In this document: positions 1 to 64,000 of the stretch, piece by piece
Numbering within the stretch: position 1 is the stretch's first letter
Layout of the letters: every line of letters begins with the position of its first letter
Assembly (NCBI RefSeq): GCF_014695715.1
Contig: NZ_JACJOT010000001.1
Coordinates: forward strand, 1 to 64,000
Direction: 5' to 3'
Length of the DNA: 64,000 bases
From: Microcoleus sp. FACHB-68
GTDB lineage: Bacteria; Cyanobacteriota; Cyanobacteriia; Cyanobacteriales; Oscillatoriaceae
Notes under the pieces: generated by a model
Told to the model about the DNA's origin: nothing
Database searches by the model: none
The model's input: only the letters and a program-made list of their open reading frames with translations
Translations under genes and position numbers: made by a program

Positions 1-166
1 TCCTTGAGGTAATTTAACTTCTTTAGGCTATTCTGGGTTTTGGGTGAATTTCGTATAATGAGATACATAAAACTTCTCAACTAGCTATGGACTTTCATCT
101 TGACCTGGGGGGGTAACAAGGAAGCTGAAACCTTGACAGAGAAAGGATGAGAGCTAGGGCGTGTCA

Positions 167-958
167 TCAAATCAACCAAATAACAGAAGCAGTCAGATAA
201 ATTGCCCCCAGAAAGTTGGTAGCACGTTTGTCATAGCGCGTCGCAATCGCAAGGGTACTGCTTGAGTTTGGCGAAGAAGTTTTCAATGAGATGACGGGCT
301 TTATACAAGTCCTTGTCGTAAGCACGGAGGGTAGTGCGGTTACGCTTGGGAGGAATCACAGGGGTTTTTCCCTGTCTCTGAAGTTGGTCAAGCACTCGCT
401 TATCCGCATCATATCCTTTGTCTGCAAGCACGGTGTTGGCAACCACGTCGGGCAGCAGTTTCTCGGCTCCATCCAGGTCGCAAGCTTGTCCAGGGGTGAG
501 GTGAAAGCTCAGGGGGTTGCCCAATGCATCCACCGTGGCATGAATTTTGGTACTTAATCCGCCTTTGCTGCGACCAATCGCTTCTTGAGCTGGCTCCCCC
601 CCTTTGCGCCCGCACTGTGTTGGTGGGCTCGCACAATTGTTGAGTCAATCATCGCGTATTCGTTGTCTGCATCCTCTGCCAAGTGCTGAAACACTCGCTG
701 CCACACGCCGGTTTTTGACCATCGGCTGAACCGAGTGTGAATCACTCGAAAATCTCCAAATCGTGCTGGCAGGTCTCGCCAGGGTATCCCTGCCCGGTAG
801 CGGTACAGCACGGCTTCGATAAACAACCGATTGTCTCTAGCGGTTACTCCCACATACCCTTTGCGTCCAGGCAGTAAGTCTTTGAGCCGCTCCCACTGGT
901 CATCTCGCAGCGCGTAACGTCGAGTCATCTGTTCCTTGGTCGATTCTATTCTCAGCAT
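167..958 (-). pseudogene. IS5-family transposase, two-frame, 3' frameshifted
   Basis: The first reading frame (to 554) has the IS5 N-terminal pattern with DDQWERL, IPWRDLP and YAMIDSTIVRAHQHSAGAKGG, including the first catalytic Asp. The second part carries ADKGYDADKR and the RHLIENFFAKLKQY region with the C-terminal DDE residues. The frames join at a C7 run (596-602), a usual frameshift site in this group. A second change near 251-255 moves the last ~27 codons out of frame, since RYDKRATNFLGAIYL appears only after shifting and stops at 167-169. The start is 958 or 928. The nested IS630 separates the gene from its element end and probable promoter, so it is likely inactive. Confidence 0.8.
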
Positions 959-987
959 TGCTGATTCCAGCTTACCTACAGAGGTTT

Positions 988-1967
988 TCAAATGAATAAG
1001 CCACAGTGAGCGAACCAATCTAGAGCATTATCAGAGGAAATACAATCATTGATAATTTGGGTTAAGGCTGGATCGAGGGCTTCACGGGTTCGAGCCTTGG
1101 CAGAACGTAGGAGCTGCTTAAGCTTGGACCAGCACAACTCAATGGGTGAGAGGTCTGGAGATTCGGGAGGCAAAAATACAAGCTTGGCTCCAGCAGATTC
1201 TATAGCCTCTCGAATCACATAGGCACGATGAACTGGCAAGTTATCCATCAAGACAATCGCCCCCGGCCAAAGTTGGGGAATCAGAACCTCCTGAATATAG
1301 AACAAGAACACATGAGTATTAACGCTGCCCACAACAGTCAGGGTCGCAATCAAGCCATCAATACTCATCGCACCGATTAATGAAATATTCTGCCCACGAT
1401 TGCCAGGAGACTCACTGTCATACAGGCGTTCGCCCTTGGGGGCGCGACCGGACAAACGAGTCAATGCCAGATGGACTCCAGTTTCATCGATAAATACCAA
1501 ATTCCGTGGGTCTACACTCAAACTCCACAGCCGATAAGCAAAGCGCAATTCCTTGACTCGCTCACTCTCTTGCTCACAGGCGACTAGGGTTTTTTTTTGA
1601 CGCTCAAGCCCTGACGTTCTACAGCTCGCTGCATGGTTGAGACACTGACATTGATCCCACTGTTTTGGGCTAAGCCTGCACACAACTCCTCAAGCAGTGC
1701 ATCAGGTTGAGCCTCTACGAGGGCTTTGACAATCAGCAACTGAGACTGTCCCAATTTAGCAACGGCTCCACCCCCATGAGGTTTAGGCTCTACGGTTCCA
1801 GTTTGTCGATAGCGTCGGGTGATATCTCTGACGAAAGATAAACTGACTTTAAAGCGTTTTGCTAGTTGCCGTTGCGACCCTTCTTTGGCTTGATAGGCTG
1901 CTATCACCCGTTGGCGTAAATCCATAGACAGTGGAGCTGGCATAGCTGGAGTCTTCTGTGGTTTCAT
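988..1967 (-). CDS. IS630-family transposase (two frames, -1 shift)
   Basis: The first part (1967 to 1584) is the helix-turn-helix domain, with SMDLRQRVIAAYQAKEGSQRQLAKRF. The second part (to 988) is the DDE domain: LVFIDETGVHLAL (first Asp), IVLMDNLPVHRA (second Asp) and LPPESPDLSPIELCWSKLK (Glu). They join by a -1 shift on an A9 tract (T run on the plus strand near 1590-1598), the usual IS630 expression mode. The frame runs past the element end, and its stop (988-990) lies in the flanking IS5 DNA. No other lesion is visible, so it could be functional. Confidence 0.8.
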
Positions 1968-1997
1968 CGGTGATTTCTAGCCTACCCTACTGTGGCT
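999..1997 (-). mobile_element. IS630-family element nested in the IS5 element
   Basis: TA dinucleotides at 997-998 and 1998-1999 flank ends that begin AGCCACAGT when read inward (999-1007 and the complement at 1989-1997). IS630/Tc1 elements duplicate a TA target, so the boundaries fit. Length is 999 bp. Removing the element and one TA restores a continuous IS5 5' region. Confidence 0.8.
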
Positions 1998-2093
1998 TAC
2001 TCAATCAATAACCGCTGTAATTGATGACACGCCCTAGGTAAACAAAAAAAGATGGGTTGGCTATAGTGACAAACAAACCCAAAAATCAAAAAA

Positions 2094-2175
2094 ATGCTAA
2101 TCCAATTTTATGACGAGCATCTAGAGAAGCAACTGGGCCGCCCTCAGTTCCTCATACTACAGATCCTAATTAATA
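2094..2175 (+). pseudogene. N-terminal remnant of an IS4-type transposase
   Basis: From the ATG at 2094 the frame reads MLIQFYDEHLEKQLG followed by RPQFLILQILIN, the opening of an IS4-like transposase common in cyanobacteria. It is interrupted at the TA at 2174-2175, the left end of the next IS630 element. The catalytic domain is absent. Confidence 0.55.
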
Positions 2176-3198
2176 CCAATTCTTGAAAAGGTGACTACAA
2201 ATCGTGGAAAATAGTACCTTGAGTAGAGTTTGAGGAAAAAATGGCAGGAGTTTATAAGCTAGAAATCACAGAAAGTGAAAGCGAGCTAAAAAAACGACTG
2301 AGCCAAGAAAAAACAGGATCAGGAAAAGAACGATTACAACTGTTGTACATCCTCAAAACAAAAAAAGCTAAAACTATCAAAGAAGCCGCAGAACTTGTAG
2401 GGAGAAATCAAGTCACAGTCCAAGATTGGTTAACTAAATACCGTCAAGGAGGACTGATTAAGCTTTTAGAGAAAAAAGTCGGGACAGGAAGACCGAGGAA
2501 AATACCGGCGTGGGCAGAAAAAGAACTAGAGAAGAAACTTCAGTCCCCGACCGGATTCGAGAGTTATGGAGAAATTTGCTCCTGGTTAAGGGAGAGGCTA
2601 GGGATAGAAGCGAATTATAAAACAATGCATCAGTTAGTGTATTATCGACTCAAAGCCTCCCCAAAAATAGCCAGACCAAAAAGCGCAGAACAGTCAGAAG
2701 AAAGATTAAAAGATTTTAAAAAAACTTTGAAGTCAACCTAGCCATGCTGAGCGTGATAGCAGTAACAGTCATGGGGTTAGGGAAAGACATTCGATTTTTT
2801 TGTCAAGATGAAACGAGAATAGGACTAAAAACAATAAGTGGCAGAAGAATTACTTGTCGGGGGGTAAAACCATACGGAAAAGTGCAATGGAAATTCCAAG
2901 CAACGTATATATATGGGGTGGTTGAACCCGAAACCGGAGAGCATTTCTTTTATGAGTTTACCCATTTGAATAGTCAATGCTTTCAGATATTTTTAGAATG
3001 GGTGGCCCAAAAAATTCCGGATAGCGTGTTGATTATTCAATTAGATAATAGAAGGTTTCATAAAGCGAAAAAACTGAAAATACCGAAAAACATTAAAATA
3101 ATGTTTCAGCCGTCGTACACACCGGAATCAAACCCCATAGAACAAGTGTGGCAATATCTTAAGCGAGGTTTGAGATGGGAATTACCAAAGAAATTATA
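2176..3198 (+). mobile_element. IS630-family element, 3' part lost
   Basis: The left end begins CCAATTCTTGAAAAGG after TA (2174-2175) and resembles the CCAAATTTAGG end of the neighbouring copy. The right part is replaced at 3199 by another IS630 element. A matching terminus, TTAATTGG followed by TA, occurs at 5060-5069. The original element may therefore have reached 5067 before the second IS630 and an ISL3 element disrupted it. Confidence 0.6.
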
Positions 3199-3241
3199 CC
3201 AATTTAATATGAAGCTGCATAGAATAAGGCTTCTAGAATGA
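2241..3241 (+). pseudogene. IS630-family transposase, C-terminally truncated
   Basis: The first ORF (2241-2741) has the helix-turn-helix part, with AAELVGRNQVTVQDWLTKYR. The second (from about 2715, open to 3241) has the DDE domain: FFCQDETRIGLKT, LIIQLDNRRFHKAKK and SYTPESNPIEQVWQYLK. A -1 shift on A7 near 2719-2725 joins them. After LPKKLY (about 3198) the family sequence ends and the frame reads through the inverted end of the next element. The last ~45 residues are missing, so a functional enzyme is unlikely. Confidence 0.7.
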
Positions 3242-4318
3242 AATTATAGGATGACAGTGAGCAGATTTGTTCGGGTGTAATTTCTTCCAAGAATTGTTGC
3301 AAACGCTGCCGTAATTGTTCAATAGTTGTAAAAACTTCACCTTGAAGTTGCTGCTTAATAAATTCCCACACTCTTTCAATCGGGTTGAGTTCTGGACTAT
3401 GTGCCGGTTGACAGATCCCAATTAAATTTTCTGGCTATCGCAGTTCATTGCTCAGATGAGCGCCTGATTGATCCAACTGAATTAAGGCAATGTCTTCGCC
3501 TAATTCAACAGCTACTGCATCAATAAACTTTTGGAAATATTCTCTATTGAGCTGGGCATATTCACGACACAAATGCCAACCGCTTAATGGTTCCACTACT
3601 CCGTACAACCAAAAGTTCTCCCGCTTCCATAACACAGGTGCAACTGGCTTCACCCCAAAAGCCGTAATTAACTTTCCTGTTTCTGTTTTTAATCCCAAGC
3701 GGCTCTCATCTTGGCACAAATATCGTAGTCGCTGACCTTGAATAAATAACTTTTGCAACATTAATAGGGCCGATCCGATGTTTTTTTAAACCGCTAAAGC
3801 TGCCTCTACTTCCTGTTTGGCGCTACAAGGCCGAGGCACTTTTAATTTGGCTTTCAATCGGTAATGTACCCAGGAGTATACTGTGGCGTAGCTCAATTGC
3901 AAGTCATATTCTGTTTTGAGCCACTGCACAATTTCTGCGTAACTAGTGAAGCCCACTCCGGTTTCCAGACGTTCTTTTAGTCCCGTGAGCGCTTCTGACG
4001 TTAAGCGCGGTTTTTGACCGGGAGCGGTTTTCACCTCCAGCAACTCTGATAATCCACCCCGTCTGTACTTTTGTAACCATCGCGTGATTGTCGAGCCATC
4101 TCGTCCTATGCGGTGGGCTAGTTCTTTATGTTGTTGGACTTGGCCGGTTTTCAGCCACCACAATATTTGTATTCGTTCTCTTTGAGCTGCTGTGCGAGTC
4201 TGTTTTAGTTGTTTTTCTAAAAATTCTGCGCTCTCTTTGATCTCCAACAATAAACTTCTCGCCATCATCAGCACCTTTTGAATCTCTTTCTATTCTATGC
4301 AACTTCACCTAAATTTGG
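3199..4318 (-). mobile_element. IS630-family element, decayed
   Basis: TA at 3197-3198 and 4319-4320 flank ends reading CCAATTTAATATGAAGCTGC (left) and CCAAATTTAGGTGAAGTTGC (right, inverted). The ends agree over about 27 bp with few mismatches and both continue ATAGAATA. Length is 1120 bp. It sits in the 3' part of the oppositely oriented IS630 element. Confidence 0.75.
3204..4274 (-). pseudogene. IS630-family transposase with two in-frame stops
   Basis: One frame from 4274 to the TAA at 3204-3206 encodes a full transposase: a helix-turn-helix part (AHRIGRDGSTITRWLQKYRRG), then LCQDESRLGLKTETG, LIQLDQSGAHLSN and PAHSPELNPIERVWEFIKQ. It is broken by TAA at 3786-3788 and TAG at 3435-3437; the latter replaces a conserved Trp before PENLIG. 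The first stop lies in a TTTAAAAAAAC context like a slippery site, so only the TAG is a certain lesion. Confidence 0.75.
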
Positions 4319-4320
4319 TA

Positions 4321-4997
4321 TTAGTATAGATAAGATTAGTAAGCGCAAAGGCCATCAAGATTTTGCAACAGTTGTTTGTAATATTGAGCCAGGTCTACTC
4401 TTGGAGGTTACCGACAGTCACCAGCAGAAAGAGATTATTGAAGTTTTGAAGCAGCAACCGATAGAGGTGCGAGAACGGGTTGATGAAGTCAGTGTGGATA
4501 TGTGGGGAGGATTACCCAATACCTCGCTTGTATTCGACCGATTTCATGTAATGAGACTCGTCAATGAAGAATTAAATACCGTCCGCTAATAAACCGGGAT
4601 GGCTATTAAAGGGAGTAAATTTATTTTGATCAAAAATGGTGTGAATTTGGGCGAATAACAAGTCAAACTCATCGGAATATTGCAGCATTCTAAGCGTTTT
4701 AAGGTCGCTTATAAATTAAAATAGGAATTTAGAAATATTTCTGAAACTTGTAATACTGTTGAAGAGGGCAAGGAACAACTGCTCACATGGCTCGGAAAAG
4801 CCGATTCCGTATATGGGATTGTCTTAAAAACTATCAAAAATCATTTAAAGGGAATCTGCAATTACTTCTTAACTCACACAACTAGCGCAGTTATGGAGGG
4901 AAGTAACAATCGGCTCAAGCTGATAAAACGACAGGCTTATGACTTTGTTAACTTTGACAATTTTCCTACCCGGTTATTAGCTTGCTTTTCTGATTAG
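4321..4997 (+). pseudogene. ISL3-family transposase fragment
   Basis: The frame starts inside the transposase with IDKISKRKGHQDFATVV and continues to VDMWGGLPNTSLVFDRFHVMRLVNEELN, the ISL3 DDE region. After a stop near 4588 further pieces follow, including TWLGKADSVYGIVLKTIKNH and the C-terminal TSAVMEGSNNRLKLIKRQ ending at 4997. Several stops and shifts lie between them. The N-terminal zinc-finger part is missing. About 30 bp after the stop look like an ISL3 end. Confidence 0.75.
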
Positions 4998-5457
4998 CTC
5001 CACTTATCACCAGAACTCCAGAAGAACCGAGCTACTTCATTCAAAATTATAAGTCAGTCTTAATTGGTATGGAGCTACAGTGTTAAGTTTATTCACTAAA
5101 TATTACAGTTTCTTACATCGCCACTGCTTTAGTCCTAAAGATTGATGCGAACACCGGCATTAGAGCGAAAGAATGTTCCTGTAGTGAGAAATAAATTTAC
5201 ATCCTTCTCATAAGCGGGTTTATGCCAGCTCTCACATTAAACATGGGCTAGACAGGGAAGCTGAACAGCAGACAAATCCGGTCATTGTCCCGCTCGTTTA
5301 CAAAAGTAGAAATGGCCAAGTTGAGAAGCAGTCTCTCGGATGGCAAACTACCTGTAGCAGTTGCTTACTATTCCTTGGCCGGCTTTTTATCTCAAGGTTC
5401 GTATGGATGAGCGAACCGACATCAATTTAGCTGTGTATTTGATAGGAAAATGAACCA
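4998..5457. other. Intergenic: ISL3 end, possible IS630 end, then no gene
   Basis: The first ~35 bp resemble an ISL3 terminus, and TTAATTGG-TA at 5060-5069 resembles the right end of the IS630 element that starts at 2176. From 5070 to the next gene I see no coding frame. An AGGAAAA sequence just before 5458 can act as a ribosome binding site. Confidence 0.5.
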
Positions 5458-6858
5458 ATGAGGATTGATAACGAACCAGTTATTCATAATGCCAGCACAT
5501 CCTATGTGTTAATGCTGGCACTGGTGGCCGCTATAGGCGGCTTTTTATTTGGTTTTGATACTGCTGTGATTAATGGCGCGGTAGGGGCTTTGGGAAGAGC
5601 TTTTCAGGCTAGTAGTGTGGAAGTAGGATTGGCAGTTTCCTCGGCATTACTGGGTTCAGCTGCGGGAGCTTTTTTCGCCGGCCAACTCGCTGATCGCTAC
5701 GGGCGGGTCAAAACGATGATCGTCGCCGCCGGCCTGTTTTTGCTCAGCGCCATCGGTTCCGGGATTGCCTTTGGTATTTGGGATTTCATGTTTTGGCGAT
5801 TGGTGGGCGGGTTAGCGGTCGGTGCTGCCAGCGTGATCGCCCCCGCCTACATTGCTGAAGTCTCACCAGCACATCTGCGCGGACGGCTGGGTTCTCTCCA
5901 GCAGTTGGCGATCGTTACCGGCATCTTTGTCGCCTTGCTGTGCGATTACTTCATCGCCGTGGGTGCCGGTTCTGCGGATGCCCCTTTTTGGTTTGGAGTG
6001 CCGGCTTGGCGTTGGATGTTCTGGACTGAGGTGCCACCAGCCATCCTCTACGGGATCGGGGCGCTGATGATTCCAGAATCACCCCGCTATTTAGTAGCAC
6101 AAGGACGGGAATCGGAAGCTGGAGCTGTTTTAGCACGAGTTCTAGGCGGGGATGTTCAGGCTAAAATTGTGGAGATCCGGCAGACAGTCTTGCGGGAACG
6201 CAAGCCCCAACTGTCCGATCTTGTAGGCCGGCATGGCCTTCTGTCAATTGTCTGGATCGGGACTGGGCTATCCGTCTTTCAACAGCTGGTGGGCATTAAC
6301 GTGATTTTCTACTACAGCAGTGTGCTGTGGCAAGCGGTGGGTTTTTCCGAGCAAAATTCCCTCTGGATTACTGTAATTACCAGTATCACCAATATTGTAA
6401 CCACGCTCATAGCAATCGCTTTTGTAGACAAGTTTGGACGCAAACCGCTGCTGATCCTGGGTTCGATTGGCATGACGCTTACCCTAGGAACACTCGCGAC
6501 AGTCTTTGGCAGTGCGACACTAGACGCTGCCGGCAACCCTGCCTTAACCGGAAATGCCGGCATCGTTGCCCTGCTAGCTGCTAACCTCTATGTCTTTTGC
6601 TTTGGCTTCTCTTGGGGCCCCGTGGTTTGGGTGATGTTGGGCGAAATGTTTAACAATAGAATTCGCGGCGCTGCCCTATCAGTCGCTGCTACTGCCCAGT
6701 GGATTGCCAACTTTGCCGTCTCTACTAGCTTTCCGCCCCTCAAGGATGTGGGATTGGGTTTTGCCTATGGTTTGTATACGACTGCTGCCGCAATTTCCCT
6801 GTTCTTTGTTCTGTTTTTCATTAAAGAAACGAAGGGTAAAGAACTGGAAGAAATGTAA
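5458..6858 (+). CDS. Sugar porter (MFS), glucose/hexose:H+ symporter-like
   Basis: This 466-residue protein of the major facilitator sugar-porter family probably imports a hexose with a proton across the inner membrane. Visible signatures are GFLFGFDTAVINGA in TM1, DRYGRVK after TM2, PESPRYL at the central loop, FQQLVGINVIFYYSS in TM7, DKFGRKPLL after TM8 and the C-terminal KETKGKELEEM. Twelve hydrophobic segments are evident and the length is normal. The substrate cannot be read from sequence; the Synechocystis glucose transporter GlcP is the obvious comparison. It stands alone between the IS cluster and a Uma2 gene. Confidence 0.85.
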   Translation: MRIDNEPVIHNASTSYVLMLALVAAIGGFLFGFDTAVINGAVGALGRAFQASSVEVGLAVSSALLGSAAGAFFAGQLADRYGRVKTMIVAAGLFLLSAIGSGIAFGIWDFMFWRLVGGLAVGAASVIAPAYIAEVSPAHLRGRLGSLQQLAIVTGIFVALLCDYFIAVGAGSADAPFWFGVPAWRWMFWTEVPPAILYGIGALMIPESPRYLVAQGRESEAGAVLARVLGGDVQAKIVEIRQTVLRERKPQLSDLVGRHGLLSIVWIGTGLSVFQQLVGINVIFYYSSVLWQAVGFSEQNSLWITVITSITNIVTTLIAIAFVDKFGRKPLLILGSIGMTLTLGTLATVFGSATLDAAGNPALTGNAGIVALLAANLYVFCFGFSWGPVVWVMLGEMFNNRIRGAALSVAATAQWIANFAVSTSFPPLKDVGLGFAYGLYTTAAAISLFFVLFFIKETKGKELEEM

Positions 6859-6991
6859 TAAAACCCGGCTTCCAGTTAACAGAAAATACCATTGTCGGAT
6901 TGGGGATAATTTTACTTGATTGAGTTCCCCAATCCGTTGTTGTGTTTGCGGTCAAGTTACAATATCAGCTATCCGTAGCGGAGGTGCGATG

Positions 6992-7630
6992 ATGAGCCGG
7001 CTACAAGCTACATTACAAACCGATACTTGGGTGAATGCCACTTGGGATGAATACCTTCTGGCACTCAGCGATCCTGCCTATGAAAAAGCTAGAGGCTATT
7101 ACTATAACGGACGCATGAGGTTGGAAAGGTCTCCAGTTGGTAATCCCCATTCCCGCGATCATTTCATTGTGATTGCGGCGATTGCTCTGTTTGCAAGTAT
7201 TCGGGGCATCGACTTGGACGGACACGATAACTGTACTTACCGCAAAGCCGGCAGTGAGGAAGCGCAACCGGATGTCTCGTTTTATCTGGGTGACAATGCA
7301 GAGATTGTACCTTGGGAAGCTACCATTATCGATCTGGATACTTACCCAACCCCAGATTTAGTGATTGAAGTTGCTTATTCTTCTCTTGCTGATGACAAAG
7401 GGGAGAAACGTTTACTTTACGAATCACTTGGAGTTCGTGAGTATTGGATTATTGATGTGCAAAATGTTCAGGTAATCGCCTTTGAGATTCAAAATCGAGG
7501 CAGTCGCAGAATTGAGCAATCTCTGGTGCTTGCCGGGTTAGAAATTGCAGTTTTAGAAGAAGCTTTTCGACTGAGCCGGCAAATGAATCATGGTAAAGTA
7601 AGTGCGTGGTTGCTGTCTCAGTTTCAATAG
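6992..7630 (+). CDS. Uma2-family (DUF820) PD-(D/E)XK protein
   Basis: This is a member of the large cyanobacterial Uma2/DUF820 family, which has a restriction-endonuclease-like fold and no settled role. The core reads QPDVSFYLG, then PDLVIEVAYSSLADDKGEKRLLYESLGVREYWIID, supplying the Asp, Glu-x-Ala and downstream basic residues typical of the fold. I chose the ATG at 6992 because GGAGG at 6980-6984 sits 7 nt upstream. The open frame extends back to 6920 but has no better start. About 212 residues, normal for the family. Confidence 0.8.
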   Translation: MSRLQATLQTDTWVNATWDEYLLALSDPAYEKARGYYYNGRMRLERSPVGNPHSRDHFIVIAAIALFASIRGIDLDGHDNCTYRKAGSEEAQPDVSFYLGDNAEIVPWEATIIDLDTYPTPDLVIEVAYSSLADDKGEKRLLYESLGVREYWIIDVQNVQVIAFEIQNRGSRRIEQSLVLAGLEIAVLEEAFRLSRQMNHGKVSAWLLSQFQ

Positions 7631-7753
7631 TGGTTGTAGATGCATTATTCCTGGGAAAGGAAAACCAAATATCATATATGGATGTTGACTTATTTAAAAT
7701 GTAGTATATTTGTATTATACGAGCTATGCTTTTGACTTATCCATCCTAGATGA

Positions 7754-9742
7754 ATGAAACTCACCTTTGTTAGACCCTATAAATCAATTACTTCTTTCCC
7801 AGAAACTGAACTAGCTGATTTTATAATCCTTACCGGCGTTAATGGTGCAGGAAAGACTCATCTAATAGAAGCCATTGAAAATGGCTCGATTCAGATTGAC
7901 AATATCGCTTTAAACAACCAGACACGACCAATTCGTTTATACAATTGGACGAATCTTGTTCCGCAAGATAGTGGAGCTTTTTCCCTTTATCAGAGAACTC
8001 AAGAAAAGTATGGACTTTGGCAGGAGCTTTCTGGGCACATCAAGGAATATCGTCCTGAGATTCTGGATATGCTGCGACAGTGGAATCGGCTTGATCTTAT
8101 GAACATGAATACTCGCCAGCTTATCAGTATGAAGCAAGAAGACTTAATAGCAACAGGGAGTAATCCAGAGCAAGCAAAGCAAATTATTCAAGCAATTCAA
8201 AACGCAGCTTCTAGTGCAACTCAAAATGTAATTTCCAGATTTATACAAAATACTCCAGGTCGTCAACCATTGATTAATCAACTGCAAGAGAATCTCAGCA
8301 TTCCTCTCATTGCTTTTGAGGAGGATGACTTTTATGAAAATTTTCCTAAGATTTGGCTATCCGTTGATATGTTCCAACAGTCTTTCGGCAGGCTCTTCGT
8401 GGAGTATCAGAACAATTGGCTAAATAATCGGCTCAAAGCTTTGGCAAATTCAGAAGGTGAACCTGTCAGTTTTTTGACAAATGAAGAATTTTTAGTAAGA
8501 CATGGAGAACCACCCTGGGTTTTTGTAAATAGTATTCTTGAGACCGCGAATTTAGATTTCCGAATCAATCAACCGCCTCAATATGACGATCGTCCTTATG
8601 AACCAATTCTGACTGATCAAGTAAGAGGAACCCAAGTAAAGTTTGCCGATTTATCCTCGGGAGAACGAATTTTAATGTCCTTCGCACTATGTCTTTACTA
8701 CGCAGAGGATCGTCGTCAGCTTGTAGATTATCCAGAAGTTTTACTTTTCGATGAAATTGATGCTCCTCTTCATCCTTCAATGACTCAGTCACTCTTACGT
8801 ACAATCCAAGAGGTACTGATCAATCGTCATGCAATTAAAGTAATACTAACAACACATTCACCATCAACGGTTGCCTTAGCGCCAGAAAACTCGCTGTATG
8901 CTATGCAAAAAACTGATCAACAGCGGTTGCAAAAGACAACAAAAGATAAAGCATTAGCTCTTTTAACAACTGGAGTTCCTACCCTGAGCATCGATTACGA
9001 AAATCGTCGCCAGGTCTTTGTTGAAAGTCAATATGATGTTCAGTTTTATGAACGCATTTACGAAAAATTAAAGGATAAGCTAATACCAGGAATTTCGCTG
9101 AACTTCATTTCATCTGGAGTAGCAGGAAAAGGAAATTGCGAGCAAGTGAAAGAGGTCGTTAATCGACTATATGAAGGGGGCAATAAAACCGTTTATGGGA
9201 TTATTGATTGGGATTTAAAGAATCAGGGAAACAACCGGGTAAGAGTCCTTGGAAAAGAAAATCGTTATAGCATTGAAAACTATATTTTCGATCCACTTAT
9301 TTTAACAGCTTTCTTACTTCGAGAGAAGTGGATTAAACGCTCTGAAGTCGGTTTGAGTGAAAATGAGACATATATTCATGTGGCTCATTTTGACAACAGT
9401 CGGCTTCAGCTAGTAGCTGACTTCATAGTGGATAAGGTTAGAACAACTTATGCTCCCCCACAAACTGAAGAAGAAAAACAGACGTGTGAGTATATTAGTG
9501 GACAGTCGATTAACTTGCCAGTATGGTTCCTCCAAATTAACGGACATCAGTTAGAAAACACTATAAAAGAGACTTTTCCTGAACTAAAACGCTTTCAAAA
9601 AGAAGATAAACTCAAACGAGAGATATTGTTGAAGGTTGTTGACGACATCCCACAACTTCTTTCTAAAGATTTTATCTCTTTATTTTCAGCAATACAGAAT
9701 GTTAATACAGCGCTTTTGAGAGATATGAGGTACACTCAATGA
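7754..9742 (+). CDS. AAA ATPase with C-terminal TOPRIM/DUF4435-like domain, candidate defence protein
   Basis: The N-terminal half is an ABC/OLD-type ATPase: Walker A GVNGAGKT (residues 28-35), signature DLSSGERILMS, Walker B VLLFDEIDAPLHPS and switch LTTHSPSTVA. The C-terminal half starts QVFVESQYDVQFYERIY, then has YGIIDWDLKNQG and NRYSIENYIFDPLIL, matching the acidic pattern of TOPRIM/DUF4435 nuclease-like domains. Such ATPase-TOPRIM proteins (OLD-like) are often anti-phage effectors; that role is inferred. The gene is AT-rich and nearly free of the GCCGGC motif. The stop at 9740-9742 lies inside the IS630 element starting at 9726. Without the element the frame would end RDKLRICCK, so about seven terminal residues were replaced. 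Confidence 0.75.
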   Translation: MKLTFVRPYKSITSFPETELADFIILTGVNGAGKTHLIEAIENGSIQIDNIALNNQTRPIRLYNWTNLVPQDSGAFSLYQRTQEKYGLWQELSGHIKEYRPEILDMLRQWNRLDLMNMNTRQLISMKQEDLIATGSNPEQAKQIIQAIQNAASSATQNVISRFIQNTPGRQPLINQLQENLSIPLIAFEEDDFYENFPKIWLSVDMFQQSFGRLFVEYQNNWLNNRLKALANSEGEPVSFLTNEEFLVRHGEPPWVFVNSILETANLDFRINQPPQYDDRPYEPILTDQVRGTQVKFADLSSGERILMSFALCLYYAEDRRQLVDYPEVLLFDEIDAPLHPSMTQSLLRTIQEVLINRHAIKVILTTHSPSTVALAPENSLYAMQKTDQQRLQKTTKDKALALLTTGVPTLSIDYENRRQVFVESQYDVQFYERIYEKLKDKLIPGISLNFISSGVAGKGNCEQVKEVVNRLYEGGNKTVYGIIDWDLKNQGNNRVRVLGKENRYSIENYIFDPLILTAFLLREKWIKRSEVGLSENETYIHVAHFDNSRLQLVADFIVDKVRTTYAPPQTEEEKQTCEYISGQSINLPVWFLQINGHQLENTIKETFPELKRFQKEDKLKREILLKVVDDIPQLLSKDFISLFSAIQNVNTALLRDMRYTQ

Positions 9743-10710
9743 AACATTAAAGGTATTAAGAATCACAATGAAACCGTACTCAGTTGATTTGCGAGAAAAA
9801 ATAGTCAATGCTTACAACAGAGGCGACACGTCGGTTAGAAAAGTAGCCATTCAATTTGGTGTAGCGAAAAGCTATGTACAAAAGCTTCTCCAACTTAAGA
9901 AAACTCAAGGTCATCTAGAACCCAAAAAGCAAGGCGGTGCAATGAGGGGTAAATTAGATGGGTACGGTAGCGAATTAGCGGCAATGGTTCAAAGCCATCC
10001 CGACGCAACTCTAGCAGAATACTGCGAGTATTTTGGAGAGCAATATAACGTTTGGGTCTGTGCCAGTGTGATGTGCTGTGCATTACAAAAACAACAACTA
10101 AAGAGAAAAAAAAACGTTACGCAGTAGCCAAGCGAAGACAGAGGCAGTCCAAAAGCGGAGGATAGAGTATTGGGAAAAGGTCAAACACATTGATCCAGAA
10201 GACCTAATCTTTATTGACGAAATGGGGATTTTACTAGGTCTGGCCCGAACTCATGGCAGAAGCAATCGCGGTAGCAGAGTCTATGACTTTAAGCCTTATT
10301 ACCGAGGCGCGAAAGTGAGTGTGATTGGGGCAATCAGCTTAAAGAAGGTTTTGGCAGTCATGACCCTAGACGGCTCAATGAATGGGGATGTCTACAAAGT
10401 TTTCATCGAACATTTTCTCCTTCCACAATTATGGGTAGGTGCAGTCGGTGTCATGGACAATCTACCTGCACATAAAGTTAAAGAAATCCAACCTTTGATT
10501 GAATCAGTTGGTGCAAGTATTCTGTATATGTCTCCGTATTCTCCTGAGTTTAATCCTATTGAACATTGGTGGTCACAATTAAAAGCGTTCCTTAAACAAT
10601 TTTCCCCTGTCACCGCGTCTGGAGTTGATGGTTTAATTAAAATAGCACTTCAATTAATGAATCCCGAACATCTCAAAAATTGGTTTACACATTGCTGCTA
10701 CTGTACCTCA
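9726..10710 (+). mobile_element. IS630-family element inserted in the ATPase 3' end
   Basis: TA at 9724-9725 and 10711-10712 flank ends that both begin TGAGGTACA read inward. Length is 985 bp with one transposase. It disrupts the last codons of the upstream ATPase gene. Confidence 0.8.
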
Positions 10711-10713
10711 TAA
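9768..10713 (+). CDS. IS630-family transposase (two frames)
   Basis: The first part, ending at 10127, is the helix-turn-helix region beginning MKPYSVDLREKIVNAYNRG. The second part reads EYWEKVKHIDPEDLIFIDEMG, VGAVGVMDNLPAHKV and YSPEFNPIEHWWSQLKAFLK, giving the DDE triad. A frame change at an A9 tract (about 10106-10114) joins them. Here the shift is +1 in effect, unlike the -1 of the copy at 988-1967, so one A may have been gained or lost. The stop TAA (10711-10713) is made from the duplicated TA plus the next flanking base. Confidence 0.75.
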
Positions 10714-10776
10714 GCTCCGAATTTGCTGTAAGTAACTATTAGAGATTAATGAGGATTTATCAGGCAATTCGTATAA

Positions 10777-11856
10777 AGCAGTATATGTAATTGTAAACTT
10801 GAAGGAAGAGAGCGCCAAACCAACCTGCGGGATGCGAATATGCAGTGGGATTTCTGGTCGCTCAATCCTGAGTCGCTGCACCAAATTACAATTTTGTTTA
10901 GTGATCGGGGACTGCCGGCCAGCTACCGCCACATGAATGGCTATGGCAGCCACACCTTCTCCTTTGTGAATGCCGAGGGTGAGCGCTTCTGGTGCAAGTT
11001 CCACTTCAAGACTCGTCAGGGCATCAAGAATATGACCGGCGAAGAATCTGCTAATCTCATTGGGATTGACCGTGAATCTCATCAGCGCGATCTGTTTGAA
11101 GCGATCGCACGGGGTGAGTTTCCTAGCTGGACAGTTAAAGTCCAAGTCATGACCGAAGAGCAGGCTAACACCTTCCAGTGGAACCCGTTTGACTTGACGA
11201 AAGTGTGGCCCCACAGTGACTTTCCGCTCATCGAAATTGGGGTTCTGGAGTTAAACCGCAATCCCCAAAACTACCACGCTGAAGTAGAGCAAGCGGCGTT
11301 TAGCCCCTCCGTGTTTGTGCCCGGTATTGGCCCTAGCCCTGATAAAGTGTTGCAGGCGCGATTGATGTCCTATCCGGATGCTCAGCGCTATCGCATTGGT
11401 ACGAACTATCAGCAGTTGCCGGTTAATCAGCCTCGCTGTCCGGTGATGCACTACCAACGGGACGGTGCGATGTCCACCGGCTACGGCGGCAGCAGCCCTA
11501 ATTACTATCCCAACACTTATGACAGTGCTCCCAAAGAAGCCCCTGATTACAAGGAACCCGGATTGAGTTTAGGGGATGTAGTCGCAGATCGCTATGATTC
11601 CCGCGATCAAGATGACTATACTCAAGCCGGCAATCTCTGGCGCATCTTCTCTGAAGACGAGAAGAACCGCACAGCACAAGCGATCGCCGGTGCACTGAGC
11701 GGCGCACGGCAAGATATCCAAATGCGGCAACTGTGCCACTTCTTCCGGGCTGATGCCGATTACGGTCAGCGTGTTGCTCAGGCGTTGACCATTGAGCTTG
11801 ATCCGGCTATGTTGCAACAAAACCAACAAAACAATCCTCAGCCAATAACAATTTAA
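10777..11856 (+). pseudogene. Monofunctional haem catalase, 5'-truncated
   Basis: From about 10799 the frame reads QTNLRDANMQWDFWSLNPES, HMNGYGSHTFSFVNAEGERFW, VWPHSDFPLIEIGVLELNRNP and RLMSYPDAQRYRIGTNY, the proximal haem-Tyr motif. It then follows the catalase C-terminal region to 11856. An in-frame stop lies at 10774-10776. The N-terminal ~140 residues, which carry the distal haem His and Asn, are absent. The first available ATG (10840) would start inside the barrel. The ATPase/IS630 block ends just upstream, so acquisition of that block probably removed the 5' end. It should have no catalase activity. Confidence 0.8.
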
Positions 11857-12159
11857 ATCATTAGCTATCTGTTTTCTCCTTTGGGTGGGTAAACCTCTTG
11901 CGAAGAGGGGTGTACTCCTACCCAAAGGAGTTTTTGCGTAATGCCGGCTTCCCTTTCTGGATCTGACAATCTTCAGGTGTTGCCGGCATCGAAAACTACA
12001 GTCGGCTAACTTTTAATTGTGCTGGTTAGGTTGCCATCAGTACCTATGCACAAAGTAAAACATTCTTCTCCTCTAGCGCTTTTTTCCAATGACTGTTATC
12101 CTTATTACATAAATATGTGATTTATTCACACATATTGCGTTTAATGCGAAGCAAGAGTC
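11857..12159. other. Intergenic with terminator
   Basis: The catalase terminator occupies 11876-11935. The rest, up to the ATPase start at 12160, shows no coding frame. It becomes AT-rich after about 12010, probably holding the promoter of the following pair. Confidence 0.5.
11876..11935 (+). terminator. Rho-independent terminator after catalase
   Basis: CTCCTTTGGGT (11876-11886) pairs with ACCCAAAGGAG (11920-11930), followed by TTTTT. A second hairpin, CCTCTTGCGAAGAGG, sits in the loop. Confidence 0.8.
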
Positions 12160-13449
12160 ATGCTTATTGAGTTTAGTGTTAGCAACTACAGATCTTTTAA
12201 GGAGGAAGTCACCTTTAGTATGGTGGCTGCGAATATTCATGCAAAAGATAAGCAGCTTGATGACAACAATGTTTTCGCAGTAGACAACGATTTGAAGTTG
12301 CTCAAAAGCGCTGCCATATATGGAGCGAATGCTAGTGGTAAAAGCAACCTTGCCAAAGCCTTGAGCTTTATGAAATGGTTCATGGTTAATTCATCTAAAG
12401 AAACCCAGAGTACAGATGAAATAGGGGTGGAGCCTTTCAGACTTAGTACAGAAACCGAGGAGGAACCATCCTGCTTCCAGCTGGTATTTTTAATGGATGG
12501 TCGAAAGTATAGATATGGATTTGAGGCAAATCGAGAAAGAATTGTTTCAGAATGGCTGTTTTATGTACCCAACATAAGAGAAACCCAACTATTTTATCGT
12601 GAACTTGATAGGTTCAAAATATCTAAGAGTTATAAAGCTGAGGGCCTTCAGCACAGAACAAGAAACAATGCACTATTTTTGTCTGTTTCTGCTCAGTTTA
12701 ATGTTAAAATTGCAGAAAATATTTTAGAATGGGTAACTGAAAAGCTAAATATTATCTCTGGATCAAATGATGAAGCGTATTTAAACTATACAATTAATTG
12801 TTTAATCAATAATAAAAATAAAAACGAGATTCTTCAAATAGTTAAAAACTTAGATTTAGGGATTGATGAAATACAGGTTAACCAGGAAGACTTGACGGCT
12901 GATTTGCTGCCTGATGAAATGCCTGAAGAAATTAAAAAACTAATTCTTAAAGCTGCTATAGAAGGTAAAGCAACTTCAATTAGGACTATACATAGGAAAT
13001 TTGATAAAGATGGCAATTATAAATCAATCGAGAAACTTGATTTTCATAGCCATGAATCTGAAGGGACACGCAAAGTTTTTGCTTTAGCCGGCCCCCTATT
13101 CACTGTAATCAAGAAGGGCGAAGTTCTGATTGTTGATGAGCTTGATGCAAGACTTCATCCTTTGATCAGTTTGGCGATTGTTGAGTTATTTAATTCAAAT
13201 GAGACAAACCCTAATAATGCTCAGTTAATATTTATGACTCATGATACTAATTTGCTCAGTAATAAACTTTTTCGTAGAGATCAGATATGGTTTACGGAAA
13301 AAAATAGATATGGTGCAACAGACTTATACTCATTAGCAGAATATAAGGTACGCAATGATGCTTCATTTGAGAGTGAATATATAAAAGGTAGGTACGGTGC
13401 GATTCCCTATATTGGAAATCTGAATTACTGGGCGGATTCTCATGTCTAA
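12160..13449 (+). CDS. rloA: RloA-like AAA ATPase (AbiLi type)
   Basis: The protein is 429 residues. It opens MLIEFSVSNYRSFKEEVTFSM, typical of AAA_15/AAA_21 OLD-class ATPases. It has Walker A YGANASGKSN (about 55-62), a EGTRKVFALAGPL signature region, Walker B VLIVDELDARLHP and IFMTHDTNLL. Overlap with a rloB-family gene identifies the pair as RloA/RloB, related to the AbiL abortive-infection system; restriction-modification loci often carry these genes. The gene is AT-rich and almost lacks the GCCGGC motif of surrounding genes, suggesting acquisition. Biological activity is inferred from the family. Confidence 0.8.
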   Translation: MLIEFSVSNYRSFKEEVTFSMVAANIHAKDKQLDDNNVFAVDNDLKLLKSAAIYGANASGKSNLAKALSFMKWFMVNSSKETQSTDEIGVEPFRLSTETEEEPSCFQLVFLMDGRKYRYGFEANRERIVSEWLFYVPNIRETQLFYRELDRFKISKSYKAEGLQHRTRNNALFLSVSAQFNVKIAENILEWVTEKLNIISGSNDEAYLNYTINCLINNKNKNEILQIVKNLDLGIDEIQVNQEDLTADLLPDEMPEEIKKLILKAAIEGKATSIRTIHRKFDKDGNYKSIEKLDFHSHESEGTRKVFALAGPLFTVIKKGEVLIVDELDARLHPLISLAIVELFNSNETNPNNAQLIFMTHDTNLLSNKLFRRDQIWFTEKNRYGATDLYSLAEYKVRNDASFESEYIKGRYGAIPYIGNLNYWADSHV

Positions 13450-14041
13450 GCAGAGAGATAACTCTAGGGGGTATTCGCTTAGGAAAGTTAATATTAGAGA
13501 AATTAAGCAGAGATTTCTCATTGTGTGTGAGGGAGTGGAAACAGAACCCAATTACTTTAGAGGTTTTCGTGTACCTACAGTGAAAATAGAAATACAGGGT
13601 TTAGGAAAGAATCCGAGTAACTTGATTAAGACAGCTAAGGACTTGAATGATAAGGAAGAGTATGATCAGGTTTGGTGCGTGTTTGACCGTGACTCTTGGA
13701 CTAAGCAAGATTTCAATAATGCTATTTCCAATGCTGAAAGTCAAGGCTTTGCAGTAGCTTATTCTAATGAAGCTTTTGAATTATGGTATGTCCTACATTT
13801 CCAGCCCCTCAACAGTGGAATTTCCAGAAGTGACTATTCTCAAAAGCTGACCTCTCTGCTTGGTAAAAACTATCAGAAAAATAGTCCGCGTATGTATGAT
13901 GACTTGCTCGACAAACAGACGACTGCGATCAAGAATGCTGAAAAACTTCTTGAACAGTATGATCCTCATAATCCAGAGAAAGATAACCCATCAACAACAG
14001 TACATCGACTGGTTAAGGAACTCAATAGGTTTATTCGATAA
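13442..14041 (+). CDS. rloB: RloB-like TOPRIM-fold protein (AbiLii type)
   Basis: The 199-residue protein overlaps rloA by 8 nt, so the two are probably translationally coupled. Near the N-terminus, RFLIVCEGVETEPNYFRGF is the RloB signature with a conserved Glu. VWCVFDRDSW supplies the second acidic motif of a TOPRIM-like fold, and SNEAFELWYVLHF is a further family motif. With RloA it likely forms a phage-triggered nuclease or toxin complex, but its biochemical target is not visible here. Confidence 0.8.
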   Translation: MSKQRDNSRGYSLRKVNIREIKQRFLIVCEGVETEPNYFRGFRVPTVKIEIQGLGKNPSNLIKTAKDLNDKEEYDQVWCVFDRDSWTKQDFNNAISNAESQGFAVAYSNEAFELWYVLHFQPLNSGISRSDYSQKLTSLLGKNYQKNSPRMYDDLLDKQTTAIKNAEKLLEQYDPHNPEKDNPSTTVHRLVKELNRFIR

Positions 14042-14325
14042 AAGGCTTAAAAGTATTTTGACACCAACTTCTCAAGATACTGAATGGCATCAATTTATCA
14101 GTTGATGGTAGCTCTAAACCCTGAACAGCAACAGATAATCTTTCGCTACGCCCTCACCAAGAACTACAGCCGGCTAAGTGTGACGTTGCGTGCCGGTGGA
14201 TAACCTTTCAAAACTCAACAGACAACTTTTAAGCGGTTGGGTGCAGCGATTTGTTATGCTGCTGATTGGGCGGTTTGAACGGTGCACCCTCAAATTCTGT
14301 CTAATCGAGACAGATTTATGGTTCC
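14042..14325 (+). other. Intergenic with a possible gene remnant
   Basis: From about 14107 a short frame reads MVALNPEQQQIIFRYALTK and stops near 14204. Related-looking residues (TTFKRLGAAICYAADWAV) follow up to about 14277 after the stop. This looks like a decayed small cyanobacterial gene of unknown family. Confidence 0.3.
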
Positions 14326-15180
14326 ATGAAAAAGCTAAAAAATCAATTTAGCCACCTCACGGCAATCGAAAGAATTAATCTGTCATTTCCTGCACAGTTA
14401 TTATTGGATAAAAATCTAATACAAGGTAAAGTTCTAGATTTTGGTTGTGGCTTCGGTAATGACGTGAAGTTATTGCAACAAAAAGGCTTTGATATTACCG
14501 GCTACGATCCTTATTATTTTCCCAAACACCCTATTGACAAATTTGACACAATCATTTGTTTTTATGTGCTAAACGTTTTGTTTCCTGAAGAACAAGCGAA
14601 CGTTCTCATGGAAGTGTCACATTTATTGAAGCCGGGAGGCAAAGCTTATTACGCAGTGAGAAGAGATTTAAAAAAAGAAGGTTTTCGAGAACATTATATT
14701 CATAAAAAGCAGACATATCAGTGCATCGTTAAACTTCCTTTTAAATCAATTCATTCAGATGAGTATTGTGAAATCTACGAATACATTCATTATAACTATC
14801 AAAGAAACTCAGAGAATAAGTGCATATTCTGTAATCCCTATAAAAGTTTAACGCTGGTAACGGAATCAGCCACAGCTTATGCCATGTTGGATGGTTATCC
14901 TGTGAGTAAGGGTCATGTCTTAGTTGTACCAAAAAGACATATTGCCAATTATTTTGAACTGCCATTTAAAGAGCAATCGGCTTGCTGGTTTATGGTTAAC
15001 AAAGTCCAAGAAATTTTAACTGAGCAATTTCATCCTGCCGGCTTTAACGTGGGAATGAACATTAATCGAGCTGCCGGCCAGACAATGATGCACGCGAATA
15101 TTCATATTATCCCTCGTTACCCAGGGGATGCCGGCGGTGCTAAAAGCGGCATGAGAAATGTGATTCCTAAGAAAAATTAG
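14326..15180 (+). CDS. Class I SAM methyltransferase / HIT domain fusion
   Basis: Residues 1-160 form a Rossmann methyltransferase: KVLDFGCGFGNDVKLLQQ is motif I, ITGYDPYYFP the acidic loop, then FDTIICFYVLNVL and LLKPGGKAYYAVRRD. Residues 165-284 form a HIT (histidine triad) domain: CIFCNP zinc-type cysteines, AMLDGYPVSKGHVLVVPKRH and AGQTMMHANIHIIPRYPGD. The triad reads H-A-N-I-H, so the middle His is Asn while the catalytic third His is kept. HIT domains hydrolyse nucleotide phosphoramidates or dinucleotides. The fusion recurs in cyanobacteria, but its substrate is unknown. The ATG at 14326 is the first good start. Confidence 0.8.
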   Translation: MKKLKNQFSHLTAIERINLSFPAQLLLDKNLIQGKVLDFGCGFGNDVKLLQQKGFDITGYDPYYFPKHPIDKFDTIICFYVLNVLFPEEQANVLMEVSHLLKPGGKAYYAVRRDLKKEGFREHYIHKKQTYQCIVKLPFKSIHSDEYCEIYEYIHYNYQRNSENKCIFCNPYKSLTLVTESATAYAMLDGYPVSKGHVLVVPKRHIANYFELPFKEQSACWFMVNKVQEILTEQFHPAGFNVGMNINRAAGQTMMHANIHIIPRYPGDAGGAKSGMRNVIPKKN

Positions 15181-15187
15181 AAATTAA

Positions 15188-15547
15188 AAATATGGCTTTG
15201 AGCCAGGTAAACCGGCATCGGCAGTCCTGAATGCCATAACCTACACTGATGCAACAACTTCTAGTGAAATTTGCATCAGTACCGAAATTACGAGCGATCA
15301 TCGAGTTGCGATTAAAATTGCTGATAATGGGCCAGGAATCCCGGAACAGGTCAAACAACGAATTTTTGAACCATTTTTTACGACCAAACCTGCCGGCAAA
15401 GGGACAGGAATGGGAATGTCAATTACCTATCAAATTGTTACAGAAGCTCATAACGGGCTGCTTAAATGTCATTCAAGGCCGGGAAAGGGAACAGAATTCG
15501 TGATTGAAATTCCCTTGCAAAAGCAGCAACCTGACAAGAAAACTTGA
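15188..15547 (+). pseudogene. Histidine kinase C-terminal fragment (HATPase)
   Basis: The frame reads AVLNAITYTDA (N box), [15 protein letters not shown] (G1), [22 protein letters not shown] (F and G2 boxes) and GKGTEFVIEIPL, the ATP-binding domain of a sensor kinase. There is no start codon and no His-containing dimerisation domain. An in-frame stop lies at 15185-15187. It is a remnant of a longer kinase. Confidence 0.75.
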
Positions 15548-15671
15548 GAAGGCTAATCACCGGCCTGTTAATTCATTTTCCCAATATTCTACCGCTTACA
15601 GAATTAGGATAATTCGGCTCTTGGTAGGGTAACAATCAATACCTTGATATCCCTTATCCCCTCTGCCTTCT

Positions 15672-16817
15672 TTAACTCAAGCGCTGGCGAAGCCACAAAG
15701 CAAAGAGAGGCAAAGCAAGTCGGTAGCCTTGTTCAGAACCATAAATCAAGCCTTTGTGCTGCAATCCCGCGATTGCGCCTTGGAGACTGCCCCCTCTGGA
15801 CAAGTAATGCTTGTGAATGTAATCTCGACTTTGTGGCTTGTCGGTAGGGTCTAACGCCAAAGACTCCAACAGATGCGCCTGATTGGCTGGCAGCAGCATC
15901 AGTAATGACTCGAAGACCATTGATAAGTCGGCTAGTAATTCTTGGATAGCCTGCTGGACGTGCCAATCGCGAATTAGCCCGTCAGACACTCGTACCGACT
16001 TGAGGCGTCGCACCAGTGCCGAAGCATCGCCTAAGTGTCCCTGCACCGCATTGACAAAGAGTTCCAGCGCAAGCGATCGCGGATCGAACCTCAGCGCTTC
16101 AGTATGCAAGACTTCCTGAACCCAAGCAGCAACCACATCATTAGCTAAGGGAGCCAGCTGCACGATTTCCAAATTATTGCCCAGTTCATCGGGATGAATG
16201 CAGGTTTCTGCGATCGTTGCCACCAGTACATAACTCACCTGAGTCTGACGCTCAATCTCTTTCCGCAAAAATTTTTCCCACACCCCATTGCGATCCCAAG
16301 AGCGGATATGGGGAAAGCTTTCCAAAATCAGCACCACTCGTTCGCCGGAAGATTCGGCTAAACTTTGCAGGAGAGGGAGTAAGCGCTCAAATGCTCTCCA
16401 TTGTTGCTGTTGATCTTCTACACGAAAGGGTTTCAGCCGCTGAGTGCCATTTCCTTCATCTTTCAGGACAAATAATTCAGATGCCTTGCGTTCAATCCAC
16501 TCTGCTATTAGCGCTTGAGCATTTGCACTTTGAAAAGCCTGCTCTATGCTCTCGCACAGCAGTTGCACAAAGCGCTGAGCATCGGTAACTCGGATACAGT
16601 CAACCTCCAGAATTTTAGCGCTAACTTCCTGAGCCGCCCGCCGCACCAGAGTCCGCCTTCCGCTTCCCGGCACTCCCACAATTAGCAGGTCGCCATCACG
16701 GGCTAAAACTTGGGTAATTCGCTGGAATTGCGCTTGCCGGCCAACTAATTCAAACGGTGCTGATAAATCCAAAAGATTGACTATATCGGTGGGCGAGTCA
16801 GGGCTGAGGTTAAGCAT
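15672..16817 (-). CDS. AAA/STAND-like ATPase, unknown role
   Basis: The 381-residue protein opens with FELVGRQAQFQRITQVLAR, then LLIVGVPGSGRRTLVRRAA (residues 46-62), a P-loop in which Arg replaces the usual Lys. ERVVLILESFPHIRSW follows as the Walker B strand, and VLVATIA as sensor 1. The C-terminal third looks like a winged-helix tail, with LQGAIAGLQHKGLIYGSEQGYRLALPLF. The order matches Orc1/Cdc6-like or NACHT-type regulators that bind a partner through the C-terminal part. It is monocistronic and opposed to the mrp operon. Altered P-loop chemistry could mean weak or absent ATP hydrolysis. Confidence 0.6.
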   Translation of the reverse strand: MLNLSPDSPTDIVNLLDLSAPFELVGRQAQFQRITQVLARDGDLLIVGVPGSGRRTLVRRAAQEVSAKILEVDCIRVTDAQRFVQLLCESIEQAFQSANAQALIAEWIERKASELFVLKDEGNGTQRLKPFRVEDQQQQWRAFERLLPLLQSLAESSGERVVLILESFPHIRSWDRNGVWEKFLRKEIERQTQVSYVLVATIAETCIHPDELGNNLEIVQLAPLANDVVAAWVQEVLHTEALRFDPRSLALELFVNAVQGHLGDASALVRRLKSVRVSDGLIRDWHVQQAIQELLADLSMVFESLLMLLPANQAHLLESLALDPTDKPQSRDYIHKHYLSRGGSLQGAIAGLQHKGLIYGSEQGYRLALPLFALWLRQRLS

Positions 16818-16950
16818 TGATTTGTCAATCGGTTCTCTTTTCCGGCTATTGCGTGTTTCATCCTACCCGATCTCAAGCTCAAACCAACGGCTTGGTATGG
16901 TATGAGTCTATCGTTTCCCTTGGCACTTTTCAATAGTGTTGATACGCCCT

Positions 16951-16989
16951 AGCACCATTAAACAGTGCTATATATGTTTTAGCACCATT
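16951..16989 (+). promoter_or_regulatory. Repeat sites upstream of the mrp operon
   Basis: AGCAC (16951-16955) and GTGCT (16965-16969) form an inverted repeat. AGCACCATT recurs directly at 16951-16959 and 16981-16989, with an AT-rich TATATATG between. This looks like a regulator site over the mrp promoter; no factor is identified. Confidence 0.35.
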
Positions 16990-17018
16990 TTTCAGGTATT
17001 TACTCATAGGCAATTCCC

Positions 17019-17354
17019 GTGTTAGAAGCATTTGTCTTCGCAACAATATTCTGCGGATTTTTCGGCATCATCCTTAAAAAGAACCTCGTTATGAAGATCA
17101 TCTCTATGGATGTTATGAGTACCGGGGTTATCGCCTATTACGTGCTGGTTGCATCACGAGATGGTTTATTCACGCCCATTATTTCAGACGCGGCAAATGG
17201 GGCTTACGCCGATCCGGTTCCCCAGGCAGTCATATTGACGGGGATTGTGATTGGCTTTTCGATTCAGTGCTTAATGCTGGTCGGTGTCATGAAGTTGGCG
17301 CGGGATAATCCCACCCTGGAAACCAACGAGATTGAGAAGAGCAATACGCCATGA
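17019..17354 (+). CDS. mrpC: Mrp antiporter subunit C (NuoK-like)
   Basis: This 111-residue protein has three membrane spans, including CGFFGIILKKNLVMKIISMDVM and VPQAVILTGIVIGFSIQCLML, the MnhC/MrpC pattern related to NuoK of complex I. It starts at GTG 17019 and opens a seven-gene operon for a multi-subunit monovalent cation/proton antiporter in the cytoplasmic membrane. The stop overlaps the next start as ATGA. Confidence 0.85.
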   Translation: MLEAFVFATIFCGFFGIILKKNLVMKIISMDVMSTGVIAYYVLVASRDGLFTPIISDAANGAYADPVPQAVILTGIVIGFSIQCLMLVGVMKLARDNPTLETNEIEKSNTP

Positions 17355-18784
17355 CTACCATTACCATCGCATGGATTGCACTCCCGTTTCTTTTGGGGTT
17401 CACCATTTATCTGCTCCCCAAAGTTGACCGATACCTCGCACTGTTCACGGCATTTGTTTCGGCTGGATATGCCTTGCAGCTATTTGCCGAACAGTCACGC
17501 CTGACACTAGAGTTACTAGATCATTTCGGCGTCACATTAATTGTCGATCAGTTAAGCGGCTACTTTATATTGACCAATGCGCTAGTAACAGCCGCAGTCA
17601 TCCTCTACTGTTGGCACAGCGATAAAACAGCTTTTTTCTATGCACAAGCCATCATTTTGCATGGCAGCATCAATGCCGCATTCGCCTGTGCGGACTTTAT
17701 CAGTTTATACGTGGCGCTAGAGGTCAGCGGGATTGCTGCGTTTCTCTTGATTGCCTATCCCCGCACCGATCGCTCGATTTGGGTTGCCTTGCGCTATCTG
17801 TTTATCAGCAACACGGCAATGCTGTTTTATCTGGTGGGCGCGGCGCTAGCCTATCAGACCAATCATTCGTTTAGTTTTGCAAGTTTGCGCGGGGCACCAC
17901 CGGAGGCGCTGGCCCTGATCTTTCTGGGACTCTTGGTTAAGGGGGGAATCTTTGTATCAGGATTGTGGTTACCGTTGACCCACTCGGAATCGGAAACGCC
18001 GGTGTCAGCGATGCTGTCGGGAGTTGTGGTAAAAGCCGGTGTTTATCCGCTAGTGCGTTGTGCGCTGATGGTGGAGGAGGTCGATCCGCTGATTCGGATC
18101 TTCGGAGTCGGGACAGCGTTGCTGGGAGTAGGCTATGCCGTCTTTGAAAAAGATACCAAGCGGATGCTGGCGTTTCATACGGTTTCGCAGTTAGGCTTTA
18201 TCCTCGCTGCCCCAGTCGTAGGTGGCTTTTATGCACTGACTCACGGACTGGTCAAATCGGCACTCTTCCTGATTGCAGGTGCTTTACCGAGCCGCAACTT
18301 CAAGGAGTTGCAACACAAGCCCATCAATACAACCGTCTGGATTGCTCTGGTCATCGCCAGCTTCTCAATCTCAGGCTTTCCCTTATTGTCTGGCTTTGGG
18401 GCAAAGGTGTTGACGACGAAAAATTTACTGCCTTGGCAAGCGATCGCCATGAACGTTGCGGCTTTGGGAACAGCCATCTCGTTTGCCAAATTCATATTCT
18501 TGCCGCATAAAGCTGCCGGCGAGGACGTAGTAAAGCCCGGTTTCTGGCCGGCGACAATCCTGCTGCTCGGTGGCCTGTTTGCGGCAAACATTGTGTATTA
18601 CGAGGCGTATAGCCTTGCCAATATTGTGAAACCACTGGCAACTATCGGCCTTGGCTGGTTGGCGTATCTTTTGATTTTTAAACGATCCCTACTCAAGCTG
18701 CCCCGTGTTGTGGAGCAATTTGAGCATCTGATCGGTGGAATGAGTCTAATGTTGCTCCTGCTCTTCTGGATGGTGATGGCATGA
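17351..18784 (+). CDS. mrpD: Mrp antiporter subunit D (NuoL/M/N-like)
   Basis: The 477-residue polytopic protein belongs to the proton-conducting NuoM/N/MrpD family. Key stretches are FISLYVALEVSGIAAFLLIAYP with the conserved TM5 Glu, LIFLGLLVKGGIFVSGLWLP with the TM7 Lys, and KRMLAFHTVSQLGFILAAP followed by ALTHGLVKSALFLIAGAL. It is the presumptive ion-translocating subunit. It overlaps its neighbours by 4 nt on both sides. No second NuoL-like subunit (full-length MrpA) is in the operon. Confidence 0.88.
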   Translation: MTTITIAWIALPFLLGFTIYLLPKVDRYLALFTAFVSAGYALQLFAEQSRLTLELLDHFGVTLIVDQLSGYFILTNALVTAAVILYCWHSDKTAFFYAQAIILHGSINAAFACADFISLYVALEVSGIAAFLLIAYPRTDRSIWVALRYLFISNTAMLFYLVGAALAYQTNHSFSFASLRGAPPEALALIFLGLLVKGGIFVSGLWLPLTHSESETPVSAMLSGVVVKAGVYPLVRCALMVEEVDPLIRIFGVGTALLGVGYAVFEKDTKRMLAFHTVSQLGFILAAPVVGGFYALTHGLVKSALFLIAGALPSRNFKELQHKPINTTVWIALVIASFSISGFPLLSGFGAKVLTTKNLLPWQAIAMNVAALGTAISFAKFIFLPHKAAGEDVVKPGFWPATILLLGGLFAANIVYYEAYSLANIVKPLATIGLGWLAYLLIFKRSLLKLPRVVEQFEHLIGGMSLMLLLLFWMVMA

Positions 18785-19170
18785 TTGGACATTTGAATCT
18801 GATATTGCGACTAGCCATCTGGTTTTTGCTCACCGCCAATCTGAGTGTGGCAAATATCATCATCGGTGTCAGCATCGCACTCTTATTACCGGGACGCCCC
18901 AAAACCCCGGAAGCATTAAATGATTGGCTGCGGGCGCTGTGGGAAACTCTGGTGGCGATTCCGCAGGCATATATGGAAGCCTTTGAAATGATCGTCCGTC
19001 CCCATAATCACGAAGATGTGACGATGGAACAAGTCAAACCACAACGCACACCTGGACTCATCTTCCTGGATATCTTTCTAATCACGTTTACGCCCAAGAC
19101 CATTGTCTTGAAGTACCACGAAAATGGCTGGTACGAAGTCCACTGGGTACGAAGGAGGAGAAAAGCATGA
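18781..19170 (+). CDS. mrpE: Mrp antiporter subunit E
   Basis: The 129-residue MnhE-type protein has two N-terminal spans (LILRLAIWFLLTANLSVANIIIG) and a soluble tail. The tail contains ITFTPKTIVLKYHENGWYEVHWV, equivalent to the LTPGT region of MrpE. The start overlaps mrpD by 4 nt. Confidence 0.85.
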   Translation: MIGHLNLILRLAIWFLLTANLSVANIIIGVSIALLLPGRPKTPEALNDWLRALWETLVAIPQAYMEAFEMIVRPHNHEDVTMEQVKPQRTPGLIFLDIFLITFTPKTIVLKYHENGWYEVHWVRRRRKA

Positions 19171-19418
19171 ACTTGGCACTGATTGCGATGATTCTGGCTC
19201 TGCTCATACCCATGTACGAGGCTTGGCAGGATGATGATATTTGGCAAAAAATGTTGGCATTTGCCAGTGTCGCTACCAAAGCATCAATCATACTCCTGGT
19301 TGTATCGGTCTTACGGGATGATTGGATGCTCGGTGTTGTAGGAGTCATCATCCTGAGTGTGGGTAATGCCGGATTAATGTTGTTGGCACAAATCCTTAAA
19401 CGCCTGAATGAAGTATGA
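19167..19418 (+). CDS. mrpF: Mrp antiporter subunit F
   Basis: The 83-residue, almost entirely hydrophobic protein has three spans. Position between mrpE and mrpG, size and the AFASVATKASIILLVVSVLRDD segment fit MrpF. It lacks strong motifs, so the assignment rests partly on gene order. It overlaps both neighbours by 4 nt. Confidence 0.75.
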   Translation: MNLALIAMILALLIPMYEAWQDDDIWQKMLAFASVATKASIILLVVSVLRDDWMLGVVGVIILSVGNAGLMLLAQILKRLNEV

Positions 19419-19696
19419 TCACCGCACTTAGTTACACCTGCATCGGTATAGGAATTTTCTTCTGGTTTTGGGGAACCTTCCCCCTAATCGGCGATCGCTC
19501 GGTATTATTCAAGCTGCATACTCTTTCGGTTGCAGATACCCTCGGCTCGATGCTCATCATTGTTGGACTGCTCCTGCCGAAAGTACCTAGCGAATGGCCG
19601 CTGCTCATCCTTGGCATCATCACCTTGGCAATCTGGAATACAGTGATCGGGTATGTGTTGGCCTACTGTTCCAGCAGTGGAGGGAATCAATCATGA
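19415..19696 (+). CDS. mrpG: Mrp antiporter subunit G
   Basis: The 93-residue MnhG-type protein has three spans. GIFFWFWGTFPLIGDRSVLFKLHTLSVADTLGSMLIIVGLLL shows the family order of span, loop with Arg, a KLHTLSVADTLG motif, span. The start overlaps mrpF and the stop overlaps the next ORF, 4 nt each. Confidence 0.85.
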   Translation: MITALSYTCIGIGIFFWFWGTFPLIGDRSVLFKLHTLSVADTLGSMLIIVGLLLPKVPSEWPLLILGIITLAIWNTVIGYVLAYCSSSGGNQS

Positions 19697-20307
19697 ATGA
19701 TAGCTATATCTATGTCATAACCGCCCTGATGCCGTTGTCCGCGCTCATGCTGCTACTTCAGACCAATCCATACCATGCCCTGGTAATCCAGGGAATACAG
19801 GGAGCGGTAGCAACATTGGTATTTGCGGTTTTGGGGGCGGCGGATGTTGCTTTGACGCAAGCTTTGATGGGTACTCTCCTGGCGATTACGCTTTATGCGA
19901 TCGCGGTGCGTTCATCGCTGGTGATGCGTCTTGGTGTACTCGAAGATGGGGCGATTGGGCAAAGCGCAGTGCCAAAGGCAATCAAGACAGATGACGAGTC
20001 CCATTTTGGGCAACTAATGGATGACTTACGAACAATTTTTGGCAAACATTATATGCGTCTTGAGGTAGTCCCGTACACGAATATGCAAGCCTTGCACCGA
20101 GCGCTGATGGACAAAGAAGTCCATGCAACCTGCGCTATACGAGACTACGACAATCAAGACCTCGTAGCGAGTGAGGACGAACAGCAACCCTATCACACCA
20201 CAACTAGGGTTCAACGCCTCTATGACATCATGCGAACCGAACTTTCGTCACCGGCGACAAGCCTAACCTATGTAAATGCACCGGATTCAGGGGAGAAACA
20301 TCTATGA
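19693..20307 (+). CDS. MrpA C-terminal-like / MbhD-type (DUF4040) subunit
   Basis: The 204-residue protein starts at ATG 19693 (overlap ATGA). Spans 1-3 carry LQTNPYHALVIQGIQGAVATLVFAVLGAADVALTQALMGTLLAITLY, the DUF4040/MbhD region. In most bacteria that region is the C-terminal part of MrpA or the N-terminal part of MrpB. A soluble domain of about 110 residues follows (DDLRTIFGKHYMRLEVVPYTN) and is not a standard Mrp domain. This split MrpA arrangement is known from cyanobacterial mrp operons. Confidence 0.75.
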   Translation: MNDSYIYVITALMPLSALMLLLQTNPYHALVIQGIQGAVATLVFAVLGAADVALTQALMGTLLAITLYAIAVRSSLVMRLGVLEDGAIGQSAVPKAIKTDDESHFGQLMDDLRTIFGKHYMRLEVVPYTNMQALHRALMDKEVHATCAIRDYDNQDLVASEDEQQPYHTTTRVQRLYDIMRTELSSPATSLTYVNAPDSGEKHL

Positions 20308-20963
20308 AATGGGTTTACATTGCTGCGGGGATAGCGCTGTTTGTCAAATTCCTGGTCATGCCCAATCCGGCACCGGACTTATCGCTCTCGATTGTCCAAA
20401 CGCTTGTACATGAGAGTGGAGTACCTAATGCAGTTACGGCTGTCATTCTCAGGAATCGGCTGTATGACACGATCTTTGAAGTGGTGGTATTTACGATCGC
20501 GGTAATGGGTGCAAAGTTTCTGCTAGCTGATGAAAGACCGTTCTGCACGATCTATCAGTTCACCGATCAACCATCGATTGTTATGGCGCGTCTGGGAGCA
20601 ACCATTGCCGCGTTGGTGGGTATCGAACTGGCGATTCGGGGGCATTTGAGTCCCGGCGGTGGTTTTGCAGCCGGCGTGGCGGGTGGAACGGCAATCGGCC
20701 TTGTTGCGATTACCTCATCAACCGAGTGGATGCAGGAGATTTATAAGCGCTGGCACGCTGCTACATGGGAAAAGATTTCAGTTCTTATTTTCATTGTCCT
20801 GTCGGTGATCACTCTAGCCGGCTTAGAATTACCGCACGGAGAATTAGGCACACTTTTCAGCGGCGGAGTTATCCCCTTACTCAATATTTTGGTGGCAATA
20901 AAAGTTGCGTTGGGTTCTTGGGCGGCTATTTTGGTTTTTATTCATTATCGAGGATTGTTGTGA
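20304..20963 (+). CDS. mrpB: Mrp antiporter subunit B (MnhB)
   Basis: The 219-residue membrane protein has an N-terminal span pair, then TIAALVGIELAIRGHLSPGGGFAAGVAGGTAIGLVAI with the glycine-rich PGGGF signature of MnhB. It is the last gene of the operon. The start overlaps the preceding gene by 4 nt. Confidence 0.85.
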   Translation: MKWVYIAAGIALFVKFLVMPNPAPDLSLSIVQTLVHESGVPNAVTAVILRNRLYDTIFEVVVFTIAVMGAKFLLADERPFCTIYQFTDQPSIVMARLGATIAALVGIELAIRGHLSPGGGFAAGVAGGTAIGLVAITSSTEWMQEIYKRWHAATWEKISVLIFIVLSVITLAGLELPHGELGTLFSGGVIPLLNILVAIKVALGSWAAILVFIHYRGLL

Positions 20964-21238
20964 GGGATAGGAGGCTGGGGAATTACACTCAGCAATTCTC
21001 ATTTGGAAATCCATCCAATTCCTATCAGCGCTTTACTCAAACAGTGCTGAAATGACGCGAACAAACCCTAGTTTTATCTTAACCTCAAGTAGCGCTCGCG
21101 CTGCCGGCATGGAGGGATACACTGATGGAATCATCGGTGATTCTGCGCGAAAAATGAGGAGGATCGCCCTACTACTAACAACTTCCAAATTAAGGGGAAG
21201 TAGCAATGATTGCAACAGAAGCGATCACTCTTCTGTGC

Positions 21239-21955
21239 CTAAATTAAAGTGACTTCTCCCGTGTCCAAATCATACCGGCCTCCAACGATTTTGAGTTTTT
21301 CATCTAGCAATCGTTGAGAGATGATCGGTGAATTATGTTTCAATTTCTCAATTTGATAATGAACATTGGCAGTCACGGCGTTATCAACCGGATCACCGGC
21401 TTGATCTTTTATCTTGGCGAGAGCAGGTTTAATCGCCTTAACAAAAGAACCGATCTGACCTGGAAGCGGTTCCCCCTCTACAGCGGCAGTGACAGCCCCG
21501 CAGCGTTCATGACCTAAAACCATAATCAGAGGCGTGCCAAGCATTGCTACAGCGTATTCCAGACTACCCAGCACCTCTGGAGTCACGATATTACCGGCAA
21601 CGCGGATATCAAATAAGTCACCGAGTCCTTCATCAAACAAAATTTCTGGAGAAACTCGTGAATCTGCACAAGTTAGCAGCGTTGCAAAGGGGTGTTGTCC
21701 TTGGGCAATTTCTTTAATTCGTGCCGGCGATTGATCGGGATGCGTACCCTTTTCTTGGACAAATCGTTGATTGCCGTCCATTAACCGTTTTAGGGCAGCA
21801 TCCGGACTGGTAGACTCAAGTACAGCAGCGTTCGCCCGGTCTGATTGCAAGTTCCAGAATGCACTGCCGGCAACAGCAGCCATCAGCGCGATTCCACCCT
21901 TGCCGGTTAAATTCAAGAAATTGCGACGCCCCATCAACCCATTGTTTTCATTCAT
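21239..21955 (-). CDS. ecaB: Beta-carbonic anhydrase with Tat signal (EcaB-like)
   Basis: The protein interconverts CO2 and bicarbonate. Zinc ligands and the catalytic dyad are visible as CADSR (Cys96, Asp98, Arg100) and HERC (His149, Cys152). The N-terminus has a twin-arginine signal: GRRNFLNLTGKGG, then a hydrophobic stretch ending ANA, so export to the periplasm or thylakoid lumen is expected, as for EcaB. It follows sbtA-sbtB on the same strand with a 134-bp gap. A link to bicarbonate uptake is likely. 238 residues. Confidence 0.88.
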   Translation of the reverse strand: MNENNGLMGRRNFLNLTGKGGIALMAAVAGSAFWNLQSDRANAAVLESTSPDAALKRLMDGNQRFVQEKGTHPDQSPARIKEIAQGQHPFATLLTCADSRVSPEILFDEGLGDLFDIRVAGNIVTPEVLGSLEYAVAMLGTPLIMVLGHERCGAVTAAVEGEPLPGQIGSFVKAIKPALAKIKDQAGDPVDNAVTANVHYQIEKLKHNSPIISQRLLDEKLKIVGGRYDLDTGEVTLI

Positions 21956-22089
21956 GGCTATTGAAGAGAAGTAAAGTTTGCAGATGAAAAATTAAAAGTT
22001 GAAACTGTGAGACAAGACTGCCTCTGGCTTTGACTGAAGCTTTTTTTGTTAATTTATTCAGATCTTGCCAGAGACAGAATTTTATTATC

Positions 22090-22401
22090 TTACAGTGAGG
22101 CAACGCATTGGGTCGAGCGAATTTCTATCGCATCGGAAATGTAACAGGTGCCGCCAAACTTGTTGAGAATGGGTCGAATCAGTGCCACAACCGGCTTGAT
22201 TTTTTCTGGGGCGCAGAACGCGATGATACAGACATTATCCAGCATGGTCATGTCTAAATCTTCGTAGCCTTGTCTAAACCCCTGCCCAGCGACGTTTCGG
22301 ATCACCAGATAACCCGTTACATCAGGCTGTTTTAAGGCATCCAAAATCTTGCCAAGTTCAAATGAATTCGCAACGATTTCTATTCGTTTAACAGAATGCA
22401 C
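22090..22401 (-). CDS. sbtB: SbtB, PII-like regulator of SbtA
   Basis: This small PII-fold protein binds adenine nucleotides (including cAMP) and regulates SbtA. Recognisable stretches are VKRIEIVANSFELGKILDALKQ, GYLVIRNVAGQGFR in the T-loop region and VCIIAFCAPEKIKPVVALIRPILNKFGGTCYISDAIEI. I place the start at GTG 22401, with GGAGG 7 nt upstream overlapping the sbtA stop (22406-22408). The C-terminus ends RSTQCVASL and lacks the CGPxGC redox loop of Synechocystis SbtB. Confidence 0.85.
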   Translation of the reverse strand: MHSVKRIEIVANSFELGKILDALKQPDVTGYLVIRNVAGQGFRQGYEDLDMTMLDNVCIIAFCAPEKIKPVVALIRPILNKFGGTCYISDAIEIRSTQCVASL

Positions 22402-22405
22402 GATT

Positions 22406-23377
22406 TTACCTCCAGAACATATCAATTGCGTACAGATAAACAGGAATTCCCACAATGATATTGAAAGGAAACGTTACAGCCAGAGCCGTAGAAACGTACA
22501 GGCTGGGGTTTGCTTCCGGAACTGTTAAGCGCATGGCAGCGGGAACGGCGATATAAGAAGCACTTGCACTCAACACTGCAAATAAGAGGGCGTCTCCCTT
22601 GGGCATTCCGATAAATTTTGCAATGAAAATCCCAATGACTGCATTGAGGATTGGGATCAGGATCGCAAAAGAGATGAGGAATGTGCCGGTTTTTTGCAAG
22701 TCCTTAATTCTTCTGGCAGCAACCAGTCCCATATCGAGCAAAAAGAACGTCAGGACACCGTAGAATAGCCCTTGAGTAAAGGGTTCCAAAACTTTCCAGC
22801 CGTGTTCTCCGGTTAGGACTCCGATGATCAGGCTGCCAACTAGCAGAAATACCGAGCTATTGAGGAAGGCATCTCGCAGCACTTCGGGCCAGGAAAAGTC
22901 CCGCTCTCCCTGGTCGGCTGTGAACAGATTGACGAGAATCAGCCCGACGATAATTGCCGGTGATTCCATGAGCGCTAGAGCTGCAACCATATATCCATCA
23001 TACTCAATCCCCAATTCGCTTAAGAAGGCTCCGGCGGTGATGAAAGTGACGGCACTGATGGAGCCATAGGTTGCGGCGATGGCGGCGGCATCGTAGGTAT
23101 CGAGCTTGAGCCGAAGAATGAAAAACGTATAAATCGGCACAAAACACGCCATCAAAATGGCTGCCAGGAGGGTAAAGACCACTTCCTGAGTAACGCCACT
23201 TTTAATGAGTTCCACTCCACCCTTAAAGCCAATGGCAAATAGCAGATAAAGTGACAGTAACTTTGGAAAAGGAGCCGGTACTTCAAGATCGGATTTAACG
23301 AAAACAGCCACCATCCCTAGAAAGAAAAAAAGGATTGGTGGGTTCAGAATATTAGAAATGATCAAACTTGCATCCAT
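22406..23377 (-). CDS. sbtA: SbtA, sodium-dependent bicarbonate transporter
   Basis: The 323-residue protein has ten hydrophobic spans. It imports bicarbonate with sodium and is a main part of the CO2-concentrating mechanism. Family stretches include LNPPILFFFLGMVAVFVKSDLEVP, GFKGGVEL, ATYGSISAVTFITA and ASASYIAVPAAMRLTVPEANPSLY, which line the substrate site. AAGGAG precedes the ATG. The length is slightly shorter than in Synechocystis because the cytoplasmic loop is short (TADQGERDFSW). It is cotranscribed with sbtB. Confidence 0.92.
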   Translation of the reverse strand: MDASLIISNILNPPILFFFLGMVAVFVKSDLEVPAPFPKLLSLYLLFAIGFKGGVELIKSGVTQEVVFTLLAAILMACFVPIYTFFILRLKLDTYDAAAIAATYGSISAVTFITAGAFLSELGIEYDGYMVAALALMESPAIIVGLILVNLFTADQGERDFSWPEVLRDAFLNSSVFLLVGSLIIGVLTGEHGWKVLEPFTQGLFYGVLTFFLLDMGLVAARRIKDLQKTGTFLISFAILIPILNAVIGIFIAKFIGMPKGDALLFAVLSASASYIAVPAAMRLTVPEANPSLYVSTALAVTFPFNIIVGIPVYLYAIDMFWR

Positions 23378-23774
23378 ATCTACTCCTTATGCTAAACAGC
23401 AAAGAATTTGCAACAAATTTTAATCATGACTGACTTGATGCGGTTAAATGTAAAGCATCATAGATTGCGTAGAACCACTGTATGCCAATTGAGCGAATAA
23501 AAAGCTATATGGAATTGTTATAGGTCTCATAAAAAAGACTTTTTTCAGCCCAGAAGGGCTTTGGGGACTGGGTTTGACGGGCATGGTAGGCTCGATGCAG
23601 CGAGGGCGTCCGGTCGTTGGTTGCGATCGCTCCCAGACAAAAGCCTGAGTGCAAACATTGTTTGCTCAGCTTCTGGCCGGCACGCCCTCGGTCTGCCTAT
23701 GGGATAACTTTCATTCTGAAGCGCTGTTGCTAACTTTAGGCAACTTGCGCCCCAGTTGTGATTAAACCGGCAAC
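23378..23774. other. Intergenic between sbtA and the WYL gene
   Basis: It holds the sbtA promoter region near 23400-23500 and the palindromes at 23531-23560. The remaining GC-rich 23560-23770 shows no supported gene. Confidence 0.4.
23531..23560 (-). terminator. Probable terminator downstream of the WYL gene
   Basis: AAAAAAGACTTTTTT (23531-23545) and AGCCCAGAAGGGCT (23547-23560) are adjacent palindromes. Read on the minus strand, the second hairpin is followed by A- and T-rich sequence. It lies 215 bp after the WYL stop, so a link to that gene is uncertain. Confidence 0.45.
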
Positions 23775-24635
23775 TTATTCCATCAGAGTCAGGTTGTAGT
23801 GCCGGCACATTTCGAGCAATTCCTTTGCGACTGCCTCGCGCACGTTATCCGGGGAGATGACAACGCAATCTTGCCCATAGCGCAGGACTTCTCGAACCAG
23901 CCAGAAGGGGTAAGTGACACGTCTGACGACTTGGCGCACACCTCCAATAACTTCATCTTGAATATCATGTTGCCTGGGTTCATAGGCTTTCACCATTCCA
24001 CGACAAAAGTGTAAATACACTTTGATAGAGTCTAAACCTTCTTGTCGCCAGGTGCCGGTGATGGGTAAGATTGCTTGGATACGGTCGAAACGCAGACAGC
24101 GATTGTGAATGAGTTCAGGATAAGGGGTGTCTTTGATGTCATCGGTTTCGTCGCACCAGATTTGCAAGTAAAACCGCTTTTCCTCAAAGGAAATCTCGGC
24201 ATAGCGGACGGTGTAGGTTAAGTTTTGCCCCTGACTGTCACAGTAGAGCAGATGAAAGGGTTGGTGATTTTGGCGGTGCCGGTCAACTTCTAGACGCCAT
24301 GCTTGGTTAGGCTGGCTGACTTGTTGCATGATGGTTTGACGCTGTTGAGGGCTGAGGTTTCCCCGCTCTAATGCCAGCGTTGCAAGAATTTCAGCATCTC
24401 GCAGGTGACCGGCATCTGTTAGGGCTTTAATCGCTTGTTGTATGGAGTTGACTTGCTCTTGAGTGAGGCTAAAGGACTGCCCGACTTCTACGTTTCCTTG
24501 GGCGATGGCGACAATTAGCCCAGACGTGCTGGGTTTTTTGCCCCACAGGATATTGAGTCTGGAGGCAATGGCTTCTAGTTTCTCCTTGGTGCCTGGAGGT
24601 ACGGATATTGTAAATGCTTCTGTTTTTCTGGGCAT
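23775..24635 (-). CDS. WYL-domain CRISPR-associated protein (TIGR03985-like)
   Basis: The 286-residue protein is divergent from cas3'. The N-terminus, TISVPPGTKEKLEAIASRLNI followed by KPSTSGLIVAIAQG, looks like a DNA-binding ribbon-helix-helix segment. The middle and C-terminus carry a WYL fold: FHLLYCDSQGQNLTYTVRYAEISFEEKRFYLQIWCDE and RRVTYPFWLVREVLRYGQDCVVISPDNVR. WYL proteins sense ligands, often nucleic acid or nucleotides, and control CRISPR or other defence genes. It probably regulates the I-D operon from the shared 82-bp region. No catalytic motif is seen. Confidence 0.8.
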   Translation of the reverse strand: MPRKTEAFTISVPPGTKEKLEAIASRLNILWGKKPSTSGLIVAIAQGNVEVGQSFSLTQEQVNSIQQAIKALTDAGHLRDAEILATLALERGNLSPQQRQTIMQQVSQPNQAWRLEVDRHRQNHQPFHLLYCDSQGQNLTYTVRYAEISFEEKRFYLQIWCDETDDIKDTPYPELIHNRCLRFDRIQAILPITGTWRQEGLDSIKVYLHFCRGMVKAYEPRQHDIQDEVIGGVRQVVRRVTYPFWLVREVLRYGQDCVVISPDNVREAVAKELLEMCRHYNLTLME

Positions 24636-24638
24636 AAA

Positions 24639-24694
24639 TGTATAAATACACTATTGACAGTTTCTACTATTGTGGTTACAGTTTAAATGTACAT
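24639..24694 (+). promoter_or_regulatory. cas3' promoter with TGTA/TACA palindromes
   Basis: TTGACA (24654-24659), a 17-nt spacer and TACAGT (24677-24682) make a sigma70-like promoter for cas3'. TGTAT-AA-ATACA (24639-24650) lies just upstream, near the WYL start, and ATGTACAT (24687-24694) sits about where transcription would begin. Both share TGTA/TACA half-sites, suggesting a repressor site serving both genes. Confidence 0.55.
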
Positions 24695-24717
24695 GGCGCG
24701 TTCGAGGAAATCCAGCC

Positions 24718-26901
24718 GTGGCAGATTACTCTATTTATTTGAAGCCGGTTTATTCTCGTCTTGCTGATTCTCTGCCGGCAGGTGTGACGTTGCCGAGTCA
24801 TTGGCGTTCGCTGTCATGGCATCAAGTAAAAACCTACGAAGCGCTTAGTGATCCGGCGATTGACGTGGTGTTTAATACAGCAATCACTGGCGATGGTAAG
24901 AGTTTTGCGGCTTATCTGAAACCCCTGGTTGAAAATTGCTACGCGATGGGGCTTTACCCAACAAACGAACTCGCCCGCGATCAAGAAAAGCAAATTCAGG
25001 GGTATATTCAGCGATTGAAATCACCTTATGAACCGCGTGTAAACCGGCTGAGTGGGGCTGATTTGGAAATTTACGCAGAGAATGAAGGACTGAGGAAATC
25101 AGCGGCGATTGATACTCGTGCCGGCCAATCAGAAATTTTGCTATCGAATCCAGATATTTTTCACTACTTGCATCAAGGCGCTTACTTAACGGATAAAGAC
25201 AGCCCTGATAAGCTGTGGGGGAAAATTGATAAATACTTTAATTTGCTGATTTTTGATGAATTTCATATTTTCCAAGCCCCACAGATTGCCAGTGTGCTTA
25301 ATACCATGCTGCTAATTAAGCACACAAATAGGCAAAATAAATTTCTTTTTCTTTCAGCGACTCCCAATGATCAGCTTATCGAAAAATTAGAGATAGCTGG
25401 ATTTCGCTGCCGGCACATCGATCCCTTGAAGGAAGGGAAATATCAGTTTCCAGAATCCGCCGATCAAGGCAAGCAATTAATACAAACCGGCTGGCGGCAA
25501 ATCTTGCGGTATGTTTCTCTTCACTTCATCTCTCTAGAGCCGGCTTTTCAAGCTTCTGAAAATTGGCTGAAAGAAAACAGCCAGCTCGTTTTAGCTCATT
25601 TCCAACAGTATCCGGGTAGTAAAGGGGCAATTATTCTAAATTCAATTGCTGCGGTCAAACGACTTACCCCATTTTTTAAAGAATTGTTCAAGCTTTATGG
25701 GTTAGTGGTTGGAGAAAACACCGGCTTATCGGGTAGCCAAGAAAAGGCAAGTTCGCTAGAAGCTGATTTAGTGTTGGGAACAAGTACCATTGATGTCGGG
25801 GTAGATTTTAAAATTAATTTTCTGATTTTTGAATCCGCAGATGCCGGCAACTTTATTCAACGGTTAGGCAGATTAGGCCGGCATGAGGGTTACGAACGCA
25901 ATGGAGAAAAAATCACGTTTGAGAATTTCACCGCCTACGCTTTGGCTCCAAACTTTTTGATAGAGCGTTTATTTCTGGGGGATAATGCACCTTTAGAAGC
26001 CGGTGCAACTTATACTCGGCCATTTTTTAACAATCAAATTGAAGACAAGTACCGCAAGATTAATAACTTTGAAGGATATTATGGCCGGTGGGGTGCGGTG
26101 CAATCGCTTCTTCTTTGCAGCAAGCTAGGACATAAGACTATCAAGCAACAGTATAAAGATAGCCAGTTAGCCTTTCGCAAAGCTTGCGAAGAAGTCTTCA
26201 AAACAAAGCTTTGGGGTGTTTCAGAGAAGGTTAAGCAATGGAAAGAAGAATGGCAAGATTTATCAGGAAATAAAACCGGCAATCCCGTTGCTGAGGATGC
26301 TTCTAGTTTCAGGGGGTCGAGTTCGCTTCAGTGCGGAATTTACGATTTAACAGAACCGAATGAGGCAGATAGGTTTAAAACTTATGATTTACCGGGAATT
26401 TTGAGCAATTTGGAAATTGAAGTGATAACAAAAGCAGAGTTTATGCGGCTGTTGGAACAAACAGCCGGTCGCCTCGGACAACCCATCCCCAAGGGACGCT
26501 ACGAGTACAGTTTGGCATTTATGAAATTACGCGCCTACCGGCAAGAACGGTTGAACTGGAAGTTTACTTATACGGGTGATTTGCAGCCGGTGGCGGATGC
26601 GTGGAAAGTGCAAGTGCTCACCGGCATCCAAGTTTGGCAGCCTGAAAATTACTGGATTAACGACATTAATAAGCGGCTGAAAAAGCAGGGACTTGTGAGT
26701 TATGCACTCAGCAAGCCGGTGACTGAGGTGCGATCGCGTCTACGGTTGCCAATGCACTTTCAGATATATCCCATCAGCGATAACTACAGCATTCACGATG
26801 CCGGTGCGCCTTATTCCATCGCGTTTGGTCAATCGGCACTACTGGTTGATACGCTGGCCGGCTGGCTGAAAAGCAACGGGGGTGAGATATGGATAGCTTA
26901 A
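24718..26901 (+). CDS. cas3: Cas3' helicase, type I-D
   Basis: This SF2 helicase unwinds and helps degrade target DNA bound by the I-D Cascade. Motif I is ITGDGKSFAAYL, motif II is LIFDEFHIFQAPQ, motif III is FLFLSATP and motif VI lies at FIQRLGRLGRHE. There is no HD nuclease domain, as expected for I-D, where HD sits on Cas10d. I chose GTG 24718 because GAGGA (24704-24708) is 9 nt upstream. A frame-extending TTG at 24670 lies inside the promoter. The protein is 727 residues. A degenerate CRISPR repeat begins 2 nt after its stop. Confidence 0.9.
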   Translation: MADYSIYLKPVYSRLADSLPAGVTLPSHWRSLSWHQVKTYEALSDPAIDVVFNTAITGDGKSFAAYLKPLVENCYAMGLYPTNELARDQEKQIQGYIQRLKSPYEPRVNRLSGADLEIYAENEGLRKSAAIDTRAGQSEILLSNPDIFHYLHQGAYLTDKDSPDKLWGKIDKYFNLLIFDEFHIFQAPQIASVLNTMLLIKHTNRQNKFLFLSATPNDQLIEKLEIAGFRCRHIDPLKEGKYQFPESADQGKQLIQTGWRQILRYVSLHFISLEPAFQASENWLKENSQLVLAHFQQYPGSKGAIILNSIAAVKRLTPFFKELFKLYGLVVGENTGLSGSQEKASSLEADLVLGTSTIDVGVDFKINFLIFESADAGNFIQRLGRLGRHEGYERNGEKITFENFTAYALAPNFLIERLFLGDNAPLEAGATYTRPFFNNQIEDKYRKINNFEGYYGRWGAVQSLLLCSKLGHKTIKQQYKDSQLAFRKACEEVFKTKLWGVSEKVKQWKEEWQDLSGNKTGNPVAEDASSFRGSSSLQCGIYDLTEPNEADRFKTYDLPGILSNLEIEVITKAEFMRLLEQTAGRLGQPIPKGRYEYSLAFMKLRAYRQERLNWKFTYTGDLQPVADAWKVQVLTGIQVWQPENYWINDINKRLKKQGLVSYALSKPVTEVRSRLRLPMHFQIYPISDNYSIHDAGAPYSIAFGQSALLVDTLAGWLKSNGGEIWIA

Positions 26902-26902
26902 A

Positions 26903-27003
26903 GTTTCAATCCCTGATAGGGATTCATTTGAGTGTGACGGAGAGGTTGCAGCTTACGCCACTAAGTCCAGACCTATTTATTTCAATCCCTGATAGGGATT
27001 CAA
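26903..27003 (-). CRISPR. Two degenerate, inverted CRISPR repeats after cas3'
   Basis: GTTTCAATCCCTGATAGGG followed by ATTCA (26903-26926) is a perfect reverse complement of the last 24 nt of the main array repeat. A second copy at 26979-27003 matches 24 of 25 positions (A for G at 26979). The outer 12 nt of each repeat are degenerate. Starts are 76 nt apart, close to the main array's period. On the minus strand each keeps the hairpin and the ATTGAAAC-type handle (ATTGAAAT in the second). Read that way, guide 1 would run from 26978 downward and guide 2 from 26902 into the antisense of cas3'. Confidence 0.75.
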
Positions 27004-27008
27004 TTGGG

Positions 27009-27142
27009 GTCAAAGTCCGTCCAGATTTAACTTTACCACAGAACATCAAGTCTTGACGGATTTGACTGGTTAAATATGTCTGTATGCGATTCCTTGACCT
27101 GTTAATTGGCAGGTGTTAGCGTCAAATTGTCCAGAATTTAAC
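27009..27142 (+). promoter_or_regulatory. Repeated candidate operators upstream of the winged-helix gene
   Basis: GTCAAAGTCCGTCCAGATTT then AAC (27009-27031) recurs as GTCAAATTGTCCAGAATTTA then AC (27121-27142), the latter touching the AAGGAG ribosome binding site. GTCCAGA also occurs at 26965-26971 in the repeat-flanked spacer. ACCTG (27097-27101) and CAGGT (27110-27114) form an inverted repeat between them. TTGACG, TTGACT and TTGACC offer -35-like elements. Autoregulation by the small protein is a plausible reading. Confidence 0.4.
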
Positions 27143-27154
27143 AAGGAGAGCTAT

Positions 27155-27352
27155 ATGAGCATCAAAAAGCGTGTCCACGAACTTTTGTCAGACGGACAAC
27201 CTCACTCAGTCCCTGAGCTAGTGGCAGTTTCTCATCGGTTTAGCGCTGCTATTTTTTCACTTCGTGAGGAAGGATATATGATTCACACAATCCGGGTTGG
27301 CCACAACCAGTATCAATATCAAATGCCACAAGAACAGAAGCAAAGCGCTTAG
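27155..27352 (+). CDS. Small winged-helix DNA-binding protein inside the cas operon
   Basis: The 65-residue protein starts at ATG 27155, 6 nt after AAGGAG (27143-27148). The sequence KKRVHELLSDGQPHSVPELV, SHRFSAAIFSLREEGYMI and NQYQYQMP follows a three-helix plus wing pattern, like small helix-turn-helix proteins of phages (HTH_39-like). It is not a standard type I-D component. It lies on the operon strand between the degenerate repeats and cas10d and is likely a local regulator. The fold call rests on pattern only. Confidence 0.65.
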   Translation: MSIKKRVHELLSDGQPHSVPELVAVSHRFSAAIFSLREEGYMIHTIRVGHNQYQYQMPQEQKQSA

Positions 27353-27689
27353 TTTTTTTTGGGACTCTCTATTTCTTAGAGAGTCCGCACATCAAGCGGG
27401 TAAAAAGGGAAGCCTATCAGTAGCTTGCGGCATTAAGTTCAGGCGTAGGTAATCTCAACCCCCTGACGCTATAAAGGAAAACTTGATAGCAGACGGCTGG
27501 TTAAGTCACTTAGCAAAATAACTTGAATGTTCTCAAACGTTCTGTTCTTTAATAGCTTCCCTTTTCTTTATGATTTTGGTTTTTTAGTTTAATATTTAGG
27601 GAGACAATCGCCTATTTTTAAAGCTTTATAGCAATACCCTTTTTATGCGCGAAAAATTACTAATTACTTAAATTTTGTTGAGATTAAAA
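27353..27689 (+). other. Intergenic between winged-helix gene and cas10d, structured
   Basis: After a T8 run, GGACTCTCT (27362-27370) pairs with AGAGAGTCC (27378-27386); the T run precedes the stem, so this is not a classical terminator. AAAAGGGAAGC (27403-27413) is perfectly complementary to GCTTCCCTTTT (27555-27565), and the pairing extends as TAT/ATA past one bulged C. The enclosed ~140 nt could be a structured RNA or a 5' leader element of cas10d. No ORF of note. Confidence 0.4.
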
Positions 27690-30600
27690 ATGGCTAAAAA
27701 AAGCAAAAAATTAAACGAAGAAGGACATCAGCTATCTTTGTTCGATCAAGACCCAGAAATAGATAATAATCTAGCCGAGGAATCAGAAGATAACTGGACA
27801 CCCGATGAAAATGAAGATGATGGGTTTGGTGAACCCTCAGAGCGCACGGTTGAACCGGCTCGGACTGAGTTACTAACTCTGCAACTCTTGCGGGAAGCTA
27901 TTCAGGCGCAAAATCCTGATGATCCGGTAATGACAGACTTTGCAGAATATGTATTGCCAAATTTGCTGCGAGTTGCGATTGGTGTAACTGCCAAAGGTGG
28001 TAAGTTTTTTGATGAGCTAGATCGCAAACATGAAGCTGAAGGGAAAGATAAAGTTAGACGGGATAATGCTGCGGATCAATCCCTCAATACTCACTTGTTG
28101 AATGGGTTATTTCCGGCAAATTTAATTGAGCAACGCTTGGAAAAAATGGATACCACTGTGCGGCGGGTGGTGCGAGAGCGAGAACGCCGGCTCTTGGTTG
28201 CGGGATTTATTTTGCATGACTTTGAGAAATTCCCAGGCGCTCCAGAAAATTGTCGGCAGCTTTCGATTGAACAGCATCGGCAAATGATTGATGAAAAGGT
28301 GCAGCAACTGGGTTTAGATCGCTTTATCAATCCTGACGATTCCGCAGCCTATAAAAACTATCTTGACGATTTACTGTGTCTGGCATACAACGCTCAACGT
28401 CGGTGGGATACTAACTGGAATTTTTCAGAATTTGGGTTAAATCCTGCTTTGAATGACCGGACGCTGGTTTGCCTTTGCAATTTAACTTGCTTGGCAGATT
28501 CTCTCGCCTCTATTATCAAACATCCCCAAGATGCAGAAAATACACGACTGTACGAATTACTTCACGCTTTAAGTGATGGAAAGCTGAAATTTACTTATCA
28601 CAGCATTGCTGAAAATCGAGGCGTCCTGACAAATGTGGTGAATAATGCCTTGATGGAGGCTCACACCGATTTAAATTCTGATGATTGCACTTACTACGAG
28701 CCTTTGTTGTTTTTAACAACTGGTGTAATTTATTTAGCGATAAAAGACGCACCGCCGGTGCCGGTGGAAACGTTACCAGAAAGAGTGGTAAGCAAGATTA
28801 AGCAATTATGTGCCGGTCAGTTACGCCGACGACAAACCGGCTTCGGCAGAGACGGTAAAGGCATGAAGTATGCCGAATATTACAGCTTGTTTTTTGATGA
28901 CGCGGATTTAATGCGAGTGGCGTTAGATGCAACTTTGCGAATTCTCAATCCTAAAAAAGATTCGGTTGCGGAAAGCCGCAGCGAGAACCTGATAAAATTT
29001 CAACAAGAAATGGGGGTTTTGCCGGCAGATTACGATTTTTCCTTTACTGATGATATCCGGATCGATCAAATCGCAGAATTTGGCGACTTATTGAGCCGGA
29101 AGATTTGGGGAGAAAGGGTAAATAAAATCGAAACTGCTTGCAAGCAAGATAAAAAGCTAGCTAAACTACCCGATCTGGATTTAGTTGTTGAAATTGCTAA
29201 TTTCTGGAATCTCTCAGAATACTTACCCCAAATTCGAGAAATTCAGCGAATTAACGAAAGTCTGAAGGAACAAAAACTCAAAGGTAACACTGGCGGTGTT
29301 CCTTACGAATGGTATTACTTGGCAGCAAAATATCTAGAACATCATCCAGGCGTAGAAGATGTGCGGGAAATTTGTGAACCAACGATCACCCATGTCGCAC
29401 AGCTTATTGCACCGCTTGTCTCATCGTATCAATTGCCGGATGGTTGGGATGACTTGCGCCGGTGGGTAGAACGAGTTGTGATGCTTCCGGGAAAAGCAGA
29501 ATTAAATTCTTCACCGGCAGAGATATTTCTAAATGAGCTAGCCTTCTATCAAGCTGCCAAAAAATCTGGACGGGGACGACAGTTAATTTGCTCAATTTCG
29601 CATTCACCGTACACCGTTACTGAGCAAATGGAATCATCGGTTTTGTTCACTCCGCAAGTTTATACAAATAAACAAATGCTGGGAGGGTCGAACGCAAAAC
29701 GCAATATTTCCAGCATTGCCGGCATTGAAATGATGCTGAGACAAATCTTGATGAACCAAACTCAGGCAGTGGGCAAAAAATTTGAAGATGGTAAGTACCG
29801 CTACCTCTACTTTTATCCTACCTATTACTTCACTCCAGAAACTAACAAATTTCTGCAAAAAGCCTACCAAAATATTGCTCAAACTCGGTTTGATACAAAG
29901 CTTCGCAATCACTTTATCAGCAAGGATTTGCAGGCTAATTTTGAAAAAGACCATTATCAAAGAGTCGATGGCTTTATCATTGATGAAAAAATAGATCATA
30001 GTCAAGACCGTACCTTTAAACTATCTTACCCAGAAGACCAGCCTTTGACCTTCTATTTCATGGCAATGCCTCCGGGACGAGATGGAACGGATACAGAATC
30101 TTGGGTGATGCCGGCTTGGTTAGCCTTTGCTTTTCCAATGATTTTAGATGTAAAAACTGTAGTTTCTGAATCGCCAATTCCGCCATTTAATGATGGTTCC
30201 GAATTTGAGGAAAGCCTATTTCTTGACAGTGCGCCGCAAGCCTTCCGTGTTCTGATAAAAGGTGAGCGTTTCCGTTTAAATTACATTCTTGAAGGTTGGA
30301 CAGATGGCGAGAGACAATACCCAGCACCTTTAAAGGTTCTTACTGCTGCTTATGCCATTCATCTTGATGTCAACGCTCGCCAGGGTAAAACTGGTTATGA
30401 CCCTAACTGGGGGAAATTTTCCGAACTGGCTAAGGATCTTGAAACCAGTCCGCTTTACGTTTTTGCGTATCTAAATCGATGGGTTCGCAATCAAGGAGTT
30501 GAAACGGCTCGGATTGAGAAAATCAAACTGTATGCCCACCGCTTTTATCCTTGTTTTGATCCTTACGTTGAATTTGACGCTGAAACCGCAACATTAATGG

Positions 30601-31079
30601 TAAAAAATGAGGTTAAATCTAGCATGAACCATCCGAAGAAATTGACGGAACTATACTGCCGATTTTACCGCGCCAATAAGCGCTACAATCCCAAGGCAAA
30701 TGCAGTTTTAAAGCCGATAGATGTGGCGGCAGATACCCTTCTCAAAGCCGATCCAAGTTTTGAAGGCGAGGCATTAGTTCATGTAGTGGCGGCAGAAGTA
30801 TTTAAGTTAATGGATCGCGTTCGCGCTTCGCGTGCGGAAGGCTTTGCGGTGATAAGCAACCGAGAGGAAGAACGCGAAGCGATTTTAGATTTTGCTCGCT
30901 ACTTTGTTGTGGATGTATTTGAGCAAGCTTTTGCCGGCGATCGCGCTCGTTTAGCTGGCCGTCAGCTTAACTTGTACAAAGATACTTGCGAATTTTTATA
31001 TCGTTTGGAGAACGATAAATACAATAAAGCGCAAGACAACAAAAATGCCGAGGAAGAATCTGAGGCAACAGAGGAATAG
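27690..31079 (+). CDS. cas10d: Cas10d (Csc3), type I-D large subunit with HD nuclease
   Basis: This is the large subunit of the I-D effector. In I-D it also carries the HD nuclease that degrades target DNA with Cas3'. The HD motif is LLVAGFILHDFEKFPG, with further family context at LVCLCNLTCLADSLAS. The region RQLICSISHSPYTVTEQ to LMNQTQAVGKKFEDG is the palm-like core without GGDD, normal for Cas10d. The C-terminal ~200 residues are helical and acidic, ending EEESEATEE. I use ATG 27690 rather than TTG 27675. The acidic N-terminal ~60 residues look disordered. About 1129 residues. Confidence 0.9.
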   Translation: MAKKSKKLNEEGHQLSLFDQDPEIDNNLAEESEDNWTPDENEDDGFGEPSERTVEPARTELLTLQLLREAIQAQNPDDPVMTDFAEYVLPNLLRVAIGVTAKGGKFFDELDRKHEAEGKDKVRRDNAADQSLNTHLLNGLFPANLIEQRLEKMDTTVRRVVRERERRLLVAGFILHDFEKFPGAPENCRQLSIEQHRQMIDEKVQQLGLDRFINPDDSAAYKNYLDDLLCLAYNAQRRWDTNWNFSEFGLNPALNDRTLVCLCNLTCLADSLASIIKHPQDAENTRLYELLHALSDGKLKFTYHSIAENRGVLTNVVNNALMEAHTDLNSDDCTYYEPLLFLTTGVIYLAIKDAPPVPVETLPERVVSKIKQLCAGQLRRRQTGFGRDGKGMKYAEYYSLFFDDADLMRVALDATLRILNPKKDSVAESRSENLIKFQQEMGVLPADYDFSFTDDIRIDQIAEFGDLLSRKIWGERVNKIETACKQDKKLAKLPDLDLVVEIANFWNLSEYLPQIREIQRINESLKEQKLKGNTGGVPYEWYYLAAKYLEHHPGVEDVREICEPTITHVAQLIAPLVSSYQLPDGWDDLRRWVERVVMLPGKAELNSSPAEIFLNELAFYQAAKKSGRGRQLICSISHSPYTVTEQMESSVLFTPQVYTNKQMLGGSNAKRNISSIAGIEMMLRQILMNQTQAVGKKFEDGKYRYLYFYPTYYFTPETNKFLQKAYQNIAQTRFDTKLRNHFISKDLQANFEKDHYQRVDGFIIDEKIDHSQDRTFKLSYPEDQPLTFYFMAMPPGRDGTDTESWVMPAWLAFAFPMILDVKTVVSESPIPPFNDGSEFEESLFLDSAPQAFRVLIKGERFRLNYILEGWTDGERQYPAPLKVLTAAYAIHLDVNARQGKTGYDPNWGKFSELAKDLETSPLYVFAYLNRWVRNQGVETARIEKIKLYAHRFYPCFDPYVEFDAETATLMVKNEVKSSMNHPKKLTELYCRFYRANKRYNPKANAVLKPIDVAADTLLKADPSFEGEALVHVVAAEVFKLMDRVRASRAEGFAVISNREEEREAILDFARYFVVDVFEQAFAGDRARLAGRQLNLYKDTCEFLYRLENDKYNKAQDNKNAEEESEATEE

Positions 31080-31165
31080 TAGGGACGCAGCAATGCGGTG
31101 TCTCTATCCAAAGTACCCACTTGAAAATTTTTGCTCAAAAAATATCAATTCATTAGAGGTAAATT

Positions 31166-32194
31166 ATGGCTTTGCTAAAAACGGTTGATTCTAAAGCTTT
31201 CCATGACGAAATTCCCTACAAACCAATGGGAAAATACGCTCACTTTCTGACTGTGCGCGTCACAGAATCTTACCCGCTGTTTCAAACGGATGGCGAATTA
31301 AATAAAGCGCGAGTGCGTGCCGGCATTCAAGAAGCAAAACCGATTAGCCGGCTCACCATGTTTAAGCGCAAACAGTCCACCCCAGAGCGTTTAGTCGGTC
31401 GGGAATTGCTGCGGAATTACGGCTTGATGACAGCCGAAGATTGCGAATATAATGTTAAATTCGCCATGAATAATCCCGATTGCATTATTTACGGCTTTGC
31501 TATTGGTGACTCTGGTTCTGAGAAATCTAAGGTGGTTGTTGATACAGCGTTTTCAATTACAGGTTTTGATGAATCGCACGAAACTTTCACGCTCAATGCC
31601 CCTTTTGAAAATGGGACAATGGCATCTAAAGGGGAAGGAGATTCAAAAGTAGGGGAAGTGACTAGCCGAATTAACCAGCAAGATCACATTAAGCCCCAAG
31701 TTTTCTTTCCCAGCATCGTCACTCTAAAAGATCCAACTGAAGCTGGCTTTTTATACGTTTTCAACAACATTCTTCGCACCCGCCATTATGGGGCACAAAC
31801 AACGCGAACAGGGCGCGTGCGAAATGAGTTGGTCGGAGTTATTTTTGCGGATGGGGAAATTACAAGTAACCTGCGCTGGACTCAGGCAATTTACGATCAA
31901 TTGCAAAGTGAAGGAAAAATAAACTCCGCAGATCCGCTGAATGAAGATGATGCGCTAGCTGCTGCCAGAAGTACAATTCAAACCTTAATGTCCGAGGAAT
32001 TTATTGTGCATACAGATTTTTTGGGAGAGCAATTTTCTCCTTTGTTAAATGAGGTGAAAGCACTCACCGGCAGTGAAACCGGCATTCAAGCGATTTTGCA
32101 AAAAGCTGATGAAGAAGCAAAAGCTTATGCGAAAAAACACATCAAGCAAAAGCCTGAAGGGGAAAAAGCAAAAGCCGGCAAATCAGGAAAGTAA
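31166..32194 (+). CDS. csc2: Csc2 (Cas7), type I-D backbone subunit
   Basis: The 342-residue Csc2 forms the crRNA-binding filament of the I-D Cascade. It opens LLKTVDSKAFHDEIPYKPMGKYAHFLTVRVTESYPLFQTDG and contains NILRTRHYGAQTTRTGRVRNELVGVIFADGEI, the RRM-like Cas7 core. The Lys-rich tail (AKKHIKQKPEGEKAKAGKSGK) may contact RNA. It starts 87 bp after cas10d. Confidence 0.9.
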   Translation: MALLKTVDSKAFHDEIPYKPMGKYAHFLTVRVTESYPLFQTDGELNKARVRAGIQEAKPISRLTMFKRKQSTPERLVGRELLRNYGLMTAEDCEYNVKFAMNNPDCIIYGFAIGDSGSEKSKVVVDTAFSITGFDESHETFTLNAPFENGTMASKGEGDSKVGEVTSRINQQDHIKPQVFFPSIVTLKDPTEAGFLYVFNNILRTRHYGAQTTRTGRVRNELVGVIFADGEITSNLRWTQAIYDQLQSEGKINSADPLNEDDALAAARSTIQTLMSEEFIVHTDFLGEQFSPLLNEVKALTGSETGIQAILQKADEEAKAYAKKHIKQKPEGEKAKAGKSGK

Positions 32195-32205
32195 AGGTGA
32201 CAAAA

Positions 32206-32916
32206 ATGGCATTTATTTACCGATGTCAATTAGAACTTCACGACAGCCTTTACTTTGCAACTCGTGAAATTGGCCGGCTTTATGAAACTGAGCCGGTGAT
32301 TCACAACTACGCACTCTGCTATGCGCTGGGAATTGTGGATAGCGAAATCTACGCCACTACTGTTGCTGAAGAACATTCTTATCGCTATTTTTGCCCGGAA
32401 CAAGTGCCGAAATATCAGGAACACTTGACTCCGCTGAATCAAGCCGGCATTTATATCACTCCCGCTCGTTCTCTCAACCATACGGCAGTTTTGCATACCT
32501 GGAAATATGCTAACAATAACTATCATGTTGAGATGGAAAAAACTCAGAAGAATATTCCGAGTTTTGGACGTGCAAAAGAGATTGCAGCCGAGAGCAAGTT
32601 TGAGTTTTTTGTAATTAGCCGGCAAAAACCTCTGAAATTCCGTCGCTGGATTCGGTTGGGAAAGTGGGCGAGTAAGGCAGAAGTGAAAGTTGAGGAAACG
32701 CAAGAAGTGAATGCCTCAAGTTCTGAGGAAAACTTTTCTTTTGCTTATCCGCTCAATCCCCTTGATGTGATGTTTTCTCATCAAGTTTTGACTTACGACA
32801 CTGTGAATATGCCGCCGGTTAGTTTAATTCAAAATGTCAGAATGCAGGGTTATTTTTACCGCTTTAATGACAAGCTAAAACTGCCCGCACTCATGGAATA
32901 TCGCTTTACGGCTTAA
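32206..32916 (+). CDS. csc1: Csc1 (Cas5), type I-D
   Basis: This Cas5-type subunit holds the crRNA 5' handle. The N-terminus reads MAFIYRCQLELHDSLYFATREIGRLYETEPVIHNYALCYALG, characteristic of Csc1. The end holds MPPVSLIQNVRMQGYFYRFNDKLKLPALMEYRF. ATG 32206 is preferred to GTG 32197 because AAAGG (32192-32196) lies 9 nt upstream. 236 residues, with 11 nt between csc2 and this start. Confidence 0.88.
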   Translation: MAFIYRCQLELHDSLYFATREIGRLYETEPVIHNYALCYALGIVDSEIYATTVAEEHSYRYFCPEQVPKYQEHLTPLNQAGIYITPARSLNHTAVLHTWKYANNNYHVEMEKTQKNIPSFGRAKEIAAESKFEFFVISRQKPLKFRRWIRLGKWASKAEVKVEETQEVNASSSEENFSFAYPLNPLDVMFSHQVLTYDTVNMPPVSLIQNVRMQGYFYRFNDKLKLPALMEYRFTA

Positions 32917-32930
32917 TCGGGTGGGTTGGA

Positions 32931-32958
32931 GTTGGGTTTCGCTATTGCTCAACCCAAC
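32931..32958. repeat. REP-like inverted repeat between csc1 and cas6
   Basis: GTTGGGTT (32931-32938) and AACCCAAC (32951-32958) form a stem with a 12-nt loop. The same family appears at 44677-44700. It may process or stabilise the cas mRNA between csc1 and cas6. Confidence 0.6.
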
Positions 32959-32991
32959 CTACGGCTGAAACTTCACATGAAATAGATTAAT

Positions 32992-33840
32992 ATGCCTCAC
33001 AGCCTTGTCCTTAACTTACTTCCTCAATCACCGATTTCCCCGCAATACCTCACCGGCAGACATCTGCACGCTCTTTTTCTAACCCTTGTTAGCGCTGTTG
33101 ATCAACAGCTTGGTGACAATTTGCATAACGAAAAAAGTGAAAAAGCTTTCACCCTCAGTCCTTTGCAAATTAACGGACATCAGCGATTTTCTCACGGTAT
33201 TTATTCCCTGGAATGGGAATATCACAAACCGATTCCAGCCGGCACTCCTTGTTGGTGGCGTGTTTCCCTGTTGGATGATACTTTATTTAGCCGGCTGACT
33301 CCTTTGTGGCTAAATCTTAACCCTCAACAACCTTGGCACTTGGGACCGGCAGATTTACACATCACCGGCATCCTAGGCACTCCCCGATCTTCTCAACCTT
33401 GGGCAAATGCCACTACCTACGCTCAATTATACGAGCAAGCATCTGAGGTGGATCGCCAAATTGCCCTGACAATTTGTTCCCCAGCCGGCTTCCGTCAAGG
33501 ACAGTATGATTCTGCTTTGCCGACGCGAGAATGTGTTTTTGGTAGTCTTTTACACCGCTGGAATAAATACAGTGGCATCGAGTTTTCTGGGGAATTTTTA
33601 GAAAAGGTTTTTCCGAGTTTTTTCGATATTCGCACAGAAATGGTGGCCGATTCTCGGAGTAAATTTATTGGTTGTCTGGGAGAAATAAGCTATCGGATTT
33701 TAGGGGATGTAGAACCGCAAGCGATTAAGCAAATTAATGCGCTTGCAGATTTTGCACTTTACTGTGGAATTGGGCGAAAAACGCCGATGGGAATGGGAAT
33801 GATCCGTCGGGTAGGGGTACATACAAAAGTTCGCCCCTAG
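32992..33840 (+). CDS. cas6: Cas6 crRNA endonuclease
   Basis: Cas6 cuts the array transcript at the base of each repeat hairpin, here expected to leave an 8-nt ATTGAAAC handle. The 282-residue protein has the duplicated ferredoxin-like pattern (HALFLTLVSAVDQQLGDNLHN) and the C-terminal glycine-rich loop ALYCGIGRKTPMGMGMIRRV. A His near the N-terminus (TGRHLHALF) is a candidate catalytic residue. No Shine-Dalgarno sequence is evident. Read from ATG 32992. Confidence 0.88.
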   Translation: MPHSLVLNLLPQSPISPQYLTGRHLHALFLTLVSAVDQQLGDNLHNEKSEKAFTLSPLQINGHQRFSHGIYSLEWEYHKPIPAGTPCWWRVSLLDDTLFSRLTPLWLNLNPQQPWHLGPADLHITGILGTPRSSQPWANATTYAQLYEQASEVDRQIALTICSPAGFRQGQYDSALPTRECVFGSLLHRWNKYSGIEFSGEFLEKVFPSFFDIRTEMVADSRSKFIGCLGEISYRILGDVEPQAIKQINALADFALYCGIGRKTPMGMGMIRRVGVHTKVRP

Positions 33841-33880
33841 GGTAGGCGATAACTCACGTTCTATCAGGGAACGATTAATC

Positions 33881-34474
33881 ATGAATGATTTGAATGAGAT
33901 TCCAATTGCAGCGCTGAATCAATTTAGTTACTGCGCTCATCGCTGTTGGAGAATGTTCTGCGCCGGCGAATTTATTGATAACCATTACACCATCGAAGGA
34001 ACGAGTTTACATCAGCGAGTTCACACCCTGGGAGAGGGACACCGGCAGGAAGTTTGGCAAGTACGAGCAATTTGGTTGAAATCAGAACGCTATCAGTTAA
34101 TTGGTAAGGCGGATTTGATTGAAGAAAGTGACGGTTGCTTTTATCCGGTGGAGTACAAACGGGGGCAAACCGGCGATTGGGAAAATGATGAATTGCAAGT
34201 TTGCGCTCAAGCTTTGTGTTTGGAAGAAATGACCGGCAAGACGGTTGAACGTGGCTATGTTTACTACACGCACTCCCATCAAAGGGTGCCGGTGGAAATT
34301 ACGGAAGAAATGCGAAAGATGACGGTGGAAACGATTGAGGCGGTGCAGCAATTGCTGGAAACCGGCATCATGCCACCGGCAGTTTACTCCCAACGCTGCA
34401 AGGGATGCAGTTTGTATCAGCAATGTTTGCCACAAGCGGTGGCGAAGGTGAGCCGGTATCAGGAAGTGGGTTAA
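33881..34474 (+). CDS. cas4: Cas4 RecB-like nuclease
   Basis: This exonuclease trims prespacers and defines the PAM side with Cas1-Cas2. It has the iron-sulfur cysteines YCAHRCW near the N-terminus and QRCKGCSLYQQCLP at the C-terminus. The nuclease core is GKADLIEESDGCFYPVEYKRG (Asp, Glu-x-Lys), followed by ELQVCAQALCLEE. 197 residues. Confidence 0.92.
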   Translation: MNDLNEIPIAALNQFSYCAHRCWRMFCAGEFIDNHYTIEGTSLHQRVHTLGEGHRQEVWQVRAIWLKSERYQLIGKADLIEESDGCFYPVEYKRGQTGDWENDELQVCAQALCLEEMTGKTVERGYVYYTHSHQRVPVEITEEMRKMTVETIEAVQQLLETGIMPPAVYSQRCKGCSLYQQCLPQAVAKVSRYQEVG

Positions 34475-34491
34475 TAAAAAAGGAGGAAATC

Positions 34492-35493
34492 ATGGGAACG
34501 CTCTACATTACGAAAGAAGATGCGTTTATCGCTAAGGTTGATGAGCGGTTGTGTGTGAAATTGAATAAGGAAATCCTACAGGATGTACCGCTAATTAAGG
34601 TGGATGGGGTCGTGATTTTAGGACGGGCGACGATTTCACCGGCAGCGGTTATGGAATTGTTGCAACGGCATATTCCGCTTTCTTTTATGACCAGTGGCGG
34701 ACGTTATTTAGGCCGGCTGGAACCGGAGGTGACGAAGAATATTTTCGTTAGAAAAGCGCAGTGGCAGGCTGCCGGGGAGTCGGAAAAAGCAATTCAGGCG
34801 GTGCAGGCTTTTGTGCGGGGAAAGTTGAAAAATTATCGCCATATTTTGCAGAGATATCAGCGAGAAAATTCTACTTTGGATTTGAGTAAGGGAATTGAGC
34901 GGATAGAAACAGCGATCGCACCGATTAATAAAACCGATTCCGTTAATTCTTTACGGGGGTTAGAAGGTGCCGGCAGCGCCGCCTATTTTGGCTGTTTTAA
35001 CCGGCTGATCCGGGCAGATGGGTTCAGTTTTGAAGCGCGACGCCGACGCCCTCCGACTGATCCGGTGAATTCGCTATTGAGTTTGGGATATGCTTTGCTG
35101 CGCCACGATGTGCAGGGGGCGGTGAATATTGTTGGGTTTGATCCGTATTTGGGATATTTGCACGTCGAACGCTACGGGCGTCCCTCTTTGGCGCTAGATT
35201 TGATGGAAGAATTTAGGCCGGTGGTGGATGCGGTGGTGCTGGGTGCGATCAACAAGCGTGTGATTTCCCCCAATGATTTTACCGTTGAACCGCTGAGTGG
35301 GGCAGTTTCTCTCACGCCTGAAGGGTTGCGGACGTTTTTGCGCCTGTATGAACAAAAGAAACAGGTGAAATTTAAGCATCCGGTGATGGATCGCCAGTGT
35401 ACTTATCGAGAGGCATTTGAAATTCAATCTCGCTTGCTGGCGAAGTACCTGATGGGAGAGATTGAGAAATATCCGCCACTGCTGTTGAAGTAG
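34492..35493 (+). CDS. cas1: Cas1 integrase
   Basis: The metal-dependent integrase inserts spacers. The beta-domain start is MGTLYITKEDAFIAKVDERLCVK. The catalytic residues lie in LRGLEGAGSAAYFG (Glu), GFDPYLGYLHVERYGRPSLALDLMEEFRP (His and Asp). ATG 34492 has AAGGAGG just upstream; the open frame before it overlaps cas4 and has no better start. 333 residues. Confidence 0.95.
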   Translation: MGTLYITKEDAFIAKVDERLCVKLNKEILQDVPLIKVDGVVILGRATISPAAVMELLQRHIPLSFMTSGGRYLGRLEPEVTKNIFVRKAQWQAAGESEKAIQAVQAFVRGKLKNYRHILQRYQRENSTLDLSKGIERIETAIAPINKTDSVNSLRGLEGAGSAAYFGCFNRLIRADGFSFEARRRRPPTDPVNSLLSLGYALLRHDVQGAVNIVGFDPYLGYLHVERYGRPSLALDLMEEFRPVVDAVVLGAINKRVISPNDFTVEPLSGAVSLTPEGLRTFLRLYEQKKQVKFKHPVMDRQCTYREAFEIQSRLLAKYLMGEIEKYPPLLLK

Positions 35494-35506
35494 GGGGTGA
35501 GGGGCT

Positions 35507-35779
35507 GTGTTTGTTGTGGTGTCCTATGATGTTTCTGAGGATAAGCGGCGCACCAAAATCCACAAGGTGCTGAAGTCTTACGGGCAATGGGTTCAGTATT
35601 CAATTTTTGAGTGTGACTTGACGGAAACACAGTATGCTAGGCTGCGTTCGCGTCTGGCTAAGTTGATTAAAGCGCCGGAAGATAATATTCGATTTTATTT
35701 TCTATGCGCTTGCTGTGCCGGCAAGGTAGAAAGAATTGGGGGCGAGCCGGTGAGGGATACAACAGTGTTTTTTGCTTGA
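35507..35779 (+). CDS. cas2: Cas2
   Basis: The structural partner of Cas1 in spacer integration. The ferredoxin-like protein begins MFVVVSYDVSEDKRRTKIHKVLKSYGQWVQYSIFECDL, with the conserved Asp after the first strand. It uses GTG 35507, 13 nt after cas1. 90 residues. Confidence 0.93.
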   Translation: MFVVVSYDVSEDKRRTKIHKVLKSYGQWVQYSIFECDLTETQYARLRSRLAKLIKAPEDNIRFYFLCACCAGKVERIGGEPVRDTTVFFA

Positions 35780-35888
35780 GGTTATTGCGCGGATGGGTTG
35801 GTGTTTAGCAGAGATGGGGTGGAAAATCCGAGCTGAGTTCCTATGTTGTAAGAGTTAAAATTTTGTACTCTCTTAAAGGAAACAGCTA
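35780..35888 (+). promoter_or_regulatory. CRISPR leader
   Basis: The 109 bp between the cas2 stop and the first repeat is the expected leader, as the array has its intact repeats at this end and the damaged one at the far end. No clear promoter hexamers are seen. Confidence 0.6.
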
Positions 35889-38800
35889 CTTGAAATTCCC
35901 TTGAATCCCTATCAGGGATTGAAACGTGTGAGTCACCTGCTTTTCCCGCCAGCCGGCAGGACTTGAAATTCCCTTGAATCCCTATCAGGGATTGAAACGC
36001 TTACCGAGCACAATCTAAATCAAACCCTGCCAACTTGAAATTCCCTTGAATCCCTATCAGGGATTGAAACTTGCCGCTGCCGGTGGGACCATATACCAGA
36101 ATGCGATTCTTGAAATTCCCTTGAATCCCTATCAGGGATTGAAACAATGGGGCCTGCGAAGTGTCTGCCCTTCATCAGCACCTTGAAATTCCCTTGAATC
36201 CCTATCAGGGATTGAAACGACTTGGATTTGCTCATCATCACGAGTAATTATCCTTGAAATTCCCTTGAATCCCTATCAGGGATTGAAACTCGACAGTGTA
36301 ATCAAGGCGCTCTACCAATGGATGCTTGAAATTCCCTTGAATCCCTATCAGGGATTGAAACAGGCAGGGGCCAAACAGTAGCATCCCAGCAATGCGACTT
36401 GAAATTCCCTTGAATCCCTATCAGGGATTGAAACCGAGCATATCGATGGTGCCGGCCTTAACCTTGGCACTTGAAATTCCCTTGAATCCCTATCAGGGAT
36501 TGAAACAAACTGCCTCAGCAAACCTTAACTAGCAAAAATAGCTTGAAATTCCCTTGAATCCCTATCAGGGATTGAAACAGGATGAGCGAACTTGGCAGTA
36601 GTGCGGGCGCGGCTGTCCCCTCTTGAAATTCCCTTGAATCCCTATCAGGGATTGAAACTGCAGCATGAGTGATTTGTTCCATCAAAATGCAGAAACTTGA
36701 AATTCCCTTGAATCCCTATCAGGGATTGAAACGTGCCATCCAATAGCGATGCTAAGCATTCAGCAGCTTGAAATTCCCTTGAATCCCTATCAGGGATTGA
36801 AACCCATCCCACTGCCCAACGGCTTGGTACTGCGGGAACTGCCTTGAAATTCCCTTGAATCCCTATCAGGGATTGAAACCCTCACTCTTTATTGGTTCGT
36901 CGGTCTGAGCTTCCCTCTGACTTGAAATTCCCTTGAATCCCTATCAGGGATTGAAACTTCATGGCTATTTTTGCTAGTTAAAGGGTTTGCTGACTTGAAA
37001 TTCCCTTGAATCCCTATCAGGGATTGAAACCCGAATCGGACAACTTTGTCTTTTCAGGGACAACCTTGAAATTCCCTTGAATCCCTATCAGGGATTGAAA
37101 CGATTGCTAACTCAATGGGCGGCCCGTATAGCCGCTCATCTTGAAATTCCCTTGAATCCCTATCAGGGATTGAAACTTCTGGAAACTGGGGATTGCTATA
37201 GAAGTTTAGAGACTTGAAATTCCCTTGAATCCCTATCAGGGATTGAAACTTTAAGAGAGTTGTAAAATGGGCGTTTTTCTTTCCTTCTTGAAATTCCCTT
37301 GAATCCCTATCAGGGATTGAAACTTAGGCTGTAAGTTGTTAGTACAAGCGGTAAATGCTTGAAATTCCCTTGAATCCCTATCAGGGATTGAAACAGGCAG
37401 CGACGCCAGCCTTAGACTCTAGCTCTGCGGTGCGCCCCGGCTTGAAATTCCCTTGAATCCCTATCAGGGATTGAAACGTTAAATTCAGTAAGTTTTATGG
37501 CAGCTTTGGCCACTTGAAATTCCCTTGAATCCCTATCAGGGATTGAAACAAGACTTCTTGGGGCATCATTAAAAGGATGCTTTGGCTTGAAATTCCCTTG
37601 AATCCCTATCAGGGATTGAAACGAATCCGTGTTTTCAACTAATGCATTCTTGTAGTCTTGAAATTCCCTTGAATCCCTATCAGGGATTGAAACTAGAATT
37701 TTCGCTTGCACTTCTTTGCTTCTGGCGGTATCGCTTGAAATTCCCTTGAATCCCTATCAGGGATTGAAACGCCCCCAGAAGAGGATGAAAAAAAAAATAT
37801 CAGCGACCCCACTTGAAATTCCCTTGAATCCCTATCAGGGATTGAAACAAGATTGTTGCCAACGTTCCGCCGTCAGTGCTAGTAACTTGAAATTCCCTTG
37901 AATCCCTATCAGGGATTGAAACAACTTGACGATTTAATGCTTTATCGATTGCACTGCATCTTGAAATTCCCTTGAATCCCTATCAGGGATTGAAACCAGC
38001 AAGCCAGGGTGAGACATCCCAATATGATTCAAACTTGAAATTCCCTTGAATCCCTATCAGGGATTGAAACCCAAGAAAACAATATCTAGTCCTAAATCAA
38101 GACAGCCTTCAACTTGAAATTCCCTTGAATCCCTATCAGGGATTGAAACACGCTCCGGAATACCCAGAGCATGATTACTTTTCAGAAGCTTGAAATTCCC
38201 TTGAATCCCTATCAGGGATTGAAACCCTTTCGATCCACCTGTAAGCGCAAGCGTGTTGCTGCTTGAAATTCCCTTGAATCCCTATCAGGGATTGAAACAT
38301 TCTGTGCGGAGCTTCCTACGCTAAAATCAGGGCTTGAAATTCCCTTGAATCCCTATCAGGGATTGAAACCTGATTCGGCTGAATCAATACAGGCAAGCCT
38401 AATTCTTGAAATTCCCTTGAATCCCTATCAGGGATTGAAACGTAGGGTTGGAATTGTCGGAAAGTCTCAGGTAGAGAATTCCTGTCCTTGAAATTCCCTT
38501 GAATCCCTATCAGGGATTGAAACGCTTCAGGAAAAATTTAGCAGTGGTGACTGGCAATCTGTACTTGAAATTCCCTTGAATCCCTATCAGGGATTGAAAC
38601 CCCAAAGGCATTTCTACAATTCTTAGCTGCATAACTTCTTGAAATTCCCTTGAATCCCTATCAGGGATTGAAACACTCCACCTAGTTTGCTGATTGCATT
38701 ACAGAGATTCTTGAAATTCCCTTGAATCCCTATCAGGGATTGAAACTACCGGGTGTTATCAAGTGAAGGAACGCACCGCTACCAACTTGAAATTTCCTTG

Positions 38801-40813
38801 AATCCCTATCAGGGATTGAAACTCAAACTCGTGCAGCCCCAACTGAGCCAGCACATCTTGAAATTCCCTTGAATCCCTATCAGGGATTGAAACTTCCCAG
38901 CAGGGATCTTGGGCCATCTTGCTTCAGCTTGAAATTCCCTTGAATCCCTATCAGGGATTGAAACAAAATTTCAGCATTGTAGTTACCGCAGTGTAGCATG
39001 ACCCTAACTTGAAATTCCCTTGAATCCCTATCAGGGATTGAAACAAGGGTGGCGCTGCCGGCTTTGTGCTAGGTTAAACTCTTGAAATTCCCTTGAATCC
39101 CTATCAGGGATTGAAACGCCCTATTTATTGCCCAATTCTGCCGACCAACTGCTTGAAATTCCCTTGAATCCCTATCAGGGATTGAAACCTCAATTGCACT
39201 GATTGGGGTTATAGTACCGATTACTTGAAATTCCCTTGAATCCCTATCAGGGATTGAAACTTTTTTCTTACCAAACCTCAGAAAGACCAGCCTAACTTGA
39301 AATTCCCTTGAATCCCTATCAGGGATTGAAACATGATAATTACGCTTCCTGTTGTGGGGAGTAGAAGCTTGAAATTCCCTTGAATCCCTATCAGGGATTG
39401 AAACCGAGCGCGGCTATCTCCCTGACATGGTGGGGAAGCTTGAAATTCCCTTGAATCCCTATCAGGGATTGAAACGCGGCTGAGTGGGTTGATGCTTTTC
39501 GATATCCTGCCCTTGAAATTCCCTTGAATCCCTATCAGGGATTGAAACTGCGGCTGAGCTTTAGAGATGGAAGATTTCGGGCTACTTGAAATTCCCTTGA
39601 ATACCTATCAGGGATTGAAACAACACCCATCATGAATAGTGGCTTCCCTAATGGAGGCGTCCGCTTGAAATTCCCTTGAATCCCTATCAGGGATTGAAAC
39701 AGACTTTACTTAACTTTGAATCCTCCATTCTTTAACTTGAAATTCCCTTGAATCCCTATCAGGGATTGAAACGAGAAATAGATGTAGTTGGCAATGCGAT
39801 AGGCTGTACTTGAAATTCCCTTGAATCCCTATCAGGGATTGAAACTCTAAGCTATCAGTTTAATTTGTGCAAGTCTATCTCTTGAAATTCCCTTGAATCC
39901 CTATCAGGGATTGAAACTTATTACATGGAGAGAAAACAACACGCCACCGAGCGCTGACTTGAAATTCCCTTGAATCCCTATCAGGGATTGAAACTAATTA
40001 ATTCCCAACACTTTTAACTGATCTGCAATCTTGAAATTCCCTTGAATCCCTATCAGGGATTGAAACAAAATAAAATTGAATTCGATATTTGTATTTGGAT
40101 GAATTCAAAACTTGAAATTCCCTTGAATCCCTATCAGGGATTGAAACGAATCAGTGGCATATCAATCAAGTTTTAAGGGTGATTGGCTTGAAATTCCCTT
40201 GAATCCCTATCAGGGATTGAAACCCGTGTGTGATTTGTGCGAACAATCCACGCCGGCCAGGCTTGAAATTCCCTTGAATCCCTATCAGGGATTGAAACTT
40301 TGTATTCTATATTTTCATAGGCAAGAGGAGTTCTCTTGAAATTCCCTTGAATCCCTATCAGGGATTGAAACGCGCTTTTCTGTTGGTTGCTGTAAATTTA
40401 AATACATGGAGCTTGACTTGAAATTCCCTTGAATCCCTATCAGGGATTGAAACCAATAATAACAAAGCGTGGAAAGGTGCGGAAATTGTACCTTGAAATT
40501 CCCTTGAATCCCTATCAGGGATTGAAACCAATAATAACAAAGCGTGGAAAGGTGCGGAAATTGCTTGAAATTCCCTTGAATCCCTATCAGGGATTGAAAC
40601 ATATCACGCTCATCTGACTTGCTAACCTCGATTAGACTTGAAATTCCCTTGAATCCCTATCAGGGATTGAAACTATCATACAGAACGTTGTGAGGGATCA
40701 TACAATGATTATTTACTTGAAATTCCCTTGAATCCCTATCAGGGATTGAAACGAATCCATAATGCAGCGACACAAGCATCTGCATCTTGAAATTCCCTTG
40801 AATCCCTATCAGG
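35889..40813 (+). CRISPR. Type I-D CRISPR array, about 67 repeats
   Basis: The 37-nt repeat starts CTTGAAATTCCCTTG and ends ATCAGGGATTGAAAC, with stem AATCCC/GGGATT around a TATCA loop. By hand count there are 66 full repeats and a truncated last one, with 66 spacers mostly 34-42 nt and an average period of 74 nt. The first repeat is 35889-35925. Variants are C to T at 38795 and C to A at 39603, the latter breaking one stem pair. The last repeat (40786-40813) stops after 28 nt, before the handle. The hairpin followed by GAAAC fixes plus-strand transcription. Confidence 0.97.
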
Positions 40814-40952
40814 TAAGGCTGATCAAATTACCGATGGGAGAACCACTAATTTTTGATAGTAAACCGGCACCAGATCAATCACCGGCTTCTATGCCAACAC
40901 CACCGGCAGGACAGATATCCCACCAGTCAACCGGCATACACAGTCAATTCCC

Positions 40953-42683
40953 TTACAAATTAACACGTCTGCCCTTAATAAAATAAGTCTGCATATCTCC
41001 CTTACCCTTAACAGAAATAACCCCCCGATCTTCAAATAGATACTTATCTTGGATGTGATGATAAGTTGTCTCAGTGATCTGAATGCAGCCGGCAGCGCCG
41101 TGAGATTCCATGCGGCTAGCCGTATTCACCGTATCTCCCCACAAATCATAGATGAACTTTTTCGTGCCAATCACCCCAGCTACAACCGTGCCGGTGTTAA
41201 TCCCAATTCGCAGGGAAAAATCTGTGCCTCGCTTAATATTGAAATCTTCAATACTCGATTGCATATCCAGCGCCATTTCTGCAATCGCTTCTGCATGATC
41301 ACGCTTCGGTAGCGGAACGCCACCGGCAACCATATAAGCATCCCCAATTGTCTTAATCTTCTCTAACCCATGCTTTTCCGTCAGGTCGTCAAAAATTGAG
41401 AAAATATCATTCAGTAAAGCAACCAATTCAGTTGGAGAAATTCTACTAGCCATTTGGGTAAAATTAACCAAATCCCCAAACAGAACACTCACCTCATCAA
41501 AGCTATCCGCAATGATGTCTTCTTCCTGCTTTAAGCGATCGGCAATCGGCTCTGGTAAAATATTAAGTAACAGCCGATCCGATTGCTCTTGCTGATAGCG
41601 CAGCGCCTCTTCTATTACCTTGCGCCGGGTGATATCGTGAGAAAAAACAGACAAACCTTCATAAGAAGGAAACGCTCGAACTTCAAACCATTTCTTTGTC
41701 GGCCAGTAGAAATCTTCAAAACTCACACTCACTTGTTGAGCAACCGCTTTATGGTACTGCTCATCGAACATCGAACCCACCATTTCCGGCAAAGTTTCCC
41801 ATATATTCTGACCCAAAAGTTCATCAGCATTTCGCTGCAAAATTTCAGCAGCTTTTTGATTAACGTAGGTAAATCGCCACTGCGGATCGAGGGCAAAAAA
41901 AGCATCTGTCATACTTTCCAGCAAATCAACAACTTGCTGATCAGATGCTCGCAATTTTGCTTCCACTTGCTGATATCTGGCGAGTTGGCGCTCCAACCGG
42001 CTCACATTTAGCCGCAACTCCATCTGAGCGATCACCTGCCGGCCTAAAACCTGGAGCGCGTCTAGCTGTTCTGGGGTCAGTTCGCGGGGAATCCGATCCA
42101 GCACACAAAGCGTCCCAATCGGAAAACCATCCGGCGTCACTAAAGGGTTGCCGGCATAAAACCGGATATCTGGCGCAGAAGTCACCAACGGGTTGCCGGC
42201 GAAGCGATCATCTTCCAACGCATTGGGAACGATCATCACTTCATCGGGATTGAGAATCGCGTGAGCGCAAAAAGCCTGCTCTACAGGAGTCTCTAGGGGT
42301 TCCATCCCAACTTTTGACTTAAACCACTGCCGGTTGCTATCAATGAGGCTGACGAGGGCGATAGGCGTGCCGCAAATCGATGCTGCTAAACGCGTTAAGT
42401 CATCAAACGTTTCTTCTGGCGGCGTGTCGAGAATGTTATATTCATTCAGCGCCTTGAGTCTCTCCTCCTCGTTGCTGGGTTTGGGAGCCACTTGCATCGG
42501 TGGTATTGTTGAAGGAGGCCGGCGCTTAGGAGAGCGAGTTAGCGAACTTTTTAAGCGTTTGACTAGCTTCGTCAGCCAGCCGGCAAGCCTGGTAACACTT
42601 TTATAAAAACCTTTTTGACGAGTTTTTTTATAGAAAGCCGGTTTAGGCAAAACCCCATACTCCTTAAAAACGCCAAACTTCAT
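40953..42683 (-). CDS. Class III adenylate cyclase with GAF and PAS domains
   Basis: The 576-residue protein has a basic N-terminal tail, a GAF domain (about 75-225; [48 protein letters not shown]), a PAS domain (about 255-365; [16 protein letters not shown]) and a C-terminal cyclase domain (about 395-570). Metal-binding Asp residues are at [11 protein letters not shown] and the Lys-preceded [23 protein letters not shown] carries the other substrate residues. The Lys and Asp pattern indicates ATP, so cAMP synthesis is expected. No transmembrane span is evident, so it is probably a cytosolic sensor. Confidence 0.88.
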
Positions 42684-43450
42684 CTTTTTGAGGCACTCTC
42701 CAACTCAAAATTCTCTACCCAATCGCAACAAACAGGCTAAATTAAGCAAACTTTAGAACGATTCATACGCTTAGCCTAGCGAATTTTTACATAAAACTAC
42801 AACAAACTATTGTTGGTGACTTGTCAAAGTGCCGGCAAAATTTTTCCCTTTTAAAGCAATATCTTGAATATTTACTGTAGCGCTATAAAGTGAAAAACTG
42901 CGAGGGGTTTTTCCTCACCTAGCTGCTTGGCACCTACTCGTGTTATAATTGCTAGAGAAAAATTTTTAATTCAATTCAAATAAAGTAATTTTATACTTTC
43001 CTAAAGAGAAAGCTATTGCCTTCAGGTATATTTTTGAACGCGTGCCGGTGACAAGTTTAGTCTGTGTAGCCTCAATTTGCAATCGCTATTTGTCAATTTG
43101 GAGCGCAGGCATCTTGCCGGCTGGCTGTTATCTCAGGGCGCAAGATGCTCCCACTCCTAATATTTTTACCAATGTGGGATGCACCCGAACTTTTGTTATT
43201 TTTACTGAAGTTAGCTTTTCCTGAGACGCCTTAAAATTTAACTTGGTAACTCCTTGTTAAGAGCGCTTAATTAATTTCAGCAATTTGATAAAAAACTTAG
43301 GTATTTTCCCGGAGGTATCTTTTCCTCTACTTGACAAGAATTGTAGCGAATAACTACTTGTCAGCACGCTTTCTCAACTTGACAGTCGAAAGCGGATAAC
43401 CGGCAAATTTCGCAATTTTTAACCTGTCTGACAGCGCCCAAAGGGATTAT
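42684..43450. other. Intergenic, 767 bp, with a REP-like palindrome
   Basis: AT-rich sequence between divergently transcribed genes. GCATCTTGC (43109-43117) and GCAAGATGC (43140-43148), extended by GGAGC/GCTCC-like ends, form a palindromic repeat typical of dispersed cyanobacterial REPs. No coding frame is convincing. Confidence 0.5.
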
Positions 43451-44653
43451 ATGGCTAAAAAAAGTATTGCTTCCTACTTGATCGAACGTTCCAGCGTCAA
43501 AAAACAAAGTATTGCTTCCTACTTGGTCGAACGTTCCAGCGGCAAAAAACTCAGAATCAATGGTTGCCTTCCCTCCCAGAAAAAGCCACCCAAATCTAAG
43601 CATTATACAGCCAGCCGGTTTAGCGCTTCCGAGTTGCCCATAAGGGTTGATCTGCGTCATTACTTAACGAAAGTAGAAGATCAGGGACAAGTCGCTAGCT
43701 GTACGGCAAACGCGATTGCCGGCGCTTACGAATATCTAGCGAAACGCGCAATGGGAGACGCCGGAGATGTCAGCCGGCTGTTTATCTATTACAACGCCCG
43801 AAAATTCGATGGAATCGAAGGCGATGCAGGCAGCAGCATCACCACCAGCATCCGAGTGTTGCAAGAAATGGGCGCTTGTACAGAAGGCACCTGGCCCTAC
43901 GATCCGCAACTGTGGGATGAACAACCCTACACTGAAGCTTACGACGAAGCGACAAGATTTTTAATCGAAGAAGCAGAGGAAATTGATGTCCATCTGTTCG
44001 CCATGAAACACTGTCTGGCAGAAGGCTATCCCTTTGCTTTTGGATTAAGGCTTTTCAAATCTTTTGATAAAGCCGGCCACAAAGGAGGAGTCCCCATGCC
44101 GGATCTGAATCACGAAGATGGTCGCGAAGAACACGGCAATCACGCAATGCTATGTGTCGGTTATTCTGACCCCTACAAAGTATTTGTGGTGCGTAACTCT
44201 TGGGGTGAAAATTGGGGAGATAAAGGCTATTGTTACATCCCCTATGATTACATGACTAATCCTGAATATTGCAGGCAATGCTGGACAATTCGGGGTGTCA
44301 GTGACCTCGATTTTAGTGCCGGCGTCTGGGCGGAAGATGATGAGGATTTCTACACCTATGATGAAGAGGAGGAAGAAGAGTACGAATACTACTATGAGGA
44401 AGAAGAATATGAATATGAAGAGGAGGAAGAGTCAGAAGACGTAGAAAACTCTTACGAAGAAGAGGAAGAAGAGGAAGAAGAGGAAGGTTACGAGGAGGGC
44501 GAAGAAGAAGAGGAAGAGGAAGAAGAGGACGAAGAGGAAGAAGAGGAAGGTTACGAGGAGGACGAAGAAGAAGAGGAAGAGGAAGAAGAGAACGAAGAGG
44601 AAGATTATGAGGAAGGGGAAGAGGAAGAAGAGGACGAAGAAGAAGAAGAGTAA
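43451..44653 (+). CDS. Papain-like (C1) cysteine peptidase with poly-Glu tail
   Basis: Residues 1-55 hold two near-identical 15-residue units, SIASYLIERSSVKKQ and SIASYLVERSSGKKL. A C1A peptidase domain follows, with the catalytic triad DQGQVASCTANAIA (Cys84), GNHAMLCVGY (His231) and RNSWGENWG (Asn249). From about residue 294 to 400 the chain is overwhelmingly Glu with some Asp, Tyr and Gly. There is no signal peptide, so it is probably cytosolic. Such bacterial C1 enzymes are poorly characterised. The acidic tail may bind metal or a basic partner. It converges on a TerB-like gene that also ends in Glu residues. Confidence 0.82.
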   Translation: MAKKSIASYLIERSSVKKQSIASYLVERSSGKKLRINGCLPSQKKPPKSKHYTASRFSASELPIRVDLRHYLTKVEDQGQVASCTANAIAGAYEYLAKRAMGDAGDVSRLFIYYNARKFDGIEGDAGSSITTSIRVLQEMGACTEGTWPYDPQLWDEQPYTEAYDEATRFLIEEAEEIDVHLFAMKHCLAEGYPFAFGLRLFKSFDKAGHKGGVPMPDLNHEDGREEHGNHAMLCVGYSDPYKVFVVRNSWGENWGDKGYCYIPYDYMTNPEYCRQCWTIRGVSDLDFSAGVWAEDDEDFYTYDEEEEEEYEYYYEEEEYEYEEEEESEDVENSYEEEEEEEEEEGYEEGEEEEEEEEEDEEEEEEGYEEDEEEEEEEEENEEEDYEEGEEEEEDEEEEE

Positions 44654-44909
44654 TTTTTAGATTTGTAGGTTGGGTTAAGGAACGAACCCAACCTATATCA
44701 GAGGTTTAGTTGAATAATATCTACTTACTTCTGTAATAAATTCTTAGGTGGGATAGACTTTGATGCCGGCCTACCCAAGTTTTTTACAAAATTTCTGTCA
44801 ATATTTCTGTCAATTCTATAGCAACCCTAAATCTGTTTCATCGTTCTTGCCGGCAAGATGCCGGCACTACAAGCGATTCAGAGAAATTTTCAGTTAAACT
44901 AAAATATCT
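44654..44909. repeat. Two REP-like palindromes between convergent genes
   Basis: GTAGGTTGGGTT and AACCCAACCTAT flank an AAGGAACG centre (about 44676-44697), the same family as the repeat before cas6. CTTGCCGGCAAG with ATGCCGGCAC lies near 44848-44868. They fill the gap between the peptidase and the TerB gene and may act as bidirectional terminators. Confidence 0.55.
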
Positions 44910-45353
44910 TCATTCTTCTTCTTCTTCCTCAGCAAACACTTCATCGATAATTTCCTGCATTTCCTCTTCAGAAAGCCCTAAAGCTTCACCAAGAAGTTCA
45001 GCATACTCCGCTTCATCTTCCGTAATTGTTCCATCACCGGCAGCAATATAAAGCGCTAACTGATAAATGTCTGGAACCACATCTTCAGGAGTCGCTGCCA
45101 CTGCGGCATTAAACAAAGGCCCCGGCCCTTCTCGCTTAGCAATGCCGTTGACTTTTTCTATAACCGCATCGAGTTCAGCTTTCTCTATCAGTTCCGCACC
45201 TTCCAAATAGGAATTTAACAGTTCAATTTCCTCATCGGAAGGTTCACCATCTGCATACATTGTCATCATACAGATAGCAACACCGGCTTCTTCTGGTGTC
45301 AGTTCCTCTGATATGTCCGCATCACTCTGAAAAATTACTTCGTACCGGCCCAT
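44910..45353 (-). CDS. TerB-like protein with acidic C-terminus
   Basis: The 147-residue protein has two helical repeats of the TerB/DjlA-like fold: VAICMMTMYADGEPSDEEIELLNSYLEG and LALYIAAGDGTITEDEAEYAELLGEALGLSEEEM, each with an acidic DGxxxxxE motif. The C-terminus is six Glu. TerB family proteins occur in stress and tellurite-resistance modules, but the function is unknown. No other ter genes are present. Confidence 0.75.
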   Translation of the reverse strand: MGRYEVIFQSDADISEELTPEEAGVAICMMTMYADGEPSDEEIELLNSYLEGAELIEKAELDAVIEKVNGIAKREGPGPLFNAAVAATPEDVVPDIYQLALYIAAGDGTITEDEAEYAELLGEALGLSEEEMQEIIDEVFAEEEEEE

Positions 45354-45601
45354 AGATTTTAAAGGCTTAAAGGTGAGCGGTCAAAATTCTAGCATCGTTT
45401 TCTCTGTTGCCGGCAAATAACTTAATTCTTTCTTTATTAACTGATTTTTGAGTAAAAAATTAATATTTTATTAAGACAATGTCAATGTTATTTTATCAAT
45501 TTACTCACTAATTTATAAAAGTTTAGTAGAAAGCTTGTCTTGAAGATAACTGCTTTAAATAATAGAGTGGGCTTTGCCCACCCTATTACTCGGTTAGCAA
45601 T

Positions 45602-46978
<1,377 letters not shown>

Positions 46979-46997
46979 TCATTCCCTCAATAAACAG

Positions 46998-47083
46998 CTT
47001 CCCTCCGCCGGTATTAGCCGGACTCAGGTTCTAAGGGTCTAATCTCAGCCTGATTATCCAGGCACCCCTAGCTTGGTTGAGGA
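46998..47083 (-). promoter_or_regulatory. TPP riboswitch (thi box) upstream of thiC
   Basis: On the minus strand the order is AGGGGTGCC, GGCTGAGATTAGACCC, GAACCTGA, then CCGGCTAATACCGGCGGAGG. These are the conserved cores of the thiamine pyrophosphate riboswitch, ending about 20 nt before the thiC start. It should lower thiC expression when TPP is abundant. Confidence 0.95.
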
Positions 47084-47411
47084 TTGTATCACTTTGATTT
47101 GCTCCAGATTGGCTTAACTCAGCAAATCTTAATGGGTTGGGTAAATAAGAGACTGGAAGTAATCGCTAATTTTACCAAGCGATCACAGCCGTATCCAACC
47201 TTGAGCGGTGCCGGCACTCTTTAAAAATCTTTCTCTCTACCCTTGCCGGTTGAGCCGTCCTCTGAGTGAAAACGCTGTTTTGCGGATTGCTCTGCTAAAT
47301 TCCGCATTTCACAAATTTGTTCAATGCCAAACAACGTGTATAACCCCCCAGTAAGGCTACTGGGAGGCTATCTAGCATTTAACTTTAAAAAACCTTACAA
47401 GTTTATCCGTA
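47084..47411. other. Intergenic between the thiC leader and a secreted-protein gene
   Basis: CCCAGTA/TACTGGG (about 47347-47364) forms a hairpin 45 bp downstream of the minus-strand gene ending at 47412 and is its likely terminator. The rest would hold the thiC promoter. No coding frame is supported. Confidence 0.5.
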
Positions 47412-47819
47412 TTATCTCTGCGCTACGGAAACCGAACAGGCAAATTCTAAAAGCTTTGTTTGATATTCAGAAGACTTAGTCCAAGGATAATTTAATTCTT
47501 TGTAAGAGGCAACAGAGGGAATATCAAAACCGCCTAAGCGCAAAGTCCGAGTTTCTTGGGTTTGGCAATTTGCGATATTCCGACCATATTCACCATCAGG
47601 AATCACAACATCATAAACCACTAAATCTCCATCCCTTTTCAGAGTGTTGAGGTTTATATGTGCGGCTCCGCCCCGTGGGGATTCTGTTTCTGGTACGGCA
47701 CTCCAAGACGCCTCGGAAAAATCTGCAACCTTAAACTCACCCGATGCGTATGCGCTCTGCGCTACTAATGCTGCTGCCCCGCAGCAGGCAATAGAAAGGA
47801 TTGCGGCACATATTTTCAT
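47412..47819 (-). CDS. Small secreted protein of unknown function
   Basis: The 135-residue protein starts at ATG 47819 with GGAGG 8 nt upstream; the longer frame to 47927 has no ribosome binding site. MKICAAILSIACCGAAALVAQSAYA is a signal peptide. The mature part reads EFKVADFSEASWSAVPETES, NLNTLKRDGDLVVYDVVIPDGEYGRNIANCQTQETRTLRLG and ends with a Cys, suggesting one disulfide. The pattern resembles small cyanobacterial periplasmic proteins similar to surface-adhesin E. I do not recognise a defined family. Confidence 0.7.
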   Translation of the reverse strand: MKICAAILSIACCGAAALVAQSAYASGEFKVADFSEASWSAVPETESPRGGAAHINLNTLKRDGDLVVYDVVIPDGEYGRNIANCQTQETRTLRLGGFDIPSVASYKELNYPWTKSSEYQTKLLEFACSVSVAQR

Positions 47820-48138
47820 GGGTTGTTCCTCCTCTGATTGAGTTCGTTGCGTTCCTGTGGGAATCGCTTTTAAGCATTTAGGGGATATTATTTTCTGTGC
47901 ATTTCCCCTGTTTTTTACTGACAACAATTATTGTGTTGCTGTCCTAGTTTGTTTATATCTGGTTGGAGCCGGCACAAACATCACCCCAAGGTTGTAAGTG
48001 ACGGGTTTGCCGATAATCTCACCACAGGAAGAGTTGAGGAAAGTTTTTTGGGTAATTTTTCTGCGAATGAACACGAAAAACCCCGGTTGCTTTAACAAAC
48101 CGGGGTTCTCTTCCTTACGATGGGGTGCATTACAAGTT
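47820..48138. other. Intergenic with terminator, otherwise empty
   Basis: It contains the promoter side of the secreted-protein gene and the terminator at 48076-48107. No gene is seen. Confidence 0.5.
48076..48107 (-). terminator. Terminator of the carotenoid oxygenase gene
   Basis: On the minus strand AACCCCGG and CCGGGGTT pair around a 13-nt loop and are followed by TTTTCG. It lies about 30 bp after the stop at 48139. Confidence 0.8.
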
Positions 48139-49539
48139 TCAGACAGTTGCTTTTATTTGCTCATCAGAAACCCAGATTCCGTGAAAGCCATAAGGCACAC
48201 GCTGGGGAATAATCACCCGTGCCACCGGCTCAGATTTCATATCTTGAGCATTGACAACGACTAATTCAGAAACATCGTCTTTGGCATCATAAACAAAGGT
48301 GATCAACCAGCCGGCATCCTCATCTGTTGCATCCGGATGGGGTACAAAGACAGCCTCACCGCCAAAGCGTTCCCGTCCGAATTCATGGGTTTCGGAACTT
48401 CCAGAATTGAGATCGTACTTAATCAAACCATCAAACACCGGCATCGGAGTCGCTGCGGTTTTTGCTGTGTAACCGTAGCGATGAGATCGCCCCATGAATT
48501 GTTCATTTAACCGAGGAAAATCTGAAGGGCGATCATCTAATGCTTCCTCTTGCACAGTGCCGGTTTTGAGATTAAATCGCCAACGGTATAAACGAGCAAA
48601 TTCTCCCTCTGTTTCACCGGGTGTCGGTTCTGACACCAACACACTGGTAGAATTCATGCGGCAGGCAAGCAACACCACTTCATCCCCATCTTCATAGGCA
48701 TTCAGGGTATGAAATACGAAACAGGGCGGACTTTCAAACCAGCGAATATTGCTATTATCTCCATGACGCGGCACAATCCCAAACCGGCTTGGACGATCTC
48801 GCTCAAACATCAAACCAGGTTGACCTTTTTGCATTCGATCCATGCGAAAAGTCAGCGGCAAATCCATAAAAATTGTGTAGTTTTCCGTGATGGCAAAATC
48901 GTGCATCATCACACCCACCGGCAGCTCAATCGGCACTGTTCGCAACAGTTCACCTTCTGCTGAAACTACACTATATTTGACGTGAGGTCGAGACGCGATC
49001 GAGTAGCCAAAAAACATCATCTCACCCGTTACCGCATCTACCTTAGGATGTGCGGTAAACGCAGAAACCAGCTTGCCATCAAAATTATAGGTGCCGGCAG
49101 TCTCCAAACCGGGTAACTCAATTGCATGAGGTTCTCCCCCTTCCCAAAGTGCCAAAAGGCGACCATCATGCCAGATTAAAGCCGTGTTTGCCGTATTTTT
49201 TCCAGGGCCGTGGGGATTATTCGGTTGCGGCGGTTCCAACAGCCCACTCCAAATCGCCTTGCCGGCATCGTGTTCAATTTTATATCCCCGCGTCCGGACA
49301 TAGCGATTGCAATAGGAAGCTTTGCCGTTGCTAATTTGCACCCCATGCAACATCCCATCCCCATCAAACCAGTGATAGCGACCAATGGGTGAGAATTGCG
49401 GATTCGGGCCATTTCGCACAAACATCCCAGATAACTCAGGAGGCAACTCGCCAATCACTTTAAGATTATCTGCTGTGATTTCCTCGCGCACCGGCGCAAA
49501 ATTGCCCTGTAAAAAGGGATCAACTGCTGTTACAGCCAT
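48139..49539 (-). CDS. Carotenoid cleavage oxygenase (RPE65 family)
   Basis: A non-haem iron dioxygenase that cleaves carotenoids or apocarotenoids. The four iron-binding His are in FTAHPKVDAVTGEMMFFGYS, VGVMMHDFAITENYTIFMDLPL, CFVFHTLNAYEDGDE and VPYGFHGIW at the C-terminus. LSGMFVRNGPNPQF and HWFDGDGMLHGV are further family blocks. The length (466) fits the cyanobacterial enzymes near the Synechocystis Diox/ACO group; exact substrate and cleavage position cannot be assigned. It is monocistronic with its own terminator. Confidence 0.9.
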   Translation of the reverse strand: MAVTAVDPFLQGNFAPVREEITADNLKVIGELPPELSGMFVRNGPNPQFSPIGRYHWFDGDGMLHGVQISNGKASYCNRYVRTRGYKIEHDAGKAIWSGLLEPPQPNNPHGPGKNTANTALIWHDGRLLALWEGGEPHAIELPGLETAGTYNFDGKLVSAFTAHPKVDAVTGEMMFFGYSIASRPHVKYSVVSAEGELLRTVPIELPVGVMMHDFAITENYTIFMDLPLTFRMDRMQKGQPGLMFERDRPSRFGIVPRHGDNSNIRWFESPPCFVFHTLNAYEDGDEVVLLACRMNSTSVLVSEPTPGETEGEFARLYRWRFNLKTGTVQEEALDDRPSDFPRLNEQFMGRSHRYGYTAKTAATPMPVFDGLIKYDLNSGSSETHEFGRERFGGEAVFVPHPDATDEDAGWLITFVYDAKDDVSELVVVNAQDMKSEPVARVIIPQRVPYGFHGIWVSDEQIKATV

Positions 49540-50266
49540 TGTGTTTGCTCTAATGATAGATATCTCTTTATTTAAAGCTTAGCTAAAAACAGAAAATCCA
49601 GGCTCACCCGATAGGGGAGTTGTAAAAATGCCGATACACTCTATAGAATTGGTTGCCGGCTTCTGCAATAAGATATCGATCAAGCCTTGAAAATCGGAGC
49701 AACCAACCGCGTTTTTCACCAAAACAACGTTTTTTGCGCTTAGCTATCCTTAAAACATTGATAAAAAAATTACAATGACGACTTTGGAAAAGCTATTAGA
49801 TGAGTTTATATTTTCTTAATTTGATTTATTTTTTTATAAGCTGTCGATATCTTTTTCTCCTTCAAAATGTATATGATCTTTAGAAGTTTCATTTATTAAG
49901 GGGATTTCCCATTTTTTAATTACTTCAGTTATTTTATCATTAACTTCAGTAAGACGCGTTTTAATTAAATATTCTGAAATTTTTCTAGTGGTTTTTATGA
50001 CGGCTATTCTCAATTTTTGAGAGTATAAGTTATTCCACATAATAAAATTTAACCTTTACAGGTTGTAAATTAATACTCATACAGAGAAAATTATACTGGG
50101 GCGATTAAATACCCAACTTCACTCTTGAGATAGATATATTTTGGGAAAATAAAGCACAAATGTAGATGGCAATCCCTGTGCTGCTATACCGAGCGCTGCT
50201 GTTTAGGCACGTTGAAAAAAGCAGACTACACTGAAATCCATTCAAGAATTAATACATCAAATCATT
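49540..50266. other. Intergenic, 727 bp, one doubtful small ORF
   Basis: AT-rich. A 68-codon minus-strand frame (49834-50040) encodes a Lys/Ile-rich peptide with no recognisable motif and no clear ribosome binding site; I do not call it a gene. The promoter of the WD40 pseudogene would lie near 50200. Confidence 0.4.
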
Positions 50267-50701
50267 ATGCCATTGCAAAGGATAGCTTTGATCGCGCTCA
50301 TTAGCCTTTTTTGCACTAGCTTAAGATCTGTCACGGTTAGTGCAGCCAGGGAAGAGGTGCCTAGCTGGGAAAACTTTAAGATCCAAAATCAGCTTGCTCG
50401 TACCCTGTCGGGACATTCAGCCGTCGTCATCAGTTAAGCTGTGGGGACAAAAAGTGAAGTGCCGGTGATCGCTGGTGTCAGTCGGGAACAAACTATCAAA
50501 ATTTGGAGTTTGAACAGCGGCGAAGTCATTCATACCCTTGCCGGTCATTCTCTGCCAATTTTGGCACTGGCTATGAGCAGGGATGGGAAAATTTTAGTCG
50601 GTGCCGGCAATGACTAAACGATTAAGCTGTCGAATGTAACAACCGGCCCGCAAATTCCCCAACTGTCTGAGTCGGAGGGTGTTTTGAGTGATCAGTGCTG
50701 A
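50267..50701 (+). pseudogene. Secreted WD40-repeat protein, decayed
   Basis: From ATG 50267 the frame gives a signal peptide (LIALISLFCTSLRSVTVSAA) then WD40 repeats: LARTLSGHSAVV, EQTIKIWSLNSGEVIHTLAGHSLPILALAMSRDGKILVGAGND and TIKLSNVTTG. It is interrupted in frame by TAA near 50437 and another TAA where a Lys is expected after GND. It stops after about two repeats. Most of the propeller is missing. Confidence 0.75.
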
Positions 50702-51206
50702 GTTAGGGTGTTTTGAGAACCGGCTTCAGTTTGGTGTTTGCAACCAGGCGGACGGCCAGCCTAGGGGTTTGACACTCGCTTGGCTCAACCCCTCGACTTG
50801 AATGTAAAAATGTTTTAGTCTATGAGTAGTCTACTATCATTTTCAATAAAAAATCTGTACAAACTCGATTAACCGCAGCTATGCTATCACCATATTTTGT
50901 AAAAATACAGCGCTAACTGTTTTATAGAAAAGCGCTTGAAAATGCCTTCTCAGCAAAATAAATGATAAGAACACTGCAAAAAATAGGTTGGGTTTGAACA
51001 GACGGTGCGCTCGTAAAAGGCTAAACAATTTTTAATAAAGTTGGATGAATTTAGCCGAACCGGACAGGCGAATCAGGCGCTAAGAGCAATGAGGGTTTAC
51101 CCGCAGGGAGGGTTGTTAAGCCCAGACAGATAAAAAAGGTAATCAAACCTCTGAATTGCCATTATTAACCTTTGGAAATCTAGTTATTAAGAGAGAAGCA
51201 GGTTGA
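50702..51206. other. Intergenic, 505 bp, no feature recognised
   Basis: It contains a GGTTGGGTTTG piece near 50987 resembling the REP family seen elsewhere. No coding frame or clear terminator is visible. Confidence 0.4.
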
Positions 51207-53237
51207 TTGAACAGCAAACCGAAAAACTTGTCCGCCCTGATCTCGACCTGTGTGGCACCATTGTTTCAGGGCTTTGAATCTAGATCGTCCGTGATTTCTA
51301 AGTTTTTTCGCCGGCTTCACCATAAAACACCGGACTTAACGAGTTGGGGGGCCGTCTTCATCGCCTCTATATCTGTAACCGGCGCAGTGCTGGCAGCGCG
51401 GCAGTTGGGCTGGCTGCAACCTGTAGAACTGGCGGTTTTCGACCGGATGGTGCTACGCAGGGCAGATGAAGGCCCAGATCCCCGGCTGCTGGTGGTCGCT
51501 ATTACAGAAGATGATATCCAAACTCTTAAGCAATCAACGGTCTCGGATCAGTTCGTAGCCATAGCGCTGGAGAAATTACAGCAATATCAGCCGGCAGTCA
51601 TTGGTTTAGACATCTTTCGAGACATTGCCCAAGGAACCGGGATCGATCAACTTGAGGTGCAACTGAAAAAGCCCAACGTGATCGCCATTACTAAAATGGG
51701 TCTGTCTAATACCGGCAGACTGGAAGTGCCGCCGCCACCAAGTGTGCCGGTAGAACGCATCGGGTTTAACGACATCCTGCAAGATGCAGACGGCGTTGTG
51801 CGTCGCAGTTTGCTGTTTGGCAACCTCACTCCAGACACCGTTCTTTACTCGTTCGCCTTACAGTTAGCCTCCAGCTATTTAGCACAGCGCGGGATCGAGC
51901 CTCAAAACAGCAAAAGTGACCCTTACCTCATCTATTGGGGAAAGGCAGCATTTACGCAGCTACAGCCCAATTCTGGGGGCTATGAAAAGCTGGATGCCCA
52001 AGGTTATCAGGTCTTGCTCAATTATCGATCCGCTCGCAATGTTGCACGCGTCGTCAGCTTGACGCAGGTGTTGTATGGCCAGATCGAGCCGGCTTGGATA
52101 AAAGACAAAATCGTTCTCATTGGCTACACAGCGCCAAGTAAAAGAGACCTTTTCTTGACCCCCTACAGTCCCAGCCAAAAGCAGGAACCCAAGATGGCTG
52201 GGGTATTGGTTCACGCGCAAATGGTTAGCCACATCCTCACGGCAACCCTAGGAGAACGCCCTCTGTTCTGGTTTTGGCCAGAATGGGCGGAGGTGTTGTG
52301 GGTTGGGTTCTGGGCAGTTGTTGGGGGAACTTTGGCTTGGTATGTCCGCCATCCGGTGGGGCTGATCATGAGTGTAACCGGGGTGGTTGTGATCGTGTTT
52401 GGCACCAGCTTTTATCTGTTCACCCGTGCCGGTTGGGTTTCCACCGCAACGCCGGCTTTAGCCACCTTAGTCACTGGTGGTTTAGTTCTTGCTTACCGGG
52501 GCTATCAAGCCCAACAGCAACAACAAATGGTCATGAAGCTTTTGGGGCAAAATACTTCCCCCGAAGTGGCTGAGGCGCTTTGGAACAGTCGCGATCGTTT
52601 ACTCAAGTCGGGAAAGCTTTCCGGACAAAAGCTGATCGCCACCATGATGTTTACAGACCTTAAAGATTTCAGCACGATCTCAGAACAAATGCCGCCAGAA
52701 GTTTTGCTGGAGTGGTTAAACGAATATCTCAGCGTTTTGAGTGAGACGGTGCGGGAGCATAAAGGCATTATTAATAAGTTTACCGGCGATGGCATTATGG
52801 CCGCGTTTGGAGTGCCAATGGTTCGCAGCAGTGATACCGAGATTGCCGAGGATGCGCGTCATGCCGTGTCTTGCGGGATGGCATTTGGAGAACGCCTCAA
52901 GGAAATTAACGCGGACTGGCAGCGGCGGGGGTTGCCGGTGGTTCAAATGCGGGTAGGGATTTTTACGGGGCCGGTTGTTGCCGGCAGTTTGGGGGGCAAA
53001 GAGCGGATGGAATACGGCATCATTGGCGATAGTGTTAACATTGCTTCCCGGCTAGAAAGTTGCGAGAAAGACCGGCAATCTAGCATTTGCCGGGTGTTAA
53101 TTGCTAAGGAAACTTTGGTTCACATTGAAGATGAGTTTTTCGTAGAACACTGGGGTCCCCTGGCTTTGAAGGGTAAGCAGCAAACGGTTGATGTTTACCG
53201 GGTGGTTGGCCGCCGGTCTGTGAGTCCAAGTCAGTAA
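51207..53237 (+). CDS. CHASE2-domain adenylate cyclase, membrane-bound
   Basis: The protein is 676 residues: an N-terminal span, an extracytoplasmic CHASE2 sensor domain (about 70-350; ELAVFDRMVLRRADEGPDPRLLVVAI, AVIGLDIFRD, DKIVLIGYTAPSKRDLFLTPYS, AGVLVHAQMVSHILT), three spans (about 355-440) and a class III cyclase domain (about 475-660). Catalytic motifs are MMFTDLKDFSTIS, NKFTGDGIMAAFG and YGIIGDSVNIASRLES; Lys and Asp at the base-reading positions point to ATP. It uses a TTG start at 51207, with no better start downstream. It senses an unknown external signal and makes cAMP. Confidence 0.9.
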   Translation: MNSKPKNLSALISTCVAPLFQGFESRSSVISKFFRRLHHKTPDLTSWGAVFIASISVTGAVLAARQLGWLQPVELAVFDRMVLRRADEGPDPRLLVVAITEDDIQTLKQSTVSDQFVAIALEKLQQYQPAVIGLDIFRDIAQGTGIDQLEVQLKKPNVIAITKMGLSNTGRLEVPPPPSVPVERIGFNDILQDADGVVRRSLLFGNLTPDTVLYSFALQLASSYLAQRGIEPQNSKSDPYLIYWGKAAFTQLQPNSGGYEKLDAQGYQVLLNYRSARNVARVVSLTQVLYGQIEPAWIKDKIVLIGYTAPSKRDLFLTPYSPSQKQEPKMAGVLVHAQMVSHILTATLGERPLFWFWPEWAEVLWVGFWAVVGGTLAWYVRHPVGLIMSVTGVVVIVFGTSFYLFTRAGWVSTATPALATLVTGGLVLAYRGYQAQQQQQMVMKLLGQNTSPEVAEALWNSRDRLLKSGKLSGQKLIATMMFTDLKDFSTISEQMPPEVLLEWLNEYLSVLSETVREHKGIINKFTGDGIMAAFGVPMVRSSDTEIAEDARHAVSCGMAFGERLKEINADWQRRGLPVVQMRVGIFTGPVVAGSLGGKERMEYGIIGDSVNIASRLESCEKDRQSSICRVLIAKETLVHIEDEFFVEHWGPLALKGKQQTVDVYRVVGRRSVSPSQ

Positions 53238-53392
53238 AGGTTCTGCCGGCAATTGGGTTTTTTTCAACCGCAGATCAACGCAGATGTGAGTGATAGCCTA
53301 CTGTTGGGTATAGGTCGATAAGTCTAGATGAACTTCGTTTCTGGGGCAGTGGAGACGTTATATGTTCGCGTTTCCAGGGTACGAAACTTGAG

Positions 53393-53443
53393 AAAAATGA
53401 AGAATTAAGAGACTCTATTTTCAATGCTTAATTCTTCATTTTT
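53393..53443. terminator. Bidirectional terminator between convergent genes
   Basis: AAAAATGAAGAATTAAG (53393-53409) is perfectly complementary to CTTAATTCTTCATTTTT (53427-53443), a 17-bp stem with flanking T/A runs. It serves the cyclase (plus) and the TPR gene (minus). Confidence 0.75.
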
Positions 53444-53462
53444 ACCTGAGTTCTAAATCTAA

Positions 53463-54554
53463 TCAGTTTTTGAGTTCTCGCAGCATTTTATCAACTTTTT
53501 CCACCCATTCATTGTTGCCCTGCTTTTTATAGAGTTTGCGGGCTTCCTCAAAGGCTTCTTTTGCTTCTTTCTGGCGATCGCGACCTTTAAATGCTAGAGC
53601 CAGGTTATAGTAAGCTCCCGCATTTTCAGGAGCGAGTTCAATAACCTCTTCGTAAGCCACAATCGCTGCTAAATAATCCTGCTGTTGCAACCGAACGTCA
53701 CCAATTGCCGCTTGTGCTTCTACAGATTTGGGATTAATGGTTATAGCTTGTTTATAAGCTACGAGAGCACGAGCCAAATCATTTTGCGCTTGATATATTT
53801 TGCCAACTTGGAAGTGAATGTCAGCATTACGCGGCTCTAGTTGGGCAGCTCGTTCTAATTCCACTCTCGCAGCGTTTAAGTTGCCTTGCGCCAAGTAAGC
53901 GGTGCCTAAACCCAGCTTCACACTTGCTTGCCTGGGAGCCATTCCAGCGGCTCGCTGCAGCACCTCAATTGCTTCCTGATGCCGGCCTTGCCGTACGAGC
54001 GATAACCCCATCGACTCATAAGCCTTCCAGTATTTGCCGTCAAGATCAATGGCTTTTTGAAACGCATTCTCAGCGCCTTTGTAGTCTTCCTGGCGCATCA
54101 GCACAACGCCTAGTGCCACCAAAGCATTCATGTTTTTCGGATCAATTTGGGCGGCGCGACGATAGGCACCGGCAGCACCGGCATTATCGCCGGCTTGAGC
54201 TAAACTGAATCCCAGCGCGTATTGAAAATCTCCATTATTGGGTTCAATGGCAACGGCTTGCCGGTAGGCTTCTGCTGCTGCTTCGTAGTTTGCCTGACGC
54301 GCTTGCACGTAGCCTATGCCAGAGAAAATTCGGGCGTTTTTGCGGTCTAAGTTGGCTGCTTGTTCGTAAAGTGTTAAGGCGGTGGGAAAATCTCCTTTGT
54401 TCACTAATTCACGGGCTTGCTGGAGAAGTTTGCCCAGCTGTTGGTTGTTGTTGTTTTGCGCCACAAGTGCTTGAGCTTGGGCGACAGGTGGCTGGGTGGC
54501 GGGGAGCGATCCCAACAACCAGAAACTGACGACGAACAGAGTTTGCTTTTGCAC
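53463..54554 (-). CDS. Secreted tetratricopeptide-repeat protein
   Basis: The 363-residue protein starts at GTG 54554. A signal peptide (LFVVSFWLLGSLPATQPPVAQAQA) and an Asn/Gln linker precede about nine TPR units, such as DFPTALTLYEQAANLDRKNARIF, NYEAAAEAYRQAVAIEPNNGDF and DYLAAIVAYEEVIELAPENAGAYYNLALAF. TPRs mediate protein contacts, probably in the periplasm. No catalytic domain or specific partner is seen. Confidence 0.85.
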   Translation of the reverse strand: MQKQTLFVVSFWLLGSLPATQPPVAQAQALVAQNNNNQQLGKLLQQARELVNKGDFPTALTLYEQAANLDRKNARIFSGIGYVQARQANYEAAAEAYRQAVAIEPNNGDFQYALGFSLAQAGDNAGAAGAYRRAAQIDPKNMNALVALGVVLMRQEDYKGAENAFQKAIDLDGKYWKAYESMGLSLVRQGRHQEAIEVLQRAAGMAPRQASVKLGLGTAYLAQGNLNAARVELERAAQLEPRNADIHFQVGKIYQAQNDLARALVAYKQAITINPKSVEAQAAIGDVRLQQQDYLAAIVAYEEVIELAPENAGAYYNLALAFKGRDRQKEAKEAFEEARKLYKKQGNNEWVEKVDKMLRELKN

Positions 54555-54670
54555 GGCCTAAGATATTCCTGCCAAATCTAATGTGCTACTGTTGCTTCAA
54601 TATTCAATCAGCCATGATTGATATTGATATCCGGATTTGTGCGACTTTTTTCACATTGCGAGGACAACCA

Positions 54671-55000
54671 ATGATTGTAACAACAACTGACGTTCTTCAA
54701 GGGATGGTCATTCAAGATTATTTGGGGATTGTAACGGCTGAAGTGGTTTACGGCACCAACGCTGTGCGAGATTTTTTTGCCGGCATTCGCGATATCATCG
54801 GTGGGCGTACCGGCAGCTACGAACAGGTGTTTGAACGTGGGCAACGGGATGCACTTGCAGAACTGGAACAACGCGCTCAGCGTATGGGTGCAGATGCGGT
54901 GATTGGCGTCGAAATAGACACCGGCACGATTAACATTGACGGAGCCGGCAGTCTGTTGCTCATTACTGCTACCGGCACCGCCGTGAAGCTACAGCGCTAA
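54671..55000 (+). CDS. UPF0145 (YbjQ/DUF74) protein
   Basis: The 110-residue protein matches the YbjQ pattern: VTTTDVLQGMVIQDYLGIVTAEVVYGTNAVRDFFAGIRDIIGGRTGSYEQVFERGQRDALAELEQRAQRMGADAVIGVEID. The family forms pentameric rings of unknown function, once called heavy-metal binding. ATG 54671 has GAGGA 7 nt upstream; the longer frame to 54581 is not needed. Its stop overlaps the stop of the convergent gene. Confidence 0.88.
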   Translation: MIVTTTDVLQGMVIQDYLGIVTAEVVYGTNAVRDFFAGIRDIIGGRTGSYEQVFERGQRDALAELEQRAQRMGADAVIGVEIDTGTINIDGAGSLLLITATGTAVKLQR

Positions 55001-55440
55001 GATTTTCGGGTGTAGTGTCCTACGAGTTCTGCTGTGGCCAAAATGTGGCTTTCCATCGCTCTCAACAAATCGTCCTTTTCGATCCCAGCTTCGAGTTCCA
55101 GGTTGTCATTCAAGGCGTAGAGTTTGAAAAAGTAGCGGTGGGTGCCGCTTGGGGGACAAGGGCCACCATAACCAAATGTGTCAAAATTATTTTTTCCTGG
55201 GAAGCCGCCGGGATTGCTTACATTCTCTGGCAGTTGGCGAGTTTCTGCCGGCAAGTTGTAAAGAACCCAGTGGACAAATGTCCCCCCTGGTGCATCGGGA
55301 TCATCAACGATCAGCGCGAAGCTTTGGGTTTCTGCCGGCACTTCATCCCAACTCAGCGGTGGGGAAATATTTTGCCCATCGCAGGTATATTTAGCGGGGA
55401 TCAACTGGTCTACAGCAAAAGCGTGACTTTTAAGTTTCAT
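54997..55440 (-). CDS. YbhB/YbcL family (PEBP-like) protein
   Basis: The 147-residue protein has the phosphatidylethanolamine-binding fold: IPAKYTCDGQNISPPLSW, SFALIVDDPDAPGGTFVHWVLYNLP and GYGGPCPPSGTHRYFFKLYALN, which form the anion-binding pocket (DPDAP and GxHxY-like). Bacterial members have no firm function. The stop codon (54997-54999) overlaps the convergent UPF0145 stop by 2 nt. Confidence 0.9.
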   Translation of the reverse strand: MKLKSHAFAVDQLIPAKYTCDGQNISPPLSWDEVPAETQSFALIVDDPDAPGGTFVHWVLYNLPAETRQLPENVSNPGGFPGKNNFDTFGYGGPCPPSGTHRYFFKLYALNDNLELEAGIEKDDLLRAMESHILATAELVGHYTRKS

Positions 55441-56128
55441 AGGCTCAATCAGCGTTTGTGTTTATATCGGACTAGGATTGGTTGTAGAGACAGATTTTAA
55501 CGTATCTTGACAAAAGTCGAGAAATCCGCTCCCCATCAACCCTGTCAAACCCGCACTTTGCCGAATAAAAATTTGCCGGTTTATGTCAGTGACAAATTGA
55601 TTAATTTGAGCCTGTCTAAAAAATTCTGGAAAGCTTTTTCTGAGTAAAACTTATAGAATAAAAAAAGATGAGGATTGGTTTTCTGGAGATGAAGCTTGAA
55701 AATCAGAAAGCTCAAAGATTGAATTTGAAGTAACACAAATAGTGGTGAAATATCTAGAGAACATTTGAATCAAAAGTAAAACCGATTCAGCTTTCCCAAC
55801 ACACTTTCGGTTACATAAGCCAACACAGATTCACAATTGCTGAAGTTGAAGATGCGATTCGCCGGAGCGCGTGGCAAACGGCTGAACAAAATCGTCTTGA
55901 ATCCCGTAAACATTTCTCCTAGGATACGGTCAGGGTATTAAGTCAATAGCATTCTGGCTAGAAGATTGCGGCTCTAGATGCTAACACGCTCCGAGAAAGT
56001 TTGGCTGTATCAATGTAACGATGGGAACCCACAGAAGTTTTTGTTCTGGGTTGGCTTCATAACGGCAACAGCAGCACCCAGGATTTTAGGAGAAGCTGCC
56101 TTTTCAATGATTCAAGCAGAAGGGATGG
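55441..56128. other. Intergenic, 688 bp, possible decayed gene
   Basis: Near 55815-55910 a plus-strand frame reads HRFTIAEVEDAIRRSAWQTAEQNRLESRKHFS before stopping. Other frames also show protein-like stretches. It may be a gene in an advanced state of decay; I cannot name a family. Confidence 0.3.
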
Positions 56129-56968
56129 TCAACTCTCAGTTGGGGATGCTTCTCTAAACCACTCTAAGGCTTTCTGAGCAATTGGCCCAGGAACCGTATG
56201 AGGCCCATCAAATTCCTCGTATACCACCTCATAGCCGGCTCGCTGCATTACAGGTACAATTCGACGGCTACATCGATCAATTCGTAGAACCTCGTCCCGT
56301 TGGCCGTGAGAGATGAACAATTGGGGTTTGCCAACTTGGGCTGCCGGTGACATGAATCCGGGTGAGAAGGCAACGACATGGGTAAACAAGTCGCCATTGG
56401 TGACGCCAACCGAGAGAGCATAGGAAGCGCCATCAGAGAAGCCGGCAACTGCCAGCCGGCTTGGATCTATGGCATAACGGCTGAAGGTCTGTGCCAGTGC
56501 CCGATCCATGAAGGCAATGTCGGGTCCATACTGACCCATAATCACATCCCAAGTCTGCCGGCGTGAGTCTACAGCGAGCAAAATCGTCTCGTATGGATCT
56601 GCTAGGCTGCGAACGATATTCAGTGCGCCCTCAGCGTCGCCTCCTGCACCGTGTAGCATCAAGACGAGAGGGGCGGGACGCTCAGGGCGATAGCCCTTGG
56701 GCACGTAGAGGAAGCCATCTCGCTTAACATCCAACTTCAACGGATGGAGTCCGGGAATTCCGGCTTCTGTGGGCTGACTTGGACGAGAACGCAATCGTCC
56801 TTCAGTCGCAGCTGAACCAGCTTGCTTCGAGCTTCTCATAATCGATAAGTCCTGTTTTAGGCAACTGGATATTTGAGAGACAGCGAGGGGTAAGACAACA
56901 GCGGCTACCCCAAACCGAAGAAGTTGTCGTCGTGTCCAGTTAGGGAGAAACCGATTATATTGCCTCAT
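56129..56968 (-). CDS. PHB-depolymerase-like esterase (alpha/beta hydrolase), exported
   Basis: The roughly 280-residue protein has a Tat-type signal (TRRQLLRFGVAAVVLPLAV). The hydrolase core shows PLVLMLHGAGGDAEGA (oxyanion hole), VAGFSDGASYALSVG (nucleophile Ser), SHGQRDEVLRID (Asp) and EFDGPHTVPGPIA (His). The closest fold group is the LpqC/PHB depolymerase esterases; the substrate is unknown. I prefer the ATG at 56968, with AGGA 9 nt upstream, over 56989, whose upstream purine run touches the start. Confidence 0.78.
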   Translation of the reverse strand: MRQYNRFLPNWTRRQLLRFGVAAVVLPLAVSQISSCLKQDLSIMRSSKQAGSAATEGRLRSRPSQPTEAGIPGLHPLKLDVKRDGFLYVPKGYRPERPAPLVLMLHGAGGDAEGALNIVRSLADPYETILLAVDSRRQTWDVIMGQYGPDIAFMDRALAQTFSRYAIDPSRLAVAGFSDGASYALSVGVTNGDLFTHVVAFSPGFMSPAAQVGKPQLFISHGQRDEVLRIDRCSRRIVPVMQRAGYEVVYEEFDGPHTVPGPIAQKALEWFREASPTES

Positions 56969-57442
56969 AGCGTTTGTCCTATTAGGCATTTCCTGAGCCT
57001 ACACCGGAGGACATAAGTGTCCCGGTGCGGGAAAATATAGAAATCTTCTATATCTGTGTGTTTGACAATCTCAAAGACTTTATCCAATCAGTGAAAATTA
57101 TGCCTCCACGCTAAGACGTTCGATGGTTTCTTATCCTCTCTCTTTCGGAAGATTCAGGCTCATTGAATTGTTAACTTTCCACGTGACATAATACACAATA
57201 ATCGTGCCGATTTTAACCTAGAATTGTTCAGCTAGTTTATTCCAGTTAAGATAATGGAGATTCGCTACTTTGAAACTAAAAATTATTAGTAGGTTAGAAC
57301 TAGAAAAACTGTTTCTAAACAATTATGAATTGTTCTGTTTAAGCTTCGCCAAGCAACGCAACAGGGTAGGAATCATTATAAGACAATAAAAAAGATGCCG
57401 AGATAAACAACCGGCATCTTTTCCTCTTTTCATTTCACAGGT
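56969..57442. other. Intergenic with the ileS terminator
   Basis: The right end holds the ileS terminator. The rest is AT-rich, with the esterase promoter presumably near 57000-57060. No gene is seen. Confidence 0.5.
57387..57421 (-). terminator. Terminator of ileS
   Basis: On the minus strand AAGATGCCG and CGGCATCTT form the stem, followed by TTTTTATT. It lies 22 bp after the ileS stop. Confidence 0.85.
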
Positions 57443-60319
57443 TTAAAACTGCCCAGCCAACGCCGGCTCGCATCTTTCACAAATTAAAGGATGCTCGGTT
57501 GATTCACCAACATGAGTTGAGTAATTCCAGCAGCGATCACATTTCTCTCCATCTGCTTTAACAACGCCAATTCCCAGCGCTTCAGATTGGGATTTATATT
57601 GTACTCCTTCCAGAGATGCCGGTGAATCTAGTAATTCCACCTCAGAGGAAATAAATAGGTAGCGCAGTTCATCAACGCCGTTTCCGTCTAAGCTATCAGG
57701 GTTGATCGTTTGCATCTGCCGGCGCAATTCTGCATCAGCAACATAGAGCAGCACTTTCGCTTCTAAAGATGAGCCAATTGTTTTATCTTTGCGGGCTTCT
57801 TCTAGAACTTGGTTAACTTCACCGCGAATTTGCCGCAATTGCTGCCAGACTTGCGATAATTCTGGTTTTTTCCAGCTATCTTCTACTTTTACCCAGCCGG
57901 CTTCAAACACTGATTTTTCAGCGGTTGAATAAGGGATATACTGCCAGATATCTTCTGCCATGTGGCAGAGAATCGGTGCAATCGCTTTGGCTAAGTTTTC
58001 CAGAGCAATGACTAGCACAGTTTGACAACTGCGACGTCGGAAAGCATCGGGGGCGCTGATATAAAGCCGGTCTTTGGCACTATCTAAGTAGAAGTTCGAT
58101 AAATCGACGACACAGAAATTCTGTACAGCTTGGAAAACTCGATCAAATTCAAAATTCTCGTAGGCTGCTTTAACTTCTGCAAAAACTTCTGTCATCCGGT
58201 GCAGCATATATCGATCAAGCTGCGGCAGTTGTTCGTAAGGCACAGCATTTTGAGTTGGCTCAAAATCATGCACATTGCCTAATAAAAACCGCGCTGTGTT
58301 GCGAATTTTTCGGTAAACATCTGACATTTGTTTCAGAATGTTTTTCCCGAGAGGAACATCGGAAGAATAATCGACCGATGACACCCACAAACGCAGAATA
58401 TCTGCCCCATAAGGCGGTTCTGTTTGTTGATTTTTGCCGCCTTCAATGACAATTTTTGGGTCAACAACATTGCCCATCGATTTGCTCATCTTGCGGCCTT
58501 TTTCATCGAGAACAAAGCCGTGAGTTAAGACCGTTTTATAGGGCGCACAGCCGTTATTTGCCACGCTGGTGAGTAAACTGGATTGGAACCAACCGCGATG
58601 CTGATCGGAACCTTCCAGATACATATCAACTGGATAGTGCAATTCTTCGCGCTGTCTGGCGACTGCTGCCCAAGATGAGCCTGAGTCGAACCAAACGTCC
58701 ATTGTGTCGCTGCCTTTGCGGTAGGTTTTGCCGTTGTTGCGATAGGATGCCGGCAGCAATTCTTCAACCGGCAGTTCCCACCAAGCATCTGAACCTTTTT
58801 CTGCCACAATTGCCTGAACGTGGGAGATAGTTTCTTCATTCAACAGGGGTTCGCCGGTTTCTTCGTCATAGAAAACGGGAATGGGAACGCCCCAATTACG
58901 CTGACGGGAGATACACCAGTCAGAACGTTCTGAAACCATTGATTTAATCCGGTTTTCCCCTTGGCTGGGAATCCATTTCACTTCGGCAATGGCTTTCATC
59001 GCTTCTTCCCGGAAGCCTTCAACGGAAGCAAACCACTGTTCCGTTGCCCGAAAAATAGTCGGTTTTTTGGTACGCCAGTCGTAGGGATATTTGTGAACGT
59101 AGGGTTCTTCTTTAAGTAAGGAACCGGCTTCTGCAAGAGCTTCAACAACAGCGCCGTTGCCTTCTCCCAGCACATTCATACCGGCAAACTGACCGGCTTC
59201 TGCGGTAAAGTTGCCATCTTCATCCACCGGCGCAAGCACCTGCAACCCATAACGCTGTCCAACTTGATAGTCTTCTAAACCATGTCCGGGTGCGGTGTGT
59301 ACCAAGCCGGTGCCGGATTCGGTGGTGACATAATCGCCGCCGATGACAATTTCACTCTGCCGGTCAAATAATGGGTGCCGGTAGCTGGAATGTTCTAGCG
59401 CCGCGCCTTTCACTGTGCCTTTGACGGTTAAATTTACACCTAGTGTTGCGGAAAGGCGTTCAACTAAATCAGCAGCGACAATTAAATATTTGTATTTAAC
59501 TGAATCTTCAGCCGTTTCTACTAGGGCGTAGCTAAGTTCAGGGTTAACGCTGACAGCTAAGTTAGCGGGGATTGTCCAAGGGGTTGTTGTCCAGATAGCG
59601 ACGCCGAGAGCCGGTAAATAACTCTGCCATTGTGCCGGCACAGTTGACGCCAAATCTGTCATCTCGAAGGCAGCATAGAGGCTGCGCGAAGTGTGCCCTT
59701 CGGGATATTCCAGTTCGGCTTCAGCGAGGGCTGTTTTTGAACTCGGACTCCAGTGCACCGGCTTGCGTCCCCGGTAGATATAGCCTTTCAAGACCATCTG
59801 GCCAAATACGCCAATTTGTGCTGCTTCGTATTCGGGTTTTAAAGTCAAGTAAGGGTGTGCCCAGTCGCCCCAAACGCCGTAGCGCTGGAAGTCCTGGCTT
59901 TGCTGTTCCACCGTTTTAACGGCAAAGTCACGGGCTTTGTGGCGCAATTGCAAGGGCGTGAGTTGTTTGCGCTCCTCTTGCTTCATTTCTTGCAACACTT
60001 TCAGCTCAATGGGTAAGCCGTGACAGTCCCAACCAGGGACATAGCGAACCTTGCGCCCTTGCAGCAGTTGGTAGCGGTTGATGATGTCTTTGAGAATTTT
60101 ATTTAAGGCGTGCCCAATGTGGAGTGCGCCATTAGCGTAGGGTGGGCCATCGTGCAAAATAAACAACTCGCCGGGATTTTCCTGCGACAGCCGTTCATAA
60201 ATCTGTTGCTCTGCCCAAAATTTTTGCAATTCCGGTTCCCGTTTGACAGCGCTAGCCCGCATATCAAACTTAGTCTGGGGCAAGTTGACGGTATCTTTGT
60301 AAGTTTTCGCTTCTGTCAC
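57443..60319 (-). CDS. ileS: Isoleucyl-tRNA synthetase
   Basis: Charges tRNA-Ile in the cytoplasm. The 958-residue class I enzyme has the HIGH motif in LHDGPPYANGALHIGHALNK, the editing domain (about 190-390; TTPWTIPANLAV), KMSKS in VLDEKGRKMSKSMGNVV, WFQSSLL, and a C-terminal zinc site CDRCWNYSTHVG with ICERCEPAL. Start is GTG 60319 (TEAKTYKDTVNLPQTKF). Intact and of normal length. Confidence 0.97.
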   Translation of the reverse strand: MTEAKTYKDTVNLPQTKFDMRASAVKREPELQKFWAEQQIYERLSQENPGELFILHDGPPYANGALHIGHALNKILKDIINRYQLLQGRKVRYVPGWDCHGLPIELKVLQEMKQEERKQLTPLQLRHKARDFAVKTVEQQSQDFQRYGVWGDWAHPYLTLKPEYEAAQIGVFGQMVLKGYIYRGRKPVHWSPSSKTALAEAELEYPEGHTSRSLYAAFEMTDLASTVPAQWQSYLPALGVAIWTTTPWTIPANLAVSVNPELSYALVETAEDSVKYKYLIVAADLVERLSATLGVNLTVKGTVKGAALEHSSYRHPLFDRQSEIVIGGDYVTTESGTGLVHTAPGHGLEDYQVGQRYGLQVLAPVDEDGNFTAEAGQFAGMNVLGEGNGAVVEALAEAGSLLKEEPYVHKYPYDWRTKKPTIFRATEQWFASVEGFREEAMKAIAEVKWIPSQGENRIKSMVSERSDWCISRQRNWGVPIPVFYDEETGEPLLNEETISHVQAIVAEKGSDAWWELPVEELLPASYRNNGKTYRKGSDTMDVWFDSGSSWAAVARQREELHYPVDMYLEGSDQHRGWFQSSLLTSVANNGCAPYKTVLTHGFVLDEKGRKMSKSMGNVVDPKIVIEGGKNQQTEPPYGADILRLWVSSVDYSSDVPLGKNILKQMSDVYRKIRNTARFLLGNVHDFEPTQNAVPYEQLPQLDRYMLHRMTEVFAEVKAAYENFEFDRVFQAVQNFCVVDLSNFYLDSAKDRLYISAPDAFRRRSCQTVLVIALENLAKAIAPILCHMAEDIWQYIPYSTAEKSVFEAGWVKVEDSWKKPELSQVWQQLRQIRGEVNQVLEEARKDKTIGSSLEAKVLLYVADAELRRQMQTINPDSLDGNGVDELRYLFISSEVELLDSPASLEGVQYKSQSEALGIGVVKADGEKCDRCWNYSTHVGESTEHPLICERCEPALAGQF

Positions 60320-60684
60320 AATCGACCCCGAACGATAGTAGAAGGGTAATTAAACCCTCATTCTATCGCTTTGAGTTCAGTTAGGAGTATTGGGAATGGG
60401 GCTAGGCTGCGCCAACCTAAAGGTATGGGCATAGGGGATTGGGCATTGGAAGAGGAGAGTGCTGAGATTTGAGATTTGAGATTGAGTTTTGAGTGAAAGA
60501 GCATGGAGAGTAAGCTTGGCTCCCCTCCCTTCACCTCCGCCCAGCACAGCCGCTCAAGCTGAGTGCTGAGTGCTGACTCCGATGCCCCATGCCCAATGCC
60601 CCATCCCCAATGCCCCTACCTTTAGGTTGGCGAAGCCTTGACCGATGCCCCATGCCCCATGCCCAATGCCCCATGCCCCATGCC
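60320..60684. repeat. Heptamer repeats (ATGCCCC/ATGCCCA) and a long inverted repeat
   Basis: Tandem ATGCCCC and ATGCCCA heptamers fill about 60575-60618 and 60642-60690. GGCTGCGCCAACCTAAAGG (from 60403) with GGGCATAGGGG and GGGCATTGG after it is the inverted complement of 60591-60640 (CCTACCTTTAGGTTGGCGAAG). The arms are about 45 bp with mismatches. These are short tandem repeats typical of filamentous cyanobacteria. They run into the last codons of the ycf66-type gene. Confidence 0.75.
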
Positions 60685-63081
60685 CTATGCCCCTTTTCCC
60701 TCGTCACCATTGGGATTGTTCTTAGATTTGGCTTCCGCAGAGCGTTTAGCTGGTTCTACGAGGGCGGGATCTTGTCTGCCGGCTCGCATTACTTTGGCTA
60801 CGTTATCCTTTTGGGCGGCTTGGGGCGGGGTTGGGGCTGCCGGTGGGGTGGGTTCTGATGCAGATGGGGTTGCCGGTGCCGGTGGGGTGGGTTCTAATTC
60901 TAGCGGGGTTGCTTCCAGGGGAGGAATATCAATCGCTTCTGCCGGCTCAGGTTCCGCCTCTGCACTTACTTCTAAGTTTTCCTCGTCAGAACCTTCTGCC
61001 GGCGGGGCGAGTTCGACTTCGGGCGCAATTTCCTCAATCGGTACTTGAGATTGTGAGGAATCCGTGACTTCGTGAGCCGATTCTTGGGCTGCTTCTACGA
61101 GTTCGGGACTTGGAGGGTTGGGGGGAATTGCTTCCAGCCGGCTTTCTGATTCAGAGGTTTCTGCCTTTGGCGCGGTGGGTTGAATTGGGATCTCAATACT
61201 TGGCGTCGGGAATTGTGCTTCTGATGCAGATGGGGTTGTTAGTGCCGATGAGGTGGGTTCTAATTCTAACGGGGTTGCTTCCAGGGGAGGAATATCAAGC
61301 GCTTCTGCCGGCTCAGGTTCCGCCTCAGCGCTCACTTCCAGGTTTTCCTCCTCAAAACCTTCTGCCGGCGGGGCGAGTTCGACTTCCGGCGCAATTTCCT
61401 CAATCGGAACTTGAGATTGTAAGAAATCCGTGACTTCGTGAGCCGATTCTTGGGCTGCTTCTACGAGTTCGGGACTAGGGGGATTGGGGGGAATTGCTTC
61501 CAGCCGGCTTTCTGGTTTAGAGGTTTCTGTCTCTGGCGCGGTGGGTTGAATTGGGATCTCAATACTTGGAGTAGGGGCGTCTGCTGTCGTCTCTATGCTG
61601 CTATCAGTAAAGGTTGTCGGCTCAGTTTGAATCGTTAATTCTTCAACAACAACTGTGACAGGCGCATCGGGATTATTCGCATCTGTGATAATTGTTGTTG
61701 ATTCTGAGACAATCTCTGCATCGGTAATCCGTGTCTCAACCACAGATACCTCAAGCACTGCATCCACTTCCAGGGGTGACTGTTCTTTTGCCCTCCTGGA
61801 AACAGTTGCCGATGAGGGTGTTTTCCTTTCAGGCTGAGTTTGCTGAGTTTTCGGTTTTTTAACTTTATTCAGCAACCCTTGAATACCATTTTGCAGAGTG
61901 GAGATCAAACCGGCTACCGGCGCAAGCAGTTGATTTGCCCCACCACCGGCTGCTGTGGTCGGTTTAGTCGGGCGTGAATCCTGATTGCCCTTCAGTGCAG
62001 CGGGCTTCTGGGGTGGTTTTACAGGTGTTGGGGGTGCCGGCTCAAACAGCTCATCGTCAAATTCGTCTTCTTCTAATGTGTCAAATGTGTCAGATTCGCC
62101 GGTTGCGCCTTCTAGTGCGGCGGCGGCAGGCATATTTTCAATATTGGTTGTTACCGGCATCTGCGCCGGCTGGGTATCTCCGGTTGCCGGCTCAATTTGT
62201 TCGGGCGCTTCCGCATTTGTTGTTACCGGCTGAGTATCTCCGGTTGCCGGTTCAACTTGTTCGGGCGCTGAAGGCATTTCCTCTCTTGCGGAAATAAACG
62301 CTTCTTTAACCGAAGAAATTTCCGGATTCAAAACTTCTTCTTGAGGCGCATCTAAAGCATCAGGCGCAGGCTTTGGCGGCAGGCTTTCTAAATTCAGGGC
62401 TTCTTGCAGAGGTGCATCTAAGACTTCAGGCGCAGGCGTTGCGTTTGGGCGTGCGTCTGGGGGCAAGATTTCTTCCAAGGGGACTGACTTGGCTGCCTGC
62501 TCGATTTCCTCGTAAAGCGTTTCTGCCATTGCCGCCACAATGGCTTCTTCTGAAACCGGCATTTCTTGCCTAATCGTTTCCTGAGAAGCCGGTGTTTCTA
62601 ACTCAGTTGCAGCTTCAACCAGCTCATTAACCGAGGAACCCTCAACTTCAGCGACAGGCTGGGGGATTTGAGCCGGCTGGGGAATATCTGCTACCGGCAC
62701 AACTTTATTTTCAACGGGAACCGGAGCCGGTTTAGACTTACGTTTGAAGAGGTTTGTCAACCCTCCGCCTACCTGAGATACACCCGCCGTTAACTTCTCT
62801 GGTTCCGCGATTTGAGTGCGTTCTTGAGAGGGGGTGACTTCCCTTCTTAATTTCAAAGTTTGCCAACCCAACCAACCGAGTAAGCTAATGCTGGCTGTTT
62901 CTCCCAATAGTACAGCGCCGGTAATTCGTCCAGCACAGAACCACAACACCAAGGCATAAAACAGTCCTACGCCACTCCAAATAAAGTCCCCTTTACGATG
63001 GACTTCAGGAAAAAAGAAAGCAGCCATGTAAAGGGCGAAGCTACCAAGAGCGACTGTCAACGCCAGAATGTATGAAAGCAT
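60685..63081 (-). CDS. ycf66: Ycf66-family protein with long Pro/Glu-rich tail
   Basis: The N-terminal ~90 residues match Ycf66: LALTVALGSFALYMAAFFFPEVHRKGDFIWSGVGLFYALVLWFCAGRITGAVLLGETASISLLGWLGWQTLKLRR, with several membrane spans. The remaining ~700 residues are low-complexity Pro/Glu/Ala, probably disordered and cytosolic or stromal-facing. They contain a two-copy 122-residue duplication (366-bp period) and shorter repeats such as APEQIEPATGDTQP. Ycf66 is conserved in cyanobacteria and some plastids, with an unclear role at the membrane. Confidence 0.85.
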   Translation of the reverse strand: MLSYILALTVALGSFALYMAAFFFPEVHRKGDFIWSGVGLFYALVLWFCAGRITGAVLLGETASISLLGWLGWQTLKLRREVTPSQERTQIAEPEKLTAGVSQVGGGLTNLFKRKSKPAPVPVENKVVPVADIPQPAQIPQPVAEVEGSSVNELVEAATELETPASQETIRQEMPVSEEAIVAAMAETLYEEIEQAAKSVPLEEILPPDARPNATPAPEVLDAPLQEALNLESLPPKPAPDALDAPQEEVLNPEISSVKEAFISAREEMPSAPEQVEPATGDTQPVTTNAEAPEQIEPATGDTQPAQMPVTTNIENMPAAAALEGATGESDTFDTLEEDEFDDELFEPAPPTPVKPPQKPAALKGNQDSRPTKPTTAAGGGANQLLAPVAGLISTLQNGIQGLLNKVKKPKTQQTQPERKTPSSATVSRRAKEQSPLEVDAVLEVSVVETRITDAEIVSESTTIITDANNPDAPVTVVVEELTIQTEPTTFTDSSIETTADAPTPSIEIPIQPTAPETETSKPESRLEAIPPNPPSPELVEAAQESAHEVTDFLQSQVPIEEIAPEVELAPPAEGFEEENLEVSAEAEPEPAEALDIPPLEATPLELEPTSSALTTPSASEAQFPTPSIEIPIQPTAPKAETSESESRLEAIPPNPPSPELVEAAQESAHEVTDSSQSQVPIEEIAPEVELAPPAEGSDEENLEVSAEAEPEPAEAIDIPPLEATPLELEPTPPAPATPSASEPTPPAAPTPPQAAQKDNVAKVMRAGRQDPALVEPAKRSAEAKSKNNPNGDEGKGA
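60850..61580 (-). repeat. 366-bp tandem duplication within the ycf66 tail
   Basis: The segment starting GCTTCTGCCGGCTCAGGTTC at 60935 recurs at 61301, 366 bp later, and flanking text aligns over roughly 365 bp per copy. Encoded landmarks such as SRLEAIPPNPPSPELVEAAQ and IPIQPTAP appear twice. Copies differ at scattered sites, so the duplication is not recent. Confidence 0.8.
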
Positions 63082-63354
63082 CTTGCCGGTATCTCCCGCT
63101 GTGAACTATTTAGACAAACCGCCGATTCGTCTTATCAGGCTCATTCTATCGTTCCTATAGCCTCTTGATCTCTATCTTTTGGGACAATGCTGTGATCTCG
63201 GCTTGCCGGCGCTGGTTATGGGTAAAGGATTTTATCTCGCTTGTCGGTGACGGAACCGGGCGTAACTGTTACCATCGTCTTGCTGTACAAAGTCTGACAA
63301 ATTTTGCAATCTGGGCGCTACCACCGGAACGCTACGATCAACGGGGGAGTTGTG

Positions 63355-64000
63355 ATGAGATTGAATCGTTCGCTTTCTGCTGTAATGCTTGTTTGCGCCG
63401 GCCTTTTTATAGAGCCGGTGTTCGCTCAAACGCCTTTGCAAGTCCTAGCACGCGCTGCTATCTCTGAAAGTTCTTCTGAGTCTGCCAAGGCAATTGCAGC
63501 GTTACGCGCCCAAGGAGCAAAAGGAATTGAGGCGTTTTTAGAAGTCTATGGCAGTGAGTTGCAGCGCAGCCAACTTCAAGGCAACCGTTCCCAAATGCAA
63601 CGACTCGGTAGTGTACTAGACGCAATTTGTCAGCAGCGAGACTGCTACGCCTCACGCTTGTACTGGCATACGGATTTAGAACAAGCCAAGGCTGTTGCAA
63701 AAGCCACCGGCAAACCAATTCTGTCGTTGCGTTTGCTAGGCCGGCTTGATGAAGAGTTGAGCTGTGCCAATAGCCGGTTTTTCCGCATCGCGCTGTATCC
63801 AAATGCTGAAGTTTCTAAGATTCTGCGAGATCGCTTTGTTCTGCACTGGCAATCAGTACGACCGGCACCTAGAGTAACGATTGATTTTGGAGACGGACGC
63901 CGGTTAGAGCGCACCCTCACCGGCAATAGTATTCATTACATCCTTGATGCTGACGGACGCCCCGTTGATGCTTTGCCCGGATTGTATGGCCCTCAAGCTT
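63355..64000 (+). CDS. Secreted thioredoxin-like protein, cut by the window end
   Basis: From ATG 63355 (GGGGGAG upstream at 63343-63349) an open frame runs to the edge. MRLNRSLSAVMLVCAGLFIEPVFA is a signal peptide. The mature part includes RLYWHTDLEQAKAVAKATGKPILSLRLLGRLDEELSCANS, a thioredoxin-fold pattern in which CxxC is replaced by a lone Cys. It continues RFFRIALYPNAEVSKILRDRFVLHW and YILDADGRPVDALPGLYGP. A redox enzyme activity is therefore unlikely. The 3' end is outside the window. Confidence 0.75.
   Translation, partial: MRLNRSLSAVMLVCAGLFIEPVFAQTPLQVLARAAISESSSESAKAIAALRAQGAKGIEAFLEVYGSELQRSQLQGNRSQMQRLGSVLDAICQQRDCYASRLYWHTDLEQAKAVAKATGKPILSLRLLGRLDEELSCANSRFFRIALYPNAEVSKILRDRFVLHWQSVRPAPRVTIDFGDGRRLERTLTGNSIHYILDADGRPVDALPGLYGPQA

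Follow-up and report, generated by a model that had tools for sequence, protein, structure and literature searches.

Background

The closest described relatives of the element reported here are the guide RNAs of the CreTA, CreR and CrePA types. Examples of CreTA come from type I-B systems of Haloarcula and Halobacterium and from type I-F in Acinetobacter (PMC8501985, PMC9458426), and in two-repeat creA genes the first repeat keeps the 5' handle and the second the 3' hairpin (PMC8501985). CreR is a crRNA-like autorepressor of cas operons in type I and type V-A systems (reviewed in PMC12737573), and in CrePA the CreA guide represses a protein toxin, CreP, a KilA-N protein that interferes with FtsZ (PMC12737573). 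Type I-D is not mentioned in the two CreTA papers (PMC8501985, PMC9458426), nor are mini-arrays in a review of type I-D systems (PMC10212523).

The DNA analyzed here (hereafter the window, meaning the whole stretch of 64 kb) contains a complete cyanobacterial type I-D locus, with a mini-array of degenerate repeats behind cas3'. Like CreA, this mini-array consists of two divergent degenerate repeats around one spacer, has no leader, is encoded in a cas locus, and is partly complementary to a neighboring promoter beside a PAM (PMC8501985, PMC9458426). It differs from CreTA, where the toxin is a tRNA-sequestering RNA, in that its partner is a small protein gene, the Cascade is that of type I-D, the PAM is GTT or GTC, and the guide lies antisense directly behind cas3'. 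With CreR it shares a crRNA-like guide that would steer Cascade to a promoter within its own cas locus (PMC12737573), but the target promoter here belongs to a variable small gene preceding cas10d and, unlike in CreR, a separate gene is coupled to the guide. As in CrePA, the guide is predicted to repress an adjoining protein gene, although the small proteins of the families called W, C and Q below matched no CreP-like or KilA-N family in Pfam or NCBIfam.

Regulatory mini-arrays, in which two repeat-like sequences flank a spacer, were reportedly surveyed by Shmakov et al. in 2023, mostly in type I systems, and their spacers are said to match, in part, the promoters of cas or cargo genes. The class (CreTA, CreR, mini-arrays) is known, and type I-D cases may already be contained in that survey.

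Results and discussion

A degenerate, inverted repeat pair follows cas3'

In the type I-D locus of the window (Table 1), cas10d is followed by csc2, csc1, cas6, cas4, cas1 and cas2 and then, from position 35889, by an array whose 37-nt repeat (CTTGAAATTCCCTTGAATCCCTATCAGGGATTGAAAC) is present in 65 copies. The interval between cas3' and cas10d comprises the mini-array, which starts 2 nt past the cas3' stop codon, and one small ORF. A preliminary description of this DNA had reported two inverted, hairpin-bearing partial repeats 76 nt apart behind cas3', and we recovered exactly this pair. Repeats A and B, of 22-25 nt each, represent the handle-proximal part of the array repeat in inverted orientation and are without its outer ~12 nt, and their start-to-start spacing agrees with the size of the array unit (71-76 nt). 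The stem AATCCCT/AGGGATT is intact in both and is predicted to fold in minus-strand RNA. At up to two mismatches, A and B are the sole forward copies in the 6.5-Mb genome, and among the matches listed the opposite-strand copies make up two arrays of this repeat, with none outside arrays except A and B. An Rfam scan matched the array repeats only and left the mini-array unmatched.

Table 1 Features of the type I-D locus and its mini-array, in window coordinates
Feature	Positions	Strand	Details
WYL-type gene, divergent	23775-24635	-	
cas3' (type I-D helicase)	24670-26901	+	TIGR03158, E = 2e-110; stop codon 26899-26901
Degenerate repeat A	26903-26926	-	GTTTCAATCCCTGATAGGGATTCA; would supply the 3' hairpin (Cas6 site) of the guide
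Predicted guide (spacer)	26943-26978	-	5' end at 26978: AAATAGGTCTGGACTTA...; about the first 17 nt matched to the target
Degenerate repeat B	26979-27002	-	ATTTCAATCCCTGATAGGGATTCA; would supply the 5' handle ATTGAAAT of the guide
Candidate -10 of the guide's own promoter	27030-27035	-	TAAAGT, with TG before it; from sequence
PAM	27069-27071	+	GTT; matches the known GTN
Partial protospacer	27072-27107	+	AAATATGTCTGTATG...; seed 10/10; mismatches at positions 6 and 12
Candidate small-gene promoter	27094-27122	+	-35 TTGACC (27094-27099), 17 bp, -10 TAGCGT (27117-27122); score 9.5
Small winged-helix protein gene, family W	27155-27352	+	65 aa; Shine-Dalgarno AAGGAGAG; presumed regulated gene
Conserved element after the W gene	27406-27564		Degenerate second guide copy (~54 nt) and half-handle, in direct orientation
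cas10d (csc3), first downstream Cascade gene	27675-31079	+	TIGR03174

The two repeats have diverged in the manner of a two-repeat creA gene

For comparison, we assembled a non-redundant set of 91 loci that share a homologous cas3'. Most related I-D loci carry two repeats at the identical position, at a spacing whose median is 75 nt, so that the comparison called for in the preliminary description came out in favor of conservation; on these sequences a chance origin of the pair is excluded. The two copies are not equally preserved: the handle core ATTGAAA is present in the cas3'-distal repeat B in 59/59 loci and in the cas3'-proximal repeat A in only 29/59, and the stem is retained by both repeats in 53/59. 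Viewed across these loci, the asymmetry is that of a two-repeat creA gene transcribed from the minus strand, and the pattern is one of selection on a single guide that would take its handle from B and its hairpin from A. The mini-array accordingly has the build of a crRNA-like unit, a single spacer between a 5' handle and a 3' hairpin that both derive from repeats. In the loci L062, L090 and L094, the stem of the mini-repeats tracks the array repeat of the same locus.

The preliminary description had envisaged one or two regulatory guides. The first is upheld by a covarying partial match, described below, while a second guide made of repeat A and the antisense end of cas3' found no support, as the handle of A is often lost.

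Guides and targets covary beside a type I-D PAM

A seed match next to a GTN-type PAM had been suggested for two intervals, the region between the mini-array and the small gene (27004-27154) and the WYL-cas3' promoter (24636-24717). The former contains one at 27069-27082, where GTT is followed by AAATATGTCTG with 10/10 seed positions matched and positions 1-5 and 7-11 fully paired, and this seed-plus-PAM pattern occurs a single time in the 6.5-Mb genome. The latter does not: a scan of the locus found no target site of the guide in the WYL-cas3' promoter. GTN is the established PAM of type I-D (PMC10212523).

The guide-target pattern recurs with altered sequence in dozens of genomes, and most guides match their own locus at the same place. 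The 64 guides available show 23 distinct first 5-mers (seeds elsewhere include ATGAC, ACAGA, GAATA, TTCCG, CTCGC and TTTCT), and 53 of the 64 have, when no PAM is required, a seed match of 9/10 or better no more than 500 nt away; of these 53 sites, 51 bear GTT or GTC. When guides were swapped among loci as a control, matches of at least 9/10 were found in ~3% and the PAM bias was absent. Eight of the 64 guides had no PAM-flanked target at a seed match of 8/10 or better. Across the loci scanned, of ~15 kb each, the sites lie almost exclusively 150-330 nt downstream of cas3'. The spacer is partly complementary to a PAM-flanked, promoter-near site of the same locus.

Pairing is segmented in a way that resembles DNA recognition by Cascade, in which positions 6, 12 and 18 are flipped out in type I. 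GTC and GTT are the sole PAMs of the 52 distinct guide/target pairs, in which the match rate is 0.92-1.0 at positions 1-5, 0.25 at position 6, 0.79-1.0 at positions 7-11 and 0.23 at position 12. Most matches are also conserved at positions 13-15, those at 6, 12 and 18 are no more frequent than expected by chance, and complementarity declines past about 16-17 nt. The loci are related and the pairs thus not fully independent, with the many distinct seeds as a safeguard. As read from these alignments, the covariation, the PAM and the segmented pairing are evidence for selection on a DNA-targeting guide held short of full complementarity. Together with the shortened repeats, a conserved guide that is matched to a neighboring site also sets the mini-array apart from an ordinary CRISPR array.

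Several guides (L047, L049, L056, L126, L045 and L089) have two sites, overlapping or close and on opposite strands, an arrangement that suggests paired binding of Cascade.

The target adjoins promoter-like sequences of a variable small gene

In the window, the candidate -35 of the small gene falls within the protospacer. In alignments of winged-helix loci, the target immediately precedes or covers a TTGACA/TTGCAA-like -35, and in those of C and Q loci it covers the stretch of the -35 and -10. A promoter scan near the targets gave a mean score of 8.1 vs 7.0 in shuffled sequences, a modest excess, with -10 positions that vary; because this statistical signal is modest, the assignment of the target to the small-gene promoter draws mainly on the alignment. 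In relatives, -10-like elements, modestly more frequent than in shuffled sequences, are found 17-60 nt upstream of B, and transcription of the guide RNA could begin from them.

The small gene of the window encodes a protein with an AlphaFold pLDDT of 88, weak ArsR/MarR-like matches and a PADLOC assignment to 'HTH' (PDLC01152, E = 4e-11); its family, W, aligns over 23 members with a conserved protein reading frame. In different loci this slot is taken by five or more mutually unrelated families of small proteins, namely W (winged helix), C (coiled coil), Q (two clamp-like motifs), H (helix-turn-helix-like) and R, with single cases of other families too. Searches of family libraries, including Pfam and NCBIfam, found no toxin family match for W, C or Q, and the PADLOC 'HTH' hit is confined to W. 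Guide and small gene occur together: in the 91 loci, 67 have both, 21 neither, one the guide alone and two the small gene alone (Fisher p = 2e-17; a few loci were assigned by eye), and in both loci with the small gene alone, which belong to the primary I-D lineage, this gene is damaged by truncation or fused.

The distance from the small gene to cas10d ranges from 26 nt to more than 2 kb and is 26-57 nt in some C-type loci. A terminator scan of mixed outcome placed hairpins behind many of the W genes and some of the Q genes, and these may separate the small gene from cas10d, which would weaken direct autoregulation of cas genes. Where further genes lie between the small gene and cas10d, they are often toxin-antitoxin genes.

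The cas3'-cas10d slot gathers extra genes, for instance in L008, L009 and L112, including what we take to be DUF433-like genes and a DUF1016-like family of ~339 aa. Behind the C gene of L008, L009 and L048 there is a stretch like the anticodon and variable part of tRNA-Thr (CCGACTTGTAATCGGAAGGTCG); a tRNA gene behind C-type genes was rejected, since ARAGORN finds none there, and the stretch is not a complete tRNA.

Q-family genes (e.g., L108:3215-3403 and L121:3117-3302) encode two invariant clamp-like motifs, QLELFD and QLELDLFP, and their products might be ligands of the beta clamp or competitors of Cas10d. Within its first ~25 residues, Cas10d itself carries QLSLF (in the window ...EEGHQLSLFDQ) or QLSLL in many homologues; QLSLF resembles the bacterial beta-clamp-binding motif, and a link between I-D Cascade and the replication clamp is conceivable.

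A second I-D lineage carries W genes without guides

Homologues of W also adjoin a divergent I-D effector (Cas10_Id, Csc2, Csc1), between a WYL gene and cas10d'. Six loci of this second lineage have a mini-array, and in 6/6 the seed matches at 10/10 positions beside GTT or GTC, whereas 8/14 W loci have no mini-array at all and W is there the first gene before cas10d'. These eight guide-free loci indicate that W is tolerated without a guide and need not be a toxin. The guide-target arrangement is thus found again in the second lineage, and its guide-free loci argue against W as a simple toxin and for W as a cas-linked regulator. In L137 of this lineage, an MntA/HepT pair was identified in the slot. 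Further W homologues lie within longer ORFs (~138-145 aa) in L128, L133, L134, L145 and L147, and no I-D genes were found near them.

A model of Cascade-guided repression and its alternatives

The element is best read as a Cascade-directed, crRNA-like repressor of the CreA/CreR type in a type I-D system. The likeness to CreR and CreTA guides drawn in the preliminary description holds at the class level, through the handle/hairpin anatomy and the PAM-flanked partial target. From features present in the sequence itself (the repeats and their asymmetry, PAM-flanked covariation, a promoter-like neighborhood and linkage to a small gene) we infer transcription, processing, binding, repression and a role in feedback, as follows. 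A minus-strand promoter beside B would drive a short RNA, which Cas6 would cut at A and B into one crRNA-like guide with the handle of B and the 3' hairpin of A. The I-D Cascade would take this guide to 27069-27107, where the PAM-proximal ~17 nt can pair next to GTT, and, once bound, would block the promoter of the small gene preceding cas10d; as pairing is incomplete at this site, Cascade should not recruit Cas3'. Abundant free Cascade would in this way lower the expression of the small regulator, and perhaps also of the Cascade genes downstream, most likely as a negative feedback. We give this model as a whole a probability of roughly 0.6.

Its parts are not equally secure. That Cascade, guided by the RNA, represses the promoter of the small gene is highly likely, and given the joint change of guide and target in dozens of cyanobacteria, a CRISPR effector very probably serves here as a gene switch and not as a weapon. 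The W protein probably regulates the cas locus. As to whether feedback on cas genes is the purpose of the guide in winged-helix loci, we see about even chances; feedback is favored for the W type by the guide-free W genes of the sister lineage and is also supported by the short distance to cas10d in some C-type loci.

The main rival, above all for loci of the C, Q, H and R types, is an addiction or guard module like CreTA or CrePA, in which the small gene would be a toxin that arrests growth and the guide its RNA antitoxin, so that loss of Cascade or an anti-CRISPR is punished. Such a module would account for the use of one slot, under one guide type, by five or more unrelated families (W, C, Q, H and R), and for the joint loss of small gene and guide, which has left deletion scars in L048, L069 and L112; primary I-D loci almost never keep the small gene without the guide, the hairpins past W and Q genes noted above suggest units that stand alone, and Q proteins bear two beta-clamp-like motifs. 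It sits poorly with the W homologues that are guide-free in eight second-lineage loci and stand first in the effector operon, with W as a plain winged helix, and with the lack of toxin matches for W, C and Q in family libraries, and we regard it as possible but doubtful. A broader scheme, an exchangeable cassette of guide, operator and small gene between cas3' and cas10d, with small genes from at least five families under one type of RNA-guided repressor, Cascade as both sensor and switch of guard or regulator proteins, and Q acting via the replication clamp, which the N-terminal QLSLF-like motif of Cas10d also seems fit to bind, is offered tentatively and may well not hold.

The other alternatives fare less well. 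If the guide chiefly repressed its own divergent promoter or tuned its own level, with the small gene as a bystander, the position of the target between the guide promoter and the small gene would be understandable, as Cascade could occlude both; this is nevertheless improbable, for the protospacer overlaps or abuts the -35 of the small gene, lies upstream of the guide's -10, and guide and small gene are lost jointly. The preliminary description had also considered that the plus-strand stems are Cas6 sites shaping the cas3' mRNA, to which one may add other RNase sites or a terminator or attenuator. Palindromic stems do fold on both strands, and a location directly behind cas3' fits a transcript end, but a plus-strand function leaves the retention of the B handle, the loss of the A handle and the guide-target match unexplained; what persists is the minus-strand handle and its covarying guide, and we disfavor this proposal slightly more strongly still. 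Least probable of all is a decayed, functionless remnant of a former array: the repeats are indeed shortened, and parts are missing in L063, L066, L086 and L103, yet the B handle is kept in every locus compared and guide and target covary in many genomes with the PAM and the flipped-out positions respected.

If the preferred reading of a Cascade-guided repressor is true, Cascade-guided self-regulation extends to type I-D in a widespread bacterial group, on comparative evidence that is unusually clean. The natural guide/target pairs would then reveal which PAMs and bases are required by a Cascade that regulates, and at what point pairing has to end so that binding stays short of cutting, and several uncharacterized small protein families would be named as likely CRISPR-tied effectors or regulators.

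A probable duplicated guide unit behind the W gene

Equivalents of the ~150-nt element that follows the W gene were found in about 23 other W-type loci. It has ends of ~9 bp (AGGGAAGC...GCTTCCCT), and a structured RNA was rejected, as RNAalifold gave no consensus structure on either strand. Judged from its sequence, the element is probably a duplicated guide unit through which the W cassette can be excised. Both L069 and L090 lack the W gene and the target and retain a single composite guide copy, as expected from recombination between two guide copies, and these scars indicate that the cassette can be lost cleanly.
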